Of a stretch of 64,000 bases of DNA, positions 1-64,000 are shown in pieces (position 1 is the first letter of the stretch; the number at the start of each line of letters is the position of its first letter). A model generated the notes under the pieces. The model was not told the DNA's origin. It saw only the letters and a list, made by a program, of their open reading frames with translations, and did no database searches. This DNA comes from Symbiodinium natans (lineage: Eukaryota; Sar; Dinophyceae; Suessiales; Symbiodiniaceae): positions 81,118 through 145,117 of the forward strand of contig CAJNDS010000414.1 in the NCBI GenBank assembly GCA_905221605.1, written 5' to 3'. The position numbers and the translations under genes were made by a program.

Positions 1-447
1 TAGTGTCTATTTAGAGAATTGGGGGTGCCTGCAACCATGAATTTCTGGCCCCCAAAGTAATGATGGACCCCGCTGGCGGCGGTCAGCAAGGGTAAACCGC
101 CCTTGGCGGCAATTCTGGCATCGTATCTGCTTGAATTCCTGACGTTAGGATGTTATAGGCCAGCCACAGTCCTCTTAATAAACGCAGACTTTACTTTGAG
201 ATTGTCAGGCCGCAGTAGTGAGTTGGCATCTGCTTGAGTCTTGCCAGCGGGGACAGCCACGGAGCCGCCCTGTTGGCAGGAAGTTGCCTCAGACACATGG
301 AGCATTGACTTTAAGTTGCAATTCTTGCTAGTGCCTTTTGCGAAGTGGAGAAAGCAGGAATGGCGGTCGTGACTTTTCTGTCGACTTCTCTCAGCGAAGT
401 GTAAGAGGTACTGGTCACCAATCAAATGAAAAGGAGCTCTGACAGGC
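1..447. other. Left flank, no gene recognised
   Basis: This stretch lies outside the inverted-repeat element. Its open frames are short and show no family motif or codon pattern that I trust. It contains no telomere-like heptamers, unlike the DNA beyond 12 kb. Confidence 0.5.
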
Positions 448-454
448 TGTGCCC
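448..454. repeat. Left copy of candidate target-site duplication
   Basis: The heptamer TGTGCCC sits directly outside the left inverted repeat and occurs again, identically, directly outside the right one at 6616-6622. The true duplication could be 6 bp, because one C is ambiguous between target and element. Confidence 0.7.
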
Positions 455-750
455 CTCTCTCTCTTGCTAAAGGTTTTTTAATTGCACTTTTGCGCGCCCC
501 CAGCCGGTCTCACAAACGACCCCTCTTTCTGAAGCTCTGTGGGCGCTCTGGCGGCAATCTGGTCACTTGGCTTAAAATCGGCCGTGACAGGCTCTGGGCG
601 CATTCTGGGCGCGAGCGCCCCTGCAGAAATGCAGTTTTCTAGAAATCAGGGAAAACGGCTGTGGATGCATTTCTGCGGCGTTGGCCAAGCGTGCTACGGA
701 AGGCGTCGGAAATCGACTGAGCATCAAAAACAGCAAAGCATCAGAAGGGA
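455..750 (+). repeat. Left terminal inverted repeat
   Basis: It begins CTCTCTCTCTTGCT and continues through a well-conserved core (AGCCGGTCTCACAAACGA near 501-518). It matches the reverse complement of 6351-6615. The outer 230 bp align closely with small indels. The inner part, around CGACTGAGC at 714-722 and CATCA near 740, is patchier. Two extra CT units distinguish the left tip from the right. Confidence 0.85.
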
Positions 751-755
751 CCACT

Positions 756-1255
756 GGGAGCTCGAAGCAAGCAGCTGAGAGGCTCTAAACCCCTTAAACT
801 GGCCCATGGGAGCTCGAAGCAAGCAGTTGAGAGGCTCTAACCGTCTTAAACTGGCCTCTGGGAGCTCGAAGCAAGCAGTTGAGAGGCTCTAAACCCCTTA
901 AACTGGCCTCTGGGAGCTCGAAGCAAGCAGTTGAGAGGCTCTAACCCCCTTAAACTGGCCTCTGGGAGCTCGCAGCAAAAGTTGAGAGGGTCAAAAAATC
1001 TTAAACTTAGATTTTGAAGCTCGAAGCAAAAGTTGAGAGGGTCAAAAAATCTTAAACTTAGATTTTGAAGCTCGAAGCAAAAGTTGAGAGGGTCAAAAAA
1101 TCTTAAACTTAGATTTTGAAGCTCGAAGCAAAAGTTGAGAGGGTCAAAAAAACTTAAACTTAGATTTTGAAGCCCGAAGCAAAAGTTGAGAGGGTCAAAA
1201 ATCTTAAACTTAGATTTTGAAGCTCGAAGCAAAAGTTGAGAGGCTCAAAACCTTA
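756..1255. repeat. 51-52 bp minisatellite, about ten units
   Basis: Units begin near AGCTCGAAGCAA at 52-bp steps (756, 808, 860, 912, 964), then at about 51-bp steps with a different inner sequence (TCAAAAAATCTTAAACTT). The second subfamily is nearly homogeneous over five units and the first is more diverged, so the array expanded in two rounds. A minus-strand open frame of 128 codons through it is a by-product of the period being close to a multiple of three. Confidence 0.9.
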
Positions 1256-2263
1256 AACTTTAGATTATGCTGAGCCCTCACACTCAAACGGGTCCTTCGA
1301 GATGACAGTCACGAACTGCTTGTGATGCTGCTGTGCGACCTGGCGCGTCAACAAAAAAAATGGATTCAATCGAGCCTTGCTGCATTCTTGCGGGTGTACC
1401 GTGCAGAGCGTTCAGCCAGGTTCGCCCCCTGTCCGGATGATACGTTTTGATTCATGCTGCAAGCACACCCTTTTTGTGACACACAAAGCTTGCGTAGCGT
1501 TTACCGTCATTTAACACCCATCGGGAATGCGACATAGCTACGATGTGCACGAAGCATTTCGGCTGAGATCGTGCCCTGTATGTGGCACTCAAAGCCAGAG
1601 CTGTATCTGTATCTCCGTGAAAGGCACGGCTGGAAAAGCAAAGAGTGGCCTGCACATTTCAAACGCCAACTGTTTGCCTCAACTTTGTACAGGAGCCAAG
1701 GCTCAGAACTACAGCATGGGTGCATTTGCCCCCCCACCTCCCAACACTTTGTGATGTGAAGGCGTTTACAGTGGCTGTGCTGGGCAAAAACGTGCAATCA
1801 ATTTGCCCCCCCACCTCCCAACACTTTGTGATGTGAAGGCGTTTACGGTGGCTGTGCTAGGCAGAGGAATGCAGAAGAGAACCCCAAGCATGCAGCCTGT
1901 CCATCGCTGCGCATTCTTTGTGCAACGATGCCCCCCTACCATCCAACAGAATTGGAGTTTACGTGGCTGTGCTAGGCATCTGCGGCTGCTGACGCAAGCT
2001 AGTTCACAACAAATGGCGCTATGTGGCATTCTTCGCAACTGGCAAGTACCGGCATAGCCCCCCAGAAAAAGAACTAGGTCGTCGGACGCAGCCAAGATCT
2101 GTAACCTCAAGGCCTGGGCACATGCCGTGATAGCGGCATCTACCGAACAAACCTGTAGCCTCAGAAGTCTGTGCTATCTTTGTGCTAAACTCGTATTCGA
2201 ATGTCAGAGTTACAACATCACGCCGATGGTTTCTGAGGCACAGGCACAAACTCAGAAGCGGAG
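1256..2263. other. Element interior without a recognised gene
   Basis: Overlapping short frames occur on both strands but none shows a domain. Nearer the right end lies the tandem duplication described at 1725-1860. A noncoding or regulatory role within the element is possible but not supported by a motif. Confidence 0.4.
1725..1860. repeat. 77-bp tandem duplication
   Basis: The segment beginning TTTGCCCCCCCACCTCCC at about 1725 recurs at about 1802 and continues in both copies through GATGTGAAGGCGTTTAC. A weaker third relative lies near 1928-1977 (GTGGCTGTGCTAGGCA). Confidence 0.8.
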
Positions 2264-2848
2264 TCACTCGGAAAACGGATTGTACTGCTTCGCCAACGCC
2301 GCGGAAGCCTGTGCCAAATCATTCTCTTTCACTCTCACGCGCAAAGCACCCGAGCCACCCGTCTTGGACTTCATGATGTAGACGCGCCCTTTCTGACCCT
2401 GAGAAAGTGCACCACGACTCTCTTCCTTCAAACCAGCCGTGGCACACATCTTCATAACCTGGTCGGGAGTCGTGCCACCACCCAAGTACTTCGCAGCGGC
2501 CATTCTGAACTCCCAAAGACCGGATGCCACACTCCGATGAACGTCATGATCGCACTCCTCTTCCACAAAGCGCTGCAAGGTGCGGCCATCATGCTTGAGT
2601 AACTGCATGGCGCTGTCCCGCTCCACCATGCAGGGAGGGCGAGGGAGCAATCGCGTGCCTGGACTGCAAGCAGTTTGCACCGAACCGGCCAAGCCTTTGA
2701 CGAGCCACAGCAGCTGCTGGTTGAAAAAGCCCCGGCAGACCCGCGGCTTCAAAGCGTCGTCCGCAAGACCTTGAAAGCCTTCTGGAAGAGCACTGTGCGT
2801 TGTAGACATCTCGAAGATGTCCAGGCGCCTCTGCAAGCCTTCATCCAA
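2264..2848 (-). CDS. Unknown 194-aa protein of the TIR element
   Basis: I do not recognise this gene. It is an uninterrupted 194-codon frame starting from ATG at 2848 and stopping just after NPFSE. It is acidic at the start (MDEGLQRRLD), Cys/Arg-rich in the middle, and basic with Gly and Ser near the C-terminus (GQKGRVYIMKSKTGG). It has no signal peptide or membrane segment. It diverges from the fibre-like gene at 2893 with only 44 bp between the starts, which points to a shared promoter and a genuine gene. A virion or DNA-binding accessory role would suit the context, but nothing in the sequence proves it. The frame on the opposite strand is also long, so some doubt about strand remains. Confidence 0.55.
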   Translation of the reverse strand: MDEGLQRRLDIFEMSTTHSALPEGFQGLADDALKPRVCRGFFNQQLLWLVKGLAGSVQTACSPGTRLLPRPPCMVERDSAMQLLKHDGRTLQRFVEEECDHDVHRSVASGLWEFRMAAAKYLGGGTTPDQVMKMCATAGLKEESRGALSQGQKGRVYIMKSKTGGSGALRVRVKENDLAQASAALAKQYNPFSE

Positions 2849-2892
2849 GAAGTGATTGCTGGCCCTTCGGCGCGAACGGCCGCTCGCTCGAG
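2849..2892. promoter_or_regulatory. Divergent intergenic gap, possible shared promoter
   Basis: Forty-four bases separate the head-to-head starts of the minus-strand 194-aa frame and the plus-strand fibre-like gene. No TATA-like or TTTT-type dinoflagellate promoter motif is evident, so the assignment rests on geometry alone. Confidence 0.3.
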
Positions 2893-4213
2893 ATGGAAGT
2901 CGACTGCTACAGCAAGGCCGAGAGCGATGCGCGGTACATTCAAATCGGGGGACCCCCCAGCGACCCGCTCCTGGTCAACGACGTCCGCGCCAACGGTGCC
3001 GATTATTTGACGCTGCGCGGCGGCGCCCTGGGCATCGAGTTCGAGGCCAGCAACGGACTCGCCATGGCAGACCTGTCCACGAGCCTGTTCAGCATCAAAG
3101 ATGGCATCAACGTGCTCACCAAGGGTCGAATTTTTGCAGACTCGAGCCTGGGCATCGCCACCGCCGGCTCCTTCCAGGGAGGCACCGTGGAGCCTCTGTT
3201 GCCCACGGACCAGTTCCTGAACCTCAAGGCGGGCACCGTTTCTGTGCGCGTCACGGATGCCAGCGACAACAGCCTGTGCACCTTCGCCCCTGCTGAAGTC
3301 CACACTGTGGCAACCAGGCTCCGCGTGGACGACCAGCTGTACATCGACGACGCCATCGGCACTGCTACGGGCCTCGTGACCAACGCCATCTCAGTGCGGG
3401 CTCAAGACACGCAATTGTCCATCACCGGCGGGTCCAACGGAACCGTGGTGAACGGCGACTTGGATATACAGGGAACCATGACCGGAGCCAGCATTGAGCT
3501 CAACACAGAGCTTCGGGCTCCGACGGTGCGGGCCAGACCCTCGGACACCTTTCTGACGATTCGCGGCGGCACCACGGGCATGTACCTGGACGGCACCGTT
3601 TTCACCGCGTCCACTATTCAAGCAGATCCCGGTTTGGTGTCAGCGCCCGCCTGGCTCACCTTTGTTGGCGGCACGACGGGAATAGAGCAGGTCTGCAGCC
3701 TTGCTCAGGTGCGGCAAAACGTAGTTGGGGACGTGGAATTCAAGGTCCTCAACGAAGATGCGACCACTGGGGAAGCTGAGGGCCCTGGAAAGCGGAAGCG
3801 AGGTGCAGCTTCAAGCCACGAGCCAGACCATCAGCCTGCAAAATCAAACTGGAGCCTTCCAGGCGCCCGTTGTCGTGCAAACAAACGGGCTGTTGGTGGC
3901 CAATTATGGCCTGCAGAACAATTCAGACACCAACATCAAAGCAAACCAGCAGCCCACACCGCTGGCGGATCTAAAAACTGTTTTCGACGCCGTGGAAGTG
4001 AAAAGCTACACTCGCACCGACACACCGCAGCCCGAGGACCGCATTGGCTTCATAGCCCAAGAGATTCTTACTGCTGGTGTGTTGGGGCCGAAGCTTGCCA
4101 GCATGCAAGAAAATGGGCTGTACGGACTGGACTACTCTCGACTCACATGTGTTCTATGGGGAGTCTGTAAACAACTCGAGCAGCGCGTTGCAGCCTTGGA
4201 GGCAGATGATTAG
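2893..4213 (+). pseudogene. Tail-fibre-like protein with S74 chaperone, one frameshift
   Basis: The reading starts at 2893 with a motif typical of phage and large-virus fibres (YSKAESDARYIQ, residues 6-17). It continues as repetitive beta-rich sequence with recurring DTFLTIRGGTTG-like segments, which suggests a beta-helix shaft. Near 3770 a run of four G where three would keep the phase shifts the frame. The coding signal then continues in the frame open to 4213. That last part looks like a peptidase S74 intramolecular chaperone. It has SDTNIK near 3923, which would supply the Ser-Lys self-cleavage pair, then RIGFIAQEI, LDYSRLTCVLW and a terminal coiled coil (LEQRVAALEA). In phages and algal viruses this domain trimerises fibres and is then cut off. 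The frame break could be a sequencing slip or true decay. There is no intron. Confidence 0.75.
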
Positions 4214-4295
4214 GCAGACGTGAACACGCACGCATTCACGACACGACGGAGGCTGTTTCGCAGCATGGGTGGAAGCACCGGAGGCTGCATGATAA

Positions 4296-5414
4296 ATGGA
4301 GCGACATGAGGCGGCAATGGAACTGCTACGCAGACTTGCGGCAGACTTCGGCGTGCGGGACGCCCGCAAGCTGCACCAGCTAGCACGGCGGGAGTTCCCG
4401 GAGAACCGGGACTTGACGCTGGAGAGAGCTAGGGGCGCCACCCTGGAGGACGTGGCCCGGCAGGTGCTGGCCCCGAAGCCCCGGAGCCTGGGGAAGAGCG
4501 CGGCCGAGGGGCCCAACAACCGCCTGCAGGCGGACCTGATCGACTTCTCCCAGAACACCCGCTCCAGGAACAAGTACGGGTTGGTGGTAACGGACGTCTT
4601 CACGAGAGAGGCGGCCACGAAAGCGCTGCCCAGCAAGAACGCGGAGGCAGTGGCGGAGGCGGCCCGGGAAATCATCCCCGAGCTGGTGCAAGGCGAGGGG
4701 AACTACGTGGTGACCACAGACGAAGGCCGGGAGTTCCAGACACTGGAGGCGGCGCTGCCCGAAGGCGTGGTGCACCGCACCAAGAGGCCCGCGGACAGGA
4801 ACGCCACCGCGGTGGTGGACCGGCTCATCCAGACATTGAAGAAGGATTTGGCGGGGGACGTGGCCAGGCACGGCGGCAAGTGGGACGACCACATAGAGGA
4901 TGCCACGCTGGCCTACAACCGCAGACCCCACGAAACCGTGCACGCGGCGCCCGACCATGTGGAGACCCAGCCAGCCACGCAGTTCCGCGTTCTTCAGGAC
5001 AACGCCGAGAAGTTCCAGCACAATAAGAAGCTCACCGAGAGCCGGCAACACAAGCTCCGGACCTTGGGGGCCTTCCGAATGCCCACCAACGCCGCGAGGA
5101 GCTTCCAGCCCCAATACGGGCCGGTGAAACAGCTGGAAAGTTACGACTCCATGACCGTGCGGGCCACCGATGGCACCACGGGCCTGCTGAAGCAGGTGCA
5201 ACCCGTGCCCAAAGCCAGCGGAGAACCCATCCAGAGGTTGACGCAGCCTGGGGTCCCCCAACCCGTGAGGCAGCTGCAAGACTTCAACCAGGCACCCGAA
5301 GCCCTCGCCCCTGCAGCGCCCAAGGCCGCCTCCAGAAGGCCGCCGCTGGCAGTGCGGCAGCTAGAGGATTTCAACCGCGGGCCGGTCGGGCCCCGCGTCC
5401 GAGAGCTAAACTGA
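4296..5414 (+). CDS. Retrovirus-type integrase (rve fold), 372 aa
   Basis: This intact gene starts 82 bp after the fibre-like gene on the same strand. An N-terminal helical region (residues 1-65) lacks the HHCC zinc finger of retroviral integrases. The catalytic core follows: LQADLIDF supplies the first Asp (D80) and VVTTDEGREF the second (D142). The third acidic position, in NATAVVDRLIQTLKK, is Asp (D175) rather than the usual Glu. I recall the VVDR-IQTLKK form from abundant dinoflagellate integrase-like proteins, but cannot verify that here. The core is followed by AYNRRPHETVH, typical of integrases, and a basic Pro/Gln-rich tail from about residue 280 with a repeated RQL(Q/E)DFN motif. It would insert the element into new sites through the TIRs. 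Whether DDD chemistry is active is unknown. Confidence 0.85.
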   Translation: MERHEAAMELLRRLAADFGVRDARKLHQLARREFPENRDLTLERARGATLEDVARQVLAPKPRSLGKSAAEGPNNRLQADLIDFSQNTRSRNKYGLVVTDVFTREAATKALPSKNAEAVAEAAREIIPELVQGEGNYVVTTDEGREFQTLEAALPEGVVHRTKRPADRNATAVVDRLIQTLKKDLAGDVARHGGKWDDHIEDATLAYNRRPHETVHAAPDHVETQPATQFRVLQDNAEKFQHNKKLTESRQHKLRTLGAFRMPTNAARSFQPQYGPVKQLESYDSMTVRATDGTTGLLKQVQPVPKASGEPIQRLTQPGVPQPVRQLQDFNQAPEALAPAAPKAASRRPPLAVRQLEDFNRGPVGPRVRELN

Positions 5415-5435
5415 AGAGCCTTAACCGTACACGCT

Positions 5436-6111
5436 TTGCACCGTTTTCTAAGGCAGCTCAGAGACTGCAATTCTGGTCTCGCCACATTCCCTTTGATCAT
5501 CTACACAAAAATGACATCAGAGCAACTGAGCTTTGCATGCAAGACAGTGACCCTGCGGCCTTCTGAGCACAATCTGGCGCAGCTTCTGGAGCTATGGTCG
5601 ACTGAATGGAAGCATCGCGGCCGCACAACAGCCATAGGGCCTGGAGCTTATGAAAAATACTGTACCTTGGGATTGTTCGGACATGGGGGCATCGTCGGCG
5701 TTTCCAATGCATCCTCAGCACAGACAGTGTGCCTTGCGATCAACTCTTTCATGAAGAAACGTTTCCCCGGAGAATCGTGGACGTCCATCGCGCTGCTTCG
5801 CAACCCAAACATGGGTCTACACCGCGATGTGAGAAATCATCCTGACCAGATGAACCACGCAATCACTCTTGGTGCATTTCTACGTGCGGATTGAAGATGC
5901 TGCAGGCAACTCCACGGCTCAGTTGGTCATGAAAAATGAAAAATTTAAACAACTTCGAGGAACATGGTTCGATCTGCACGACCAACCCGTGAGCTTTGAT
6001 GCGCGGCGGCGCTTTCACATGGTTGAACCTCATAAAGGAACCAGTGGGCGCTTGCTGCCTACACTCCCAAAGCCTTTTCACGAGCAAGCCAAGAACACAT
6101 CACAGCTTTGA
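5436..6111 (+). pseudogene. 2OG-Fe(II)-oxygenase-like ORF, frameshifted
   Basis: The first frame (stop at 5894, likely start ATG at 5511) reads through GHGGIVGVS and WTSIALLRNPNMGLHRDV. The second frame, entered near 5875, reads RIEDAAGN, PVSFDARRRFHMVEP and ends at 6111. The phase is lost again around 6045. The HxD pair at 5820-5828 and a later His after FDARRRF resemble the iron ligands of 2OG-Fe(II) oxygenases. I know similar HGG...LHRDVHN...FD..R.H proteins from dinoflagellate retroelement polyproteins. It lies 97 bp after the integrase and before the right TIR. At least two frame changes make it a relic in this copy. The function in such elements is unknown to me; nucleic-acid base modification is one possibility. 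Confidence 0.65.
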
Positions 6112-6141
6112 CAAGTCTTGGCTTTCCGATTCCACATAATT

Positions 6142-6147
6142 AATAAA
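6142..6147 (+). terminator. Possible AATAAA poly(A) signal
   Basis: An AATAAA hexamer lies 30 bp after the last stop of the oxygenase-like ORF and before the right TIR. Dinoflagellate genes often lack this hexamer, so the match may be chance. Confidence 0.2.
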
Positions 6148-6350
6148 ATCTGAGTCAACCCATCCAAGTGTGCACTGCAAAGGTTCCACACTCCAAATGC
6201 AAGAACAAATCTAAAAAAACAAATCACTGCTTTCAATGTCTCGCGATGCTCGTTTTAAGCCTCCTCAGCGCGCCCTCTGATGCTTGTCTGATCGGCCCGC
6301 GGCTCTGGTACGCATCATGCTCGTCTTTTTCTTCTCATCAACTGCCAGAG

Positions 6351-6615
6351 TCTTATGATGCTCTACTGTTTAAAGCTCAGTCGTGGCAGTTTGGCCAACG
6401 CCGCAGAAATGCATCCACAGCCGTTTGCCTAATTTCTAGAAAACTGCATTTCTACAGGGGCTCGCGCCTAGAATGCGCCCAGAGTCTGTCACGCCCATTT
6501 TTTGCCAAGTGACTAGATTACCGCCAGGGCGTCCACAGAGCTTCAGAAAGAGGGGTCGTTTGTGAGACCGGCTGGAGGCGCGCTAAAGTGCATTAAAAAA
6601 CCTTCAGCAAGAGAG
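6351..6615 (-). repeat. Right terminal inverted repeat
   Basis: This is the reverse-complement counterpart of 455-750. On the minus strand it starts CTCTCTTGCTGAAGG and shares the long core around 6554-6571 (TCGTTTGTGAGACCGG on plus). Several substitutions and short indels separate the two TIRs, so the insertion is not very recent or the ends are under weak constraint. Confidence 0.85.
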
Positions 6616-6622
6616 TGTGCCC
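6616..6622. repeat. Right copy of candidate target-site duplication
   Basis: TGTGCCC is identical and in the same orientation as 448-454, and it abuts the right inverted repeat. Confidence 0.7.
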
Positions 6623-8365
6623 ATCCCTTTGAACTGCAATGCAGATTAGTCTGCTTGTCATGGTGATCTTGATTCATGCGGAGTCATGGCACAGGTGAGT
6701 CAGTTAGCTGTTGGTGTCGAGAGCAGTGCAAGGATCTCTTCGAAGATGTGGCCGTGGTCCTTGCGAAGATATCTTAGAGAACGAGAAGCTGATGGACGAG
6801 GCAAAGAATCTGATGCTCAGGGGCGGTGATATCAGGTCTCAGGAGCGGAGGCCAATCGATTCCGGTGCTGTATCGCTTCTCATGCTCGGGCAGGACAATT
6901 GTTCATCCACTTGGAGCTGGAAGTTGTGGCCACAGAGGACAAGCAGCAGCGGACATGTACCGTAGCCTGAATGCTCTGTCAGTGCTCAGTCCTTCAGATA
7001 TCGCTTGACATTGTGTATACAACGTACAGCACACAAGCAATAGGGTCTGGCCTGGGAGGAGAAAGGACATCTGGCTGCCACTGCACCCTCTTGAGACATG
7101 AAGATCAGCTCTGGCTGACAAAAGATTCCAAGCAGCCGCAACCGTGTGCCTGCTACGCCATGCACCAGCTCGGTCATCCATATTTTCCGCATCGTCACAA
7201 TCGTACAGGACAGTGCGTTGATGTGTTACCCAATCAAGATTGCCGGGATCAACAGTGGTCCCGAGTGCCTAAAGAGGCCGGTTGTGTGCATGCCGTAATC
7301 TTGATAGCTCGCTAGGCAAGGACAACTTTGCTCTCGAAAGTCGAAAAAGTCAGGCGAGTTGTTCGTCCCTCCTCCCATCCGTTGCAGTGCAGGCGTTGAG
7401 TGCTCCCTGCTGTTCCCAGGTCAAGGTCGCCGCGATTTTTGCTGTGCGGGCAGCGAGGTTCGGACGCCCTCGCTTCCCCACTTCCAGCAGGGACAGGGTT
7501 GTCTGTTCCAGGCACTCCCCTGCCGGTTGCAAACTGACGCCACCGGGTCACCGCCCTAGGCCCTATGCTGCGACCGGTGCTGTCACAAGGGTGAGGGGCC
7601 GACCAGAAACCTAAGCAGCCAACACCCTAAATGCGCAACCTCCTACAAACCTGTTTGCCACCACGCACAGAGCTGCACACAGACGAGCTCGCCAGGCTCA
7701 TCAATAAGACGCCTTCGCGAAGCCCGCAGCGCTAGATGCATAATGGGCGAGTGAATGTAAGGAAGCATTTTGAGAAGAAAGAGATGGCTACTGAAAGAAA
7801 TTTTGAACACTGCACCTCAACTGGCCAGGGACCAAGTGACCTCCTCAACTTCGCCCCGCGCAACAGCCTAATTTTGGGTAAGGCAATTACCAAAAGGAGA
7901 ACTGCAAGGGTGAGTCCCAACCCCCACAGTGCCCGGCGCAGCATGGGGCGTATCCTCCAAAAGTCACTCATGCCCTGGGAGAACACATTCAGGCACCTGG
8001 TGACAAGGTAAAATCGCGAACCTGAAGCCTGTGGCTCCGGGACGCGGGAGCCACAGGTGGAACCATGGCCTCTGGGCTTTTGCGACCTGTGGAGCAGCAG
8101 GGAAAGAGAACGCGAACCGGAAGCTTATGGGCCCTCAGGACCCGGCAGCACTTGAAACCTGCCTATGGGTTCCCTGGACCCGGGAGCAGGTTGCAAGAAA
8201 GCCTACATGCAGTCCGGCGGGGAGGTGGACTAGGGCGTGAGGCAAGCCCCAGGGCCGCTGAAGATGTAGCTTTTTTTGGCGAACTACAGCGAGGCAGCCA
8301 CACACGAGGGAAAGGCTTGGCCTTTGCGGCGCAGATTGCCTGTAGGACGGCGGCAGCGCGGAGGC

Positions 8366-8482
8366 AGTGGAGACTGGGCTGGCTGCCTTCGCTGCGCAAA
8401 TTGCCAGTACGGTCCAGCAGGCAGTGGAGACTGGGCTGGCTGCTTTCGCTGTGCAAATTGCCAGTACGGTCCAGCAGACTGA
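8366..8482. repeat. Tandem duplication, unit about 57 bp
   Basis: Two adjacent copies each contain GCAGTGGAGACTGGGCTGG followed by CAAATTGCCAGTACGGTCC, with only a few substitutions between them. Confidence 0.85.
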
Positions 8483-9588
8483 TGGAGGTCACTGGAGGCA
8501 GTGCTGGACTTGGGCCAATCCCAACGGTACCATAGGCCATCTGAGGCGATTGTGCTTTTCTTGAGAAAACGGCTTGGGCCTTGGTGGCGCAGATTGCCTG
8601 CGGTAAAGCGGCAGCATCCCAGCTGCAGCCCTTTTGGCAGCCCCCTGCCTTTACGCTCCAGCAGTTCTTGGCCGCTCTGGGCTAAGTTTCAGGGAGAGTG
8701 GGTTTGCTTTGTGGTCGGTGTGCTATGGACAAATAATCGGCTGCTGCGCGGGGCAGTAAGGGTATTGGGGCGAGGGCGTCCGGGTTTGTGGTGGCTCGGC
8801 CTACGGTTCGAGGAAGCTGGCGTTTTTCATTTTTCTTGACATGAGTATGCATGTGTCTTTTGCGACTCTTGGTGGTGGGTAGTTGCGCTGGGGGGCATCC
8901 AGAAGCATCACGTGTTATCCGCCAGGGTTGCCAACTGAAGCAAGAACCGCCCTGCGCTGCCTTGCTAGTTGTGTGAGACCCAAAATCGCAGACCTTCTGC
9001 CCAAAGTCTTTGCGTGCGATGCACAACAGCTCTTGCATCTAGAGAAAACGTCACGTCCAAGTGAGGTGGGAGGCCAGTGGAAGCGACAGCCGAAGAGCAT
9101 TTGCATGTTCAGTCACAGCTGGAATGTGTTGAGGCAGTTTCGTTTTTGAAATTGCGGTCTGCTTGTTAAATCCCCCTTCTGCGTTGTTGCATAGCACGCC
9201 GCTCCCAACAAACGGAGCACCTTAGCTTCTGGCAGTTCCGACAAGATGGACAACGACAGAGGCCATGCATTTAATAGAACTTCCCGCTTTGTTCCTTGAA
9301 GGGCGCTCGCGGTGGTCCATCAATTCGTGCAAAATTTTGATGGCGATTTGGAGGGACTTTGAATTGTTAGATCATGCCGGCGCCATTGTGTGAATGCACT
9401 GTTGGCCAAGCCAACGCGCAAGAAGTCGAAAGCACCCGAGCTTGGTCCTTTGAAGGCCAACGGGGCTTGGACCGTTCTCGCATGATGTATCCGCGAGGGA
9501 TGTGTTCTGTGAGGTGACGGTCTTCCCAGATGAACAATCCATCAGCGCTGGGCTGCGTTGCAAAGACTTCCCTCATATGCCTCGTAAG

Positions 9589-9673
9589 TTGGGATGTTCC
9601 CCCCTTATACTTATACTAACGGGGATTCCAATAGGGTGGGTACTACAAGCCCTAGTACGGACTGTTAGTTTCA
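9589..9673. mobile_element. MITE family 1, decayed copy
   Basis: The left end reads TTGGGATGTTCCCCCCTTAT and is followed by ACTAACGGGGATT. A right-half relic, GGACTGTTAGT, appears near 9659, but the closing CATCCCAA is lost. Confidence 0.6.
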
Positions 9674-11926
9674 GGAAAAGCCATCTTAACCGTCTTCGCT
9701 TCGGGGATTCAGTCATCGGGATGCCGACCTCTCCCCAGTGCGAAGGTTGGACTCTAAAGCCGAAAGCTTCGCCTCAGCCCCCCTGCCCCTTATCGCTCGC
9801 GTGCGCGCGCGCGCACCCCATCACAGGGCACCAGGTGCAGTTGCGTTGCTGGACTGGGTGTTTTGCTCTCATCTGCGCGGACCGTTTTGTTTTCATGTGT
9901 GGCAGTTAAATTGTAACAGTACAAGAAAAGCAGCAACAGCAGTGTCCCTCTGTTGCAGAATTTTTTATCGCTTGAGATGTAATTCAGAGACCCCCAAAAG
10001 AAGAGAAAACCAGGTCTTGAAGCATGTGCCACATGTATGCACTTGTCGTGGGCTTCCTGACTTGAGGTTTGTTTGTGGATTGGGGTGTAGGCTCTAGAGT
10101 GCGAAGCTTCTTAGCAAGATTCAAACATATGTTAAGGCCACCAGGCTTCCGCTGGACGTTGCACTTTGGCCACCTTCAAGCCAATATCATATAGCCGTTG
10201 CCTTCAAGACCACCCGAGCGCTCTCTGGCTTTCATCAGGTTTCTTTCATAGATGGCGCTGACTGTCAAATACAAGAACCACAATATCCCCTACACAAAGG
10301 GCCCCCAAATGCAATGATGTAGCCCTGGCAGTTTGTTTTTGTCGGGCTGAGCGCCCAAATCCTTGGGCCAAACGCAGGCTGCCAAAACGGAACCTACTGT
10401 AGATCAGCCCAACATCTTTACTGGACCACCGACCATTTGGAGGGATTTCATGCAAGTGCCATGCAGAGCGATCTCATTCATGAGCGCTTTCTCCGGGGCC
10501 TCTATGGTGGCTCCCCTTGCGGGGATTACGTGCCGAATAGCCGTGTACACCTGATCTCCGGCTATTTCAGGGCTGACTTGTGGGCTACGGCCACTTCTGC
10601 TGCAACTTTATCAGAGATTGTCCGAAATCTGGGAACTTCCTTCATCAACAGCTTGAGAACAACTCACAGCTGGTCTTTGTCCAGCGTTGGGCACTGCACA
10701 GAGTCGACAGATGTCGACAGCACTCTGGGTCCCTGTTTGGGCCACCGACGTTTGTCCATTCGTGGTGTTCAGGCACCAGGCCTCAACTACACAGCCAGAG
10801 AAGGCCGAATGGTGGCCCAACGACTTCTCTCAGAATCTTGCGTCCTCTTGGGGCATTTTGCCTCCTTGCCTCGACTGGGCTGACACGCTGGAATGCGCTG
10901 GAGTTTGCGGGCCCCAGTTGACGACGCAGCCGTGTATTCCGTGTGTTCTGACTGCTTCTAGGTCAAGGCCAACGTCGTCTTGCACGACGTGTCGCAAGAT
11001 TCGGGCCGGCCCTGTCCTTGGTTTTCAACACCCTCGCGCTCAGGAGCTCCCACCCTTGGGGCCCTTCAACATCCTGAGCCCATCGTTGCCCGAAGGAAGA
11101 AGCCCTTGAGGAACCGCCACAGAACATCCACTTTTGATTCTTGGACTGCAAACCTTGGACTTTCGCAGACGGCGTGAGTCTGTGATGCGCAGACATGCAA
11201 GGCTGAGGCCAAAGGAGCGCTTCGTGATCAGAGGGGCTTGAGTTGAAGCTACAACTGCAGTACGTGCAGTCCGGGCAGGGGTTCGCGTAGCTCAGGCAGA
11301 GCAAGCTCTTGTGCGAAAGTGGTGGGCCCGGTGTGAAAGCACTCCTTGCAGAGCTCAAGGGATTGCCTGGGGGCAGGATCCTTGACGCCCTAAAACCCCA
11401 ACACCCCAAAAGAGCCCCCCACCCCCCCGGGTTGGGTGCGTGACTGCAGTGCTGGGGACACAGACTAATGACGTACAGCTTCGGGTATTTCTATCAGAAG
11501 GCGCTGTTGTTGGTTTAGGTGGAAAAAGCACCAACCGCAGGAAGATGCACACTGTGGCATGACGTTGCCAAATCTTGCGGCTCCAGTTTAGCCCGAATCA
11601 GAATGAGAAGCAGTGACACTACACTGTAGTCTTGATTGGGCAAGTCCCTACTTGCAGCATGCAACCAGGGCCCAGAATACTGGCCATGACGGTGGTTTCT
11701 TGAGCAAAATGAATCCCAAGCGTTTCGGGTAGCTGTTGCTTTGGCCTCGAGGGCCGGCCAGAGTGCTTGTTTGGTGCTGGTGCACCTCGACAGTCTCTAG
11801 GAAACACATGCGACTTTGCGCCCGCCATGAAGTGGCGTTGGCTGCCTGGCTCTGATCAGATTCTGCGACGCCAGGTGTTCATCTCCCGACTCCACCTCCA
11901 GCATAGACTGTTCACCTAGAGTGGCT

Positions 11927-11984
11927 ATGTTGAGTTCACCATCTTACATGAGGGTTCTCATGAAAAACAGATTGTCATTTTCCG
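11927..11984 (+). CDS. Possible first exon of glycosyltransferase-like gene
   Basis: ATG at 11927 opens a frame (MLSSPSYMRVLMKNRLSFS) that ends at a consensus GTAAGT donor at 11985. The link to the next exon is inferred from spacing only. Confidence 0.3.
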
Positions 11985-12028
11985 GTAAGTCAAACTTCCG
12001 AGGCGTACCCTTCTTTGCTTCTTCGAAG

Positions 12029-12094
12029 CTTGCGTGGCGAAGCTGGCGGTTGTTCGACCCTTCGCAACTGATGCGGAGGCTCTCGCGTCTCAGG
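12029..12094 (+). CDS. Exon: VAKLAVVRPFA segment
   Basis: It follows an AG at 12027-12028 and reads VAKLAVVRPFATDAEALASQ. A beta-strand followed by RPF is what a nucleotide-sugar-transferase-like N-terminus often shows. It precedes the FGLWNN and VYSK exons in the order expected for one protein. Confidence 0.5.
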
Positions 12095-12243
12095 GTTTTA
12101 GGCTAGTTAGCCTTCCTGACAGCCCTTAGAACCAAAACCTCCTAAACCTGAAGCCTTGTACCCTCAGAGGCCAGCAGGTTCCCGCTGGCTCTTCAAACGC
12201 GGGGGGTTGTTTTCCCAAGGGAAGCCGTTGGAAGATAGGGGGG

Positions 12244-12361
12244 GCTTACGAAAAGAGGGGACCCGTAAAATACACCGCCAAATAGTAGGATTCCCTCATT
12301 TAATATCATAACAACATTATGATAAGGAACCCAAGAAGGTACCCGAAATTTCGGGAACCCT
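12244..12361. mobile_element. MITE family 2 copy
   Basis: The copy contains CCAAATAGTAGGATTCCCT, then AAGGAACCCAAGAAGGTACCC and the closing palindrome CCCGAAATTTCGGG at 12342-12355. It shares this plan with copies at 16.3, 16.6, 17.2, 31.6, 32.8, 42.7 and 49.9 kb. Confidence 0.65.
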
Positions 12362-12402
12362 TGGGGACAAAGCGACGTCACGTAGACGTAGTCCTCTCGC
12401 AG

Positions 12403-12462
12403 GCAACGGACATGCCAGAGATCTTCGGCCTTTGGAACAATGCCCCCCGGATGCTGCAAGAA
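12403..12462 (+). CDS. Exon: MPEIFGLWNN segment
   Basis: It follows CGCAG at 12398-12402 and reads ATDMPEIFGLWNNAPRMLQE, then meets a GT donor at 12463. Exactly 20 codons, so the intron phase is 0 on both sides if the edges are right. Confidence 0.55.
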
Positions 12463-12693
12463 GTGCACATCTAAGCCACGCGGCCACGCGGCCGCCCTCC
12501 CCCAAACCCTCAGCCCCAAACCCCAAAACCCTACACCCAACGCCCCGTGAACCCCCGTCGAGTCTTCAAGGCGCTGCGTTGAAGCATTTTCAAACCTTGA
12601 AGTTTCGACTCCCCCTCCCCAACAAGATCAGACATCTACAAACCCTTGACGCCCTCAGCCCGAAGACCTCGTAACGTGCACCGCAAGCGCAAG

Positions 12694-12756
12694 GTTCTTC
12701 CTTGCACGTCCCCTCCAACGGCGGTCGAGGTTGATGTGATCTTAGTCTACAGCAAG
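12694..12756 (+). CDS. Exon: DVILVYSK segment
   Basis: The exon is bounded by AAG and GTGCTT and reads from VLPCTSPP to VDVILVYSK. A hydrophobic strand ending YSK is a hallmark I associate with an algal glycosyltransferase-like family. Twenty-one codons, phase 0. Confidence 0.55.
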
Positions 12757-13033
12757 GTGCTTGAGGCCGGGATCCCCCCCCGAAGTGGCTTCAGGAGTTG
12801 TATGTATATATGGACGCAGTATTCCTGGATTTGAGTAGGGCTTGTGCCTAGCAGAACCTTCAAATCCTGAGAATCTCAAGCTCTGCGCTTCCAGTTTCGG
12901 GGGGCTTGGCCCGAGAGGGGTGCTAAGTTGGGTGCTTTCACGTAGGGTTTGGGGTTTAGGGGGGTTCAAGGGTTTGAGGGTTTGGGGTTTGGGGTGTTAG
13001 GGGTTTTCGGGTTTTAGGGTTTATGGAGAAAGG

Positions 13034-13109
13034 AGAATGCGCTGGCCAGTGCCGCCGTGGATGCTGTGCAAGCCAACTTCATGCCCCTGGGCAGCAGCTG
13101 GGTTTACAG
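13034..13109 (+). CDS. Exon: AVDAVQANFMPLGSSW segment
   Basis: A coding-like stretch between telomere-like DNA and a GC donor at 13110. It reads NALASAAVDAVQANF then MPLGSSWVY, an amphipathic helix followed by a strand. Confidence 0.5.
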
Positions 13110-13219
13110 GCTTCAGGCTTTTTTTGGGATCCTAAATCCTCGGCCCCGAGCCCCCCAACCCAAGCTCCAGTCCCTCGTCTGAAGCCTGCAGCAGGAATGG
13201 GAGCGACGCGTGGCCTCAG

Positions 13220-13358
13220 TGCTTTCAAAGCTTGAAGATCCACCAGATCAACCTGACGTCCACGGAGGACGTCTATGCCACTCGGGCTGAGTTACTCCCA
13301 CGCGCCTCGGCTCCTGCCGACCGCGCCCTGCGATCCATTCTTGCCGCGTCCTTTGCGG
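13220..13358 (+). CDS. Exon: CFQSLKIHQINLTSTEDVY segment
   Basis: It follows CTCAG at 13215-13219. It reads CFQSLKIHQINL, STEDVYATRAEL and later ADRALRSILAASFA. An aromatic/Cys strand then an E-D-x-Y turn fits the region before the acceptor-binding loop in the presumed family. Confidence 0.6.
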
Positions 13359-13422
13359 CTTAGGAATGCTTAGGTTTAGGGTTTAGGGTTTAGGGGTTTC
13401 CTCAAAGCCTGAAAAAGCTAAG

Positions 13423-13529
13423 GATAGCCGTGGTTACCAACTGCGGTACGACTGGGTGCTTGGGCCCAACAGGGTCTTCCGCTCGGTGATGCACAGCTTC
13501 CTTGCGACCTGGCAAGATGAGCTGTGGAC
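13423..13529 (+). CDS. Exon: LGPNRVFRSVMHSF segment
   Basis: Bounded by AAG and a GT donor at 13530, it reads DSRGYQLRYDWVLGPNRVFR then SVMHSFLATWQDELW. Its codon quality is high and no stop occurs. The adjoining introns consist largely of TTTAGGG (left) and CCCTAAA (right) arrays. Confidence 0.7.
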
Positions 13530-13550
13530 GTGGGTTTGGTTCTCAACCCT

Positions 13551-13672
13551 AAACCCTAAACCCTCAACCCTAAACCCTCAACCCTCAACCCTAAACCCTA
13601 AACCCCAAACCCCAAACCCCAAACCCCAAACCCTAAACCCCAAGCCCTAAACCCTAAGCCCTAAATCCCCAT
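13551..13672. repeat. C-rich telomere-like array in intron
   Basis: About 17 degenerate CCCTAAA, CCCTCAA and CCCCAAA units fill the short intron between two exons. Frames through it read endless NPKP repeats and are not genes. Confidence 0.9.
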
Positions 13673-13680
13673 GCTCACAG

Positions 13681-13790
13681 AGGCGCTTGCGGGGGTCTCT
13701 AGCTCCAAGGCCTTTCGAGTGTTCGGAGGGGTAAACCTGGGCCAGGCCCCCGAGGAGAATCCCGCATGCTTCATTCAGCTCTTGCACCCT
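13681..13790 (+). CDS. Exon: FRVFGGVNLG segment
   Basis: It follows CACAG at 13680 and reads EALAGVSSSKAFRVFGG and then VNLGQAPEENPA. A GTAAAC at 13731 is an alternative donor that would end the exon after FGG. Confidence 0.5.
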
Positions 13791-13847
13791 ACGGGGTTTA
13801 GGGTTTAGGGTTTAGGGTGTAGGGTTTGGGTTTAAGGGTCCTATCAG

Positions 13848-13909
13848 ATGAGCGAAAGGACGGGACATTTGGCAACTACAGCCACTTCTACTTCATGGAG
13901 TTTGACGCT
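13848..13909 (+). CDS. Exon: FYFMEFDA segment
   Basis: It follows CTATCAG and reads DERKDGTFGNYSHFYFMEFDA, closing at a GT donor at 13910. Joined to the next exon across a 484-bp intron it gives FDA|VPVR, keeping the phase. The EFD motif sits where glycosyltransferases of this type carry the metal-binding acidic residues. Confidence 0.7.
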
Positions 13910-13948
13910 GTCCTCCGGCGTCGGAGAAGAGGGGCACGGGTAGACATC

Positions 13949-14171
13949 CCCAAAACCAAAAACCCCAAAACCCCAAAACTCCAAAACTCTGAAACCCCAA
14001 AACCCCAAAACCCAAAACCCCAAAACCCCAAAACCCCAAAACCCCAAAACCCCAAAACCCCAAAACCCTGAAACCCCAAAACCCCAAACCCCCAAGACCC
14101 CAAGACCCCAAAACCCCAAAACCCCAAAGCCCCAAAACCTCAAAACCCCAAAACCCCAAAACCCCAACCCC
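13949..14171. repeat. CCCCAAAA octamer array in intron
   Basis: Some two dozen units of CCCCAAAA, with a few CCCCAAAC and CCCTGAAA variants, lie inside the 484-bp intron. This octamer is the hypotrich-ciliate telomere type, unlike the heptamer that dominates the window. Long GVLGFWGF-type frames on the minus strand are artefacts of it. Confidence 0.9.
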
Positions 14172-14393
14172 CCCAAACCCGAAAATCCCAAACCCTAAAG
14201 CCCTGAAGACCAAAAACCCTGAAACCCTAAGCCCCTTTTTTTCTCCATTCTCTTCGGTTTTGGGGTCTTTGGACTTGAAGGGTTGTTGGGGGTTTAGGGT
14301 TCTGGGTTTGGGCTTCTGAGCTCTAGCCTGTGGCACCACACGCTCAGGGGGTGGGGAGCCCTGCCCCCTTAGCTCCCCCCCCACCCCCCCCAG

Positions 14394-14440
14394 GTGCCAG
14401 TGCGAAGCAACTGGCTGGACCAGTTTATCCTCGAGGCAGG
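14394..14440 (+). CDS. Exon: VPVRSNWLDQFILEA segment
   Basis: It follows a long C-rich polypyrimidine tract ending CCCAG at 14393. The reading VPVRSNWLDQFILEA continues FDA of the previous exon. P-x-R-x-x-WLD is characteristic of the family suspected here. Confidence 0.7.
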
Positions 14441-15010
14441 GCTTCGTGCTCGGCTCTCGTGGTCCTAAGGGTTTCGGGCTGAGGGCGTTCGGGTTCGAGG
14501 GTGTCGGAGTAGCTGTTGTGAGCATGACAAGCAACCTCTCTTCGGGAGAGATCTTGGGAGTGCGTGAAGAGAAGAGAGAAGCATCCCGAGATACCGTCCA
14601 CATGCTCAATTGGCACTCCCACTTCTGAGGCTGTTGGCAGGAGCTCTCGCCCTACTTATACTAGAATACCCCCCCCCCCCTAAACCCCTATTCCAACTAT
14701 TCAGGCCCCTATATTAGGTTTGCCACCCGAACTAAGGCCCTCCCAAAGGGGGGAAGATTGTAGTCCCAACGTCCCAGAAGCTCCCCCAAATCTTTCCAAA
14801 CCTCCTCTGACTCCTCGGGATGCCAGGGGCAGGGTGCCAGATTTCGAAGGGTCTCAGTTCTCCGAGTTCAGTGGAAGCTTTCAAGTCCCGCAACCCTCAA
14901 CCTTAAACTCTGCAAAGCACTAGACTCCTAGCCACAAAAGCCCTAAACCCTAAACCCCAAACCCCAAACCCTAAACCCTCAGACCTAAGCCCGAAACCCC
15001 TTACCTTCAG

Positions 15011-15076
15011 AGGCGCTCCACTACCCCGACGCCGCTGTTCGTGGCAGCCATTACCGAGGAGCAGCTGAAATTCCCC
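15011..15076 (+). CDS. Exon: RGSHYRG segment
   Basis: It follows CTTCAG at 15010 and reads LHYPDAAVRGSHYRGAAEI. The GS-x-YRG motif is expected downstream of the WLD motif in the same protein. Confidence 0.5.
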
Positions 15077-15862
15077 TAAACCACTGAGCCCTAACCGGGT
15101 TTAGGGTTTAGGGTTTAGGGTCTATTGTTCTGAGGAATACTATGATTTTCTGTGTTTTCTGTGATTTTTGGTTTTGCTGCCTTTGTTCCTCTTACTGTGT
15201 TATCCGTGCTAGTATTAGGTTGCAATAATGTAGGACGACCAGTTCTGTATTGCGACCATGGCTACTGAGACGACTACCCCTACTATGACCACATTTTTTG
15301 CTACTGCTACTACTAGCTGGTGGCGGGCGCGATAGTTGCCCTGTGTTTTTTTTGGTGGTTTCAGCGTCCTTGCTGGCCTCGGATAAGTGGGGAAAAAGGA
15401 TGAGGGGACGATGGGACGGGGATGGGGGGGCGGGGGGGGGGGGGGTGTGGCGAGCGAACTTCCGAAGCAGAGCTTCGATAAGCAACGTGCTTTAATAGTC
15501 CTACTATTGCTATAATGGTGATTCTCACTACTGCTACTCCTCTGATGAGGGGAAGGAAGAAGGGGACACGTTCCCTCGAGCGTTGGTTGTCGACTTCTGA
15601 GGGGACCAAAAACAAAAAGCCTCCAAACAAAAGCACGCGAGACCTTGAGCGAGTTAGCTCTCCATCCCCCCTTGAATGGCCTGCAGGTCAGAAGCAGAGA
15701 GATGGTCTTTACCCTAGACTCGAGACCCTAAACCCTCAACTTTTGAAAGGAGATACCTGGGATGCATTTCTGAGAAGCTTGCCAGTGGATCTGCGACCTC
15801 GCAGCAGTTCTGGAGGGTTTTCGGAGGCTGCCTCGCTTATCCGCTAAACCCTAAACACTAAG

Positions 15863-15928
15863 CCCTTATCCACTAAACCCTAAACCCTAAACCCTAAACC
15901 CTAAACCCTAAACCCTAAACCCTAAACC
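15863..15928. repeat. CCCTAAA array
   Basis: About nine perfect heptamers are directly followed by GGTTTAGGG, so the array ends in a short inverted unit. Confidence 0.9.
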
Positions 15929-16013
15929 CGGTTTAGGGCCCAACGTGAACCCAGTATCCCCGAGAACCCGAGTGTGGCTAAGGGCTCTTCGGGAGCATTA
16001 GGGAGTATGGGGA

Positions 16014-16090
16014 AGCAGCCGAGGCTCTATCACGTGAACGGCAATGCCATCTACAACCTTCAACATCCGTGGCTGCAGTACATGCTGCAA
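16014..16090 (+). CDS. Exon: HVNGNAIYNL segment
   Basis: It reads LYHVNGNAIYNLQHPWLQYM and then LQ before a GT donor at 16091. The H-x-N-G-N-A-x-Y motif is the strongest single sign of the algal glycosyltransferase-like family. Confidence 0.7.
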
Positions 16091-16336
16091 GTGCTCTTGG
16101 GACTTGAACCTTGGGCCCCCAAGCCTTCATAAAAACCCTGATCCCCTTAAGGCGCGATTTTGAATTCTTGATTCCTTAGAGGGTGCTTGCGGTTTGTCTC
16201 AAAAGTCCGGGCAGCTTTCCCTCATAGCCCATGAGAAGTCTGGCCTCTGGGATGCAACCCTCCGTTCTCACCAAGGCTGTTTCATGCCTAGTTTTCCATA
16301 AGGCCCAACCCTACCGATATAAGGGTGTACGATATT

Positions 16337-16412
16337 AGGGGGGTACCAAATTGGGTTACCCTAGGGGGTTCCTACTATTTGGGTCAAGGGCTGGGGTCCC
16401 TTATTTCGAAGA
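16337..16412. mobile_element. MITE family 2 copy, reverse orientation
   Basis: It shows GGTTCCTACTATTTGGG and GGGGTCCCTTATTTCG, the reverse complement of the conserved blocks in the 16.6-kb copy. The two lie only 165 bp apart in opposite orientation. Confidence 0.6.
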
Positions 16413-16576
16413 AGGGCCAGGAAACGAGAGGATCAATCTATGACCAATTGTCCCCAACCCACAATGTACCGGAACCCACAATCCTACTTGAAATTATGGA
16501 CTCAAGGGTGTTTGGGGTGTAAGCAGTTGTCTAAGCCCTTCGCCTTATAGCCTTATGTGGGAATTGACGACAACAG

Positions 16577-16665
16577 CGGGCACCTAATATAGACCCCCAA
16601 ATAGTAGGATTCCCTGGCAAAAAAGGACCCCAAAAGGGTTCCCCCAATTTCGGAAACCCCCATAT
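16577..16665. mobile_element. MITE family 2 copy
   Basis: Blocks CACCTAATATAGACCCCC, AAATAGTAGGATTCCCT, AAAAGGACCCCAAAAGGG and CAATTTCGGAAACCCCC appear in order. Confidence 0.7.
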
Positions 16666-17205
16666 GGCATTTACACCCTGAACTCCACCTCCAGGTTAGA
16701 TGAAGATGCGCAGCAGGAAGCGGGCCAAAGCGACTTTGCCGCTCAAGATCTCCCTAGGAGTCGGGGGCTTGTACCTGCCCAAAGGTTCGACGCTGGAGCG
16801 CTTTGAGGGTTCGCTTTGAGGGTTTAGGAGGGGGGGGGGGAGGGGGGTTTAGAGCGAAGGCTCTAGGGTGTAGGGGTCGGGGGGGGGGGGGGGGGTATGT
16901 TCTGCTTTATCCGGAGGTTGAATGTAGTTTGGTCGGGTTCGAAGGCTCACCCGCCGGCACAGGTCTGGAGCTGTTGAGGGCCCTAGACTACTCGGCAAAT
17001 CTCCTTGGCGAATATGTCCCACTGTGACGGCATGAACATGTCCAGACCAAGTAGTCAAGATATTGCCACAGGGCCTTTGATGATGTTTGTTTCCTCACGC
17101 CTGTGAATAAGCATGACCTCATCGCGACCAACAGAGAAACCCCCTGACTGCAAGTGCTGCCTCGGCCCTGCTGTGAAGTTCTACAAAGCTAAATGGCGGT
17201 TTTCG

Positions 17206-17290
17206 AACATAAGGGACCCCTACTCTAGTCCCCCCCAAATAGTAGAATTCCCTAATAAGGACCCCAATAAGGTACCCCTCATCTCGGAGC
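17206..17290. mobile_element. MITE family 2 copy
   Basis: Blocks CCAAATAGTAGAATTCCCT, AAGGACCCCAATAAGGTACC and CTCATCTCGGAG lie just upstream of the FDVRMANLSY exon. Confidence 0.65.
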
Positions 17291-17304
17291 CGTGTTGGTG
17301 CTTG

Positions 17305-17375
17305 CGAGGCGTTGCCTTCGACGTGCGCATGGCCAATCTCAGCTATGACGAGTTCGGCTCTGCGCCGGACTGGTT
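17305..17375 (+). CDS. Exon: FDVRMANLSYDEFG segment
   Basis: It reads GVAFDVRMANLSYDEFGSAP and then DWF before the TTTAGGG-type intron. An aromatic-D-V-R motif after HVNGNA is in the expected order for the putative glycosyltransferase. Confidence 0.5.
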
Positions 17376-18470
17376 TAGGGTTTAGGGGATCTCCGGGGCA
17401 TTTTCTGGGCTTTGCGTGGGGGCTTTGCTTTGTGGGAGGATTCGGGGCAGAGGGCTTCTTTTTTTTTGGGGTAGTGCGGGGGGGGGGGGGGGGGGGGGTT
17501 AGAACTCCCCCTTTCAACACCGAATCCCCGAAGCCTCCAAACCTCTCCTTCAAGACCAATGCAGGAGTCTCCTTACCAGGGCGACTCCCTCTTGGTTGGC
17601 AACTACGCGCAGACGCCGCGTGGTGCCAGGGGTTTTCTGAGCGGCTCGGGGTCAGGGAAGGGCTTGGGGCCAAGAGGGCTGGGTTTCGGCTTGTTGGGGC
17701 CAAGAGGGCTAACAGGGGCTGAAAAATGATTGATATCACCACTGAAAAATGATTGATATCACCATTGAAAAATGACTGAATGTCCCATTCCACGTTTGAT
17801 TGATTTCTTTTTTGTCTGACGAAAGCACGCTTTGCGCTCAATTCATGCAGGCATACAAAATGCACAACGGTACGCCGTATGTGGTCATCAGTTTGGTTCG
17901 ACGTGGAATCGGTCAGTGTATTTGGAAGCGGAAGACATGGTCTATCTCTCCGAGTGTACAAAGTAGGACTACCTGGATACGAACATATACAGATGTTTGT
18001 CGACCATGCTGTGGGAAAGAACCGATGAGGGGGCTGGGGGGAGCCCTAAACCCTAAACCCCTGAATCGCGAAGACCCTGTCAGTTGCCGAGGCTTCTGAA
18101 CACAAGCTGCTTGACTTCGATTGGTCCAGGGGCTCGGGTATTTTCAGGGTTGGGGTTTGGGGTTTAGGGTTTGGGGTTCAGGGTTTCGCTTGGGGTGTCT
18201 TTTGGGTTCGGATGCATGCTCAGATCTCCCAAAACTCAGCTAAACCCTGACCCAATCCCGAGGGTGTGAGATCTTTGCCTTTTCTTGGAAATTTTAAAGC
18301 AGATGGATGCCTCAACTTGTGCCAGGTGTGGCAGTTTTGGGTTTAGGGTTTAGGGTTTCGGGTCTAGGGCTCTTGGGCTCTTGGGCTTTGGGCTTAGGGG
18401 GGTCTTTGGGGTCTTCGGCTCTGCCGGCTGTCCGGGCGATTGGAGTTCGGCCCTCTTTTTTCCCCGGCAG

Positions 18471-18590
18471 GCTTCGAGAGCGTGGAGTTCATTCGCCACG
18501 GCTCCATGCAGAATCTGTTCCAGGACATCGACGACCAAGAGGTCACGCTGGGAGTGGCTTGCCTTGGCCATGACTGCATCCGAGTGTTCC
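18471..18590 (+). CDS. Exon: FESVEFIRHGSMQNLF segment
   Basis: A pyrimidine-rich tract ends CGGCAG at 18470. The exon reads GFESVEFIRHGSMQNLF, QDIDDQEVTLGVACLGHDC and then IRVF. Codon quality is good. I do not recognise the domain, and it may be the C-terminal part of the same gene or the next gene. Confidence 0.65.
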
Positions 18591-18650
18591 CCAAACCCTC
18601 CAGGGGCTTGAGTGCGCCCTAAACCCAAAACCCAAAACCCAAAACCCAAG

Positions 18651-18747
18651 ACCCTAAACCCTAAACCCTAAACCCTAAACCCTAAACCCTAAACCCTAAA
18701 CCCTAAACCCTAAACCCTAAACCCTAAACCCTAAACCCTAAACCCTA
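18651..18747. repeat. Perfect CCCTAAA array
   Basis: Nearly 14 uninterrupted heptamers, preceded by a short run of AAACCCA hexa/heptamers at 18621-18650. Confidence 0.95.
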
Positions 18748-18770
18748 TCGCAAGACAAAGAAGAAGCGAG

Positions 18771-18868
18771 GTCATGGCCCAGCACCGAGACTTCAGCTTC
18801 TTCGAGGAGTCTCTCAGGATGGGGGCTGCGGGCGTAGAGAAGATGGGGGTCTTTGGCAGAGACTGGAG
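18771..18868 (+). CDS. Exon: FSFFEESLRMGAAGVEKM segment
   Basis: It follows GCGAG and reads VMAQHRDFSFFEESLRM, GAAGVEKMGVFGRDWR. It is probably spliced to the FESVEF exon across the telomere-like array. Function not recognised. Confidence 0.55.
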
Positions 18869-19231
18869 AGTCGCCCCAAAGCTTAGGGTTTAAGGTGAAG
18901 AGGGTGTGGAGGGTGTGGGAAGGGGTTTGTTTGTAAGTGTTTGTTCAGGGGGTCCTTGAGAGGGTTTCAGGGGGTTTCAAAGGGGGTTTTGGAGAGCTTT
19001 TGATCTCCGGAAAAGAATTTTAAGCCCAGCCCTGCCATCGAGCAAAACCTTCGCAGCCCTGTGTGTCTGTCCCTGGAGGTTCTCACATCCTTTCCGACAG
19101 GTTCTCATCATGGGCAAATGGAGCTCTGGCGAAAAAGGTTTAGGGTTTTTTGGCTTCGGGTTTAGGGTTGCAAGAAGGGCGGGCACAGTGGGCTGCTGGA
19201 CTTGGGGCCGAATCCAGGCATTCTGAAATCT

Positions 19232-19282
19232 GAGGATCACCAACGAGTCAAACTACACCATCGACTCTGCTCGAGGCCCGTG
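19232..19282 (+). CDS. Candidate exon: RITNESNYTIDSARG
   Basis: A short unrepetitive stretch between arrays reads RITNESNYTIDSARG, with an N-glycosylation sequon. Boundaries are vague. Confidence 0.3.
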
Positions 19283-20204
19283 CCCTAGACCCTAAATCCT
19301 AAACTAAAACCTAAAACCCCCTAGACCCCTCTAGCAGAACCCTTCCAAAGCCCCCGAGATTCCGGAGTTTCTGCAGGCCCGACGCACGTCCAGACGAAGA
19401 GGGCCACGGGTAGCGCCGCCACCCTGCTGTGCAAGATTGCGGCTCATGTCACAACCAGGCTCGGTTTCGGTGGGCTCTGGGGGTAGGGCTCAGGGTATAG
19501 TCCAGGGCTTCAACCCCGGTTTGCTGAAACCTTGTTGGATCCTTCGCTGGAGGCCTCTCTGTTTCTAACACCAAGCCCTTCTACATAACCTTAAGGCATA
19601 CATTGCAATCCCTGGACAGTTGAAGCTGAGTGCACCGTGCTTCGCGATTGAACTGGCTTGACCGCGGATGGACCAACTTCTGTCTCACTTCCTCCGCCAT
19701 ACCTCCCCTGAACCAGCTCCTGCGAGAGTTTAAGCTTACTGTACGTAGCTCGTGGAGGGGTCAGGCGCGGTTGGGGAAAATCAGGGGAAGGTACTACCAG
19801 AAAAGCCTGGACACCACAGCCTCTGCAGGTATCTGGTACTCACGGACACCCACAACATCCTCTCAAGCCCGACGTCCATCCTGGTCGATGGCCAAGGCTC
19901 AAGTAAGCCATTCTCCGGGGCCCAAACTCGAACCTGAAGTTCTTAAACCACCCCCTATAAGGCCCCGCAAGAAGCTTTGCAACCCTCCAGCTTTAGCCAC
20001 ATACGCGCTGCGCGCAGCTACCCTACGCCCCCTTTCCCCGTGTTTCCAGGGGAAAAGGTTAAGGTTTTCAGGGGTTTTTAGGTTTTTTTTTTTTACGGGT
20101 TTTGGGGGGTTTTTGGGGGTGTTCGAGTCTTGGGGCTGCTTTTTCGGTGGTCTTCAGGGGGTGGGTTTAGGGTCTCTTTAGGTGTGGGGAGCCCCCACCT
20201 CCAT

Positions 20205-20300
20205 GTTCAGCTGCCCCTAAAAGACTCACTCCGACAAGCAGGCTTTCCGGTGCTTCCCTACGTGCCTGCCGCCTCATGGTCTTGCCAGCAGTTTGCGTCC
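20205..20300 (+). CDS. Candidate exon: KDSLRQAGFPVLPYVP
   Basis: A plus-strand frame reads LPLKDSLRQAGFPVLPYVP and is flanked by G-rich intron-like DNA on the left. No domain recognised. Confidence 0.35.
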
Positions 20301-20661
20301 TGCGCCTCAGTCCCTTGGCAAACCCCCAAAACTACCCTGCACCCTTACTTCGTTGGGAAAGAGTTTGATCCAGGGTTCAACCCAAATTCAAAAGCGAAGT
20401 TCTCCACCCCTCCCCCGGACCCGGCCCTCCTGCCAAGAGTTCAAACCCTAAAGCCCTGAACCGCTGCATCCCAAGGATTCTTTTTGGGAGGGGAGGTGTG
20501 TGGGGTGTGGGGGGGAGGGGCGGTAGCGCGGACGTAAAGCAGGGTGAACCCGAAACCCTAAGTCCTGAACCCTGTTTCAGGGTCTTGGAGGTTTGGGGGG
20601 TTTAAGGTTTAGGGTTTAGGGTTTTGGGTTTTGGGTTTAGGGGGGGTTTTAAGGTTTGGGG

Positions 20662-20747
20662 CCGACGGAGGAGCTGGATGAAGCAGAGGCGTTCTTCGGC
20701 GTGCAGCTCGAGTATCATCACGACACCTATGCACTTCGAGCTGCAAG
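20662..20747 (+). CDS. Exon: ELDEAEAFFGVQLEYHHD segment
   Basis: It reads PTEELDEAEAFFGVQLEYHH and then DTYALRAA, flanked on both sides by TTTAGGG arrays. It is coding-like, with an acidic helix followed by a strand. Confidence 0.55.
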
Positions 20748-21034
20748 GGGTTTAGGGTTTAGGGTTTAGGGTTTTTGGGATTTAGGGGTTCCGGGGTTAC
20801 AGGGATTTGCCCCTGCGCGGTCATTTGGGGCTCTCCCGTTCGGGATCCAGCGGGTGCGTGGGAGGCTCTGAGCAAAGCAGCAAACCTCAAGACCCTGAAC
20901 CTTAAACCCTTAAACCCACCCTGAACCCTAAACCCTAAATCCTCAATGTTCAACCTTTAACCCAAAACCCTAAACCCTCAACCAACCTTGAACCCTAAGC
21001 CCTAAACCCCCTCAACCCTAAACCCTGAACCCAC

Positions 21035-21115
21035 GGAAGGAAACGGTGTACTACACAGACCTCTACCAGCAGCACTGCGCTGACCGGGGGACCATCCTTC
21101 GCCTCTCGGCCACCA
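21035..21115 (+). CDS. Exon: ETVYYTDLYQQHCADRG segment
   Basis: It reads KETVYYTDLYQQHCADRG then TILRLSAT, with CCCTAAA-type introns on both sides. No domain recognised. Confidence 0.5.
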
Positions 21116-21395
21116 GTGCTGATAGATGCAGAGCTTGCTGGTGCCCTTGTAGGCCCTGAAACCCTAAATCCTAAATCCTAAATCCTAAATCCTAAATCCT
21201 AAACCCTAAACCCTAAACCCTAAACCCGAAACCCGAAAGCCGAAACCCGTGATGAGGCAGTAACATCAACATGGCTCTGGCTACGCATCCAGTGTCATAA
21301 ATGTAGGGTTGAAGGGTTCTATCGGGTGTACATAGGTCTTGAGGGTTCCACAGGGCTTTCAAAGGGTTTAAGGGTTATGGTTTTTGTGGTTTCAG

Positions 21396-21544
21396 GGCTC
21401 TGTTCCGGAGGGTTTCCCGGTTGTAAACGGAGCCTTCAGACTCAAGGTTGATCCCCCGCTGACATGGCTGGACCCAGGTGGGCTACCCAAGTACAGCCAG
21501 TGCGGCTATGTGCACGGACCCACTGCCGACGGCTACATCGTCAG
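21396..21544 (+). CDS. Exon: EGFPVVNGAFRLKVDPP segment
   Basis: It follows TTTCAG and reads SVPEGFPVVNGAFRLKVDPP, TWLDPGGLPKYSQCGYVHG and PTADGYIV. It is one of the longest exons here and has a clear protein-like composition. Function unknown to me. Confidence 0.65.
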
Positions 21545-21693
21545 GGCCCCGATTGAGGATCCTTCTCTTAGTGGGCTCTGGACCCCAAGCCCGAAACACC
21601 CGACACGCGGGGGCATGGGGGTGTAGGTAGTGGGCTCGTAGGGCTTGAAGCTTTAAGCCCTACACCCTGAAACCGACACTTCCTAAACTTCAG

Positions 21694-21779
21694 GGATTTT
21701 GGCATCCAAGTGGTCAGTTCTTCCTGAAGATTCGCTCAGGCCTCTCATTTGACCCCATAGACCCTCACACCCCGGTGAT
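21694..21779 (+). CDS. Exon: FWHPSGQFFLKIRSG segment
   Basis: It follows TTCAG and reads GFWHPSGQFFLKIRSGLSF then DPIDPHTP. A donor before TTTTCAG near 21780 would leave a minute intron, so the exon may instead end earlier. Confidence 0.5.
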
Positions 21780-21785
21780 TTTCAG

Positions 21786-21844
21786 GCCTGGATGCTGTCG
21801 AAGGATGCGAATTTCAGCTATGACGCCTGGCATTGTGCGTACAG
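21786..21844 (+). CDS. Exon: KDANFSYDAWHCAY segment
   Basis: It follows TTTTCAG at 21785 and reads AWMLSKDANFSYDAWHCAY, closing near ACAG/TGCATG. Confidence 0.5.
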
Positions 21845-22374
21845 TGCATGTAGTTGTTGTGGCATTCAGCGGTTTCGGGAGGTTTAGGTTTTCAGGGAGC
21901 TTGGTCGTCAACTTCAGCGGCGCCTTTTGTGCCGGAACCCTGTCCGGAGGCGACTTGGTACACCTAGGGGGGTCGCGGGGGGTGCGTTACTATCTCAACG
22001 ACCTGCTGCCTGCCAGGACTATGGAGCGTTTGTGTCTGCACACTGAAAAGCCTGAACGCAGGTTCATTAGACCTCAAACCCAAAGCCCTGTTCCCTGAAG
22101 CCTTCAAGCTCTACAACCCTCAAAGCCCAAGGCCTGACAACCTTCTGGGTTTAGGGTTTAGACCCTCAAGAGTACGTAAGCCTCAGACCCGGAGAATCTC
22201 CCAGGTGCCTAGGGACAAGCGGCAAGTGGGCTTCAGGCGCGTTTGGGGTCAGGGGATGCTTCGGTTTCTAGGGCTTGGTGGGCTCAGGGAACCTTAGGGA
22301 AGCTTAGGGAAGCTTCGGATTCGGGGACCTGGGGGAGTTGGGGTTTGAGTGTAAGCCCCTCATAGATGACATAA

Positions 22375-22880
22375 TTTAGGTTTTTTTGGAAAATTCGAGC
22401 CTGCTCGAGTTTCCGAGACCTGGAGCTTCAAGAATTTTCGGAAAATTCGAGCCGGCTCGAATTTTCCAAAAAAAACTGACACAGTAGATTGCCGAAACAC
22501 GACCAGGCTCGAATTTTCCAAAAAAAAACCTAAATTTCAGGATCTATGGCTCCAGCAGCCCGGTAGATCCTGAAAGTTCGTTTTTTTGGAAAATTCGAGC
22601 CTGCTCGAGTTTCTGGGACCTAAACTTAGTAGTAGAGTAGGTAACCTTTAACCTTTTTGGGGTAATATATTCCCCTTATAATCCCAAAGGTTAACCTTTA
22701 AAACCCCTAGGTACTGGACAACTAAGTAAAGCCTCAAGAATTTTAGGAAAATTCGAGCCGGCTCGAATTTTCCAAAAAAAGAGACACAGTAGATTGCCGA
22801 AACACGACCAGGCTCGAATTTTCCAAAAAAAACCTAAATTTCAGGATCTATTGCTCCAGCAGCCCCTAAGACTTTAGTGG
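22375..22880. repeat. Tandemly duplicated palindrome-rich repeat
   Basis: Two units of about 200-300 bp (near 22375-22575 and 22580-22880) share GGAAAATTCGAGCC, CACAGTAGATTGCCGAAAC and CTAAATTTCAGGATCTA. Each contains a perfect 28-nt palindrome (22440-22467 and 22746-22773) centred on GAGCCGGCTC. Unit 2 carries an extra inverted repeat around 22640-22705 (AACCTTTAACC and GGTTAACC). No ORF. Confidence 0.85.
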
Positions 22881-24203
22881 CCCCCGGAAGTATCCTTCAA
22901 GAGGTCTTGGGGCGTTGGCGTCACCGCCCACCCGGTCGACACACGAGAATGCTCAGTGTCGCAAAGATGCAGCTTCAGCCTCTACCTAAATCTGAGGGTA
23001 GTTTCATGGACCCTCAATGTGGTCAGCTCCTTTCAACGGTTCTGATGTCTGGGCCCCTTAGTTTGTATGGGGTACATAAGAGGTATAGAAGGGGTACATA
23101 ATAGGTATAGAAGGGCTACCCTTTTCACGGCCCATGCCTTGGGCCTTTTAACTACTTTAAGACTACACTCAGACTCCTAGCACCCCCCAACGCCCGAGAG
23201 CTCCACAACTCTTCTGTCCCTAAATCCAGCCCAGCGACTGATCCTGCGTGAAACCTAAGCCCCCTAAAACTTCCCCCCGAAAACTCCTTAAGGCCCCCCC
23301 CAAAACTCCCTAAACTCCCTAAACTCCCTTACACTCCCCGAACTCCCTAAACCCCCCTTAAACTGCCTAATAGACTCCCCCAACTTTTCCCTGACTCCCT
23401 TAAACCCCCTATACTCCCTCAACTCCCTAAACCGTGGACTCCCAACTCCCTGAACCCCCCTAGACTCCCTAAACTCCCTCAGTTCCCTAGATCCCCTAAG
23501 CCCCCCCAAACTTCAAGCCTCAGCATTGAGGAACTCCCTAACCTCCGCAAACCTCCCTAAACCCTAAACCCTAAACCCTGAACCCTAAATCCTAAACCCT
23601 AAACCCTGAACCCTAAACCCTAAACCCTAAACCCTAAACCCTAAACCCTAAACCCTGAACCGTGAACCCTGAACCCTAAACCCTAAACCCTAACCTCCCG
23701 AAACCCCCTAAGCCCCCTCATTCCTGAACGGCTCCTTGAACCCTCAAAGTTGAAGCCTCAGCCTTGGGCTTTTAGATATTTTCGGGTTTAGGGTTTAGGG
23801 TTTAGGGTTCAGGGTTTAGGGTCTAGCTTTTTTGGGGCTTAGTTTCCGTGTATTGTTAGGGTTTTTAGGGTTTAGGGTTTCGGTTTTTAGAGTTTAGGGC
23901 TTCGGTTCAACCCCGTTCAGGCTGTAGGTATCTCTTCTTGGTTCAGGATGGCCCTCGGCTTCAGGAGATATCAGGTTCAGGGTGAAGTGTTCCCCCTTAT
24001 ACTAACAGCCCGTAATAGGGTTTAGGGTTTAGGGTTTAGGGTTTAGGGGTTAGGGATTGGGGTTTAGGGTGCCCCTATAAAAATCCCGATCGAGGACAGG
24101 TAGCATAAGAGGGATCATCCCAAGTGAAGATTTGTCAAGTTTGTTGAGGGTATCCTAAAACCTTAAACCCTAAACCCTACTGGCTTTCATAGGGGCCAGC
24201 CGA
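22881..24203. other. Repeat-rich stretch, no secure exon
   Basis: It contains a degenerate ACTCCCTAA-type tract (about 23240-23530), CCCTAAA and CCCTGAA arrays (23566-23696), TTTAGGG arrays (23785-23825) and a MITE interrupted by such an array (23988-24124). Confidence 0.6.
23988..24124. mobile_element. MITE family 1 with telomere-like array in its loop
   Basis: The left arm reads TGTTCCCCCTTATACTAACA and then GCCCGTAATAGGG. The right arm reads CGAGGACAGGTAGCATAAG and GGATCATCCCAAG. Between them, in place of the usual short loop, stand TTTAGGG units from about 24018 to 24070. Confidence 0.7.
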
Positions 24204-24204
24204 G

Positions 24205-24235
24205 GTACCGGGAGGCAGACTTCTTGCTGGCGCAG
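24205..24235 (+). CDS. Candidate exon: YREADFLLAQ
   Basis: It follows GCCGAG and reads YREADFLLAQ. It is short but has good codons. Confidence 0.35.
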
Positions 24236-24844
24236 GGTGCCTTGGGTGAAACCCCCTTTCAGAACCCTGAGCTGTCAGAACCCTGAAGCATGAATAACCC
24301 TAAACCATAAACCCTAAACCCTAAACCCTAATCCCTAGTCCCTAAACCCAAGCCTTTTGCACGGGGTGTACTGCGCGTCTTCGTGGCGAAGAGCCACTTT
24401 AAACCTGGTCTCTTCTTTCCCGCGCTCCAGGAAAGGGGAGCCCTAAACCCTAAACCCTAAACCCTAAACCCTAAACCCTAAACCCGAAACCCTAAACCCT
24501 AAACCCTAAACCCTAAACCCCATTGGGCCGTGTTCGGTTGCAAAGCCAAGCCCTCCGAAAGATCGGCCCGAAGAGGCAACCTCTCCACCTGCAGCTCCCT
24601 CGTGGAGGATCCCAGTGCATGTCGCGCAGTGCTTCGGGCACAAAGCCGGTCAGGAAGGGATGCCTAGTTTGTTTTTTTGGGTCTCGGGGTTTCAGGGTTT
24701 AGGGGCTTAGGGTCAGCCATCTCATGGACTTTCCATGCCAGTCTTCTGGATTCTTTCAGTCCCGCAACAGACGGGAGGTGCTTGAGAAGGAGTGACCCCT
24801 CATAGGTGCTTGTTGATTGTCGGGTTCGAAACCCTAAACCCTAA

Positions 24845-24925
24845 ACACCCGGAACACCCTAAACACCCTAAACACCCTAAACACCCTAAACACCCTAAAC
24901 ACCCTAAACACCCTAAACCCTAGAC
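24845..24925. repeat. ACACCCTAA nonamer array
   Basis: Eight or so 9-bp units (ACACCCTAA) form a variant of the telomere-like heptamer lengthened by two bases. Confidence 0.9.
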
Positions 24926-25300
24926 ACCCTAAAGTGGGCCTGATGCACCGAGGAACTTTGAGCGCATCAGGATTAGGGCCCTCAACCCTGAATGTTGAGG
25001 GCGTCTGCAACCGCCAGAATATCACGAAGCAAGTTGCGTTTCCGACCCTAAAGACCTCAACCCTAACCCCTGCACATTGAGCACGTGGCCCAGAGGGGCT
25101 GCACGTAGCCGAGGAATTTGTGTGTCACACCGTATTCCTGAACCTTGAGCAGCCCAACCCCATTGAAGCCTTGCCGTGGCAAGGCTCCATAACCCGAAGC
25201 CCAAAAAGGCCCTAAGCAGAGCCTCAAATCCTGAAGCTCTGAGCCTTAATCCCTCAACCTTGAAGCCCCTGAACCGAATGAACGCCCTAGAAAAGCCCAG

Positions 25301-25356
25301 GCGAACTGTACCTGGCGGCCCATCTTCGGCAGTGGCAAGTGCATCGAAACGCCGGA
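25301..25356 (+). CDS. Candidate exon: ELYLAAHLRQWQVHR
   Basis: It follows CCCAG at 25300 and reads ELYLAAHLRQWQVHRNAG before a possible GC donor. An alternative frame reads ANCTWRPIFGSGKC, which would resemble the later Cys modules. The choice is unresolved. Confidence 0.35.
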
Positions 25357-25676
25357 GGCCTGAGATTCTCACGGCTGCGCCGAGGGGGTACATTCTGTTT
25401 TTTGTTTGTTTGTTTGGGTCTTTTCGGGGTCTTGTCGGGGTTTGTGCGCTCTTTGTGTGGTTTGTTGTCTGTTTGGGTTCATGGGGTTTACGGGGTTTAC
25501 AGGGTCTAAGGGGTTTAAGGGTTATGAGGTTTTGGGTTGTTTCGGGTTGTTTTGGGGATTCTGGGGTTCTATGTGCATTTAGGTATATGCTGCTGGGGTT
25601 AAAGGAATTGTAGGATTTGAAGGATTTAGAGTTCAGGGTCTTGAAGTTTACAGGGCTGATGTTTCGGGCTGTCCAG

Positions 25677-25737
25677 AGACGCGCTGTTGAAGAGGTGGTC
25701 GCACATTTGGCAGACTATATATCTCCAGAAGACTTCA
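25677..25737 (+). CDS. Exon: RAVEEVVAHLADYISPEDF segment
   Basis: It follows GTCCAG, reads RAVEEVVAHLADYISPEDF and stops at a GTAAAG donor. An amphipathic helix of this kind resembles SEA/stalk-like repeats seen again after 60 kb. Confidence 0.55.
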
Positions 25738-26159
25738 GTAAAGCCGAATCCTAAACCCTAAATGCAAACCCTGAACCCTAAACCCTCAAGCCTAAACCCT
25801 AAACCCTAAGCCCTGAACCCTAGACCCTGAACCCTAGACCCTAGACCCTAAACCCTAAACCCTGAACCCTGCGTGTTGTTCTTGACGTTTTGGGGCACGC
25901 TCTTGGGCTCGAAACTGTAAGTCCTAAACCCTAAGCCCTAAACCCTAAACCTCTCTTATTTGAAATAATTTGTAGAAGTTTAAACCTGAAGGGTGTTCGT
26001 GGGCAAGGTCCATGTTTCGTGGGCAAGGTCCATTTCTTTTTTTCGTGGGCAAGGTCCAAAAGTTGTACACGAATTTCTGGGCCTTGCCAACGAATATTGG
26101 GCCTTCCAACCACCAAAAAAACTCGTGGGCAAGTTTTTCGTGGGCAAGGTCCAGAAATT

Positions 26160-26395
26160 CGTGGCCAAGGGGGTTTAGGGTTTCAGCCCCCAGGCCTCGG
26201 TTTTAGGGTTTCAGGGTGCAGGGTTTCGGGTTTCATGGCCTCAGGGCCTGCGGTTTAGGGCTGGGCTTCAGGCCTGGGGTTTAGGGTTTCAGGCGGGGTT
26301 TCTGGCTTCAGGGCCTCTTCAGGGCCTCAAGGCCTGGGGTTCAAGGGCCAATGACGACCCTGTATTCTCTTAATGTTGTGGGATGTCTGGGCGGG
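26160..26395. repeat. Dispersed G-rich repeat, copy 1
   Basis: Units of GTTTAGGGTTTCAGGGCCTC run into CCTGTATTCTCTTAATGTTG and GGGATGTCTGGGCGGG. The same succession, slightly changed, occurs at 29740-30045. Confidence 0.75.
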
Positions 26396-26502
26396 AGCTG
26401 CTTGACTAGTGAAAGATAGTACATGAGCTGCTGAACCCTAACTCTAAACCCTAACAAACCCTAAACCCTAACCGCCCAAACCCGACACTTTTATCCCTGA
26501 AG

Positions 26503-26578
26503 GTTACCTTCACACTCCAGATGCCGGTGGCAGTAACGACGACGACGACCACACAGACGGTCCCTCTGAAAAGGGGCT
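26503..26578 (+). CDS. Exon: Thr-rich VTFTLQMPVAVTTTTTT
   Basis: It follows AAG at 26502 and reads VTFTLQMPVAVTTTTTTQT. A strand followed by poly-Thr is repeated in the exon at 59528 (VTFTTTFTA), which ties the two ends of the giant gene together. Confidence 0.5.
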
Positions 26579-26811
26579 CCAAGAGTTTTGGGATTCTCAT
26601 AGTTGTGGGAACTAAAGGGCTAGGGTTAGGCCCTTTTGGGGTCTAGGGTTTGGGGTTTAGGGAGTTTGGGATTTTGGGGTTTAGGGCTTTAGGGTTTGGG
26701 GCGTTCTGGCTCTTTGAGGGGGCTTCGCGGGGCCGTTCAGGTTCCTCTGAGCTGGGATGCTGAGACTAGACAGCGCAGGGTTGTCAAAGCGTCTTTGGAA
26801 GCGACAGTCCC

Positions 26812-26813
<2 letters not shown>

Positions 26814-26871
<58 letters not shown>
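26814..26871. repeat. (TCA)n microsatellite, about 19 units
   Basis: A pure trinucleotide run. In one frame it reads about 19 His and in reverse Met, but no exon boundary supports translation. Confidence 0.9.
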
Positions 26872-27094
26872 GAAGCGGAAAGCCTTTCGCAACTGTATCC
26901 CAAAGTCTAGACAGATGAATGCTCCCCATTGGCCCGGCCCTGAAGCAACAGCCCCAAAGCCTCAAACCACTTCAAACAGATGTGCGAATGTAGGGCTTGG
27001 ATTCAGGCTTAGGGCTGTCTTGGCGGATGCCCTCGCCTTTGTGTGACCCTGTTTCGGATGAGATGGCGTGCATGCAATCGCCTGTTTTGCCGAG

Positions 27095-27406
27095 GCCACG
27101 TTGACATCGATTTCCTCCACGACCTCGAGGTCTACGAGTTCGTCCACCACGAGCTCCCTCTCCACGAGCTCATCCATCACGTCCACGACCTCCGGGTCCA
27201 CGAGCTCCACGGTGACCGCAAGCTCCACGGCGACCGAGACCTCCACGACCACCGGCTCCAGCAGCACCACCACGGAGACCAGCACCACGCAGACCACCAC
27301 CACCCTCACCTTCACAGTGCTCCCGGGTCAGTGCCCGTTGCCCATAGCCGAGCCCACCGTGGACGTTCTGGACTGCCTGTCCAAGACTCCCGGGGAAACC
27401 TGTGAG
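27095..27406 (+). CDS. Exon: Ser/Thr-rich mucin-like stalk and first Cys half-module
   Basis: It follows GCCGAG and closes at a GTGGGG donor. About 85 residues are Ser/Thr-dominated (SISSTTSRSTSSSTTSS and onward). They are followed by VLPGQCPLPIAEPTVDVLDC and LSKTPGETCE, the first half of a six-cysteine module. Heavy O-glycosylation and extracellular location are likely by composition. This is the longest exon of the giant gene. The opposite frame, rich in Val and Glu, is a shadow. Confidence 0.7.
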
Positions 27407-27561
27407 GTGGGGGGAGCTGTCCAAAATAACCACTACTAACGGTACTTTATAGGTATACTATCACAATCCCCCAAAACCCTCTTCCAATTCTTAAAGCCCT
27501 TTCAGTAGGGCTCTGAGCCTGTAGAAGGGGGGTTGGTGGCGGTGATGGTTGAGAGCTTCAG

Positions 27562-27632
27562 GTTTAGGGTTTAGGGTTTAGGGTTTAGGGTTTAGGGTTT
27601 AGGGTTTAGGGTTTAGGGTTTAGGGTTTAGGG
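27562..27632. repeat. TTTAGGG array
   Basis: Ten G-rich heptamers lie in the first half of the intron. A C-rich array follows at 27848-27970 in its second half. Confidence 0.95.
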
Positions 27633-27847
27633 TTCAGGTCCTAGGGTTGGCTTAAACAAAAGCTACACGAGAAAGACCTCAAAACAAAGACCAGCGCCCA
27701 ATCTCAAATGGGAGGGGAGTGTTCCAAAACTACCCTAAACCCTGAACCCTAAACCAGTGTGCCTTGTTTTTAATCCGTGCCCTCGAGGCCTCCCAAAATC
27801 CTAATCGCAAAAACCGCAATTTCTGGAAAGCGTCCCTGAACCTTGAA

Positions 27848-27970
27848 CCCTATACCCTAAACCCTAAACCCTAAACCCTAAACCCTAAACCCTAAACCCT
27901 AAACCCTAAACCCTAAACCCTAAACCCTGAGCCCTGAGCCCTGAGCCCTGAGCCCTGAGCCCTGAGCCCT
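27848..27970. repeat. CCCTAAA array passing into CCCTGAG
   Basis: Ten or more CCCTAAA units change abruptly into about seven CCCTGAG units. This suggests local amplification of a variant heptamer. Confidence 0.9.
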
Positions 27971-27983
27971 GAACATCCTCTGA

Positions 27984-28065
27984 GGCGGTCTGCGCGCCGG
28001 GTTATGAGGGAGCGCCGGCCACAATGACGTGCGGCCAGTCTGAGGTGTTCGAGGGAACCCTCCCA
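27984..28065 (+). CDS. Exon: CAPGYEG second half-module
   Basis: It follows TGAG and reads AVCAPGYEGAPATMTCGQSE and VFEGTLP. It completes the module whose first half ends GETCE, giving C-x-x-GY...C...G-x-LP order. Confidence 0.75.
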
Positions 28066-29002
28066 ACATGACACCCGGCTTGGATGGGAGTTTTGGGGTT
28101 TGGAGTTTAGGGTTTAGGGGTATAGGGGTTGAGGGGCTTAGGGTTTAGGGGTTTAGGGGTTGAGGGGTTTAGGGGTTTAGGGGTTTAGGGCTGTAGGGGT
28201 TTAGGGGCTTAGGGGCTTAGGGGCTCAGGGGCCCAGGGGTTTGGGGTGAATCCCCTAAACCCGAACCCTGAACTTGTTCTTTAGGAAGTTCAGTATGCAG
28301 GAGGCTTAGGGTTTTTGGGGGGCCTTGGGCCTTGGGAAAGCGCCCCATCCCAGGCAGTACGACCACCTGGACCCAAACCTTTACCACGACCAGGTCCGGG
28401 GCGTTTCCATGGAAGTACACCCTCCCCGCCCTCCACCCTCAGCCCAGAGCCTAAACCCTGAACCCCCAAATTTGAACCCAAAACCCTCAACCAACAGACC
28501 GTCTTGATAGGGACGCCAAGCCCCAAAAGCAACCCCAAACACCCAGACCCTGGAGGACTCAGCTGGTGCAGTGTGCTGGCGGGCTCCCCATGGGACGAGG
28601 GATTGTCGCGCAGCTGCCTTTTTTTTTGGGGTTCAGGATTTAGGGTTAAACCTTAGAACCCTAAACCCTAAACTCTGAACCCTAAAACCCTTCGGCAAAC
28701 CCCCATCTCGACTCGAATGTGAAGACGCAACCCTGAACCCAACCCTAAACCTGATCCTAAACCTTAGACCCCTAGCCACAACACTTGTGATCACTGGAAT
28801 TTCTTAACTCCACCCCCCAAAAAAGACATGCAAGCAACCGACAACACCCTTACCGGAACCCCTCATGAACCCTGGGCCGACTTCAGTGCCGCAGGTTCAA
28901 ATGCAAGCCTTACTCAGGGTTTAGGGTTTCAGGGTTTCAGGGTTCAGGGTTTAGGGTTTCAGGGTGTCAGGGTTTCGGGGGGGCCGACGAAGCAAGCAGA
29001 AA

Positions 29003-29048
29003 GGTCAGCAGCGACTGCCTTGGCAAGTCCAACGGCCAGACCTGCCAG
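29003..29048 (+). CDS. Exon: DCLGKSNGQTCQ first half-module
   Basis: It is bounded by AAAG and a GTGCTC donor and reads VSSDCLGKSNGQTCQ. It ends at the same G-x-x-C-(E/Q) point as the exon at 27095. Confidence 0.7.
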
Positions 29049-29394
29049 GTGCTCCAAGCAATTCTTCGGTTTAGGGTTTAGGGTTTAGGGATTAGGGTTT
29101 AGGGTTCAGGGTTGTAGATCGTGGGTTCACAAACCCCCAACCCTACCCCCAAACCCGAAGCCCCTCAACCCTCACAAGCCCTATAAGCCCTGAGCCCTAA
29201 CTTTCCCTACACCCTAACCCCTAAACCCCTACATACCCTAAACCCCCCTCAACCCCTAAACCCTCAGAACCTAACAGAGCCCCCAAGTCTCCTCAGATCT
29301 TCCCTAAACCCTAAACGCTAAACGCTAAACCCTAAACCCTAAACCCTAAACCCTAAACCCTAAACCCTAAACAACCCTAAACACCCTCTTTCAT

Positions 29395-29407
29395 CTATAT
29401 CTATATC

Positions 29408-29484
<77 letters not shown>

Positions 29485-29490
29485 TTGTAT
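29395..29490. repeat. (TA)n microsatellite with TATATG and T runs
   Basis: Nearly pure alternating TA followed by a T run. Minus-strand IYIYIY frames are artefacts. Confidence 0.9.
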
Positions 29491-29504
29491 ACCTTTGTAC
29501 GATC

Positions 29505-29700
29505 TCGGTCCCTCTGCCCACTGGTGTTCTTACGGCCCATTGGCCACCGGTGTTCTTACGAAAACGGTCCATCGGCACCAGTGTCCTTACGAAAACGGTC
29601 CGTCGGCCACTGGTGTTCGTACGAAAGCGGTCCATCGGCACCAGTGTTCTTGCGAAAACGGTCCATCGGCACCAGTGTTCTTACGAAAACGGTCCACAGC
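29505..29700. repeat. 33-34 bp minisatellite, six units
   Basis: The units share CACCAGTGTTCTTACGAAAA and CGGTCCATCGG. The first units alternate GGCCACTGG with GGCACCAG. It is directly adjacent to the TA microsatellite. Confidence 0.9.
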
Positions 29701-29739
29701 TGGCCTTTCGGTTAAGGCCGTAGGGTGGTGGTGCTGGGG

Positions 29740-30045
29740 TGCATGAGGTTTAGGGTTTGCGGGCTTCAGGCCTGGCTCAGGGCCTGGGGTTTAGGGTTTC
29801 AGGGCCTCAGGGCCTGGGGTTTAGGGTTTCAGGGCCTCAGGGCCTGGGGTTTAGGGTTTCAGGGTGTCAAGGCCTGGGGTTTAGGGTTTCAGGGCCTCCG
29901 GCTTGGGGGTTAGGGTTTCAGGGCTTCAGGCCTGGGTTAGGCTTTGAAGGCCTCAAGGTCTAGGGTTTAGGGTTTCAGGGCGTAAAAGGTTAATGAAGAC
30001 CCTGTATTTTCTTAATGTTACGGGATTCTCTGGGTGGGTGGGTGT
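29740..30045. repeat. Dispersed G-rich repeat, copy 2
   Basis: Four or five 36-bp units (GGGCCTGGGGTTTAGGG plus TTTCAGGGCCTCA) run into CCCTGTATTTTCTTAATG and GGTGGGTGGG. This parallels 26160-26395. Confidence 0.8.
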
Positions 30046-30211
30046 TCTCCCGTTTCCAACCACAACCACAGTGCTTGACCCTAAACCCAAAGCCCTAAAC
30101 CCTAAACCCTAAACCCTAAGCCCTAAACCCTAAACCCGAAACCCGAAACCCCAAACCCCAAACCCTAAACCCAACCTACTCTGCCTTGGCAAAAGCCTTC
30201 ACAACCTTCAG

Positions 30212-30272
30212 GTCGTCTGCGACGCCGCGCAGGGCTTTCAAGGAGGGCCAGTGGAGCTTTTTGGCTCCATCG
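30212..30272 (+). CDS. Exon: CDAAQGFQGGPVELFG second half-module
   Basis: It follows CTTCAG and closes at a GTGAGA donor. It reads VVCDAAQGFQGGPVELFGSI. C-x-x-x-x-GF-x-G replaces the usual C-x-x-GY spacing. Confidence 0.65.
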
Positions 30273-30421
30273 GTGAGAGCTTAGGGTTTAGGGTTTAGGG
30301 TTTAGGGATTTGGGCTTTAGGATTTAGGGGTTTAGGGCTTAGGGCTTTAGGATTTAGGAGGGGCATCTTGGCTTAGGGCACGCCATCGTGCCCCCAACCC
30401 CACCCCATTTTCCCGCCCGAG

Positions 30422-30474
30422 GTACGTGTGCAACCCGTCCACTGGCGTTTTTGACGGGCCCGGCCTCGAATGTG
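30422..30474 (+). CDS. Exon: YVCNPSTGVFDGPGLEC module end
   Basis: It follows CCCGAG and reads YVCNPSTGVFDGPGLEC, with a GC donor at 30475. It carries the Y-x-C...G-x-F-x-G...C end of a module. Confidence 0.65.
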
Positions 30475-30746
30475 GCTTGGGCTTTGGGGATTAGGGTGTA
30501 GGGTTTTGGGTTTTGGGTTTCATCGCAGACTTGGCTATGGCTTGGACGGGAAATACGGTGGGCCCTTGTGATGGAATGATGTCTCTTGCTGCGCTGCATG
30601 AGGCTCAACCTTCGTTTGTGGGAGGATCGCCAACCTAAACCCTAAACCCTAAACCCTAAACCCAAAACCCTAAACCCTAAACCCTAAACCCTAAACCCTA
30701 AACCCTCAACCCTCAAGCCCTAAACCCTAAACCCTCAACCGCACAG

Positions 30747-30832
30747 GCTTCCTCCCCACCTGTTCGATGGATGGCCTGCCGTCTGCCTTGGACACTACCG
30801 ACTGCGCGAACACGGAGCCGGGGAGTCTCAAG
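30747..30832 (+). CDS. Exon: CSMDGLPSALDTTDC segment
   Basis: It follows CACAG and reads GFLPTCSMDGLPSALDTTDC then ANTEPGS. The segment spans the linker between two modules and ends before the next G-x-x-C. Confidence 0.65.
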
Positions 30833-30991
30833 ACCCTAAACCCTAAAACCCTAAACCCTAAACCCTGAACCCTGGATCTGCAAGCATGTCAACATAGTCT
30901 CCCCAAGCCCCTAAACCCTAAACCCTAAACCCTAAACCCGAAACCCTAAACCCGCAATTTGGAACCCCGAGCCCCAACCCCAAAGTTGCAG

Positions 30992-31099
30992 GAGCTGGGC
31001 AAGCTGTGCTTTGTTCGCTGTCCCGTGGGCTACACCGCCGCGCAGTCCGTGTACACGTGCGAGGTGACTGGCAGCTTTTCCGGCACTGCGCACCCTGGC
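30992..31099 (+). CDS. Exon: CFVRCPVGYTA second half-module
   Basis: It follows TTGCAG and reads LGKLCFVRCPVGYTAAQSV and YTCEVTGSFSGTAHP. It is a textbook G-x-x-C-x-x-x-C-x-x-GY start and Y-x-C...GSFSGT end for this family. Confidence 0.75.
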
Positions 31100-31277
31100 C
31101 GCCGATCATTTTTGAACCCTAAACCTTAAACCCTGAACCTTCAGCCCTAAAACCCTAATTAAACCCTAAACCCTAATCCCTATTTGCTGTTTTGGAGGCT
31201 TCTTGGGGTTGTCGGCGCTATTGGGGCCCTAGCCCCGGCTGACAGGGGTTGCAGAAGAGGGTTCTAGACTTTTCAAC

Positions 31278-31378
31278 CCTAAACCCTAAACCCTAAACCC
31301 TAAACCCTAAACCCTAAACCTTAAACCCTAAACCCGAAACCCTAAACCCTAAACCCTAAACCCTAAACCCCAAATCCC
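31278..31378. repeat. CCCTAAA array
   Basis: About fourteen units with a CTTAAA and a CCCGAAA variant in the middle, ending at the next exon. Confidence 0.9.
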
Positions 31379-31385
31379 CACCGAG

Positions 31386-31441
31386 GCCGATCTGCCAACG
31401 GCTGGTCTGCAACGTAGATGTGCTCCCGCAGCTCGGCGGCC
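31386..31441 (+). CDS. Exon: ICQRLVCNVDVLPQLG linker
   Basis: It follows GAG and reads ICQRLVCNVDVLPQLGG, the C-x(4)-C linker between modules. The TTTAGGG intron starts directly at its 3' edge. Confidence 0.5.
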
Positions 31442-31587
31442 GGGGTTTAGGTTTTAGGGTTCAGGGTTCAGGGTTTAGGGTTTAGGGTTTGGTTTAGGGT
31501 TTAGGGTTTAGGGTGAAGGGTCTAGAGCTTAGGGTGTTCTTTTGGGATTCTTCGCAGCTGGCCCATCAGCCCAAATTCCTCGTTGGA

Positions 31588-31650
31588 GTTCTTATTTTAA
31601 GGGAATCCTACTATTTGGGGGTCTCTATTGGAGGTCGTAAACCCCCCAAA
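31588..31650. mobile_element. MITE family 2 partial copy, reverse
   Basis: AAGGGAATCCTACTATTTGG and GGGTCTCTATTGGAGG match the reverse complement of family 2. The other half is missing. Confidence 0.55.
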
Positions 31651-31678
31651 GAGTTCAACAAGTTCCCGCGTAGCCCAG

Positions 31679-31739
31679 GCAAGGCATGGGTTACGACATC
31701 ACGGCCTGCGCGGGGACGCAGTCAGGCGAATCTTGCCAG
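31679..31739 (+). CDS. Exon: CAGTQSGESCQ first half-module
   Basis: It follows CCCAG and closes at a GTGGGG donor. It reads GMGYDITACAGTQSGESCQ, again ending at G-x-x-CQ. Confidence 0.7.
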
Positions 31740-32637
31740 GTGGGGTTGGGGTTTTGGGTTACTAGGGTTCAGGGTTCAGGGTTTAGGGTTTAGGGTTTAG
31801 GGTATGGGGTTTGGGGTTTGGGGTTTTGGGTTTAGGAGCATCCCAAAAACCCCGGGAGCCTAAACCCCGCAAGCGCAAAAGAATGTGTGTAGAAATACAT
31901 GTGGTACCCCACCCACCCAACGAACCTGCCTTACTTATGGTTTTCTGCTTGTTTTCAAGCGTTCCAAGGTTCACCCACTACCCCTAAATCTTGAACTTGA
32001 AGTTGAATACATATTCATCTTTTCATTCGAAATTCTGGAAGCTGAAGACGAGGAGTTTTCAACCCCTTGATTTTGAATGAGCAGTTGAATACCCTAAACC
32101 CTAAACCCAAAACCCTAAGCCCTAAACCCTAAACCCTATTCCTACTTTTGTTCCGACCCCGGCTTTGAAAATTCAGGATTGAAGGTTCCCTCCCTAGACT
32201 TGGTTCTGTCCGAATCTTCAGTCTTCAGTTTTCAGCACCAGGGTTTAGGGTTTAGGGTTTAGGGTTTCGGGTTTAGGGTCACTTGAATACGAATTCCAGT
32301 TCTGGTTCAACTGCAGGTCTTTAACTTCAGGATTAGATAGATAAATCATCCTAAACCTTGTCCTGGACATCTTCAACCTTTTCATTCCAGGATTTTGCGT
32401 AACAACTTGAAGAGCTATTCGAGATTTTTCAACAGTGGCTCGATGGTTTAGTGGTTTGTTGTGGCTTAGGCAGCCTGACTGCATGTGCAGAACTGATTGG
32501 CTTAATGCGCTTGCCCTCGCCTGGGCGCTACGCTCGTGTTGGTCAGAATCACGCTCTCGCCTTGGCGAAGAGAGTCAACCCGCAGGCACGAGCTTCGCTG
32601 GAGGCGTGGAACAAGCTCCTGTAGCAAGAAGTATGGG

Positions 32638-32732
32638 TTGGGATGTTCCCCCTTATACTACCAGTCCTGAGAGAGGATGAATTGGGGGAGAACCCCGATG
32701 AAGGACTGTTGGTCTAAGGGGGAACATCCCAA
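32638..32732. mobile_element. MITE family 1, 95 bp, with TSD
   Basis: The arms TTGGGATGTTCCCCCTTATA and AAGGGGGAACATCCCAA form a near-perfect foldback with an internal CAGTCCT/AGGACTG pair. The 8 bp before and after are AGTATGGG and GGTATGGG, a one-mismatch duplication. Confidence 0.85.
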
Positions 32733-32816
32733 GGTATGGGCAATGGAAGGGATTCGATCGTGGAAGGAAGTAGCGTGGGAAGTGGAGGACAGCCTATGCT
32801 CGTAAACAATCTTCGA

Positions 32817-32920
32817 TATCAGAGTTTCGGAAAATAGGGGTGCCCTTTTTGGGGATCCCTTGAAGGGGGTTCCGTGCTACTTGGGGCATAAAAGGGGTTC
32901 CCATATTTTGGGAAATGCCC
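32817..32920. mobile_element. MITE family 2 copy, reverse
   Basis: GTTTCGGAAAATAGGGGTGC, TTTTTGGGGATCCCTT and AAAAGGGGTTCCCATATT follow the family order. The end pair TTTCGGAAA and TTTTGGGAAA is weakly inverted. Confidence 0.6.
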
Positions 32921-33642
32921 ATATCTGCGCGGTAAGTAACGAGCTGGCCAAAGCGGACAAACGGAGAAAGTACAAGGGAAGGGTAGTTCTCGAAGGGTGC
33001 AACGTAAAGGATCACGAAAGTAGATGGGGCATGTTTTTCAGAAGTCACGCCTGGCCCCACTGCGATGGAGGGACATGAGAGACAGATGTCCAAACACCCA
33101 GGCTTTACCGGTTAGACTTCCGAAAGACAGCCGGATGTCCCAAACGCAAACATCGCAAAGAGCATGCTTCTGGCGTCGCGGAGGGTGCCAAACCCATGCG
33201 CACAACACGAGTCCGGCCCAGGTCCCGTGCGCCTTTGAGGCTTGCGTAGTTCGCTGCGTGCGACCAGTCCAAGGGATTTGCGCTTCGCAGTCTTGCAACT
33301 GGGTGCGCATGTTCGTCGTCAAGTGATCTGTCGCCCCTTCCATTTTTGGGGTCTTAGAGTTCTCTTCACTGTCTTAGAGTGGTCTTGTCTTGAGTGCTCG
33401 TGGACTGGTCTTGGAGTGCATTGGTCTGGCAGTGCTGTTGGGGTCATCTCGAAGTGCCCTTGGACTGTCTGGTCTACGTCGGCAGGGCAGGATCTGGCAT
33501 CATGTGTCCGTCTTACACACATACATCTCTTCTGTGTAGATATCGAAACCCTCAACCCTGCACCCCAAATCCTAGACCACCCTAAACCCTAAACCCTGAA
33601 CCCTAAACCCTAAACCATAAACCCTAAACCCTGAAACAGCAG

Positions 33643-33735
33643 GTTTCCTGCAAGCATGGTTACGCTGGCGACAACGCCACGTATTCCTGTGGCCTGGATG
33701 GCGCGTTCTCGCCGGGCACCGCCCTGTGCGAGCGG
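33643..33735 (+). CDS. Exon: CKHGYAGDNATYSC second half-module
   Basis: It follows AGCAG and reads VSCKHGYAGDNATYSCGLDG and AFSPGTALCER. The C-x-x-GY-x-G...YSC...G-x-F-SPGT...C pattern is complete. Confidence 0.75.
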
Positions 33736-33898
33736 AAGGCGCCGCCCGAAACCCTAAGCCCTGAACAACGTGTGGGGTTGACCGAAAAGCTTTAGGGTTT
33801 GAGTTTCGGGTCAAGGGCTTGGGGTTTAGGTTTTTGTTTTAGGGCTTAGGATTTAAGGTGAAGGGTTTAGGGCTACAAAGCCCTCCGATTCGCCCTAG

Positions 33899-34018
33899 AT
33901 TTCTCAGAGGCATGCCCCATGCCCGCCTCGATGGTGGGAGATCCGTCCTTCTTCACGGACTGCTTCGGCGCGATGCACGGCGACGTTTGCATGGCCAAAT
34001 GCAACGTCGGCTACACAG
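33899..34018 (+). CDS. Exon: CPMPASMVGD to CMAKCNVGYTG
   Basis: It follows CCCTAG and closes at a GTACCG donor. It reads FSEACPMPASMVGDPSF, FTDCFGAMHGDVCMAKCNVG and YTG. Uniquely it carries both the first half and the GxxCxxxCxxGY start without an intervening intron, which fixes how the half-module exons join. Confidence 0.8.
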
Positions 34019-34136
34019 GTACCGGGCATCTCATCCTGCAGCGGAGGGGGGGGGCAAACCCCTGAATTCCTAAACCCTCATCCCTCAGCCCAAAAGCCTC
34101 AACGCCCCGAAGACCCTAGACCCGAAGCCCTAAAAC

Positions 34137-34239
34137 TTGGGATGCACCCTAATATATCCGCTTATACCACAAGTCCTTATTGGAGCTTACCTTTATGATC
34201 CCAGTCAAGGACTGTTAGTATGAGGGGGAAGAACCCCAA
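34137..34239. mobile_element. MITE family 1, diverged copy
   Basis: It has TTGGGATGCACCC, CAAGTCCTTATTGGAG, CAAGGACTGTTAGTATG and GAACCCCAA. CCCTAAA sequence flanks both ends, so it may have inserted into a telomere-like array. Confidence 0.65.
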
Positions 34240-34374
34240 GCCCTAAACCCTAACTTTGCATTCCTGACTGGGAACTGCACGGTTTGAGGATAGGAAGCTG
34301 GGACAAGTCGGCCTTCAAGTAGGCCTTCCTAAGCCCTCAACCCTAAACCCTAACCCTACACCCTACACCCTACA

Positions 34375-34670
34375 CCCTACACCCTAAACCTTAAACCCTA
34401 AACCCTAAACCCTAAACCCTAAACCCTAAACCCTAAACCCTTAACCCTAAACCTTTAACCCTAAACCCTAAACCCTAAACCCTAAACCCTAAACCCTAAA
34501 CCCTAAACCCTAAACCCTAGCCCCAAACCCTAAACCATAACAACCCTAAGCCCTAAGCCTAAGCCCTACGCCCTAAGCCCTAAGCCCTAAGCCCCAAGCC
34601 CTAAGCCCGAAGCCCGAAGCCCGAAGCCCTAAGCCCTAAGCCCGAAGCCTTAAACCCTAAACCCTAAACC
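34375..34670. repeat. Heterogeneous C-rich array
   Basis: CCCTACA units give way to CCCTAAA (about 20 units), then CCCTAAG and CCCGAAG units, then CCCTAAA again. Each variant is clustered rather than scattered. Confidence 0.9.
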
Positions 34671-34693
34671 CTGAACCTTCCAGAAGCCTTCCA

Positions 34694-34756
34694 GGAGCTC
34701 CGGTGCAGAAGCGCTGCGACAACGGCGCGTTCGTCGGCCCTGAGGCCAGGTGCGGC
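34694..34756 (+). CDS. Exon: KRCDNGAFVGPEARC module end
   Basis: It follows CCAG and reads APVQKRCDNGAFVGPEARC, the C...G-x-F-x-G...C end of a module. Confidence 0.65.
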
Positions 34757-34989
34757 CATGCATCGGTAGGGTTCAGGGTTCAGGGTTCAGGGTTTAGCCC
34801 TCAGACCCGACGTTACGCCGCAGCAGAGCACACGTCTTGGAACGTGCGCAGCGACACTTGGTGGCTTTTGGGCTTCAAAAGAGCGCGCCCTCCACGCGGT
34901 TGCGCTCCCCCGCCAATGTAGAGGCGCCATGGCCAAGCTGCGTTCGAGCCACTTTCGTAAACTTTAACACTCTAGCCACTTTCGTCGTG

Positions 34990-36245
34990 GCCGTACGTTC
35001 TTGAAGCGCACCCGTGCGTGCAAATGGCCAGAGCAGCCATGCCCGCACGATGATAACGTCCGCGTGACCAGTGCGTGCGAATGGCCAGAGCAGCCATGCC
35101 CGCACGATGATAACGTCCGTGCGACCAGTGCGTGCGAATGGCCAGAGCCCGCACGATGATAACGCCCGTGTGACCAGTGCATGCGAATGGCCAGAGCATC
35201 CATGCCCGCACGATGATAACGTCCGTGCGACCAGTGCGTGCGAATGGCCAGAGCACCCATGCCCGCACGATGATAACGTCCGTGTGACCAGTGCGTGCGA
35301 ATGGCCATGAGCATCCATGCTCGCACGATGATAACGTCCGTGTGACCAGTGCGTGCGAATGGCCATGAGCATCCATGCCCGCACGATGATAACGTCTGTG
35401 CGACCAGTGCGTGCGAATGGCCAGAGCCCGCACGATGATAAGGCCCGTGTGACCAGTGCAGCGAATGGCCAGAGCATCCATGCCCGCACGATGAGAACCT
35501 CCGTGCGACCAGTGCGTGCGAATGGCCAGAGCACCCATAACGTCCGTGTTACCAGTGCGTGCGAATGGCCATGAGCAGCCCTGCCCGCACGATGATAACG
35601 TCTGTGTGACCAGTGCGTGCGAATGGCCAGAGCAGGCATGCCAGTGCGATGACAACGTCCGCGTGACCAGTGCGTGCGAATGGCCATGAGCATCCATGCT
35701 CGCACGATGATAACGTCCGTGTGACCAGTGCGTGCGAATGGCCATGAGCATCCATGCCCGCACGATGATAACGTCTGTGCGACCAGTGCGTGCGAATGGC
35801 CAGAGCCCGCACGATGATAACGCCCGTGTGACCAGTGCATGCGAATGGCCAGAGCATCCATGCCCGCACGATGAGAACGTCCGTGCGACCAGTGCGTGCG
35901 AATGGCCAGAGCACCCATGCCCGCACGATGATAACGTCCGTGTTACCAGTGCGTGCGAATGGCCATGAGCAGCCCTGCCCGCAGGATGATAACGTCCGTG
36001 TGGCCAGTGCGTGCGAATGGCCAGAGCATCCATGCCCGAACGATGATAATGTTCGTGTGACCAGTGCGTGCGAATGGCCAGAGCATCCATGACCGTGCGA
36101 TGATAGCGTCCGTGTGACCAGTGCATGCGAATGGCCAGAGCATCCATGCCTGCACGATGATAACGTCCGTGTGACCAGTGCGTGCGAATGGCCAGAGCAG
36201 GCATGCCAGTGCGATGACAACGTCCGCGTGGTGCGTGCGAATGGC
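34990..36245. repeat. 57-bp minisatellite, over twenty units
   Basis: The unit contains GACCAGTGCGTGCGAATGG, CCAGAGCATCCATGCCCG and CACGATGATAACGTCC. Most units are 57 bp and several are shortened by about 11 bp. Since 57 is divisible by 3, the minus strand stays open for over 400 codons (HALVTRTLSSCGHGCS) and the plus strand for about 80. The protein repeats are a consequence of the DNA repeat. It sits in a long intron of the giant gene. Confidence 0.95.
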
Positions 36246-36316
36246 CACGGCATCCATATCCTGTGCCTGCAGCCCCGCGGAAGGGGCTGCAGCGTACTCT
36301 TTGTCAGGCTCATTCA

Positions 36317-36425
36317 TAGCACGTCGGGCCGGACGACTGTGTGGCCATGCTTGAGGAGTACATTGCGAAGATCCGTGACCACGAGTACCGCAGCACGTGC
36401 GGCCGTCTCCGTGCAGTCTGCTGAG
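36317..36425 (+). CDS. Candidate coding relic: DDCVAMLEEYIAKIRDHEY
   Basis: Just after the minisatellite a frame reads GPDDCVAMLEEYIAKIRDHE then YRSTCGRLRAVC and stops. It is non-repetitive and protein-like but does not match the Cys modules. It may be a fragment of another gene. Confidence 0.35.
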
Positions 36426-36444
36426 TAGGTTTTGCGCGCGCATT

Positions 36445-36530
36445 TCTCTCGCCCAAAGCAGTGTACTCTCAAGGACACGCCCAAAGCAGCGCACCCTCAA
36501 GGACATGCCCAAAGCAGTGTTCCCTTCCAG
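36445..36530. repeat. 28-bp tandem repeat, three units
   Basis: GCCCAAAGCAGTGTACTCTC and CAAGGACACGCCCAAAGCAG recur three times with small changes. Confidence 0.8.
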
Positions 36531-37227
36531 CAAAGCCCCCAGACCCCTCGCCTTGACCCTCCAGCCCTCAATAAGGGTTTTCCCTTGGATTGCTTGCACT
36601 ACGCTCCACGCCCGCCACCCCGCCTGACGCGTTCTACACTAACATGCACTATTAATAAAAACAGGATGTTCACATAATCCTTTTTGCTGTTGCCCTGACC
36701 GACGAGAAATACGCTATTTGCGAGGTTTTGGCCATTCCCGCAGGCCCCGCCTGAATAAATGCGCGGCAAGACGCGGGGTCGGAGCGTTTAGGGTTTAGGG
36801 TTTAGGAGCTAGGGTTTAGGGTTTAGGGTTAAGGGTTTAGGGTGTAGGGCTTTAGGGTTTAAGGGTTTAGGGTTAAGGGTTCAGGGTTTAGGGTATGGGT
36901 TTAAGGTTTAGGGTTTAGGGTTTGCAGCTATCTCAGGGACCAAGCCCAGAGGGACTGTACCATACCAGTTGGACTGTGAAGCCTGCTTGGGTTAACGTTG
37001 AGGGAAAAGCCCAGGCCTCCAAACCCGATCCTAAAACCCGAAATTCTCCTCTTAGGCTAATCTCTGAACCCATCCCTGCTGGTACGGGTCCAGAGTTTGA
37101 GGTCTAGGGTTGAGGGTTTAGGGTTCAATCATCCCAAAAACTGCCCTAAACCCTAAACCCCAAATCCTAAACCCTAAACCCTAAACCCTCAACCCCAAAC
37201 CCTGAACCCTAAACGGCCCTTCATCAG

Positions 37228-37305
37228 GCCAACTGCACCGCGCTCACCTGCAGCCTGGAAGGCCTTTCGATGGGCATCGGAATCGCCACTGACAACTGTG
37301 CCTTG
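37228..37305 (+). CDS. Exon: ANCTALTCSLEGLSMG linker
   Basis: It follows ATCAG and reads ANCTALTCSLEGLSMGIGIA then TDNCA. It leads into the GNSCQLGC exon. Confidence 0.7.
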
Positions 37306-37530
37306 GGTTTGCAGTTGAGGTTTGGGGTTCTGGGTTTAGGGTTCAGGGTTAGGGTTCAGGGTTTAGGGTTTAGGGTTTAGGGTTTAGGGTGGGGTTCAGG
37401 GTGTTGGGCTTTAGAGCGTTGATCCTAAATTAGGCTGCATTTCCCTGGTGCTGGCTGCCTTGGAGACGCCCTGAACTCCTAAACCCCTAATGCCCATTGC
37501 CGAAGCGCCAAGGTGTGGGTGTAACCACAG

Positions 37531-37593
37531 GCAACTCCTGCCAGTTGGGTTGCGTGCGCGGCTTCGAGGGCGTGGGCAGCTCGAGCACAACAG
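37531..37593 (+). CDS. Exon: GNSCQLGCVRGFEG second half-module
   Basis: It follows CCACAG and reads GNSCQLGCVRGFEGVGSSST, a clean G-x-x-C-x-x-x-C-x-x-GF start. Confidence 0.75.
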
Positions 37594-37803
37594 ATGTCCA
37601 CTTTGACGGGCTTCGGGTTTTTGGTGTAGGGTGATGATCGATGTCCAGTTTCTCTGTCAGGCTGCTTTCTATGTGTATAATATATACAGATATATATATA
37701 TATATATATGCGCATATGCTTAAGCGCCTATACTTAAATGGGTATTCAAATGCGCCGAACTTGGGGAACATGTCAGCAAGCAACAGTGAATGATGATGAT
37801 AAC

Positions 37804-37897
37804 TTGGGATGTTCCCCCTTATACTATAATAGGGGATTATAATAGGGGGTACTATCATCCCTATGAAGGACTGTTAGTATAAGGGGGAACATCCCAA
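37804..37897. mobile_element. MITE family 1, best-preserved copy with TSD
   Basis: TTGGGATGTTCCCCCTTATA at the left is mirrored at the right by TATAAGGGGGAACATCCCAA, giving a 20-bp perfect terminal inverted repeat. The flanks ATGATAAC and ATGATATC differ at one base, supporting an 8-bp target duplication. Confidence 0.9.
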
Positions 37898-38540
37898 ATG
37901 ATATCACGAGAAATGGGAGAGAGAAGGAGAGTCTCGAGTTGGGTTTGGTTGGGTGAGCATGGGCCCCTTCTCATCACATTCAGCCCTAGGGTGTAGGGTT
38001 TGGGGTTTCGGATTTGGGGTTTCGGATTTAAATTTGGGCATTTGCAAGTGGTCAACGTATGCGAGTCGTGCAGGCCGAAACCTGAACTTGGGTGATCAAA
38101 GCGCTGCCTGCGTGAGGTTACGTCCCTTATGATCGTAAAGACCAAGGCGTGATTATTCGTATTTCGTATGTATCATTCTTCAGTATCTTCGTAGTCATTA
38201 TTCTTTAGGTTTCATTCATTGCTCATTTGGATTCATGCTTTTCTCTCGGGGGGGGGGGGGAGTGGGCGAACTTTGGGTTTTAGGAGTTATTATGTATTTA
38301 CCAAATCATGTTTTCTGTTTTGCCCTTGTTGTATTGTATGCTTTATTTATTCCCCACCCTCGGTGTGGGGTTGTTAGATTTAACACTCAGCTCTTCTCCT
38401 CGTCTGGAACTCTTCTCCTCGCCCGGTCTGCTCCTCGCTCATCCCTGGAGTGCCCAACCCTAGAATGTCCCTGGTGTGCCCAACCCCCGAGTATCTCTAC
38501 CCAGAGAGGGTGGGGATGTTCGAAGAGCAATAATTCTTTT

Positions 38541-38542
<2 letters not shown>

Positions 38543-38571
<29 letters not shown>
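38543..38571. repeat. 29-G homopolymer
   Basis: An uninterrupted run of 29 G on the plus strand, the longest of many G runs here (also near 17478 and 58260). Confidence 0.9.
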
Positions 38572-38573
<2 letters not shown>

Positions 38574-38839
38574 GAGGCTTAGTCAAGCCGGGGCTGCCAG
38601 CCCCTCACCGCCGTTGCTGTCTGAACGAGGGACGTTTTATGACAGCCGCCGTAAAAAGACCATATGCCGGGTGGCTTGGGGTGGTTGAACCGCCGCGAAT
38701 GGGAGCAGGCCCATGAAAGCCAAATCTATAATTACACGACGCGCGCTAGCAACGCTACCGCACCCTAGACCCTAAACCCCAAACCCTACACCCTAAACCT
38801 TAAACCCTAAACCCTAAATAAACCCTGAACCCTAAACCC

Positions 38840-39382
38840 TAAACTCAGGGCCTAGGCCGCCCCCCTACGTTGGGCTTAAGCCCTTCGACCTCGATGGCGC
38901 CAGCCGCCCACTGTTCCTGATTCACTAGCATTTTCGAGGGGGTACCCCAAGGCCCCCAGCCCCTCGCTGCAGCGTGGCCAGGGACCAGGGGGGCTTCAGG
39001 CCGGCATGGCCGGCTCAGGCAGGGCGGGTGCTCAAAAACTCAATTTCGGTCTGCCCTTGCCCCCAGTTCTTGCCTGACCCCCTGCCCCGCCCCTAACCCC
39101 TAAGGGCCCCTGCAAGAAACCCCGACCAACCACCATTCCTTCCCAACCCCGAACGTCGTGAAACTGAATAAGTTTTTAGAAGTGGACTGTTGCCTTGAGT
39201 TTAGGCCTAAACCCTAAAAGAAATAGGTTTGGGTGGCTTTGCCGCCTCGGACGGCGTGGGGTGGGAGAGAAGTTTTAGATGGCGCTCCACAATCGGGCCA
39301 AAGCTGCTCTTCGCACCTCACGAAGCTTTCGAGCTTGTGCCGAAACCTAACCTTCACAGCACCTACGCCCTATCACAGCAAA
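38840..39382. repeat. Dispersed intron repeat, copy 1
   Basis: It starts ACTCAGGGCCTAGGCCGC and ends CCTATCACAGCA, with an inner conserved block from 39197 (GTTTAGGCCTAAACCC, GCCGCCTCGGACGGCG, TCCACAATCGGGCCAAAGC). The same start, block and end occur at 61138-61510, but the inner spacer differs. Confidence 0.8.
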
Positions 39383-39507
39383 CCCTAAACCCTAAACCCT
39401 AAACCCTAAACTCTAAACCCTAAACCCTAAACTCTAAACCCTAAACCCTAAACTCTTAACCCTAAACCCTAAACCCTACACCCTAAGCTTTGGACTCCAA
39501 ATTCTAG

Positions 39508-39584
39508 GCAACGCGTCCATGCTGTGCAACATCGATGGCAGCTTCAGCGCTCTCCCCTTCGAGTGTCAGCCAATTCAATGCCAG
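39508..39584 (+). CDS. Exon: LCNIDGSFSALPFEC module end
   Basis: It follows TTCTAG and closes at a GTGCTG donor. It reads NASMLCNIDGSFSALPFECQ and PIQCQ, the C...GSFS-x-LP-x-C-x-x-x-x-C end. Confidence 0.75.
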
Positions 39585-40301
39585 GTGCTGAGCGAGGGTC
39601 TTGGGGGTTTAGGGTTTAGGGTTTAGGGTTTAGGGTTTGGGGTTTAGGGTTTAGGGGTTTGGGGTTCAGGGTTTAGGGTTTCGAGTCTTGTGTGTGGGGT
39701 TTCTGGGGTTTATTGGGTTTATGGGTTTCGGCTCTGGGGCCTTTTCGGGTTTATGGGGTCTACGGGGTTTTGTGTGGCTTATAGGGTTTATGGGTTGCCA
39801 TTTCGGGTCCTTGTCGGGGTTTAGGACTTCTGGCTTCGGAGTCTTCGCGCATGCTTCAAGCCCACGATTTCAGCGTGAGGGGCAGTTGGATTCCCAGCCC
39901 GCTGCTTTTAGCCCCGAATCCTACGCACGAACATCCTCGAAGCGCCCTAAAAACAAACACACACACACACACAAAACTCAAAAAACAATCCCACTAAGCC
40001 CTTACCGACCCTCAACCGAAGGCTTCAAGCCAAGCCACAAACCCTTCAATTCGATTTCCTTCTAGGGGTTCGGAAGCCCAAGTCTCAAAACCCCAACAGC
40101 CTAACACCCCAAAGACCCTAAAAGCCCTAAAGCTCCTGAACCCTAGAAGCCCCAAAGCCCTGAAACCTCGAACACAGTAAAGCCCTTCAAACGAGGTTCA
40201 GGGTTTTGAGGTAGATGAGGGTTGCTGCCCTAAACCCTTAACCCTGAACCCAAAACCCGAAACCCGAAAACAACCCTAACCCTAAGCAAAGCGAGGTCAG
40301 G

Positions 40302-40369
40302 AACTCAACAAGATCGCCCCCTTCAGCGACCCGAAGCTTGGCGAGCCTGGCAACTTTCCATGCGACGTT
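40302..40369 (+). CDS. Exon: DPKLGEPGNFPCDVG segment
   Basis: It follows GTCAG and reads LNKIAPFSDPKLGEPGNF then PCDVG, with a TTTAGGG intron directly after. The G-x-x-x-P-C point may correspond to GxxC of the modules. Confidence 0.5.
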
Positions 40370-40781
40370 GGGTTTCGGGGTTTAGGGTTTAGGGTTTCAG
40401 AGGTTTAGGGTCTAGGGTCTAGGGTTTAAGGTTTGGGGTTTAGGGTCGAATTAGGGTTTAGGGTTTAGGGTTGAGGGCTTTGAGTCTGTTTAAGTTAGGG
40501 TTTTTTTATGTCCCCAACCCGAACCCAAATCCTAGAAACCCTGTGAGACGTCCCCTGAATGACTCAAACCCTCAACCCTCAACCCTAAACCCTAAACCCT
40601 AAAACCCCAAAACCCTAAACCCTAAACCCTAAACCCCAAACCCTAAACCCAAAACCCCAGACCCTAAGCCCAGAACCCTAAAGTGGCATCGCTCCTTTTT
40701 GCGGCAGCGCAAACTGAGTGGTCGGCAATGATTCAATCAAGTTTCTAACAACGGGCGCACTTCCAGACCCTAAGCCCTAAG

Positions 40782-40967
40782 CCTAAACCCTAAACCCTAA
40801 ACCCTAAACCCTAAACCCTAAACCCTAAACCCTAAACCCTAAACCCTAAACCCTAAACCCTAAACCCAAACCCTAAACCCTAAACGCTAAACCCTAAACC
40901 CTAAACGCTAAACCCTAAACCCTAAACCCTAAACCCTTAACCCTTAACCCTTAAACCCTAAAGCCTC
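40782..40967. repeat. CCCTAAA array with variants
   Basis: About 26 units, the first twelve perfect, then CGCTAAA and CCCTTAA variants toward the 3' splice site. Confidence 0.9.
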
Positions 40968-41012
40968 AACTCACACCCCGCCCAAGCCCCAAACTCATGC
41001 TCTCACCCCTAG

Positions 41013-41092
41013 GAAGTACGATGACTCCTGCGTGAACCACTTCTTTGGTGACATTTGCACGGCCTTCTGCGAGTCGGGCTGGGACATCTCGG
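41013..41092 (+). CDS. Exon: DICTAFCESGWDISG second half-module
   Basis: It follows CCCTAG and closes at a GTGATG donor. It reads KYDDSCVNHFFGDICTAFCE and SGWDIS. It contains both the last Cys of the first half and the GxxCxxxCxxG start, as at 33899. Confidence 0.75.
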
Positions 41093-41223
41093 GTGATGCG
41101 ATGGTCTCCCAGCCTGAGTTGTCTTGGGCCGTTGCTAGCCCCTAAACCCTAAACCCTAAACTCTAAACGCTAAACCCTAAACCCTAAACTCTAAACCTTA
41201 AACCCTAAAGCCTGCTGGTTCAG

Positions 41224-41282
41224 AACCGCCCTCGGACCGTTGAGGTCATGGTCTGTGACGACACCAGCAACACCAGCGCAGG
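41224..41282 (+). CDS. Exon: RTVEVMVCDDTSNTSAG segment
   Basis: It follows TTCAG and reads RPRTVEVMVCDDTSNTSAG, the V-x-C middle of a module. Confidence 0.6.
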
Positions 41283-41820
41283 ATACGCCGAGTTTACCAA
41301 CCGAACCCCCGCCGAGAATTCGCGAGGGCCTGTGTCGCGGTCTGAAAGTAGGGTTTCGGGTTTAGGGCGTTCTTTCGGGTGGTTCCGGGTGTTCGCGAGG
41401 GGTGGACTAGGGTTTGGGCTTAAGCAGTTAGCCTCCAGAGCCTGCCCCGGTTTAGGGACGAGAGGTCAAGAGCTGCATCGGAAGCCCTAAACCCTAAACC
41501 CTAAACCCTAAACCCTAAACCCTAAACCCTAAACCCTAAGCCCTAAGCCCTAAGCCCTAAGCCCTAAGCCCGAAACCCTTAACCTAGGTGTGCATCGGCA
41601 AGACCTGCACGATTGGACTTCCCAGTCAGCGTGGCCTTCAGCATGACGCCAGGCTTCAGTGTTTAAAGGGTTTAGGGTGTAGGGTTTAGGGCTAGGAGTG
41701 CGGAGGTTTCGGGGTTTCGCTCCAAACCCCCGGTCTAAACCCTGGACGCCGGCAGAAACCCCAAGATTTCCGAACCTCCCGGACCCGAATCTCAACCCGA
41801 GACGGTGCATCTGAGCCCAG

Positions 41821-41902
41821 GATTGCCTTGGCAAGACCACGCTGGAGACCTGTACCCTCACAGCAGACTTTGGCTTTGCGATGACGCTCAGAGCAGCGAA
41901 GG
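41821..41902 (+). CDS. Exon: DCLGKTTLETCTLTADFGF
   Basis: It follows GCCCAG and reads DCLGKTTLETCTLTADFGF then AMTLRAA. DCLGK also opens the exon at 29003, so the two are paralogous module starts. Confidence 0.7.
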
Positions 41903-42653
41903 GCTTCTAAGGGTCCAGTCTATGGGGCTACGGTTGGGGCTTCAGGGTTTCGGGTTTGAGGTTGAAGGCTTAGGGTTTCGGGTCGGGCTTCAGGGTTACT
42001 TTGGGTCCAAAGTCATGGGGTGTCATGGGCCTGTTTCGATGCCCTGAACTAGCAGGTGTAGGCTGCGTAATACCCATCCCTAAGCCCGAAGCCACGCGTC
42101 CGTTATTCAGGCCGGGGCCTTGTTGAGGTCCAGGGGCTTGGGGGGTGTCTTGGGCTGCAGGGGGTTTAATTTTAACTCAAAGGGGCAAGAGGATTAGGGT
42201 CCAGGCCTCAGGGTTTGTGGTCCAAGCTGTCGTCTTTGAGGTTTCCTGCTTGAAATCGAAGTACTTCTATCTGGTGCATGGGCAATTGAAGCGTTGTTGA
42301 TGAAGTACAGAGTAGGGTTTTGCCAGCGCCAAACGTATACCCCCCATAGACACACTCGCCAACCTTCTGATATGGAGCTTTTGTACGCTCACCGTTTTCC
42401 TCATTCGTAGGGTGCGGGCCTTTTCGGGGCCTTTCTTAGAAGGGCAGTAGGGGATTAGGTGCCCTTCGTAATCTTATGTATGCAGGGGGTGCTAGAAAGG
42501 GGATGTAAGGTACACGAACTCTCTTCTTCCCTACGAGCTCGGAAGCAAACCCATCTCGCGACAGCCACCGAGGCCCCCAGCGACCTTGATTTGCACGCCG
42601 GAGGGGTCCTTTGCCGGCGTGGTGCCTGCTGTAGCCAAACAGCAAAATGAACA

Positions 42654-42738
42654 TACGGGCCCCGAAAATAGACCCCAAATCGTAGGATCCCCCAATAGCA
42701 AGGACCCCAACAAGGTACCCCTAATATCGCAAACCCCC
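42654..42738. mobile_element. MITE family 2 copy
   Basis: AAAATAGACCCCAAATCG, TAGGATCCCCCAATAGC and AAGGACCCCAACAAGGTACC are in family order. Confidence 0.65.
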
Positions 42739-43137
42739 AAATCAACCCTAAACCCTCAACCCTCAGGCCATGCGCCCAAATCCGACTTTGAAGGCTCTTC
42801 CGGCTCTTCTTAGCAGCGCATGGGAGCATTCAAAGGTTGTTCAGGGTTTAGGGACTAGGGGCCAGGGGCCTACACTCCAATGCCTACACTCGGAGGCGTC
42901 GGGGAAGAAGGGCTTTATGGCTGTAGAGGTTTAGGCTTTTGAGGGGTTGCTAGATGGCGGTATTTGTGTTTCTGTCACAGTCTGTTTCTTTGTAGTTCGT
43001 GTGCCAGCATGCGCCCTCCGTCTATTTCCATGTCACGGCAACTTAGATTCTCAGTTTATGGTAGTGTATAGCTTACGTTCAATCGATTCCACCGGAGATT
43101 GCGACCCGCCCCCCTCTCCACGTGCCCCAGACGCAAG

Positions 43138-43239
43138 GTATCTGAGGCTACTTGCCCGACACCCGACTTCGGCAACGGCACCGGGAGTACTTGTGCCAGC
43201 AGAGCCATCGGGGAGGAATGCTACGCCTACTGCCTGAAT
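43138..43239 (+). CDS. Exon: CPTPDFGNGTGSTCASRA to CYAYC
   Basis: It follows CGCAAG and reads VSEATCPTPDFGNGTGSTC, ASRAIGEECYAYCLN. It holds the first half plus GEECYAYC, with no intron between, like the exons at 33899 and 41013. Confidence 0.75.
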
Positions 43240-43436
43240 CTCGTCGCACGCGGAGGGGGTGGAGGGGGCTTTGTTGGGCGGCAAGATCCAGCCTGACACG
43301 TGTTGAACTGGTAGTCATCACGGAACTTAAGCTAAGTGACCAAAACACGATATACCACAACCAGCCTCCTTTTCCTTTTGTTGGGGGGCAACGTCATGTA
43401 TGGTGGCTGAGATTCACCCAAGCTCTGCCAACGAAG

Positions 43437-43554
43437 GACCGGCTACGCGGGCAGTCCCCGGCTTTACCAGTGTGTTGCGAACGCCACCACTGGCATCATC
43501 GAGATCGAGCCCGCTGCGGGCAGCATCTCCTGTCTTCCGGAGGATGCCCAGAGA
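43437..43554 (+). CDS. Exon: TGYAGSPRLYQCVANATTG module end
   Basis: It follows ACGAAG and closes at a GTGAGG donor. It reads TGYAGSPRLYQCVANATTG, IIEIEPAAGSISCLPEDAQ. It continues directly from CYAYC of the previous exon. Confidence 0.75.
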
Positions 43555-43817
43555 GTGAGGGGAGCGGAGAACGTCGGGTGCTTTTGGGGCTTGGGGCTTC
43601 GGGTGCTTTTGGGGCTTAGGATCTTTTTTGGGGGTTCAAGCAACACCCCCTCCCCCCAAATATTCAGCCACCCCTGAACCCTAGCCAATCGAACCCGAAA
43701 CAGCCGAAACTCCCCCTAAATCACCCTAAACCCTAAACCCTAGCCCCTAAACCCTAAACCCTAAACCCTAAACCCGAAGCCCTGAACCCGAAACCTTCCC
43801 GAGCCATGGTCCCACAG

Positions 43818-43893
43818 ACTGCCCGCCGCCTGGCACCCTCGCAAGCTCGGAGCTTGGCGTCCGCCTGTGACGGCACCTCCATGACACATGGAC
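43818..43893 (+). CDS. Exon: DCPPPGTLASSELGV, phase doubtful
   Basis: It follows CCACAG and reads DCPPPGTLASSELGV, then meets a stop. In the next frame ACDGTSMTHGRT continues the Cys pattern. Either a short intron or a one-base change is present. Confidence 0.45.
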
Positions 43894-43928
43894 GAACGAG
43901 AGTTTAAGGGTTTGGGGTTTCGGTTTAG

Positions 43929-44000
43929 GGTTTAGGGTTTAGGGTTTAGGGTTTAGGGTTTAGGGTCTAGGGTTTAGGGTTTAGGGTTTAGGGTTTAGGG
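43929..44000. repeat. TTTAGGG array
   Basis: Ten G-rich heptamers with one TCTAGGG variant. Confidence 0.9.
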
Positions 44001-44253
44001 GTTAGGGGTTGAAGGGTTTGGGGGGTTCAGGGTCTGGGGTTGTATGTCTGGGGTTGTACTGGCCCTAAAGGTTCCCCTGAATATACTCCTACCATGGCCC
44101 TTCTACTACCCTTAGGGATCTGCAAGAAGGGTCCCCAAACTGAAGGGTACCACCTTAAGGGAGTCCAGTGATCAAAGACTTGGGGATGGAGTCGGCGCTG
44201 ACATTGCAAGCGTTTCATGGGGGTCCTGGGTTTTGGGCTTTCTGCTTCTGTAG

Positions 44254-44332
44254 GTCCCCATGCCAGGCGCCAAGCCGTCCCAGGTAAACGACCAGCCCGG
44301 TAAAACGAAGCGAAAGGGCCTGACGTGTCGAG
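44254..44332 (+). CDS. Exon: VNDQPGKTKRKGLTC segment
   Basis: It follows TGTAG and closes at a GTAGAG donor. It reads VPMPGAKPSQVNDQPGKTKR then KGLTCR. Basic residues set it apart from neighbouring module exons. Confidence 0.5.
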
Positions 44333-44371
44333 GTAGAGCCCTAAACCCTGGATCCTCAATTCCATTACAAG

Positions 44372-44485
44372 TTGGGATGTGCCCCTGACACGAACAGCTT
44401 TTTACTAGGGATTCTAGTACCCCCTACGAGAATCCTACCAAGGGCTGTCAGTAACTGTCAGTATAAGGCGGGGGGAGCATCCCGA
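44372..44485. mobile_element. MITE family 1, diverged copy
   Basis: TTGGGATGTGCCCC at the left, AGGGCTGTCAGTAACTGTCA with a small internal duplication, and GGGGGGAGCATCCCGA at the right. Confidence 0.7.
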
Positions 44486-45332
44486 CCCAAACCCCCAGAC
44501 CACCTTTACCCTTCAGATCAAAGTCGGGCTCATCTAAAATTTTTTTCTTGTCTCAGAACTTGCAGAACCGGCACTGTGCCGAACACTCCAGCAAGCAGAA
44601 CAAAGAGAGTAGCAGCATGCGCATGGCTCGAACATCCTTCTTTTACGTGTGCCGTGCTGTAAGCCTGAAGTCAGAACGTCAGACTAAGTACGAAGCAAGT
44701 TCGCAGCATGGGCCCTCAGAAGCCCTGGGGTTGATATGGTAAATCTCCCACAGAGACATCTGCCACCGAAGCATGTCTACGATGTCGGCATCACTAGAAT
44801 ACCAGAAGCACCCGGCCTGGAAAACCATGTAGCCATCAACCTTCAAGAACATGGGGGGGGGGGTTGCTCTAAGCTTAGGTCCCTTTGGGGGGGGGTTCCG
44901 AGTACGACATGGAGCTCGATTTTATAATGATTACCAAACAGCGAGTTCGCAAGAATAGGCAAGATGGCCAAGTCCTGTAGCTTGTTGCCACGGAGGACGT
45001 CTTTCGGCTTGCATGCGGCGGAGTTCGTGCACCTTGGCTGCCAGACTCCGGTTTCTTTTTTTGGGAGCTCTAAGGGCTCAGATCTCGAATCTCCCGAAAC
45101 CCTTAAGCAGCCACTCTTCGTGAGGTTGGGCTCATGTCTTTTGAAACACCCCCAACAAAGCAAGGCTGGCTTGAAGATTCAGTTATCCTAGCTACCCTAC
45201 TGTAGCTGACCATGAACCTGCAAGAGGGTCCTGGGTCCTTCAGGCACAGCTGCCACACCGTTGCGCATGACGATGCTCTGGCTGCATGTTGTTGATGTGG
45301 GGGTTTAGCGGTTTCGCAGTTTTCAAAGCAAG

Positions 45333-45428
45333 CGAGCGGCAATCAACGACCCGGGGCAAGGACGTGTGCATCAGCCACTGCGGCCGCGGATATGGGATGA
45401 CCGGCTACCTGGCGCATGTTTTCTCCAC
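45333..45428 (+). CDS. Exon: GKDVCISHCGRGYGMTG second half-module
   Basis: It reads SERQSTTRGKDVCISHCGRG and YGMTGYLAHVFSTS. It is a perfect G-x-x-C-x-x-x-C-x-x-GY start, followed by a G-rich intron. Confidence 0.75.
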
Positions 45429-46231
45429 CTCGGGTTCGGGGTTGAGATGGTCATCAGGGTTTCGGGTTTGGGGTTTAGGGTTCAGGGTTTAGGGTTTACA
45501 TGAATCTGATCGCCATAATCATGCTCGTAGTGATCTTAATCATCGAAATCATAATGACAAAAAGCGCATGATCACCGAAACGTTCAGAGCGACCACGGCT
45601 AACAAGAGCGAAGATATGTGTGATCATGACCAGACATTCGACTAAGCAGACGACTGGTTACCATCAGCAAACAGTAAACTAGTAGATTACAGCAGAGCGA
45701 CAACAATAATCGAAGAACAAGTACAGGTACCTACCAAATAATACAAACTGATTCTCTTAGATACTACTTCATGCGAATAGCAGCAAATCTCCATAGCTCG
45801 AAGGCGTGGATTGAACAGTGGTTTGGGTCGGAGACATGAGTGCCTTGGGGCTTCAGGGTTAGTTTCGCGCTTCGGGTTCAGGGTAGTCATGGGGGTAGGC
45901 ATTAGGGTTTAGGATTTTCAGGAAGATCCCACGCTCCAAGAAGAGCTCTGCAACATCCCTCATACCAGCTGCAGATGCAAACCCCTGAGCCGATTCTCTC
46001 ACCCTAGAGGGGCCGGGGTTTCACGGTTACGGGTTAGGGGCTAGGGTTTGTTTAGATTTCCTTGCTTGGGTCCAAGTCTTTGACTTCGGAGTCTCTACTC
46101 CCAAGTCTCCAGCAGCAGGTCTTGCAAGCTCCGTCCACGTGCTTTCCGACTCAAGACATTTTTTGGCCGAAAACCCTCAGCCCTAAACCCCAAACCCCAA
46201 ACCCTAAACCCTAAACCCTAAACCTCACAAG

Positions 46232-46290
46232 GCGATCCTACGGTCTTGGTCTGCGACAATGGAGTCCTCACCGGCGGCGGCTCGCCGACC
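46232..46290 (+). CDS. Exon: VLVCDNGVLTGGGSPT module end
   Basis: It follows CACAAG and reads DPTVLVCDNGVLTGGGSPT, the V-x-C-x-x-G-x-L-x-G segment. Confidence 0.7.
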
Positions 46291-46317
46291 CCCTTTGGGG
46301 CTTGGGGATTAGGGTTA

Positions 46318-46585
46318 AGGTAGGGTTTAGGGTTTAGGGTTTAGGGTTTAGGGTTTAGGGTTTAGGATTTAGGATTTAGGGTTTAGGGTTTAGGGTTTGG
46401 GGTTTAGGGTTCAGGGTTTAGGGTTCAGGGTTTCGGGTTTAGGGTTTGGGTTTCAGGGTTCAGGGTTCAGGGTTTAGGGTTCAGCCCTAAACCCTAAACC
46501 CTAAACCCCAAACCCTACCCGAAACCTAAACCCTAAACCCCAAACTCTAAACCCTAAACCCTAATCACCAAGTCCCAAAACCCAG
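46318..46585. repeat. Head-to-head G-rich then C-rich arrays filling an intron
   Basis: About 23 TTTAGGG-type units (46318-46484) meet about 12 CCCTAAA-type units (46485-46565) at TTCAGCCCTAAACC. The intron between the VCDNG and LPCIYNLP exons is almost nothing but this inverted pair. Confidence 0.9.
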
Positions 46586-46700
46586 GGGCGCTTCCGACCT
46601 GCACTCCGCTACCGTGCATCTACAACCTGCCAAGTGCGGTGGGAGTTGAGCACGACTGCCTCAACGTCACGATGCTTGGGCCTTTCGAAGAGTTCCACAA
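46586..46700 (+). CDS. Exon: LPTCTPLPCIYNLPSAVG
   Basis: It follows ACCCAG and closes at a GTAAAC donor. It reads ALPTCTPLPCIYNLPSAVG and VEHDCLNVTMLGPFEEF. It closely parallels the exon at 57450 (LPCLYNLPFGLEYTHDC), so one arose by duplication of the other. Confidence 0.8.
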
Positions 46701-46855
46701 GTAAACCCTCACCCTAAACCCTAGGCCCTAAAACCAAACACTAAACCCCAAATCGCTAAACCCTGAAACCTAAACCCACAGCCCTCAACCCCAAACCCGA
46801 AACCCTAAACCCTAATCCTGAAGCCCCTAATCTCGAAGAGCCCTCATCTTCCCAG

Positions 46856-46892
46856 GACTGGTAGTAACTGCACGGCAGGGTGCACCGCGCAG
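46856..46892 (+). CDS. Exon: GSNCTAGCTA second half-module start
   Basis: It follows TTCCCAG and closes before GTCCCA. It reads TGSNCTAGCTA; G-x-x-C-x-x-x-C is clear. Very short (37 bp). Confidence 0.6.
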
Positions 46893-46985
46893 GTCCCAGT
46901 GCAGGGAGGGAAAGGGGGTTCGTGTTTTGTTTGTTTTCGGGAACCCTACACCCCAAACCCTAAATTCCCACCCGGTCTTTTGGCA

Positions 46986-47060
46986 GCCGAAATTTGATCG
47001 AATGTGAAGTGCAAGGAGCATTCTTGATGGTGGGAATTGAGGGCGGCTGCCCGAAGCCCT
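46986..47060 (+). CDS. Exon: NLIECEVQGAFLMVGIEGGC
   Basis: It follows GGCAG and reads RNLIECEVQGAFLMVG, IEGGCPK. It supplies the L-x-x-C...G-x-F...C end. Confidence 0.65.
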
Positions 47061-47192
47061 GAAAGGCAATGGTTTGGGTGGTGGGGGAAAAGAGAAGTCT
47101 GGCACCAATGAAAATTGTTACTGCATGGGACACAAGCACTAAAACCTAAAGCATAAACTCTAAAACCCTAAACCAAATCCGTTGCCCAGCAG

Positions 47193-47274
47193 GGTTTCGA
47201 GTACCGCTCTGGGGGGGCAGAGCAGTTCGTGTGCGAAGCTGCCGGAGACTTCAACGGCCGCTTGGTTGTGTCGG
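47193..47274 (+). CDS. Exon: GFEYRSGGAEQFVCEAAGDF
   Basis: It follows CAGCAG and reads GFEYRSGGAEQFVCEAAGD then FNGRLVVSG, the GF...F-x-C...GDFNG-x-L segment. Confidence 0.75.
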
Positions 47275-47931
47275 GTCCCTCCGATCCACCTGAACCGTAC
47301 TGATGCCGGTACACCCCCAAAATCAGAAGCACCGAATCCTAAGCCCGAAGCCCTGAACCCTAACTCCTGGAGCTGCTTGCGCTTGGGTCCAGGGGTGCTT
47401 TGTCCCGCAGGGGCTCGTTCATCCTGTCGCTGAACCCTACACCACAAACAGCCCAAAACACCTGCAGCATCACCGCCGCCCTCTGAACAAGGAACGATCC
47501 CCTCCTGCCAGAGGGTCTCATGCATGGATCTGGTGCTGGAGCCCTTTCGTGCGTTTGCGTTCTGAGAGTCTAGGGTTTAGGGATGAGGGTGGTTTAGTTT
47601 AGGGTTTGGGGTTGAGGTTCAGAGTTTCCGGGCCTTGCGGCAAACGACAGAGATCCCCACTGTAGGCTGTCAAGCGACGTCGGCGGTAGTTGGGGCATAC
47701 AGTAGGGTTTAGGCCTTCAGGGTTCGGGGTTTCGGGTAAACCCGTAAGCCCTAAGTTCTAAACCAGGGCTTCTCGGCCCTAGTCTCCAAGAAAGCAGCCG
47801 AAACTCTCAAGTCTCTCTTTGCCCAGCCCTGACATGATGCCCTAAACCCTACTGTAACCCTAACCCCAAACCCTAACAACCCTAATCCCCTAAACTCTAA
47901 CCCTTAACCCCCAAACCCTAAGGTCCCTCCG

Positions 47932-48002
47932 TTTGCCAAAGCCCACGTAGCTCAGTTTCAGGAAAGCCGCTTCTCACACAACTGCAACAATATGATCTTC
48001 CA
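47932..48002 (+). CDS. Candidate exon: FQESRFSHNCNNMIF
   Basis: It reads AHVAQFQESRFSHNCNN and then MIFQ before an intron-like G-rich tract. It has one Cys in a plausible first-half position. Confidence 0.4.
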
Positions 48003-48279
48003 GGACCGGGCTTGGGGCTTCGGTTTCAGGGCTTTTCAGGGTTAGGGTCAGGGTTGAGAGTGGAGGGGCGACTGTTAGGGCCTTGGGAGTTCTTGGTTTA
48101 TGGGAACCCAGAAAAGCTCCAATACCTCACCCCCTCCTTCCTGTGAACACGAGATTTTGGAGACACCTCAGTCCAGTTAATCTTAGCCCCTTAAGGATCT
48201 AAAGTGCAAAAGCCCGGAACTCCAACCCTAAACCCTAAACCCTAAACCCTGAACCCTAAACCCTAAACCCCTGTTGCAG

Positions 48280-48318
48280 GATACCTGTGGCGTGAGCTGC
48301 GCAAAGGGATGGACCTTG
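48280..48318 (+). CDS. Exon: DTCGVSCAKGWTL second half-module
   Basis: It follows TTGCAG and reads DTCGVSCAKGWTL before a GTGGGA donor. The C-x-x-x-C-x-x-GW start is intact. Confidence 0.65.
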
Positions 48319-48871
48319 GTGGGATGGGGATCACAGTAGCTGGGCCCGCTGTGCAGGGTTTGGGGTTTAGGACTCCATGAAGCCATGCGACCTAAACCCC
48401 GAACCTGCAACCCTAAATCCTGGGTCCCCTTTGAATTCTTTGGCTTTACAACCTTTGCTGACGGCGTATTGTGCCTAGACGGTAGGCACATCAACATCAT
48501 GCTGACTATGTAGATCACCAGCCGTATCCCGGTGGTCATCAAGGGTAGACCAGATGCCGGTTTGAAGGGGTGATTGCTAAGCATCGCCCGACCAGCCCAC
48601 ACGGGGACGCTCTTGCGCCTATTCTCGCTCGTTTTTGTTCTCTGACGGTGTTGCCCTTGCTCTCTCTTGCACTGTTGTTCTTTACCATCTGGCACTTCCA
48701 TCAGAGTCAGCAATCCAGTCCATTTGAAATCCGTCAGAGGCACGGCGGAACGTGAGCCCTGCACAAGTAGGGTTCAAGGGTTCGGGGTTCGGCCAGACAC
48801 CCTGAACCCTTTAACCCTGAATACTTTCAACCCCAAAGCAAAGACTGTACTGTAAGCCCACCCCTCTCAAG

Positions 48872-48938
48872 GTATGAGTGTGGGGCCGACCGAAACATCT
48901 CCGGCGTCCTCCCGGACTGTGTTGGAAACCCTTGCCGC
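48872..48938 (+). CDS. Exon: YECGADRNISGVLPDCVGNPC
   Basis: It follows CTCAAG and reads YECGADRNISGVLPDCVG and then NPCRW, the complete Y-x-C...SG-x-LP-x-C-x-x-x-x-C module end. Confidence 0.75.
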
Positions 48939-48957
48939 TGGAACTGACCGGTGGAGG

Positions 48958-49105
48958 GGTCTCATGTTTAAATGCGTTATTATTAATATCAAATGAATCA
49001 ATTAATCGTTGTATAAATGATTCTACAGTTAATGTTTGATAAAAGAAATATTGTTTAATCATACTAAATACGTTTTCATCAAATTCATTTTTATATAGAT
49101 AAGGA
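48958..49105 (-). other. AT-rich island with open minus frame
   Basis: About 145 bp of very AT-rich DNA sits inside GC-rich intron DNA. On the minus strand it is open throughout and reads YLYKNEFDENVFSMIKQYFF, then TVESFIQRLIDSFDINNN. The Asn/Ile/Lys/Phe-rich composition is unlike any neighbour and resembles an AT-rich organelle, bacterial or viral gene fragment. I cannot name the protein. Confidence 0.5.
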
Positions 49106-49109
49106 GTTT

Positions 49110-50040
49110 CGGGTTGAGGCTTTGCGAGTTCAGGGCTTTCGCCTGAGGTGTTGAAGGGTGTTTAAGGGTTCGGGGTTTCGGGTCCTGGGGAGAAGGGAGG
49201 TGTCTTGGTCCTTTGGAATTCTAGGTTTGTGGGATCTGCATCTTTAGGGGTTCATTGGGTTTAGGGCCAGGGGTTCAGGGGTTCAGGCCATCCAGAAGAG
49301 TGCCCCTAAACCCTGAACCCTAACCGTAAACCTTGAACCCTAGCCCTAAACCCTAAACCTTAACCCTAAACCCCAAACCCCAAACCCCAAACCATGTCAA
49401 CCCAAAACCCTGAACCCTGAACCTTTAAGCTTTGGAGCTCTTGGGAAGTCGTTCGTCCCCCCAAACGCGTTCGCCGAGGTGCAAACACCATCCCCAACGA
49501 CCAGGCCTTCTCTGGCGAGGCACAGGGGACACACTTCTTCGGAAATTAGGGTTCATAGCGTTGAAGTGTATGGTTTAGGGCCATGCGCGAGGGAGGGTTT
49601 TCGGTTCCAAAATGGGATCCAAGTGGCGCTTCTATGGGGACTCGCGTGCTTAGAACCAGAGAAGCCCACAAAGGGTTTACAATGGTTTTGGAGTTTCCTA
49701 CGCAGCCTTGAAGAGTCGTCTATCATCGGTGACCTGTCGGGCGATTTTGTTCTTGGCCATTTGTGTTCATGCCCCCCAGCATGCTTGCTGCATATTCCCT
49801 GGCCGCTCTCTGCGAATGAGCTTGTGCCCTCGGGTTCCTACCCTGCAGTGCTGTTTCGACTTGGGGTTCCCTGAGCTCTACGCCTGAAGCCTGAAGCCTT
49901 AAACTTTCCTAGCGAGCTCCCCTGAAGCCCTGAAGCCTGCGAAAATGGGGGATTTCCGAAAATAGGGTACCTTTTTTGGTGGTCCCTTTTGGGGGATTCC
50001 ATGCTACATGGGGTATGAAAAGGGGTACCCCCCCTATTTC
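49110..50040. other. Intron-like stretch
   Basis: Degenerate TTTAGGG and CCCTAAA units surround unique DNA. A frame near 49700-49870 lacks module spacing. A family-2 MITE closes the stretch at 49945-50045. Confidence 0.5.
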
Positions 50041-50045
50041 CAAAT
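49945..50045. mobile_element. MITE family 2 copy, reverse
   Basis: GGGATTTCCGAAAATAGGG, TACCTTTTTTGGTGGTCCC and GAAAAGGGGTACCCCCCC follow the family order. The acceptor of the next exon lies at its edge. Confidence 0.6.
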
Positions 50046-50056
50046 CAGCATGGCCA

Positions 50057-50120
50057 GGCCTGCAATGGCTTGACGACGGGTCTGACTTGCGCCTCTCCAA
50101 ATGATCAGCTGTTCTTGTCA
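50057..50120 (+). CDS. Exon: ACNGLTTGLTCASPNDQLF
   Basis: It reads ACNGLTTGLTCASPNDQLFL and follows GGCCAG. G-x-x-x-G-L-T-C fits the end of a first half. Confidence 0.6.
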
Positions 50121-50285
50121 GGGTTTCGGGGTGGGTTTGGGGCTCCCGGCCCCCCCCCCCCCCCTAACCCTAAGCCCTAAACCTGAAAGAATGACCCTCC
50201 AAGTTAAACCCTGACCCTTCAACACCTAAACCCTAAACCCTAAGCCCTAAACCACTAAACCCTAAACCCTAAACCCTGCACCCAG

Positions 50286-50384
50286 GTGAGGTGACGTGCA
50301 AGCCCGGCTCCACTCCGAACTCGGCGACGATGACCTGCGACGCCAGCGGGGCACTGACCGGAACTCTGCCGCTGCTGGGATGTG
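50286..50384 (+). CDS. Exon: VTCKPGSTPNSATMTCDASG
   Basis: It follows ACCCAG and reads EVTCKPGSTPNSATMTCDAS, GALTGTLPLLGC. C-x-PG...M-x-C...G-x-LTGTLP...C is one of the clearest second halves. Confidence 0.8.
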
Positions 50385-50385
50385 G

Positions 50386-50480
50386 GGTTTAGGGTTTAGG
50401 GTTTAGGGTTTAGGGTTTAGGGTTTAGTTTAGGGTGTAGGGTTTAGGGTTTAGGGTTTAGGGTTTAGGGTTAGGGATGTG
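50386..50480. repeat. TTTAGGG array starting at the donor
   Basis: About a dozen G-rich heptamers begin within a few bases of the exon edge. CCCTAAA-type units follow before the next acceptor near 50622. Confidence 0.9.
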
Positions 50481-50623
50481 CTGTAGGCCCCGAAAGAGCC
50501 TTAGACCCTAAACCCCAAACCCTAGGCCCTCCTCTGGGAGTTGACGCCAACACTTTCCCTAACCCTATAACCCTAAACCCTAAACCCGAAACCTGAACCT
50601 TGAATCCGACACGATACGCTCAG

Positions 50624-50682
50624 GCTTTGCAAGCCGGCCCTCTGCCCAGCGAGCACCGCTTTGGCGGAGACTTTCTCGCGGG
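50624..50682 (+). CDS. Exon: LCKPALCPASTALAETF
   Basis: It follows GCTCAG and reads LCKPALCPASTALAETFS. It is a Cys linker and the frame choice is moderate. Confidence 0.45.
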
Positions 50683-51548
50683 GATCTGGGGGGTGTTTAG
50701 GGTTTAGGGTCTATAGGGTTTGGGGTTTGGGGTTTGGGGTTTCGGGCTTCGGTGTTGTGGCCTACATGCTTCAGCTTTTAGGGTTAGGGTCTAGGGTGCT
50801 GAGCTGAATGGCTTTTGATGCCCGTGGAGCTCCATGCGTCCTCCACGTACGACCTCTTTGTACCAACAACGTCGACTTTCGAGCCGCCGGAGCTCCGGAC
50901 ATCCTCCAAAGCACCAAAATGCGACGACAGTCTCGCATTTGGCGAAACCCGACATCCCAAAGAGACGACAGTCACGAGGATGTGCCTGTATCGCCAAGAC
51001 GTCCAAAAGAGACAACCGTTTCGCATTTGGCGAGCCCAGACGTCCAAAAGCGACGACAGTCGCGAGGATGGCGACGTCGATGCCCGCGGCGCCTTGGCGA
51101 CAGCCCATTGCAAAATCCCCTTAGTCTGACCCGTCCAATGGCCCAAAACGCAGGATTTCACCACGCGTAGCGATGCAAGCCGGGAAACACGCACGGGACC
51201 CGGAGAGCACGATGTGGAGAGCACGATGTCCACCCATAAGCACTGCAAAATGCACACGGGGCCTAGGTGAGAGCGCGATCGACAACATCCTCGAAGCCCC
51301 AAGCGTGTAACTTGCGATGTTTCGAGGCCCCGAGGAGTTGCGGACGTCACCGCCGCTGCGGAAGAGCACGGTGTCCGCCGAAAATGCGACCCCTGCTCGA
51401 GAAGTAGCGTCCGTTTGGGGGGCGTTGACCGCGCTTCACGCCAGAACCCCATAAACATTGTGTGGGCACGCTGTTTGCGGAGAAACGCTTGATCCGACCC
51501 TAGCCCGAAACCTTAATGCCTAAACCCTAAACCCGAAACCCTACACAG

Positions 51549-51638
51549 GAGCCCTCCTTGGCGCACAACTGCGAGGATGTTCCGTTTGGCCGCAGTTGCA
51601 GCGTCTTCTGCGCTGAGGGGCCTGCTGGCCAAAACTGG
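51549..51638 (+). CDS. Exon: HNCEDVPFGRSCSVFCAEGPAG
   Basis: It follows ACACAG and reads EPSLAHNCEDVPFGRSC then SVFCAEGPAG. First-half end and GxxCxxxCxxG start share one exon. Confidence 0.75.
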
Positions 51639-51945
51639 ATGGGGGTTGAGGGCTTAGGGTTTCAGGCTTAGGGTTACTGGCCGAAACCTCAAGTCAGAGA
51701 TCAGCACAACGATATGGCTTTCATGGAGATCCCGCCCTGAATCCGAGGGTCGCGCGCGTTTAGGGTTTTGGGTTTAGTGTTCTCAGCCCTACCTTCTTCA
51801 TTTTTTGGAGGGGCTGAGGCTTCTGGATCAAAGCAAACCCAAAACGTAGGGGTTAGGGTTTTGGGTTTCGGGTTTAGGTTCAGGGTTGCAGTGAAGAGGC
51901 CCTTCCTCCAACCCCCCCCCCCCCCGCACCTTCCACTTTTGGCAG

Positions 51946-51985
51946 GTATCAGCTGAATGGGACTGACGCCGGAGAGGTTGGGCAC
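51946..51985 (+). CDS. Candidate exon: YQLNGTDAGEVGH
   Basis: It follows a polypyrimidine tract and GGCAG and reads YQLNGTDAGEVG. Y-x-L/C-x-G is similar to module ends, but the Cys is missing. Confidence 0.4.
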
Positions 51986-52619
51986 ATGAACAACCCCCAA
52001 AAGCCTAAAGCCAGACCGCTATACCCTAAATCCTTATCGAATGTTCACTTGCCATTGTTAACCCCCCCTCCCCCCTTCTCCCCTTGACTGATTCATTGGG
52101 GTTTTTAGGGTTTTAGGGTTTGAGGGTTTAGGGTTTAGGGCTAGGGGTTAGGGTTTAGGGTTTAGGGTTTAGCGTTTAGGGTTTAGGGTTTAGCTCTTAC
52201 CCCAATTCGCTTCTTTCAGCCGAAACCATGGTCGCGGCCCCCCTTCGGAAGAGGCAGAAAGAGTGCTAGTCCCGACCTTATGGGTTTAGGGTTTCGGGTT
52301 CAGGGTTTAGGGTTTAGGGTTATTCCGTGCCAGAACTCCCTCTGCCTGGCAAGCCGACGAATGAACATCGACAGCCTTTGCTAGCCCTTGATGAGGAAGC
52401 CCCTTGAAACTCGAAAGCTTGAAGCCCCGAACATCCTAGTCTCACCACTTGACACTGCAAAACCCAGAGCCCAAAAACCACAAGACCTTAAAACCCCAAC
52501 CCAACATCCTAACATCCCGAAACCCCGAAGCCCCGAAGCCCCGAAGCCCCGAAGCCCTAAACCCTAAGCCCCTAAACACCAAAGGCCCGAAAAACCCCCC
52601 AAGCAGCTCCCACCGCAAG

Positions 52620-52690
52620 GTCTGGGACTGCGTCCTCGATGGATCCGGTGGGCTTGTGCTGACCGGATCCGTCCCGCCCTGTGCTCGTGG
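52620..52690 (+). CDS. Exon: WDCVLDGSGGLVLTGSVPPC
   Basis: It follows CGCAAG and reads VWDCVLDGSGGLVLTGSVPP then C. C...G-x-LTG-x-x-P-x-C is conserved. Confidence 0.75.
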
Positions 52691-53339
52691 CATGCGGTGG
52701 AGAGGGTTTAGGGTTTAGGGTTTTGGGTTTAAGGCTTTTGGGCTTATAGGATGTAGGGCTTTGAGGGTTCCTGCAGGGCTTCGGGTTTCGGGGTTCAGCG
52801 GGAGTTCGCGAGCTTGCTTTGGGACACTGGTCCCGTTTGGTGTGCTGTGTGGTATTGGCACCACGAAAACCACACGCCTGTCTTATTTCGCTTGGTTGGG
52901 GGGTTGGGCGCGCGGCCCAAAACTCCAATCCCAAGCCCCAAAGCCCAATTGCGACAAGAGATGGACGAGGCTCTAACCCTTGTCTCGAAAACGCCTGGTC
53001 TTGAAGGCATGCATGTAACACCGAGGCGACAGTGCATATTGGCGTGGTCTTGGGTTCGAGAACCCGTATGCCATAACATTGGCCCAAGTCAGGGGTATAC
53101 TGCACTTGCCACGTCACATGCCGCTGGTCCAGTCCTGAACGCGCGCTTGCACAGTGGTGCAACGGTTTTGCACTAGCAATAGGACTCAGAATCATTTATT
53201 TTCATGGCTATGATGACGATACAAAAAGGTAATGGCCCTAAACCCTAAACCCCAAACCCTAAACCCTAAGCCCAAAACCCTAAACCCTAAACCTTGTCAA
53301 AACCCTAAACATTCTTATCTGAAGCCACCCTTGGCCCAG

Positions 53340-53436
53340 GCGAGCCCATCATCTGCCCCAGTTTGAATCCCAGCGAAGTTTTGGTTGACAACTGCAGCAA
53401 CATCCCGGCCGGAACGCACCTCGACTCGGTTGAGAA
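53340..53436 (+). CDS. Exon: IICPSLNPSEVLVDNCSNIPAG first half-module
   Basis: It follows GCCCAG and reads EPIICPSLNPSEVLVDNC, SNIPAGTHLDSV. It resembles CPLPIAEPTVDVLDC of the exon at 27095, with the C-P...P...D-C spacing kept. Confidence 0.7.
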
Positions 53437-53617
53437 TTTTTAGGGCTTCGGGTGAGCCCGAAGCCCTCCTAAGCCCTAGGCCCTAAGCGCTAAGCCCTAA
53501 GCCCCAAGCCCCAAGCCCTAAGCCCTAAGCCCTAAGCCTCAACCCTAAACCCTGAACCCTCTGCCCTAAACCCTAAGCCCCTAAACTCAAGCCCCAAGCC
53601 CCCAAACCCCCCAACAG

Positions 53618-53698
53618 CCCCCTGGAGCCTGAGGGCCTGCGAACAGCGCTGCATAGAGGGCTACGTGCCCGCGGCCTGGCAGAATTGGAGTTCATGCG
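53618..53698 (+). CDS. Exon: ACEQRCIEGYVPAAWQNWSSC
   Basis: It follows CAACAG and closes at a GTGCAA donor. It reads PPWSLRACEQRCIEGYVPA, AWQNWSSC. C-x-x-x-C-x-x-GY is intact. Confidence 0.75.
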
Positions 53699-54114
53699 GT
53701 GCAACCCCAAACCCTAAACCCTAAACTCTAAGCCCTGAACCCTCAACCCTGAGCCCCAGCCCCTTAGGGCACCAGAAAGGAAGCCATGGCTGGCCCAAAT
53801 CTAAGACGCTCCGGCCCGGCTCAAGCTGCCGACCCCACAGGAGAACAGGGTGTAGGGTTTAGGGTTTAGCGGCCAACCCCACTGAGATAAGGCAAGGTCC
53901 CCCTTCAGCAGGGAGCTTTGCAGTGTGGGGGGGTGGGGCGGCTTTGGCGAAGGTTGGGGGGGAGGGTAGGCGGTCCGTGCAGTAGGCAGTTGAAGAGTTT
54001 TAAGGGAGGTTTAGAAGCACGCCAAGGGCGGGGGGTCGGGGGTTGTCGGGTGGAGGAAAAAAGGCTGGTTTCACCTCCGAAACCCGTGCAACACGCCGCC
54101 AGGGTCAGCGGAAC

Positions 54115-54312
54115 CTAAACCCTAAACCCTAAACCCTAAACCCTAAACCCTAAACCCTAAACCCTAAACCCTACACCCTAAACCCTCCCTAAACCCTAAA
54201 CCCTAAACCCTAAACCCTAAACCCTGAACCCTGAACCCTGAACCCTGAACCCTGAACCCTGAACCCTGAACCCTGAACCCTGAACCTGAAACCCTAAACC
54301 CTAAACCCGAAA
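54115..54312. repeat. CCCTAAA array with a CCCTGAA block
   Basis: About 17 CCCTAAA units, then nine CCCTGAA units in succession, then CCCTAAA again. The variant is clustered. Confidence 0.9.
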
Positions 54313-54492
54313 CCCTGTGAATGAAGAAGCTCCAGCGTGCTCCTTTCGCCTGCATAGCGTCAGACCGATATTTTGAGTTGCCCTACAGATACCGCAATGG
54401 TTATACGTCAATCACAAGCCCAGCCCTAAGCCCGAAGCCCTAAACCCTAAGGAACTGTTAGGGTGCTTTCGGGTTGAGGGCACGAAAAGCAG

Positions 54493-54578
54493 GTGAACGC
54501 ATCCGTAGCGGTCTATTCCTGTGACATGGACGGGCAGATCGCGAACAACGGCGACAGCGTGGCATGCGCCTGCGACAG
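54493..54578 (+). CDS. Exon: VYSCDMDGQIANNGDSVAC
   Basis: It follows AGCAG and reads VNASVAVYSCDMDGQIANNG then DSVACAC. Y-S-C-x-x-x-G is conserved. Confidence 0.75.
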
Positions 54579-54789
54579 TCTACAGGGTGGGGACTGAGAT
54601 ATAGGGACCCAGGTTTCAAGCTGGAGTTGAGGGGTTTCGGCTTTGGGGAGTTTGGGGTTTCGAGTCTAGCGTTTAGGGGCTTGGGGTGTAGTTTAGGGGT
54701 CAGGGAAGGTTTGGGTTGGGGCTGCGCGGGTTGCGGGGGTAGCGAGACGCTCTGCGCGATTTTCTAAATCGTCTTGTTCGGCTCAAGCC

Positions 54790-54955
54790 GGACATCAGCT
54801 GTTATTTCTATTGTTATTAATTGTTTTCGTTTGTTTGTATAACTACGATTGTTATGCTGCTTGTTGATATTGTGTTCTTACTACTCGAAGTACTGTTATG
54901 GTTGTTGTTTTACTACAATTACTTTGATGGTTATTGTTATGGATGTTATGATTCT
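54790..54955. other. T/GTT-rich low-complexity island
   Basis: It is rich in GTTATT, TTGTTG and ACTAC trinucleotides and sharply AT-biased. A similar TTATTA/GTA island lies at 55740-55870. Membrane-like frames through them (LLVDIVFLLLEVLLWLLF) come from the composition. Confidence 0.5.
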
Positions 54956-55026
54956 GGGCCTTATCCCCCACCCGGACGCCAGCGGCCCAAGAGAAGCCGC
55001 GACCATGTCCTGTCGGCTACTCCCAG

Positions 55027-55107
55027 GCGTGCGAGTCGCTTGCAACTCCAGCATCAACCTGCCGAATGTGTTGCACACCTGTGATGATGCGGGCTGGCGG
55101 CAGGAAA
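55027..55107 (+). CDS. Exon: VRVACNSSINLPNVLHTCDDAG
   Basis: It follows CTCCCAG and reads GVRVACNSSINLPNVLHTC, DDAGWRQE before a GTCTTT donor. V-x-C...L-x-x-C is a module middle. Confidence 0.7.
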
Positions 55108-55275
55108 GTCTTTCAGGGTTTAGGGTTGAGGAATTAAACCCTAAACCCTTAACCCTTCTGTTGGGGGTTAGGTTCGCTCTATGGACCCCGCGGACCAATC
55201 CGGGATACGCCCGTTCTTCCTAGGTGCTTGTAAGGAAGCCCAATCCGACTGAAGGTTTGGAGGTTCTTAATGAAG

Positions 55276-55591
55276 TTCCACCCTAAACCGTAAACCCTAA
55301 ACCCTAAACCCTAAACCCTAAACCCTAAACCCTAAACCCTAAACCCTAAACCCTAAACCGTAAACCCTAAACCCTAAACCCTAAACCCTAAACCGTAAAC
55401 CCTAAACCCTAAACCCTAACCCCTAAACCCTAAACCCTAAACCCTAAACCCTAAACCCTAAACCCTAAACCCTAAACCCTAAACCCTGAACCCTGAACCC
55501 TGAACCCTGAACCCTGAACCCTGAACCCTGAACCCTGAACCCTGAACCCTGAACCCTGAACCCTGAACCCTAAACCCTAAACCCTAAACCC
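55276..55591. repeat. Longest telomere-like array, about 45 units
   Basis: CCCTAAA units with periodic CCGTAAA variants (at 55287, 55357, 55393) give way to about eleven CCCTGAA units and then CCCTAAA again. The flank GAGGTTCTTAATGAAGTTC occurs on both sides (55259 and 55592), so the array sits inside a direct repeat. Confidence 0.95.
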
Positions 55592-55927
55592 TGAGGTTCT
55601 TAATGAAGTTCAACCGTTGAAAGTTGAGGGGTTGAGAGTGACTTTGATTCTTCCTGGTCAGCCCCCAGCTTCGGGCTTGGTGTCGTGGGGGATTTGGGGG
55701 GGTGGTAGGATTTTTAGGAGTTTCGGGCTTTCAGGGCCCATTTTTTTAATTCTTCTTATTACTGTTTTGGTGATTTCATTTGTTATATTATTAGTACCAC
55801 TATTAGTATCATTACTACTATTATTCTTATGATGATGATTATTATTAGTAGAATGAATGATATTCTTGGTTGTGTGCTCTGTGAAACGTGCCATGTCTGA
55901 CATCCTGTGTCGGCACCCGCAGCCCAG

Positions 55928-55990
55928 GTCCAGGCCAACAGCTCCTGCTACGCATACTGCCGAGATGGCTACGAGATGCAGCAGAACGAG
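55928..55990 (+). CDS. Exon: SSCYAYCRDGYEMQQNE second half-module
   Basis: It follows GCCCAG and reads VQANSSCYAYCRDGYEMQQN then E before a GC donor. Reading on would hit TGA, so the GC donor is preferred. CYAYC is shared with the exon at 43138. Confidence 0.75.
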
Positions 55991-56214
55991 GCCAGGAAGA
56001 GGGCCATCTGAGGTGGGTTGGGGGTTGAGGGTTGAGGGTTCAGGGTTTAGCAAGGGGACACCTTCTGCCGGAATCCATATCCCCAAGGGTGCCCACGAGC
56101 CTTGAAAGCTCAAGCACGGAAACCACAAAAAACCCCCCTACTTCGGCGGCCCGAAGCCCGAAGCCTTAAACCCTAAGCCGCTAAGCATTGGGACTTCGGT
56201 TTGGCGGCCACAAC

Positions 56215-56314
56215 TTGGGATGTTCCCCTTACTCTAACAGTCCTTAATAGGGATGATAAAGGTGGGGGCACCTGAATCCCGATTAAGGACTGTTAGTATA
56301 AGGAGGAACATCCT
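56215..56314. mobile_element. MITE family 1 copy
   Basis: TTGGGATGTTCCCC at the left, AACAGTCCTTAATAGGG and ATTAAGGACTGTTAGTAT in the arms, GGAGGAACATCC at the right. Confidence 0.8.
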
Positions 56315-56359
56315 CAGCCTTAAACCTTAAGCTCTAAACCCTCAGACCGTTTTGGGATT

Positions 56360-56422
56360 ATGGTACACCCTACTATAATCCCCTATTTAGGCGCCTGTAA
56401 GTATAAGGGGGGAACATCCCAA
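56360..56422. mobile_element. MITE family 1, right part only
   Basis: CTACTATAATCCCCTATTTA and AAGTATAAGGGGGGAACATC end in CCCAAG just 16 bp before the next exon. Its terminal AAG could serve as splice acceptor. Confidence 0.65.
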
Positions 56423-56438
56423 GCAATACTTGTCGAGG

Positions 56439-56516
56439 TGCCCATGTGGACTTGTGCCACTGCCGGCAGTGGACTGCCCGTCGTCAGCAACGTGCCTCCC
56501 ATCGAGCCTTTTGTGG
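56439..56516 (+). CDS. Exon: MWTCATAGSGLPVVSNVPP
   Basis: It follows GTCGAG and reads VPMWTCATAGSGLPVVSN, VPPIEPF. W-x-C...G-x-LP continues the DGYEMQQNE exon in module order. Confidence 0.7.
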
Positions 56517-56698
56517 CAGAACGGGGTTGAGGGCCGACGGTTCTCGGGTTGTCGGGTTTAGGGTTTAGGGTATAGGGTTTGCGGGTATGAGGGTTGTAGG
56601 TTTCTGTTAGGGTTTATGGCTGAGGGCCGAGGGTTCAGGGAAGAAGGTTCAGGGTTCTTGGTTTCTATTGTCTGGACCCAGGGTTGGAACCTGTGTAG

Positions 56699-56762
56699 GG
56701 CTGTTAAGAACGCGGCCTGCGCCAAGGATGGCTACTCCCTTCGTGGGGCCTTGCCGGCGCTC
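56699..56762 (+). CDS. Exon: AACAKDGYSLRGALPAL
   Basis: It follows TGTAG and reads AVKNAACAKDGYSLRGALPA. C-x-x-GY is kept. The frame meets TGA at the 3' edge, so a donor inside the last codons is assumed. Confidence 0.6.
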
Positions 56763-57023
56763 TGACTTTATAGCTACGGCCTGTGGAGTTTGCAGGTGCT
56801 TCGGGTTTTTGCGTTGCGGTTTTCGGGTATGAATCAAAGCCCAAACCCCGTAAAGACGAGCATCGCACCACGAGCAGGGTGTCGTTCTCGGCCTTGGCTC
56901 ATTCACCTTCCCTCCCTTCTCGACGCAGGGTTCAGGGTGCACAGTGCGTAGGTGTAGGGTTTTGGGTTCGGGCCCAAGAGCCCAAGCTTGAAGCACAACC
57001 CCCAAAAGATCCGGGCTCTTGGT

Positions 57024-57183
57024 CCCTAAACCCTAAACCCTAAACCCTAAACCCTAAACCCTAAACCCTAAACCCTAAACCCTAAACCCTAAACCCTAAA
57101 CCCTAAACCCTAAACCCTAAACCCTAAACCCTAAACCCTAACCCCTAAACCCTAAACCCTAAACCCTAAACCCTAAACCCTAA
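57024..57183. repeat. CCCTAAA array, about 22 units
   Basis: Nearly perfect throughout; one ACCCCTAAA slip near 57140. Confidence 0.95.
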
Positions 57184-57449
57184 GTAAGGGCTGCGGGGTA
57201 GTTGGGGCATTTTGGGGGGTGCGGCCCACGGATTTGTGTTGTCCCCCCCCACACCTCAAGCCGCAAAACCCAAGCCTGAACCCTGAACCAACTCCAGGTT
57301 GAGTAGAGGGCTTAGGGTTTAGGGCTAGGGTTTAGGGTTTAGGGTTTAGGGTTTAGGGTTTGGGGTTTAAGGTTTAGGGCTGTATGACTTTGGGGTTTAA
57401 GGTGCTATGGCTTAGGAGATCAGTGCTTCGAGGGGTAGTGGGATCTGAG

Positions 57450-57531
57450 GTCTGCGTGGCACTGCCCTGCCTCTACAACCTCCCCTTCGGCCTGGAGTAT
57501 ACCCACGACTGCGATGGCGCGCTGCCCCTCG
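57450..57531 (+). CDS. Exon: ALPCLYNLPFGLEYTHDC
   Basis: It follows ATCTGAG and reads VCVALPCLYNLPFGLEY, THDCDGALPLG. It is the paralogue of 46586-46700. Confidence 0.75.
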
Positions 57532-58646
57532 GCCTAGCCGATACCCTAAACCCTAAACCCTAAACCCTAAACCCTAAACCCTGAACCCTGAACCCTGAAC
57601 CCTGAACCCTGAACCCTGAACCCGGAACCCTGAAACCCTCAGCTGTCAACCCTCAACCCTCAACCCTCAACCCTTAACCCAAAACCCTAAACCCTAAACC
57701 TTAAACCCCAAAAGGGTGAGGTTCGGACGCTAAGTGGGCGTGGGCTCCTGGTGCGTGAAGTCCGTAGCCCGAAGCCTCTTGCGGGATCGTAGGAAGGGAC
57801 CGAGGGTTTAAGGTTCAGGGTTTAGGGTTTTAGGATTTAGGATTTAGGGTTTTAGGGTTCAGGGTGTTAGGGTGTTACGGTTTGGGGTTTACGGCTTAGG
57901 GTTCAGGGCTTTATGGTTTAGGACTTTAGGGTTTAGGGTTTTGGGGATTTTAGGATTTTTGGGTTTTTAGGACCCTTAGAAAGGGCTCCGCCTTTTGTCA
58001 CTGATATCCTCGCTTTTCTTCACTTTCTTGGGGACTTTGAGATTAGTATTTTGTTGGTTTTAGAGTTTAGGGCTTTGGGCTTGTTTTGTTAAGTTCGTTC
58101 CCTGAGTGCCGCAGCTGAGAGTCCAAGGTTCAGAGATTGCATGGTTCCCAGAACCCTAGCCTTCAAGCCCGAAGCCCCGAGCCTTAAACCCTAAACCCTA
58201 CTCAGGGTTTTTGGCTTCAAAGGGTTTGGGCCCCAGTTTGGGCATATTTTTATTTTTTTTGGGGGGGGGGGGGGGGGGTCCAGGAGTTTAGGGATGGTTC
58301 GGCTCTTCAACATAGGGCCCCGGCAAGGCCTTGGGGATTTGGGTTTAGGGATAAAGGGGTTTAGGGTTTTGGGTTAGGGTTCAGGGGTTTCGGGTAAAGA
58401 CTCGACAGTTCCGGGTGAAACCGGGTCGGGATTAGGGTTCGGTTGGTTCGAGAAATAGGCTCATAGGCAGGATCGCCATTTTGCATTTATGTATGAATCA
58501 ATTCAGGTCAAGAGCTCGCACTCATGGTGGGCTTCCAACAGACCAAAACCACGGAAGCCCTAAACCCAAAACCCAAAACCCAAAACCCAAAACCCAAAAC
58601 CCTAAACCCTAAACCCTAAACCCTAAACCCTAAACCCTCCTCACAG

Positions 58647-58726
58647 CTCGAGGACGGACACAGCTTGCACAGTCGCCTGTGCCGCAGGCTTTGAGGGCCC
58701 GTCAAACGTCTGGACCTGCCACTGGG
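58647..58726 (+). CDS. Exon: ACTVACAAGFEGPSNVWTCHW
   Basis: It follows CTCACAG and closes at a GC donor. It reads SSRTDTACTVACAAGFEG, PSNVWTCHW. C-x-x-x-C-x-x-GFEG...W-x-C is intact. Confidence 0.75.
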
Positions 58727-59027
58727 CTTAAGGTTTAGGCTTTCGTGCCCCCTTGGCTACCGAGACCCTCGTACCCCATGACTCGCTTGAAATGGCGCAC
58801 GGAGTGATGCTGTTCCACGAGATGAATCCTTTTGGGGGTTTTGGGGTTAGTTTCGTTGGCAGGATTGTTCCCGCGCCGCCCTCAGTAGCAGGAGCTAGGT
58901 GGGGTTTGCCCTGCCCTCACAAAGTAGCGGTAGGCGAAGCTGTAGCGCTACGGAGAAGCAGAGTCTCACTCACCGTCCCTGCGCCCTGCTCGGTTTGGGA
59001 GTGTGTGCAGGGTGCCCCCTTCCCCAG

Positions 59028-59074
59028 GCCAACCGGATGGATTGCTGAACGGCACTTATCCTTTGTGCCTGGAG
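59028..59074 (+). CDS. Exon: GLLNGTYPLCLE module end
   Basis: It follows CCCCAG and closes at a GC donor. It reads QPDGLLNGTYPLCLE, matching G-x-L-x-GT-x-P-x-C. It is the last clear Cys module in the window. Confidence 0.65.
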
Positions 59075-59527
59075 GCTTGAAGCCCTAAACCCTGAACCCT
59101 AAACCCGAAGCCCTAAGCCCTAAACCGATTGAGGGCTTCGTGTTTTTTTATGGGATTCTTGAAGGTGGGGGGTTCAAGGGGGGCTATGTAACCCAAGGTT
59201 CCCTTATACTCCCCCACTACTCCCGCAACCCCCCCCAGGAAGGCTCCTTCAGCTTCCCTAAGCATCCCTAGGTACCTACCCCGCATGAATCCCACCCTTA
59301 AGAGCCCTATAAGTTTAGGCTGTTGGGATGGACGTGAGGAAAAGGTGTCGGATCAGGGATGTCGGATAAGGTCATGGAGTGAAGGGTAAGTGGAGATAGC
59401 CCCCCCAGAAAAGGAAACCTGCGGGGGTCCTAATGCTTCGCCCTTAAGCACCTGCCCTAAATCCTAAACCCTAAACCCCAAACCCCGAACCTCAAGCCCC
59501 GAACCCTAAGCCCGAGCGCCATGCCAG

Positions 59528-59575
59528 ATTACCACAACAGAGACCTCCGTCACCTTCACGACGACCTTCACAGCC
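59528..59575 (+). CDS. Exon: Thr-rich TETSVTFTTTFTA
   Basis: It follows TGCCAG and reads ITTTETSVTFTTTFTA. It marks the change from Cys modules to a Thr-rich stalk and echoes the exon at 26503. Confidence 0.6.
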
Positions 59576-59759
59576 GTCGCCTTAGAGCGGCCTCCGTCAG
59601 GAAGAGGCTTAAACTCAAACCCCAAACCCTAAGCCCTAAACCCTAAACCCGAAACTGTAAAGTCGAAAGGTTTAGGGTGTCTCGGGGCTTCGGGTTCTCA
59701 TAGACACCGGCAGCCAATGCATTCGAGGTTCAAGGCCTTGTTCTGAGTTTGCTCCCGAG

Positions 59760-59818
59760 GCGACGACGTTCACAACTTCTTCCACGACGTTCTGGAATGG
59801 AACTGTCCTACTGAGCGG
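59760..59818 (+). CDS. Exon: TTFTTSSTTFWNGTVLLSG
   Basis: It follows CCCGAG and reads ATTFTTSSTTFWNGTVLLS before a GTACAT donor. Confidence 0.55.
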
Positions 59819-60702
59819 GTACATCTACCTTGCACCGCCACTGGACGTGTTGTGGGTTCCAGGTTTTAGGGAGGTTTGTGTGTCTGTAGCCTCCAAAACG
59901 CAGAAGCAACAACCACAAGCTTTTGGTCTGCCAAGGGGTTCGCTGTTAAATTTGCCACGCTCTGTCAACGGCCGGCTCGATACAATCTGGGCTTGTTTAC
60001 TGGGGCTGGGGAAGAAATGATCTGGCCCCTAAACCCTAAACCCCCCTAAACCCCTGAACCACCCGAAAACATCCTGAAGAGAAGCTAAGGACTGCCATTG
60101 CCGATGTTTCACCCATGGATCTGCCGTGGCCCCGGTTGGAGTTCAGGATTCGGGGTCTCGTTTTTTTTTGGGGGGGGGGGTTACGTGGTTTGCAGGTTTC
60201 TTGGCTAGAGTTTATGAGGTTTTGCGCGGTTTACAGGGTTTCTCGGGTTTCAGAGGGTTGCTTCTAGGTTCTGTAAGGCTGATTGGGTCCGCCGAGCCCC
60301 CCTAAGGATGGATGGCTTCGTGAACGACTCGCAGGTTTCCGAAGGCCGTGGCGGGAGGGCAGCGCTGCAATGCTGGGTTTGCCAGAGGTCTAGGCCCTCA
60401 GCCCTAAACCCTAAACCCTAAGCCCTAAACCCTAAGCCCTAAACCCTAAACCCTGAACCCTAAACCCTAAACCCTAAACCCTGAACCCTGAACCCTGAAT
60501 GCTGAACCCTGAACCCTGTGGCTTTGAGGTTGGGGTTTAGGGTTTTGGGGTCAAGGGTTTCAGGGTTCAGGGGTTTAGGGGTTCAGGGGTTTAGGGGTAG
60601 AGGGGTTTAGGGGTTCAGGGGTTTAGGGGTTCTGGGTTAGGGGTTTTAAGGTTTGGGGGTTTAGGCTTTAAGGTTTGGGGTTTTTCGCACCTTCTGGGGC
60701 AG

Positions 60703-60780
60703 AAGTCGGAGGTCTGACCAATGCGCTCGCGTCGCTCCTCAACGTCAGCGCCGTGTCGGCGGATGCTCGGCTCTTGCTGG
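60703..60780 (+). CDS. Exon: GLTNALASLLNVSAVSADARL
   Basis: It follows GGGCAG and reads VGGLTNALASLLNVSAVSAD then ARLLL. A helix-turn-strand of this kind (ALA-x-LLNV-x-x-x-x-V) is like the SEA-type or bacterial-like stalk repeats of dinoflagellate surface proteins. Confidence 0.6.
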
Positions 60781-60991
60781 GGTTCTTCGTAATGAAGTCA
60801 TGAATGCGGGAGAGATTGGGGTCACTTGGATCCAACGAGTGGTTGCTCCGACCTTAAACCCCAAACCCAAAACCCACAACCCTAAACCCTAAACCCTAAA
60901 GCCTAGACCCTAAACCCTAAACCCTAAACCCTAAACCCTAAACCCTAACCCTCAAGCCCTGCAACCCTAAATGCTTTGTTGTCAAGCGAAG

Positions 60992-61030
60992 GAGGTGGTG
61001 ATCACCTTCAACGAGAGCTTCAACAGCCAG
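60992..61030 (+). CDS. Exon: EVVITFNESFNS
   Basis: It follows CGAAG and reads EVVITFNESFNS, the V-x-V-x-F strand expected after the preceding helix. Confidence 0.55.
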
Positions 61031-61137
61031 GCTCCATTCCCTGATCCCCAACACCTATGACATCCTAAAGCCCTGAGACGCCGAACCCTAAACCCTAAAC
61101 CCTAAACCCTAAACCCTAAGCCCTAAGCCCTAAACCC

Positions 61138-61510
61138 TAAACTCAGGGCCTAGGCCGCCCCCCTACAGAGCTCTGGCCTGGCTCTGCCTCAAACCCTCTA
61201 AAACCTCTCCTTTTCTATGCAGCTGAAACCCGTGCTACAAACGAGCCGGGACCCGGCCTCGAACCTTTCCCTTGGCTGAAAGTGGCCATCGGTGACGGAA
61301 AGGTAAAAAAAGTAAGCGATTGTCATGAGTTTAGGCCTAAACCCTAACAGGAACAGGTTTGGGTGGTTTTGCCGCCTCGGACGGCGCGGGGTGGGAGAAA
61401 AATATTAGATGGCCCTCCACAATCGGGCCAGAGCTGCTCTTCGCACCTGACGAGGCATTCGAGCCGCTGCTGCATCCTAACCTTCACAGCATCTACGCCC
61501 TATTACAGCA
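61138..61510. repeat. Dispersed intron repeat, copy 2
   Basis: It has the same ACTCAGGGCCTAGGCCGC start, GTTTAGGCCTAAACCC inner block and TATTACAGCA end as 38840-39382, 170 bp shorter because the spacer differs. Both are followed directly by CCCTAAA arrays. Confidence 0.8.
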
Positions 61511-61638
61511 AACCCTAAACCCTAAACCCTACACCCTAAACCCTAAACCCTTAACCCTAAACCCTAAACCTAAACCCGAAACCCGAAACCCAAAACCCTA
61601 AACCTTATCCCAAAACCCTAAACCCTAAACCCTTTAAG

Positions 61639-61704
61639 GCGGCCCGTGTTGCCTACACCGCTGACCGCGCCTTTTACACCCAGCAGGTCGCCCGACGCGA
61701 AAAG
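61639..61704 (+). CDS. Exon: 22 codons, AYTADRAFYTQQVARRE
   Basis: It runs from TTTAAG to a GTATGG donor and holds exactly 22 codons in phase 0. It reads ARVAYTADRAFYTQQVARRE then K. Helical, polar. Confidence 0.7.
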
Positions 61705-62467
61705 GTATGGGCTGTTTGCGCTCGAAGACGCGCTTGGGGTTCAGGGGCCCCGGGTTTAGGGGACCCTAGACCCTGAACCCTGCACCCTAACACCTAAACC
61801 TTTGCACCCTACACCCTAAACCCTACCCTACACCCTAAACCCTAAACCATCCTAAACCGTAAGCCCGGTGTCCTACACCGGGTGGGGGTCAAGGGTTCGG
61901 GGCTTAGGGATGCGTTCAGCTTGTCCCCGCCCTTGTTGTGGGGTTGTGAGATGTTATCTCAGCTGGTCCTGAGCCCCTAGAGTTTCTGAATTGCCCGATC
62001 CTGCCAGAGGAGCCCTGTGGAGCTCCCATTTCCAGAGCATGAATCCCGCAAAGTACCCCAGCGGACCCCCAGAGACTGCAAAGCATCGGGTTTATTTTTC
62101 AGCGGACTTAGATGCATTCTCCATTTTTGTTTTTCGTGGCGGGGGGAGGGGGTTTTCCGCCGAGAATTCCTGGACCCACGTTGCAGCTCTTGCAAAGTTG
62201 GTGGCGTTTAGCTCAAATCGTCAAAGGTTAGAATCCTTATATTGATGGGCCTTTTGAAGTGTTGAGTTTTTGAGAAGTTTCCTTGAGCTCTCTTAACTTT
62301 TGTCAAGAATACTTTTTCTCACTACTTCTTCGTAACTCCAGCAGTAGGTCGTGGCTCTTTACTGAGAATCTTCCTCATTCTTGTTTGTCCTCAAGGAGTG
62401 CAGTCGCCCAATGCCCCACAAAACAAAACAGTCTATCAACCACATCTGAAACCTCAAGACTCCAGAC

Positions 62468-62569
62468 TTGGGACCTTCCCCCATCTACTAACAGTCCTCA
62501 TTGGGAATTATAGTACCCCCCTATGATATTCCTTATTCAGGATTGTTAGTCTAGGGGGGAGCATCCCAA
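62468..62569. mobile_element. MITE family 1 copy
   Basis: TTGGGACCTTCCCCCAT, CTAACAGTCCTCATTGGG, AGGATTGTTAGTCTAGG and GGGAGCATCCCAA. The arms are about 80 percent complementary. Confidence 0.75.
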
Positions 62570-62731
62570 CTCAAGGTCCAAAAATGAGCGCCCGGCGCCC
62601 TGAGGCCCGATCAACCCATAGCCCCAGAACTCCCAAAAGCTAAACCCTAAACCTAAACCCTAAGCCTTAAACCCTAAACCCTACACCCTAAACCCTAAAC
62701 CCAAAACCTAGACCCTAAACCCGACATCCAG

Positions 62732-62803
62732 AAGCTTTCCCAGGAAGCTGAGAACTTCACCCAATCAATCCTTGAGTCCGTCAACGCCAGTGCGACGGAG
62801 GAG
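62732..62803 (+). CDS. Exon: 24 codons, EAENFTQSILESVNASATEE
   Basis: It runs from ATCCAG to a GTCCGG donor with exactly 24 codons in phase 0. It reads KLSQEAENFTQSILESVN then ASATEE. Heptad-like hydrophobic spacing suggests a coiled coil. Confidence 0.7.
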
Positions 62804-62976
62804 GTCCGGTTGTTCAGGGATGGTTTAGGGATTTCCGGCTACCAAGCCCTCAACCTCAAGCCAAAACCCTAAACCCTAAACCCTGCACCCTGAACCCTAC
62901 ACCCCAAACCCTAAACCCTACACCCTAAACCCTAAACCCGCTGGACCCTAAACCCTAAACCAGACATTCCCTTCCA

Positions 62977-63042
62977 GCCTGCTCAGGCCGCACCCACCCC
63001 TTTCGTGCCCTGGACCCAGAGTTTCCACCACTTCAGCCCCAA
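62977..63042 (+). CDS. Exon: 22 codons, FVPWTQSFHHFSPK
   Basis: It runs from TTCCAG to a GTTGAG donor with 22 codons in phase 0. It reads PAQAAPTPFVPWTQSFHHF then SPK. Confidence 0.65.
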
Positions 63043-63599
63043 GGTTGAGTGCTTTAGGACCACTAAAGGTGGTGCCTCCTACAAGAGGGAGCCCCCGCGA
63101 TCCTCTTGATGAGAACATCTTCTAGAGCCAAAAATGCTCATCGGACCCCCCTTTCTGGCCCCCAAAAAACCTGAGATCTCTGCCAAGCGCCCGCAAAATG
63201 TTTGGCGTCATCGAGTTTTAGGCAGTACCGCCCCCCCCCCCCCGCCTCCCACACCCTTGGTGCGTCGGGGCGCCATTTCCGCGTGGTGATTGCTGCCGCT
63301 GCGCGGCGAGACGCAAAAAAGCCATGCCCGAGCCCTCACCCCAAACCGGGCCATCAAACAGTCTGTGCCAGGTTTTTTGGGGGGTCTTTGGCTTCGGCTG
63401 GGTGGGTACCGTGGTGGTTGCCGTGGGTACCGTGGTACCGTGGGGTCGCCGCGGAACCGAAAAGGGATTCAGGGTTTAGGATATAGGGGTCTTGGCACCC
63501 CAAGCCCGTTGAAGGTAAGGAACCTGAGTTGAGATTCAGTGAGCCAAACCATGTGCCTCCCAAGCCCCTTAAGGTTTAAGGAAACCAATGGAAGTCCAG

Positions 63600-63637
63600 G
63601 TCAAAGAGCTCATCAACGACCACCTGGGCTTGGCTGG
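63600..63637 (+). CDS. Exon: VKELINDHLGLAG
   Basis: It follows GTCCAG and reads VKELINDHLGLA before a GC donor. Helical. Confidence 0.5.
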
Positions 63638-63766
63638 GCGCTGAGACCACCCACCTAGAGCCCCCCCAAGCCCCCTGAACCCGTAAGCCCTTGGCCCAAA
63701 CCGCCGAGGCCCTAAGCTCTAAACCCTAAACCCGAAAGCCCACTCCCTGCAAGTCTCTAAACTCGA

Positions 63767-63842
63767 GTATGGGTATTCAAGGGGCCTCCTCAAAGTGTGT
63801 CTTCGGCGCTGCAGTTCAAGCATCCGATGGCTGGAAGCGTGC
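63767..63842 (+). CDS. Exon: CVFGAAVQASDGWKRA
   Basis: It reads GIQGASSKCVFGAAVQAS then DGWKRA and runs into a G-rich intron. Confidence 0.5.
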
Positions 63843-63930
63843 AGAGTTCAGGGTTTACGGGGGTTTGAGGTTCATAGGGTTGAGGGGGTTGAGAGGGTTT
63901 TCCGGATGCCTAGGATTCGGGGTTTCCGAG

Positions 63931-63973
63931 GTCAACTCGAGCTACCACATTGGGGAGCTCTTCCTGCGTCCCG
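63931..63973 (+). CDS. Exon: VNSSYHIGELFLRP
   Basis: It follows TTCCGAG and reads VNSSYHIGELFLRP. It is the last coding signal; the gene continues past the window. Confidence 0.5.
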
Positions 63974-64000
63974 GCCGAAACCCATAAAGTGAAACCTCCC

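Follow-up and report, generated by a model that had tools for sequence, protein, structure and literature searches.

A 6.2-kb integrase-bearing unit of Symbiodinium natans is very probably an internally deleted Polinton-like virus

Introduction

A unit of only 6.2 kb in the dinoflagellate Symbiodinium natans, bounded by inverted repeats and encoding an integrase next to a fibre gene, raises the question of whether it is a new kind of mobile element or a fragment of a known one. An earlier note, made from the sequence, had left the choice between a new class of dinoflagellate element and a reduced Polinton-like virus (PLV). We analysed the 64,000-nucleotide stretch that contains the unit (hereafter the window) and compared it with relatives in the same assembly. 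On the strength of these alignments, the unit is very probably an endogenous PLV copy that lacks its middle and retains its ends and integrase.

Results

The limits of the unit are well defined. The arms of its terminal inverted repeats (TIRs; 459-698 and 6382-6615) showed 90.4% pairing by blastn (E 5e-86), far beyond chance, with 217 of 235 aligned columns identical, and TGTGCCC lies directly outside both tips, which confirms the repeats and the identical flanking heptamer described in the earlier note. The tip CTCTTGCTRAAGGTTTTTTAAT occurred twice in the window with up to three mismatches, against 0 occurrences expected. The unit ends in CTCTCT and the duplication is 7 bp long. Over the two strands of the 64 kb, TGTGCCC was seen 9 times for about 13.5 expected, or roughly 1e-4 at any given position of one strand. 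An rve integrase would have inserted the element at TGTGCCC, thereby duplicating the target.

Table 1. Features of the 6.2-kb unit (positions in the window).
Feature	Position	Strand	Evidence or remark
Left target-site duplication copy, TGTGCCC	448..454	.	Sequence and pattern count
Left TIR, begins CTCTCTCTCTTGCTAAAGG	455..698	+	blastn and alignment
Tandem repeats of 51-52 nt, adjoining the left TIR	751..1269	+	
Primase-like gene remnant, not mentioned in the earlier note	2022..2862	-	tblastn
Deletion junction	2862..2863	.	19.27 kb (C1962:158552-177824) absent from the window
Fibre gene, C-terminal part with S74 domain	2863..4213	+	Pfam, alignment, tblastn
Integrase ORF, rve-type, intact, 372 aa	4296..5414	+	Pfam rve 3.6e-6
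"Oxygenase-like" gene, right-end gene of the PLV family	5511..6111	+	
Right TIR	6382..6615	-	
Right target-site duplication copy, TGTGCCC	6616..6622	.	Sequence and pattern count

The same assembly contains a PLV of about 25.3 kb (C1962:156029-181349; hereafter the C1962 copy) with TIRs, a primase-like gene, an HNH-helicase, a methylase, an A32-type ATPase, a double-jelly-roll capsid protein, an S74 fibre, an rve integrase and a right-end gene. Its ORFs above the Pfam cut-off were an AAA_30 helicase with HNH, a DNA_methylase and Pox_A32 (1.7e-9), and its frames also matched PHROG families of primase (phrog_1156 DNA primase, E 8.4e-9, for the primase-like frame) and tail fibre (1.7e-9). No Pfam match to DNA polymerase B or protease families was found among the 10 larger C1962 ORFs, which were those scanned. 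The capsid ORF is identical to database protein P0140, whose structure model (pLDDT 82.5) matched the PBCV-1 capsid protein 5tiq (E 2.2e-16) and other viral capsid proteins. The sibling thus possesses the double-jelly-roll capsid protein by which we recognise a PLV. The C1962 copy is itself damaged: it has lost the right tip together with about 140 bp close to it, and both the fibre and the right-end gene are split between two frames. Because of this lost tip and these split frames, we saw no full-length copy free of flaws, and the C1962 duplication is unreadable.

The unit aligns to the two ends of the C1962 copy. Window positions 455-2862 match the left end at 2408 of 2408 aligned bases and positions 2863-6326 match the right end at 3397 of 3401 (gaps counted apart). 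This two-block colinearity bears out the suggestion of a reduced PLV, in the form of an internally deleted copy. The gap opens inside the primase gene and closes inside the fibre gene, and the missing 19.3 kb codes for the capsid protein, the A32-like ATPase, the HNH-helicase, the methylase, half of the primase and the fibre N-terminus. The join itself has zero shared bases, that is, no microhomology, and the other gaps relative to C1962 (41, 39 and 22 nt) show only 0-1 nt. The DNA of the left flank differs between the two sites. A 400-base query across the junction found its one complete match at the window; the two halves matched C1962 at 100% but 19.3 kb apart, and the other 39 of 42 matches touched the fibre half alone (40 of 55 candidates scored). 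The same junction was therefore not found in any other scored match, and since it occurs once within this sample no spread of the 6.2-kb form was seen. The notion of a new class of dinoflagellate element is not supported, given this absence together with the colinearity and near-identity of the unit with both ends of a 25-kb PLV.

The left TIRs of the window and of C1962 are identical over 246 positions, apart from an 11-nt tandem unit, whereas the two TIRs of the window differ from each other at 18 of 235 columns. The left/right difference is therefore older than the two copies, and we rejected dating by TIR divergence for this reason. The array of 51-52 nt repeats is longer in C1962 by 102 nt (two units). 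Overall, the two copies are separated by 4 substitutions over 5809 aligned bases but by many gaps. Simple decay would not readily give this pattern, which may point to an assembly error in one copy or the other.

The genes inside the unit are preserved to different degrees. The integrase is intact, as had been claimed: its ORF is open, and it differs from the C1962 copy by 2 nt and 1 aa. Its Pfam rve match corresponds to 27.6 bits, under the gathering score of 32.6 bits, and no credible match was obtained against PDB sequences (best E 0.33 and 0.72). A poor fold model (pLDDT 48) was left unused. The virion-type fibre gene of the earlier note stands in part: an S74 remnant is present (PF13884, E 7e-4, 20.2 bits, below the 22-bit cut-off), but the N-terminal part is missing and the frame is lost ahead of the S74 part through a 41-nt deletion at 3776. 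The primase remnant is 100% identical to residues 290-569 of the C1962 stop-to-stop frame by tblastn; the first 289 of 569 residues are lost at the deletion, and there is a frame shift at about 2273. The idea of an oxygenase-like cargo was not upheld. The gene is split over two frames (5511-5894 and 5869-6111; two frames in C1962 too), Pfam yielded nothing for it, and the best PDB hit, at E 0.21, was not credible. It contains an H-x-D pattern, seen by eye, which may hint at an oxygenase; given these negative searches we did not adopt the name.

With some matches of more than 98% identity excluded, tblastn found neither the double-jelly-roll capsid protein nor the A32-type packaging ATPase in the window, and the helicase and methylase of the C1962 sibling are missing as well. 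The PLV features that the window does present are TIRs of hundreds of bp, an rve integrase (below its gathering score) with a 7-bp duplication, and a partial S74 fibre (below its cut-off), a trait that is common in PLVs but not universal. Because the window has no capsid protein match and the C1962 sibling has one, we file the unit as a PLV deletion derivative rather than as a PLV proper. The fibre, the integrase and the "oxygenase-like" gene together form the right-hand module of the C1962-type PLV family.

Finally, we looked at other relatives in the assembly. The earlier note had expected the TIRs and a flanking repeat at other copies, and this held for one further element: at C2016:323644-345447 the tips recur, the genes are colinear, and a repeat of 6-7 bp, (A)GGGTGC, lies outside both tips. 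This element lacks the integrase, the stretch from the first integrase codons into the right TIR being gone. The duplication is readable in these two elements only, the window unit and C2016, where both tips are present. Among 134 capsid matches in the assembly, 26 span the whole protein without a stop. Six of these 26 full-length capsid loci were fetched besides C1962, C2016 and C2452 (matches under 90 nt excluded); four have the order capsid protein, fibre, integrase and two have no integrase after the fibre. For integrase proteins in the database, S74 lies upstream in P0020, P0075, and P0056 (by eye), the relative P0020 scoring above the cut-off (PF13884, 1.1e-8), and P0077 has the right-end gene downstream (by eye). 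Scans of viral_contigs with the integrase, a capsid alignment and an integrase alignment, which work through a few peptide patterns and in which records near the window's genome may have been left out, confirmed no free viral relative.

Discussion

Our results place the unit closest to the endogenous PLVs of dinoflagellates and other protists (PMC10120064, PMC12220804), with which it shares TIRs of hundreds of bp, an rve integrase, duplications of about 6 bp and an S74 fibre. The C1962 sibling also shares the HNH-helicase fusion, the A32-type ATPase and the double-jelly-roll capsid protein. In contrast to the 14-40 kb of those PLVs, the window copy measures 6.2 kb and lacks the capsid protein, ATPase, helicase, methylase and half of the primase. 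In PMC12220804, PLVs are already described with S74 fibres, with rve integrases and with duplications of about 6 bp; the HNH-helicase fusion is reported there for 12 Symbiodinium PLVs, and S74 domains are called ubiquitous across the PLVs of most eukaryotic groups. Given this ubiquity and the fibre-then-integrase order at four of six further loci, a fibre gene in an integrase-bearing element is not the oddity it had seemed. Polintons/Mavericks likewise possess an rve integrase, TIRs and duplications of about 6 bp; the mark of that group in the strict sense, a protein-primed DNA polymerase B, had no match among the 10 C1962 ORFs, where a helicase and a primase-like ORF occur in its place. The endogenous PLVs described from Oxyrrhis marina share a dinoflagellate host and TIRs (232-858 bp there) but, according to PMC12721341, have a tyrosine recombinase, no duplications and no rve integrase detected. 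Ginger1 and Ginger2 resemble the unit in size range and in an integrase-like protein between TIRs; PMC2836005 gives 4-bp duplications and TGTNR ends for Ginger1, and 4 bp for Ginger2 (5 bp in TDD-4/5). We rejected a Ginger-like transposon on the 7-bp duplication, the CTCTCT ends, the gene content and the derivation from a 25-kb virus.

A new class of small transposon bearing a fibre gene would account for complete ends, a duplication and an integrase ORF within 6.2 kb, and is highly improbable given the colinearity with the 25-kb PLV, a junction that cuts both primase and fibre, and the single copy found. Three further accounts concern how the gap arose; they share out the probability of the deleted-PLV identification and do not compete with it. 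It is quite possible, if short of an even chance, that a full-length PLV inserted here and lost its middle later by double-strand break repair: the join without microhomology is as in end joining (0-1 nt at the 41-, 39- and 22-nt gaps), and C1962 has suffered similar losses, one tip included. However, no full-length allele of the site was seen in this assembly, and the 4 substitutions over 5809 aligned bases allow for only a short period of decay.

Alternatively, the 19 kb may have been lost during PLV replication and a short linear genome then integrated, the duplication forming around an already short element. This is a possibility we take seriously without thinking it probable. The short element is bounded by two intact tips and an intact duplication, the integrase ORF is intact with 1 aa change, and C2016 likewise keeps both tips and its 6-7 bp repeat despite its loss from integrase to right TIR; yet the junction was found once (40 of 55 candidates scored) with no spread seen, and deletions that remove a tip also exist, as in C1962 and as decay in place would give. 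An assembly artefact, in which the true site holds a longer PLV whose middle the assembler skipped, is rather unlikely. A near-identical copy does exist elsewhere in the assembly, and PMC10120064 warns that repetitive PLVs are prone to misassembly and false breaks. Against this, the two sides of the join have no bases in common, so it is not a simple repeat collapse, and the element lies at least 57 kb from either contig end in a window without Ns.

The deleted PLV copy would be unable to make virions or to replicate from its own genes, and its integrase and both ends could in principle let it move if something else replicated or excised it. We suggest, tentatively and with more doubt than confidence, that the unit is a naturally integrated defective PLV genome of ends plus integrase, which formed in viral replication, integrated short and can be mobilised in trans by full-length relatives present in the genome. 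If true, it would parallel, among PLVs, defective interfering genomes or non-autonomous transposons.

The analysis also describes a PLV family with TIR tips CTCTTGCTRAAGG and the gene order capsid-fibre-integrase. On this reading, what appeared to be a new transposon class is a deletion derivative, and it illustrates how an incomplete PLV can pass for a small transposon in genomes of this kind. With 26 of 134 capsid matches in the assembly whole and without a stop, integrase counts alone could mislabel viruses as transposons.

Structure of the unit and comparison with its sibling

The unit is bounded by terminal inverted repeats (TIRs) whose outermost tips occur twice within the window, and the duplicated heptamer TGTGCCC adjoins both tips on their outer side. 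The inverted repeats, the heptamer and the intact integrase ORF, by which the earlier note had defined a complete mobile unit, were all recovered; the fibre gene that it also named proved to be only a remnant. Elsewhere in the window, many telomere-like CCCTAAA/TTTAGGG tracts are interspersed on both strands from about 13500 to 64000, and positions 34878-36638 hold tandem repeats spaced at about 57-58 and 115 nt, along with long open frames in the minus strand.

Features of the 6.2 kb unit (window coordinates)
Feature	Position	Description	Pfam
Inverted repeats	459-698 / 6382-6615	90.4% identity, E 5e-86; 217/235 columns equal (within 64-kb window)	
Integrase ORF	4296-5414	372 aa, intact	rve 3.6e-6, under gathering score
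S74 fibre remnant	between TIRs		S74 7e-4, under cut-off
Right-end gene ('oxygenase-like' in the earlier note)	between TIRs	split over two frames	
Minus-strand ORF	between TIRs		

Searching the 759 Mb assembly, where the window lies at C414:81118-145117, with the left TIR returned nine matches; these include the two ends of a stretch of 25.3 kb in another contig (C1962:156029-181349). Gaps apart, window positions 455-2862 are identical to the left end of this sibling at 2408 of 2408 bases, and positions 2863-6326 agree with its right end at 3397 of 3401. The intervening 19.27 kb (C1962:158552-177824) are absent from the window, and no shared bases were found at the join when both of its sides were compared. 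The join cuts a primase-like gene, which has lost the first 289 of the 569 residues of its frame, and the fibre gene, from which the N-terminal ORF is missing together with about 322 residues of the following one. The earlier note was right to consider a reduced Polinton-like virus (PLV): the window contains both ends of the C1962 PLV without what lies between them.

The sibling has flaws of its own. It has lost the right tip with about 140 bp close to it, and both the fibre and the right-end gene are split over two frames. The left and right TIRs of the window element diverge by 8%, whereas the left TIRs of the window and C1962 copies are identical, so the two ends were not made alike at copying. 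Across 5809 aligned bases the copies differ by just four substitutions; their gaps measure 11, 102, 41, 39 and 22 nt, and further differences are several 1-2 nt gaps, the loss of about 140 bp close to the right end and the missing 19 kb. This excess of indels over substitutions (window 455-6550) could come from deletion-prone repair or from assembly error; section 7 of PMC10120064 cautions that elements of this kind can be falsely broken. As a yardstick, a tandem duplication on C2145 is milder, with 0-12 mismatches and gaps totalling up to 60 bases per aligned stretch of 2.3-4.5 kb. That duplication (C2145:147319-189559) has a period of about 28.6 kb and holds PLV remnants in both orientations.

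Gene content of the sibling

Three products of the sibling exceed the Pfam cut-off: an HNH-AAA_30 helicase protein, a C5 methylase and a Pox_A32 ATPase. The sibling also has a primase-like frame, tail-fibre family matches and an integrase. Its 413-aa protein is identical to a database record with a modelled structure (pLDDT 82.5). The best solved matches of this model are double-jelly-roll capsid proteins, led by that of PBCV-1 (E 2.2e-16) and followed by those of iridovirus, PR772 and PRD1, and it also matches capsid proteins in BFVD. These are features of a PLV. A Pfam scan of 10 C1962 ORFs gave no PolB match. In PMC12220804, S74 domains are termed ubiquitous among the PLVs of most groups of eukaryotes, and 12 Symbiodinium PLVs are described with HNH-helicase fusions. 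No title on this particular element was found in the open-access literature searched.

Related loci and proteins

A second relative, C2016:323644-345447, has colinear genes and, at each end, the same tip as the window unit, with (A)GGGTGC repeated just beyond the tips. Missing from it are the integrase and the right-end gene, and the first codons of the integrase run into its right tip. This PLV, keeping both tips and the duplication, is the family's second form with an internal deletion. The earlier note had looked to other copies for the same ends with a duplication, and these are present in C2016 but incomplete in C1962. C2452 carries the ATPase, capsid protein, fibre and right-end gene, with the methylase on the opposite strand; no integrase match was found in the 27.5 kb examined.

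The capsid protein had 134 matches in the assembly (101 of 460 candidates scored), 26 of them whole-protein without a stop, some of which share scores and may be duplicates. At six further loci among these 26, each examined over 7 kb, the order capsid-fibre-integrase was found in four (C669, C1753, C347 and C756), with the right-end gene following in C669 and C1753; C401 has the fibre and right-end gene without an integrase, and C2307 has neither. Another, distant family of capsid proteins, at about 30-38% identity and with frames of about 475-556 aa, occupies about 30 loci of the same assembly.

At the protein level, the integrase yielded 427 matches among 7997 candidates scored and the fibre 18 among 5055, the window's own included in both cases. 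Among the best 120 of the 427 integrase matches, the three that carry an organism name are from Symbiodinium. The protein database records a length of 431,491 bp for the contig with the window's proteins, against 145,117 bp for C414, which may reflect scaffold versus contig. DDE integrases are expected to carry E at the third catalytic residue; judged by eye, this position is D (AVVDR, D175) in all 18 integrases aligned out of the 427. The window integrase has no cysteines and therefore no HHCC zinc finger. Within single database proteins, S74 precedes the integrase in P0020 and P0075 according to Pfam and in P0056 by eye; the integrase precedes the right-end gene in P0077, P0050 and P0093 (by eye, partly in shifted frames). 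The gene arrangement of the unit recurs.

Origin of the short form

An rve integrase would have inserted the element, duplicating a TGTGCCC target; such duplications are typically 6 bp, and section 10 of PMC12220804 also describes one of 7 bp with a single mismatch. The 19 kb gap could have arisen in three ways. Shortening of the genome before integration would suit the intact tips and duplication of the window unit, although these are no proof of it. A full element may also have decayed in place after insertion, and C1962 shows other losses, one tip among them, as such decay would give. The third way is an assembly error.

A 400-base query over the join (40 of 55 candidates scored) gave 42 matches: one whole, in the window, two halves and two fibre repeats in C1962, and 37 to the fibre half. 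No second copy carrying the window junction was seen among them, which speaks against a 6.2 kb element propagating in this genome. With its junction found once among these matches, the unit is not the new class of dinoflagellate element that had also been proposed but an internally deleted PLV copy.
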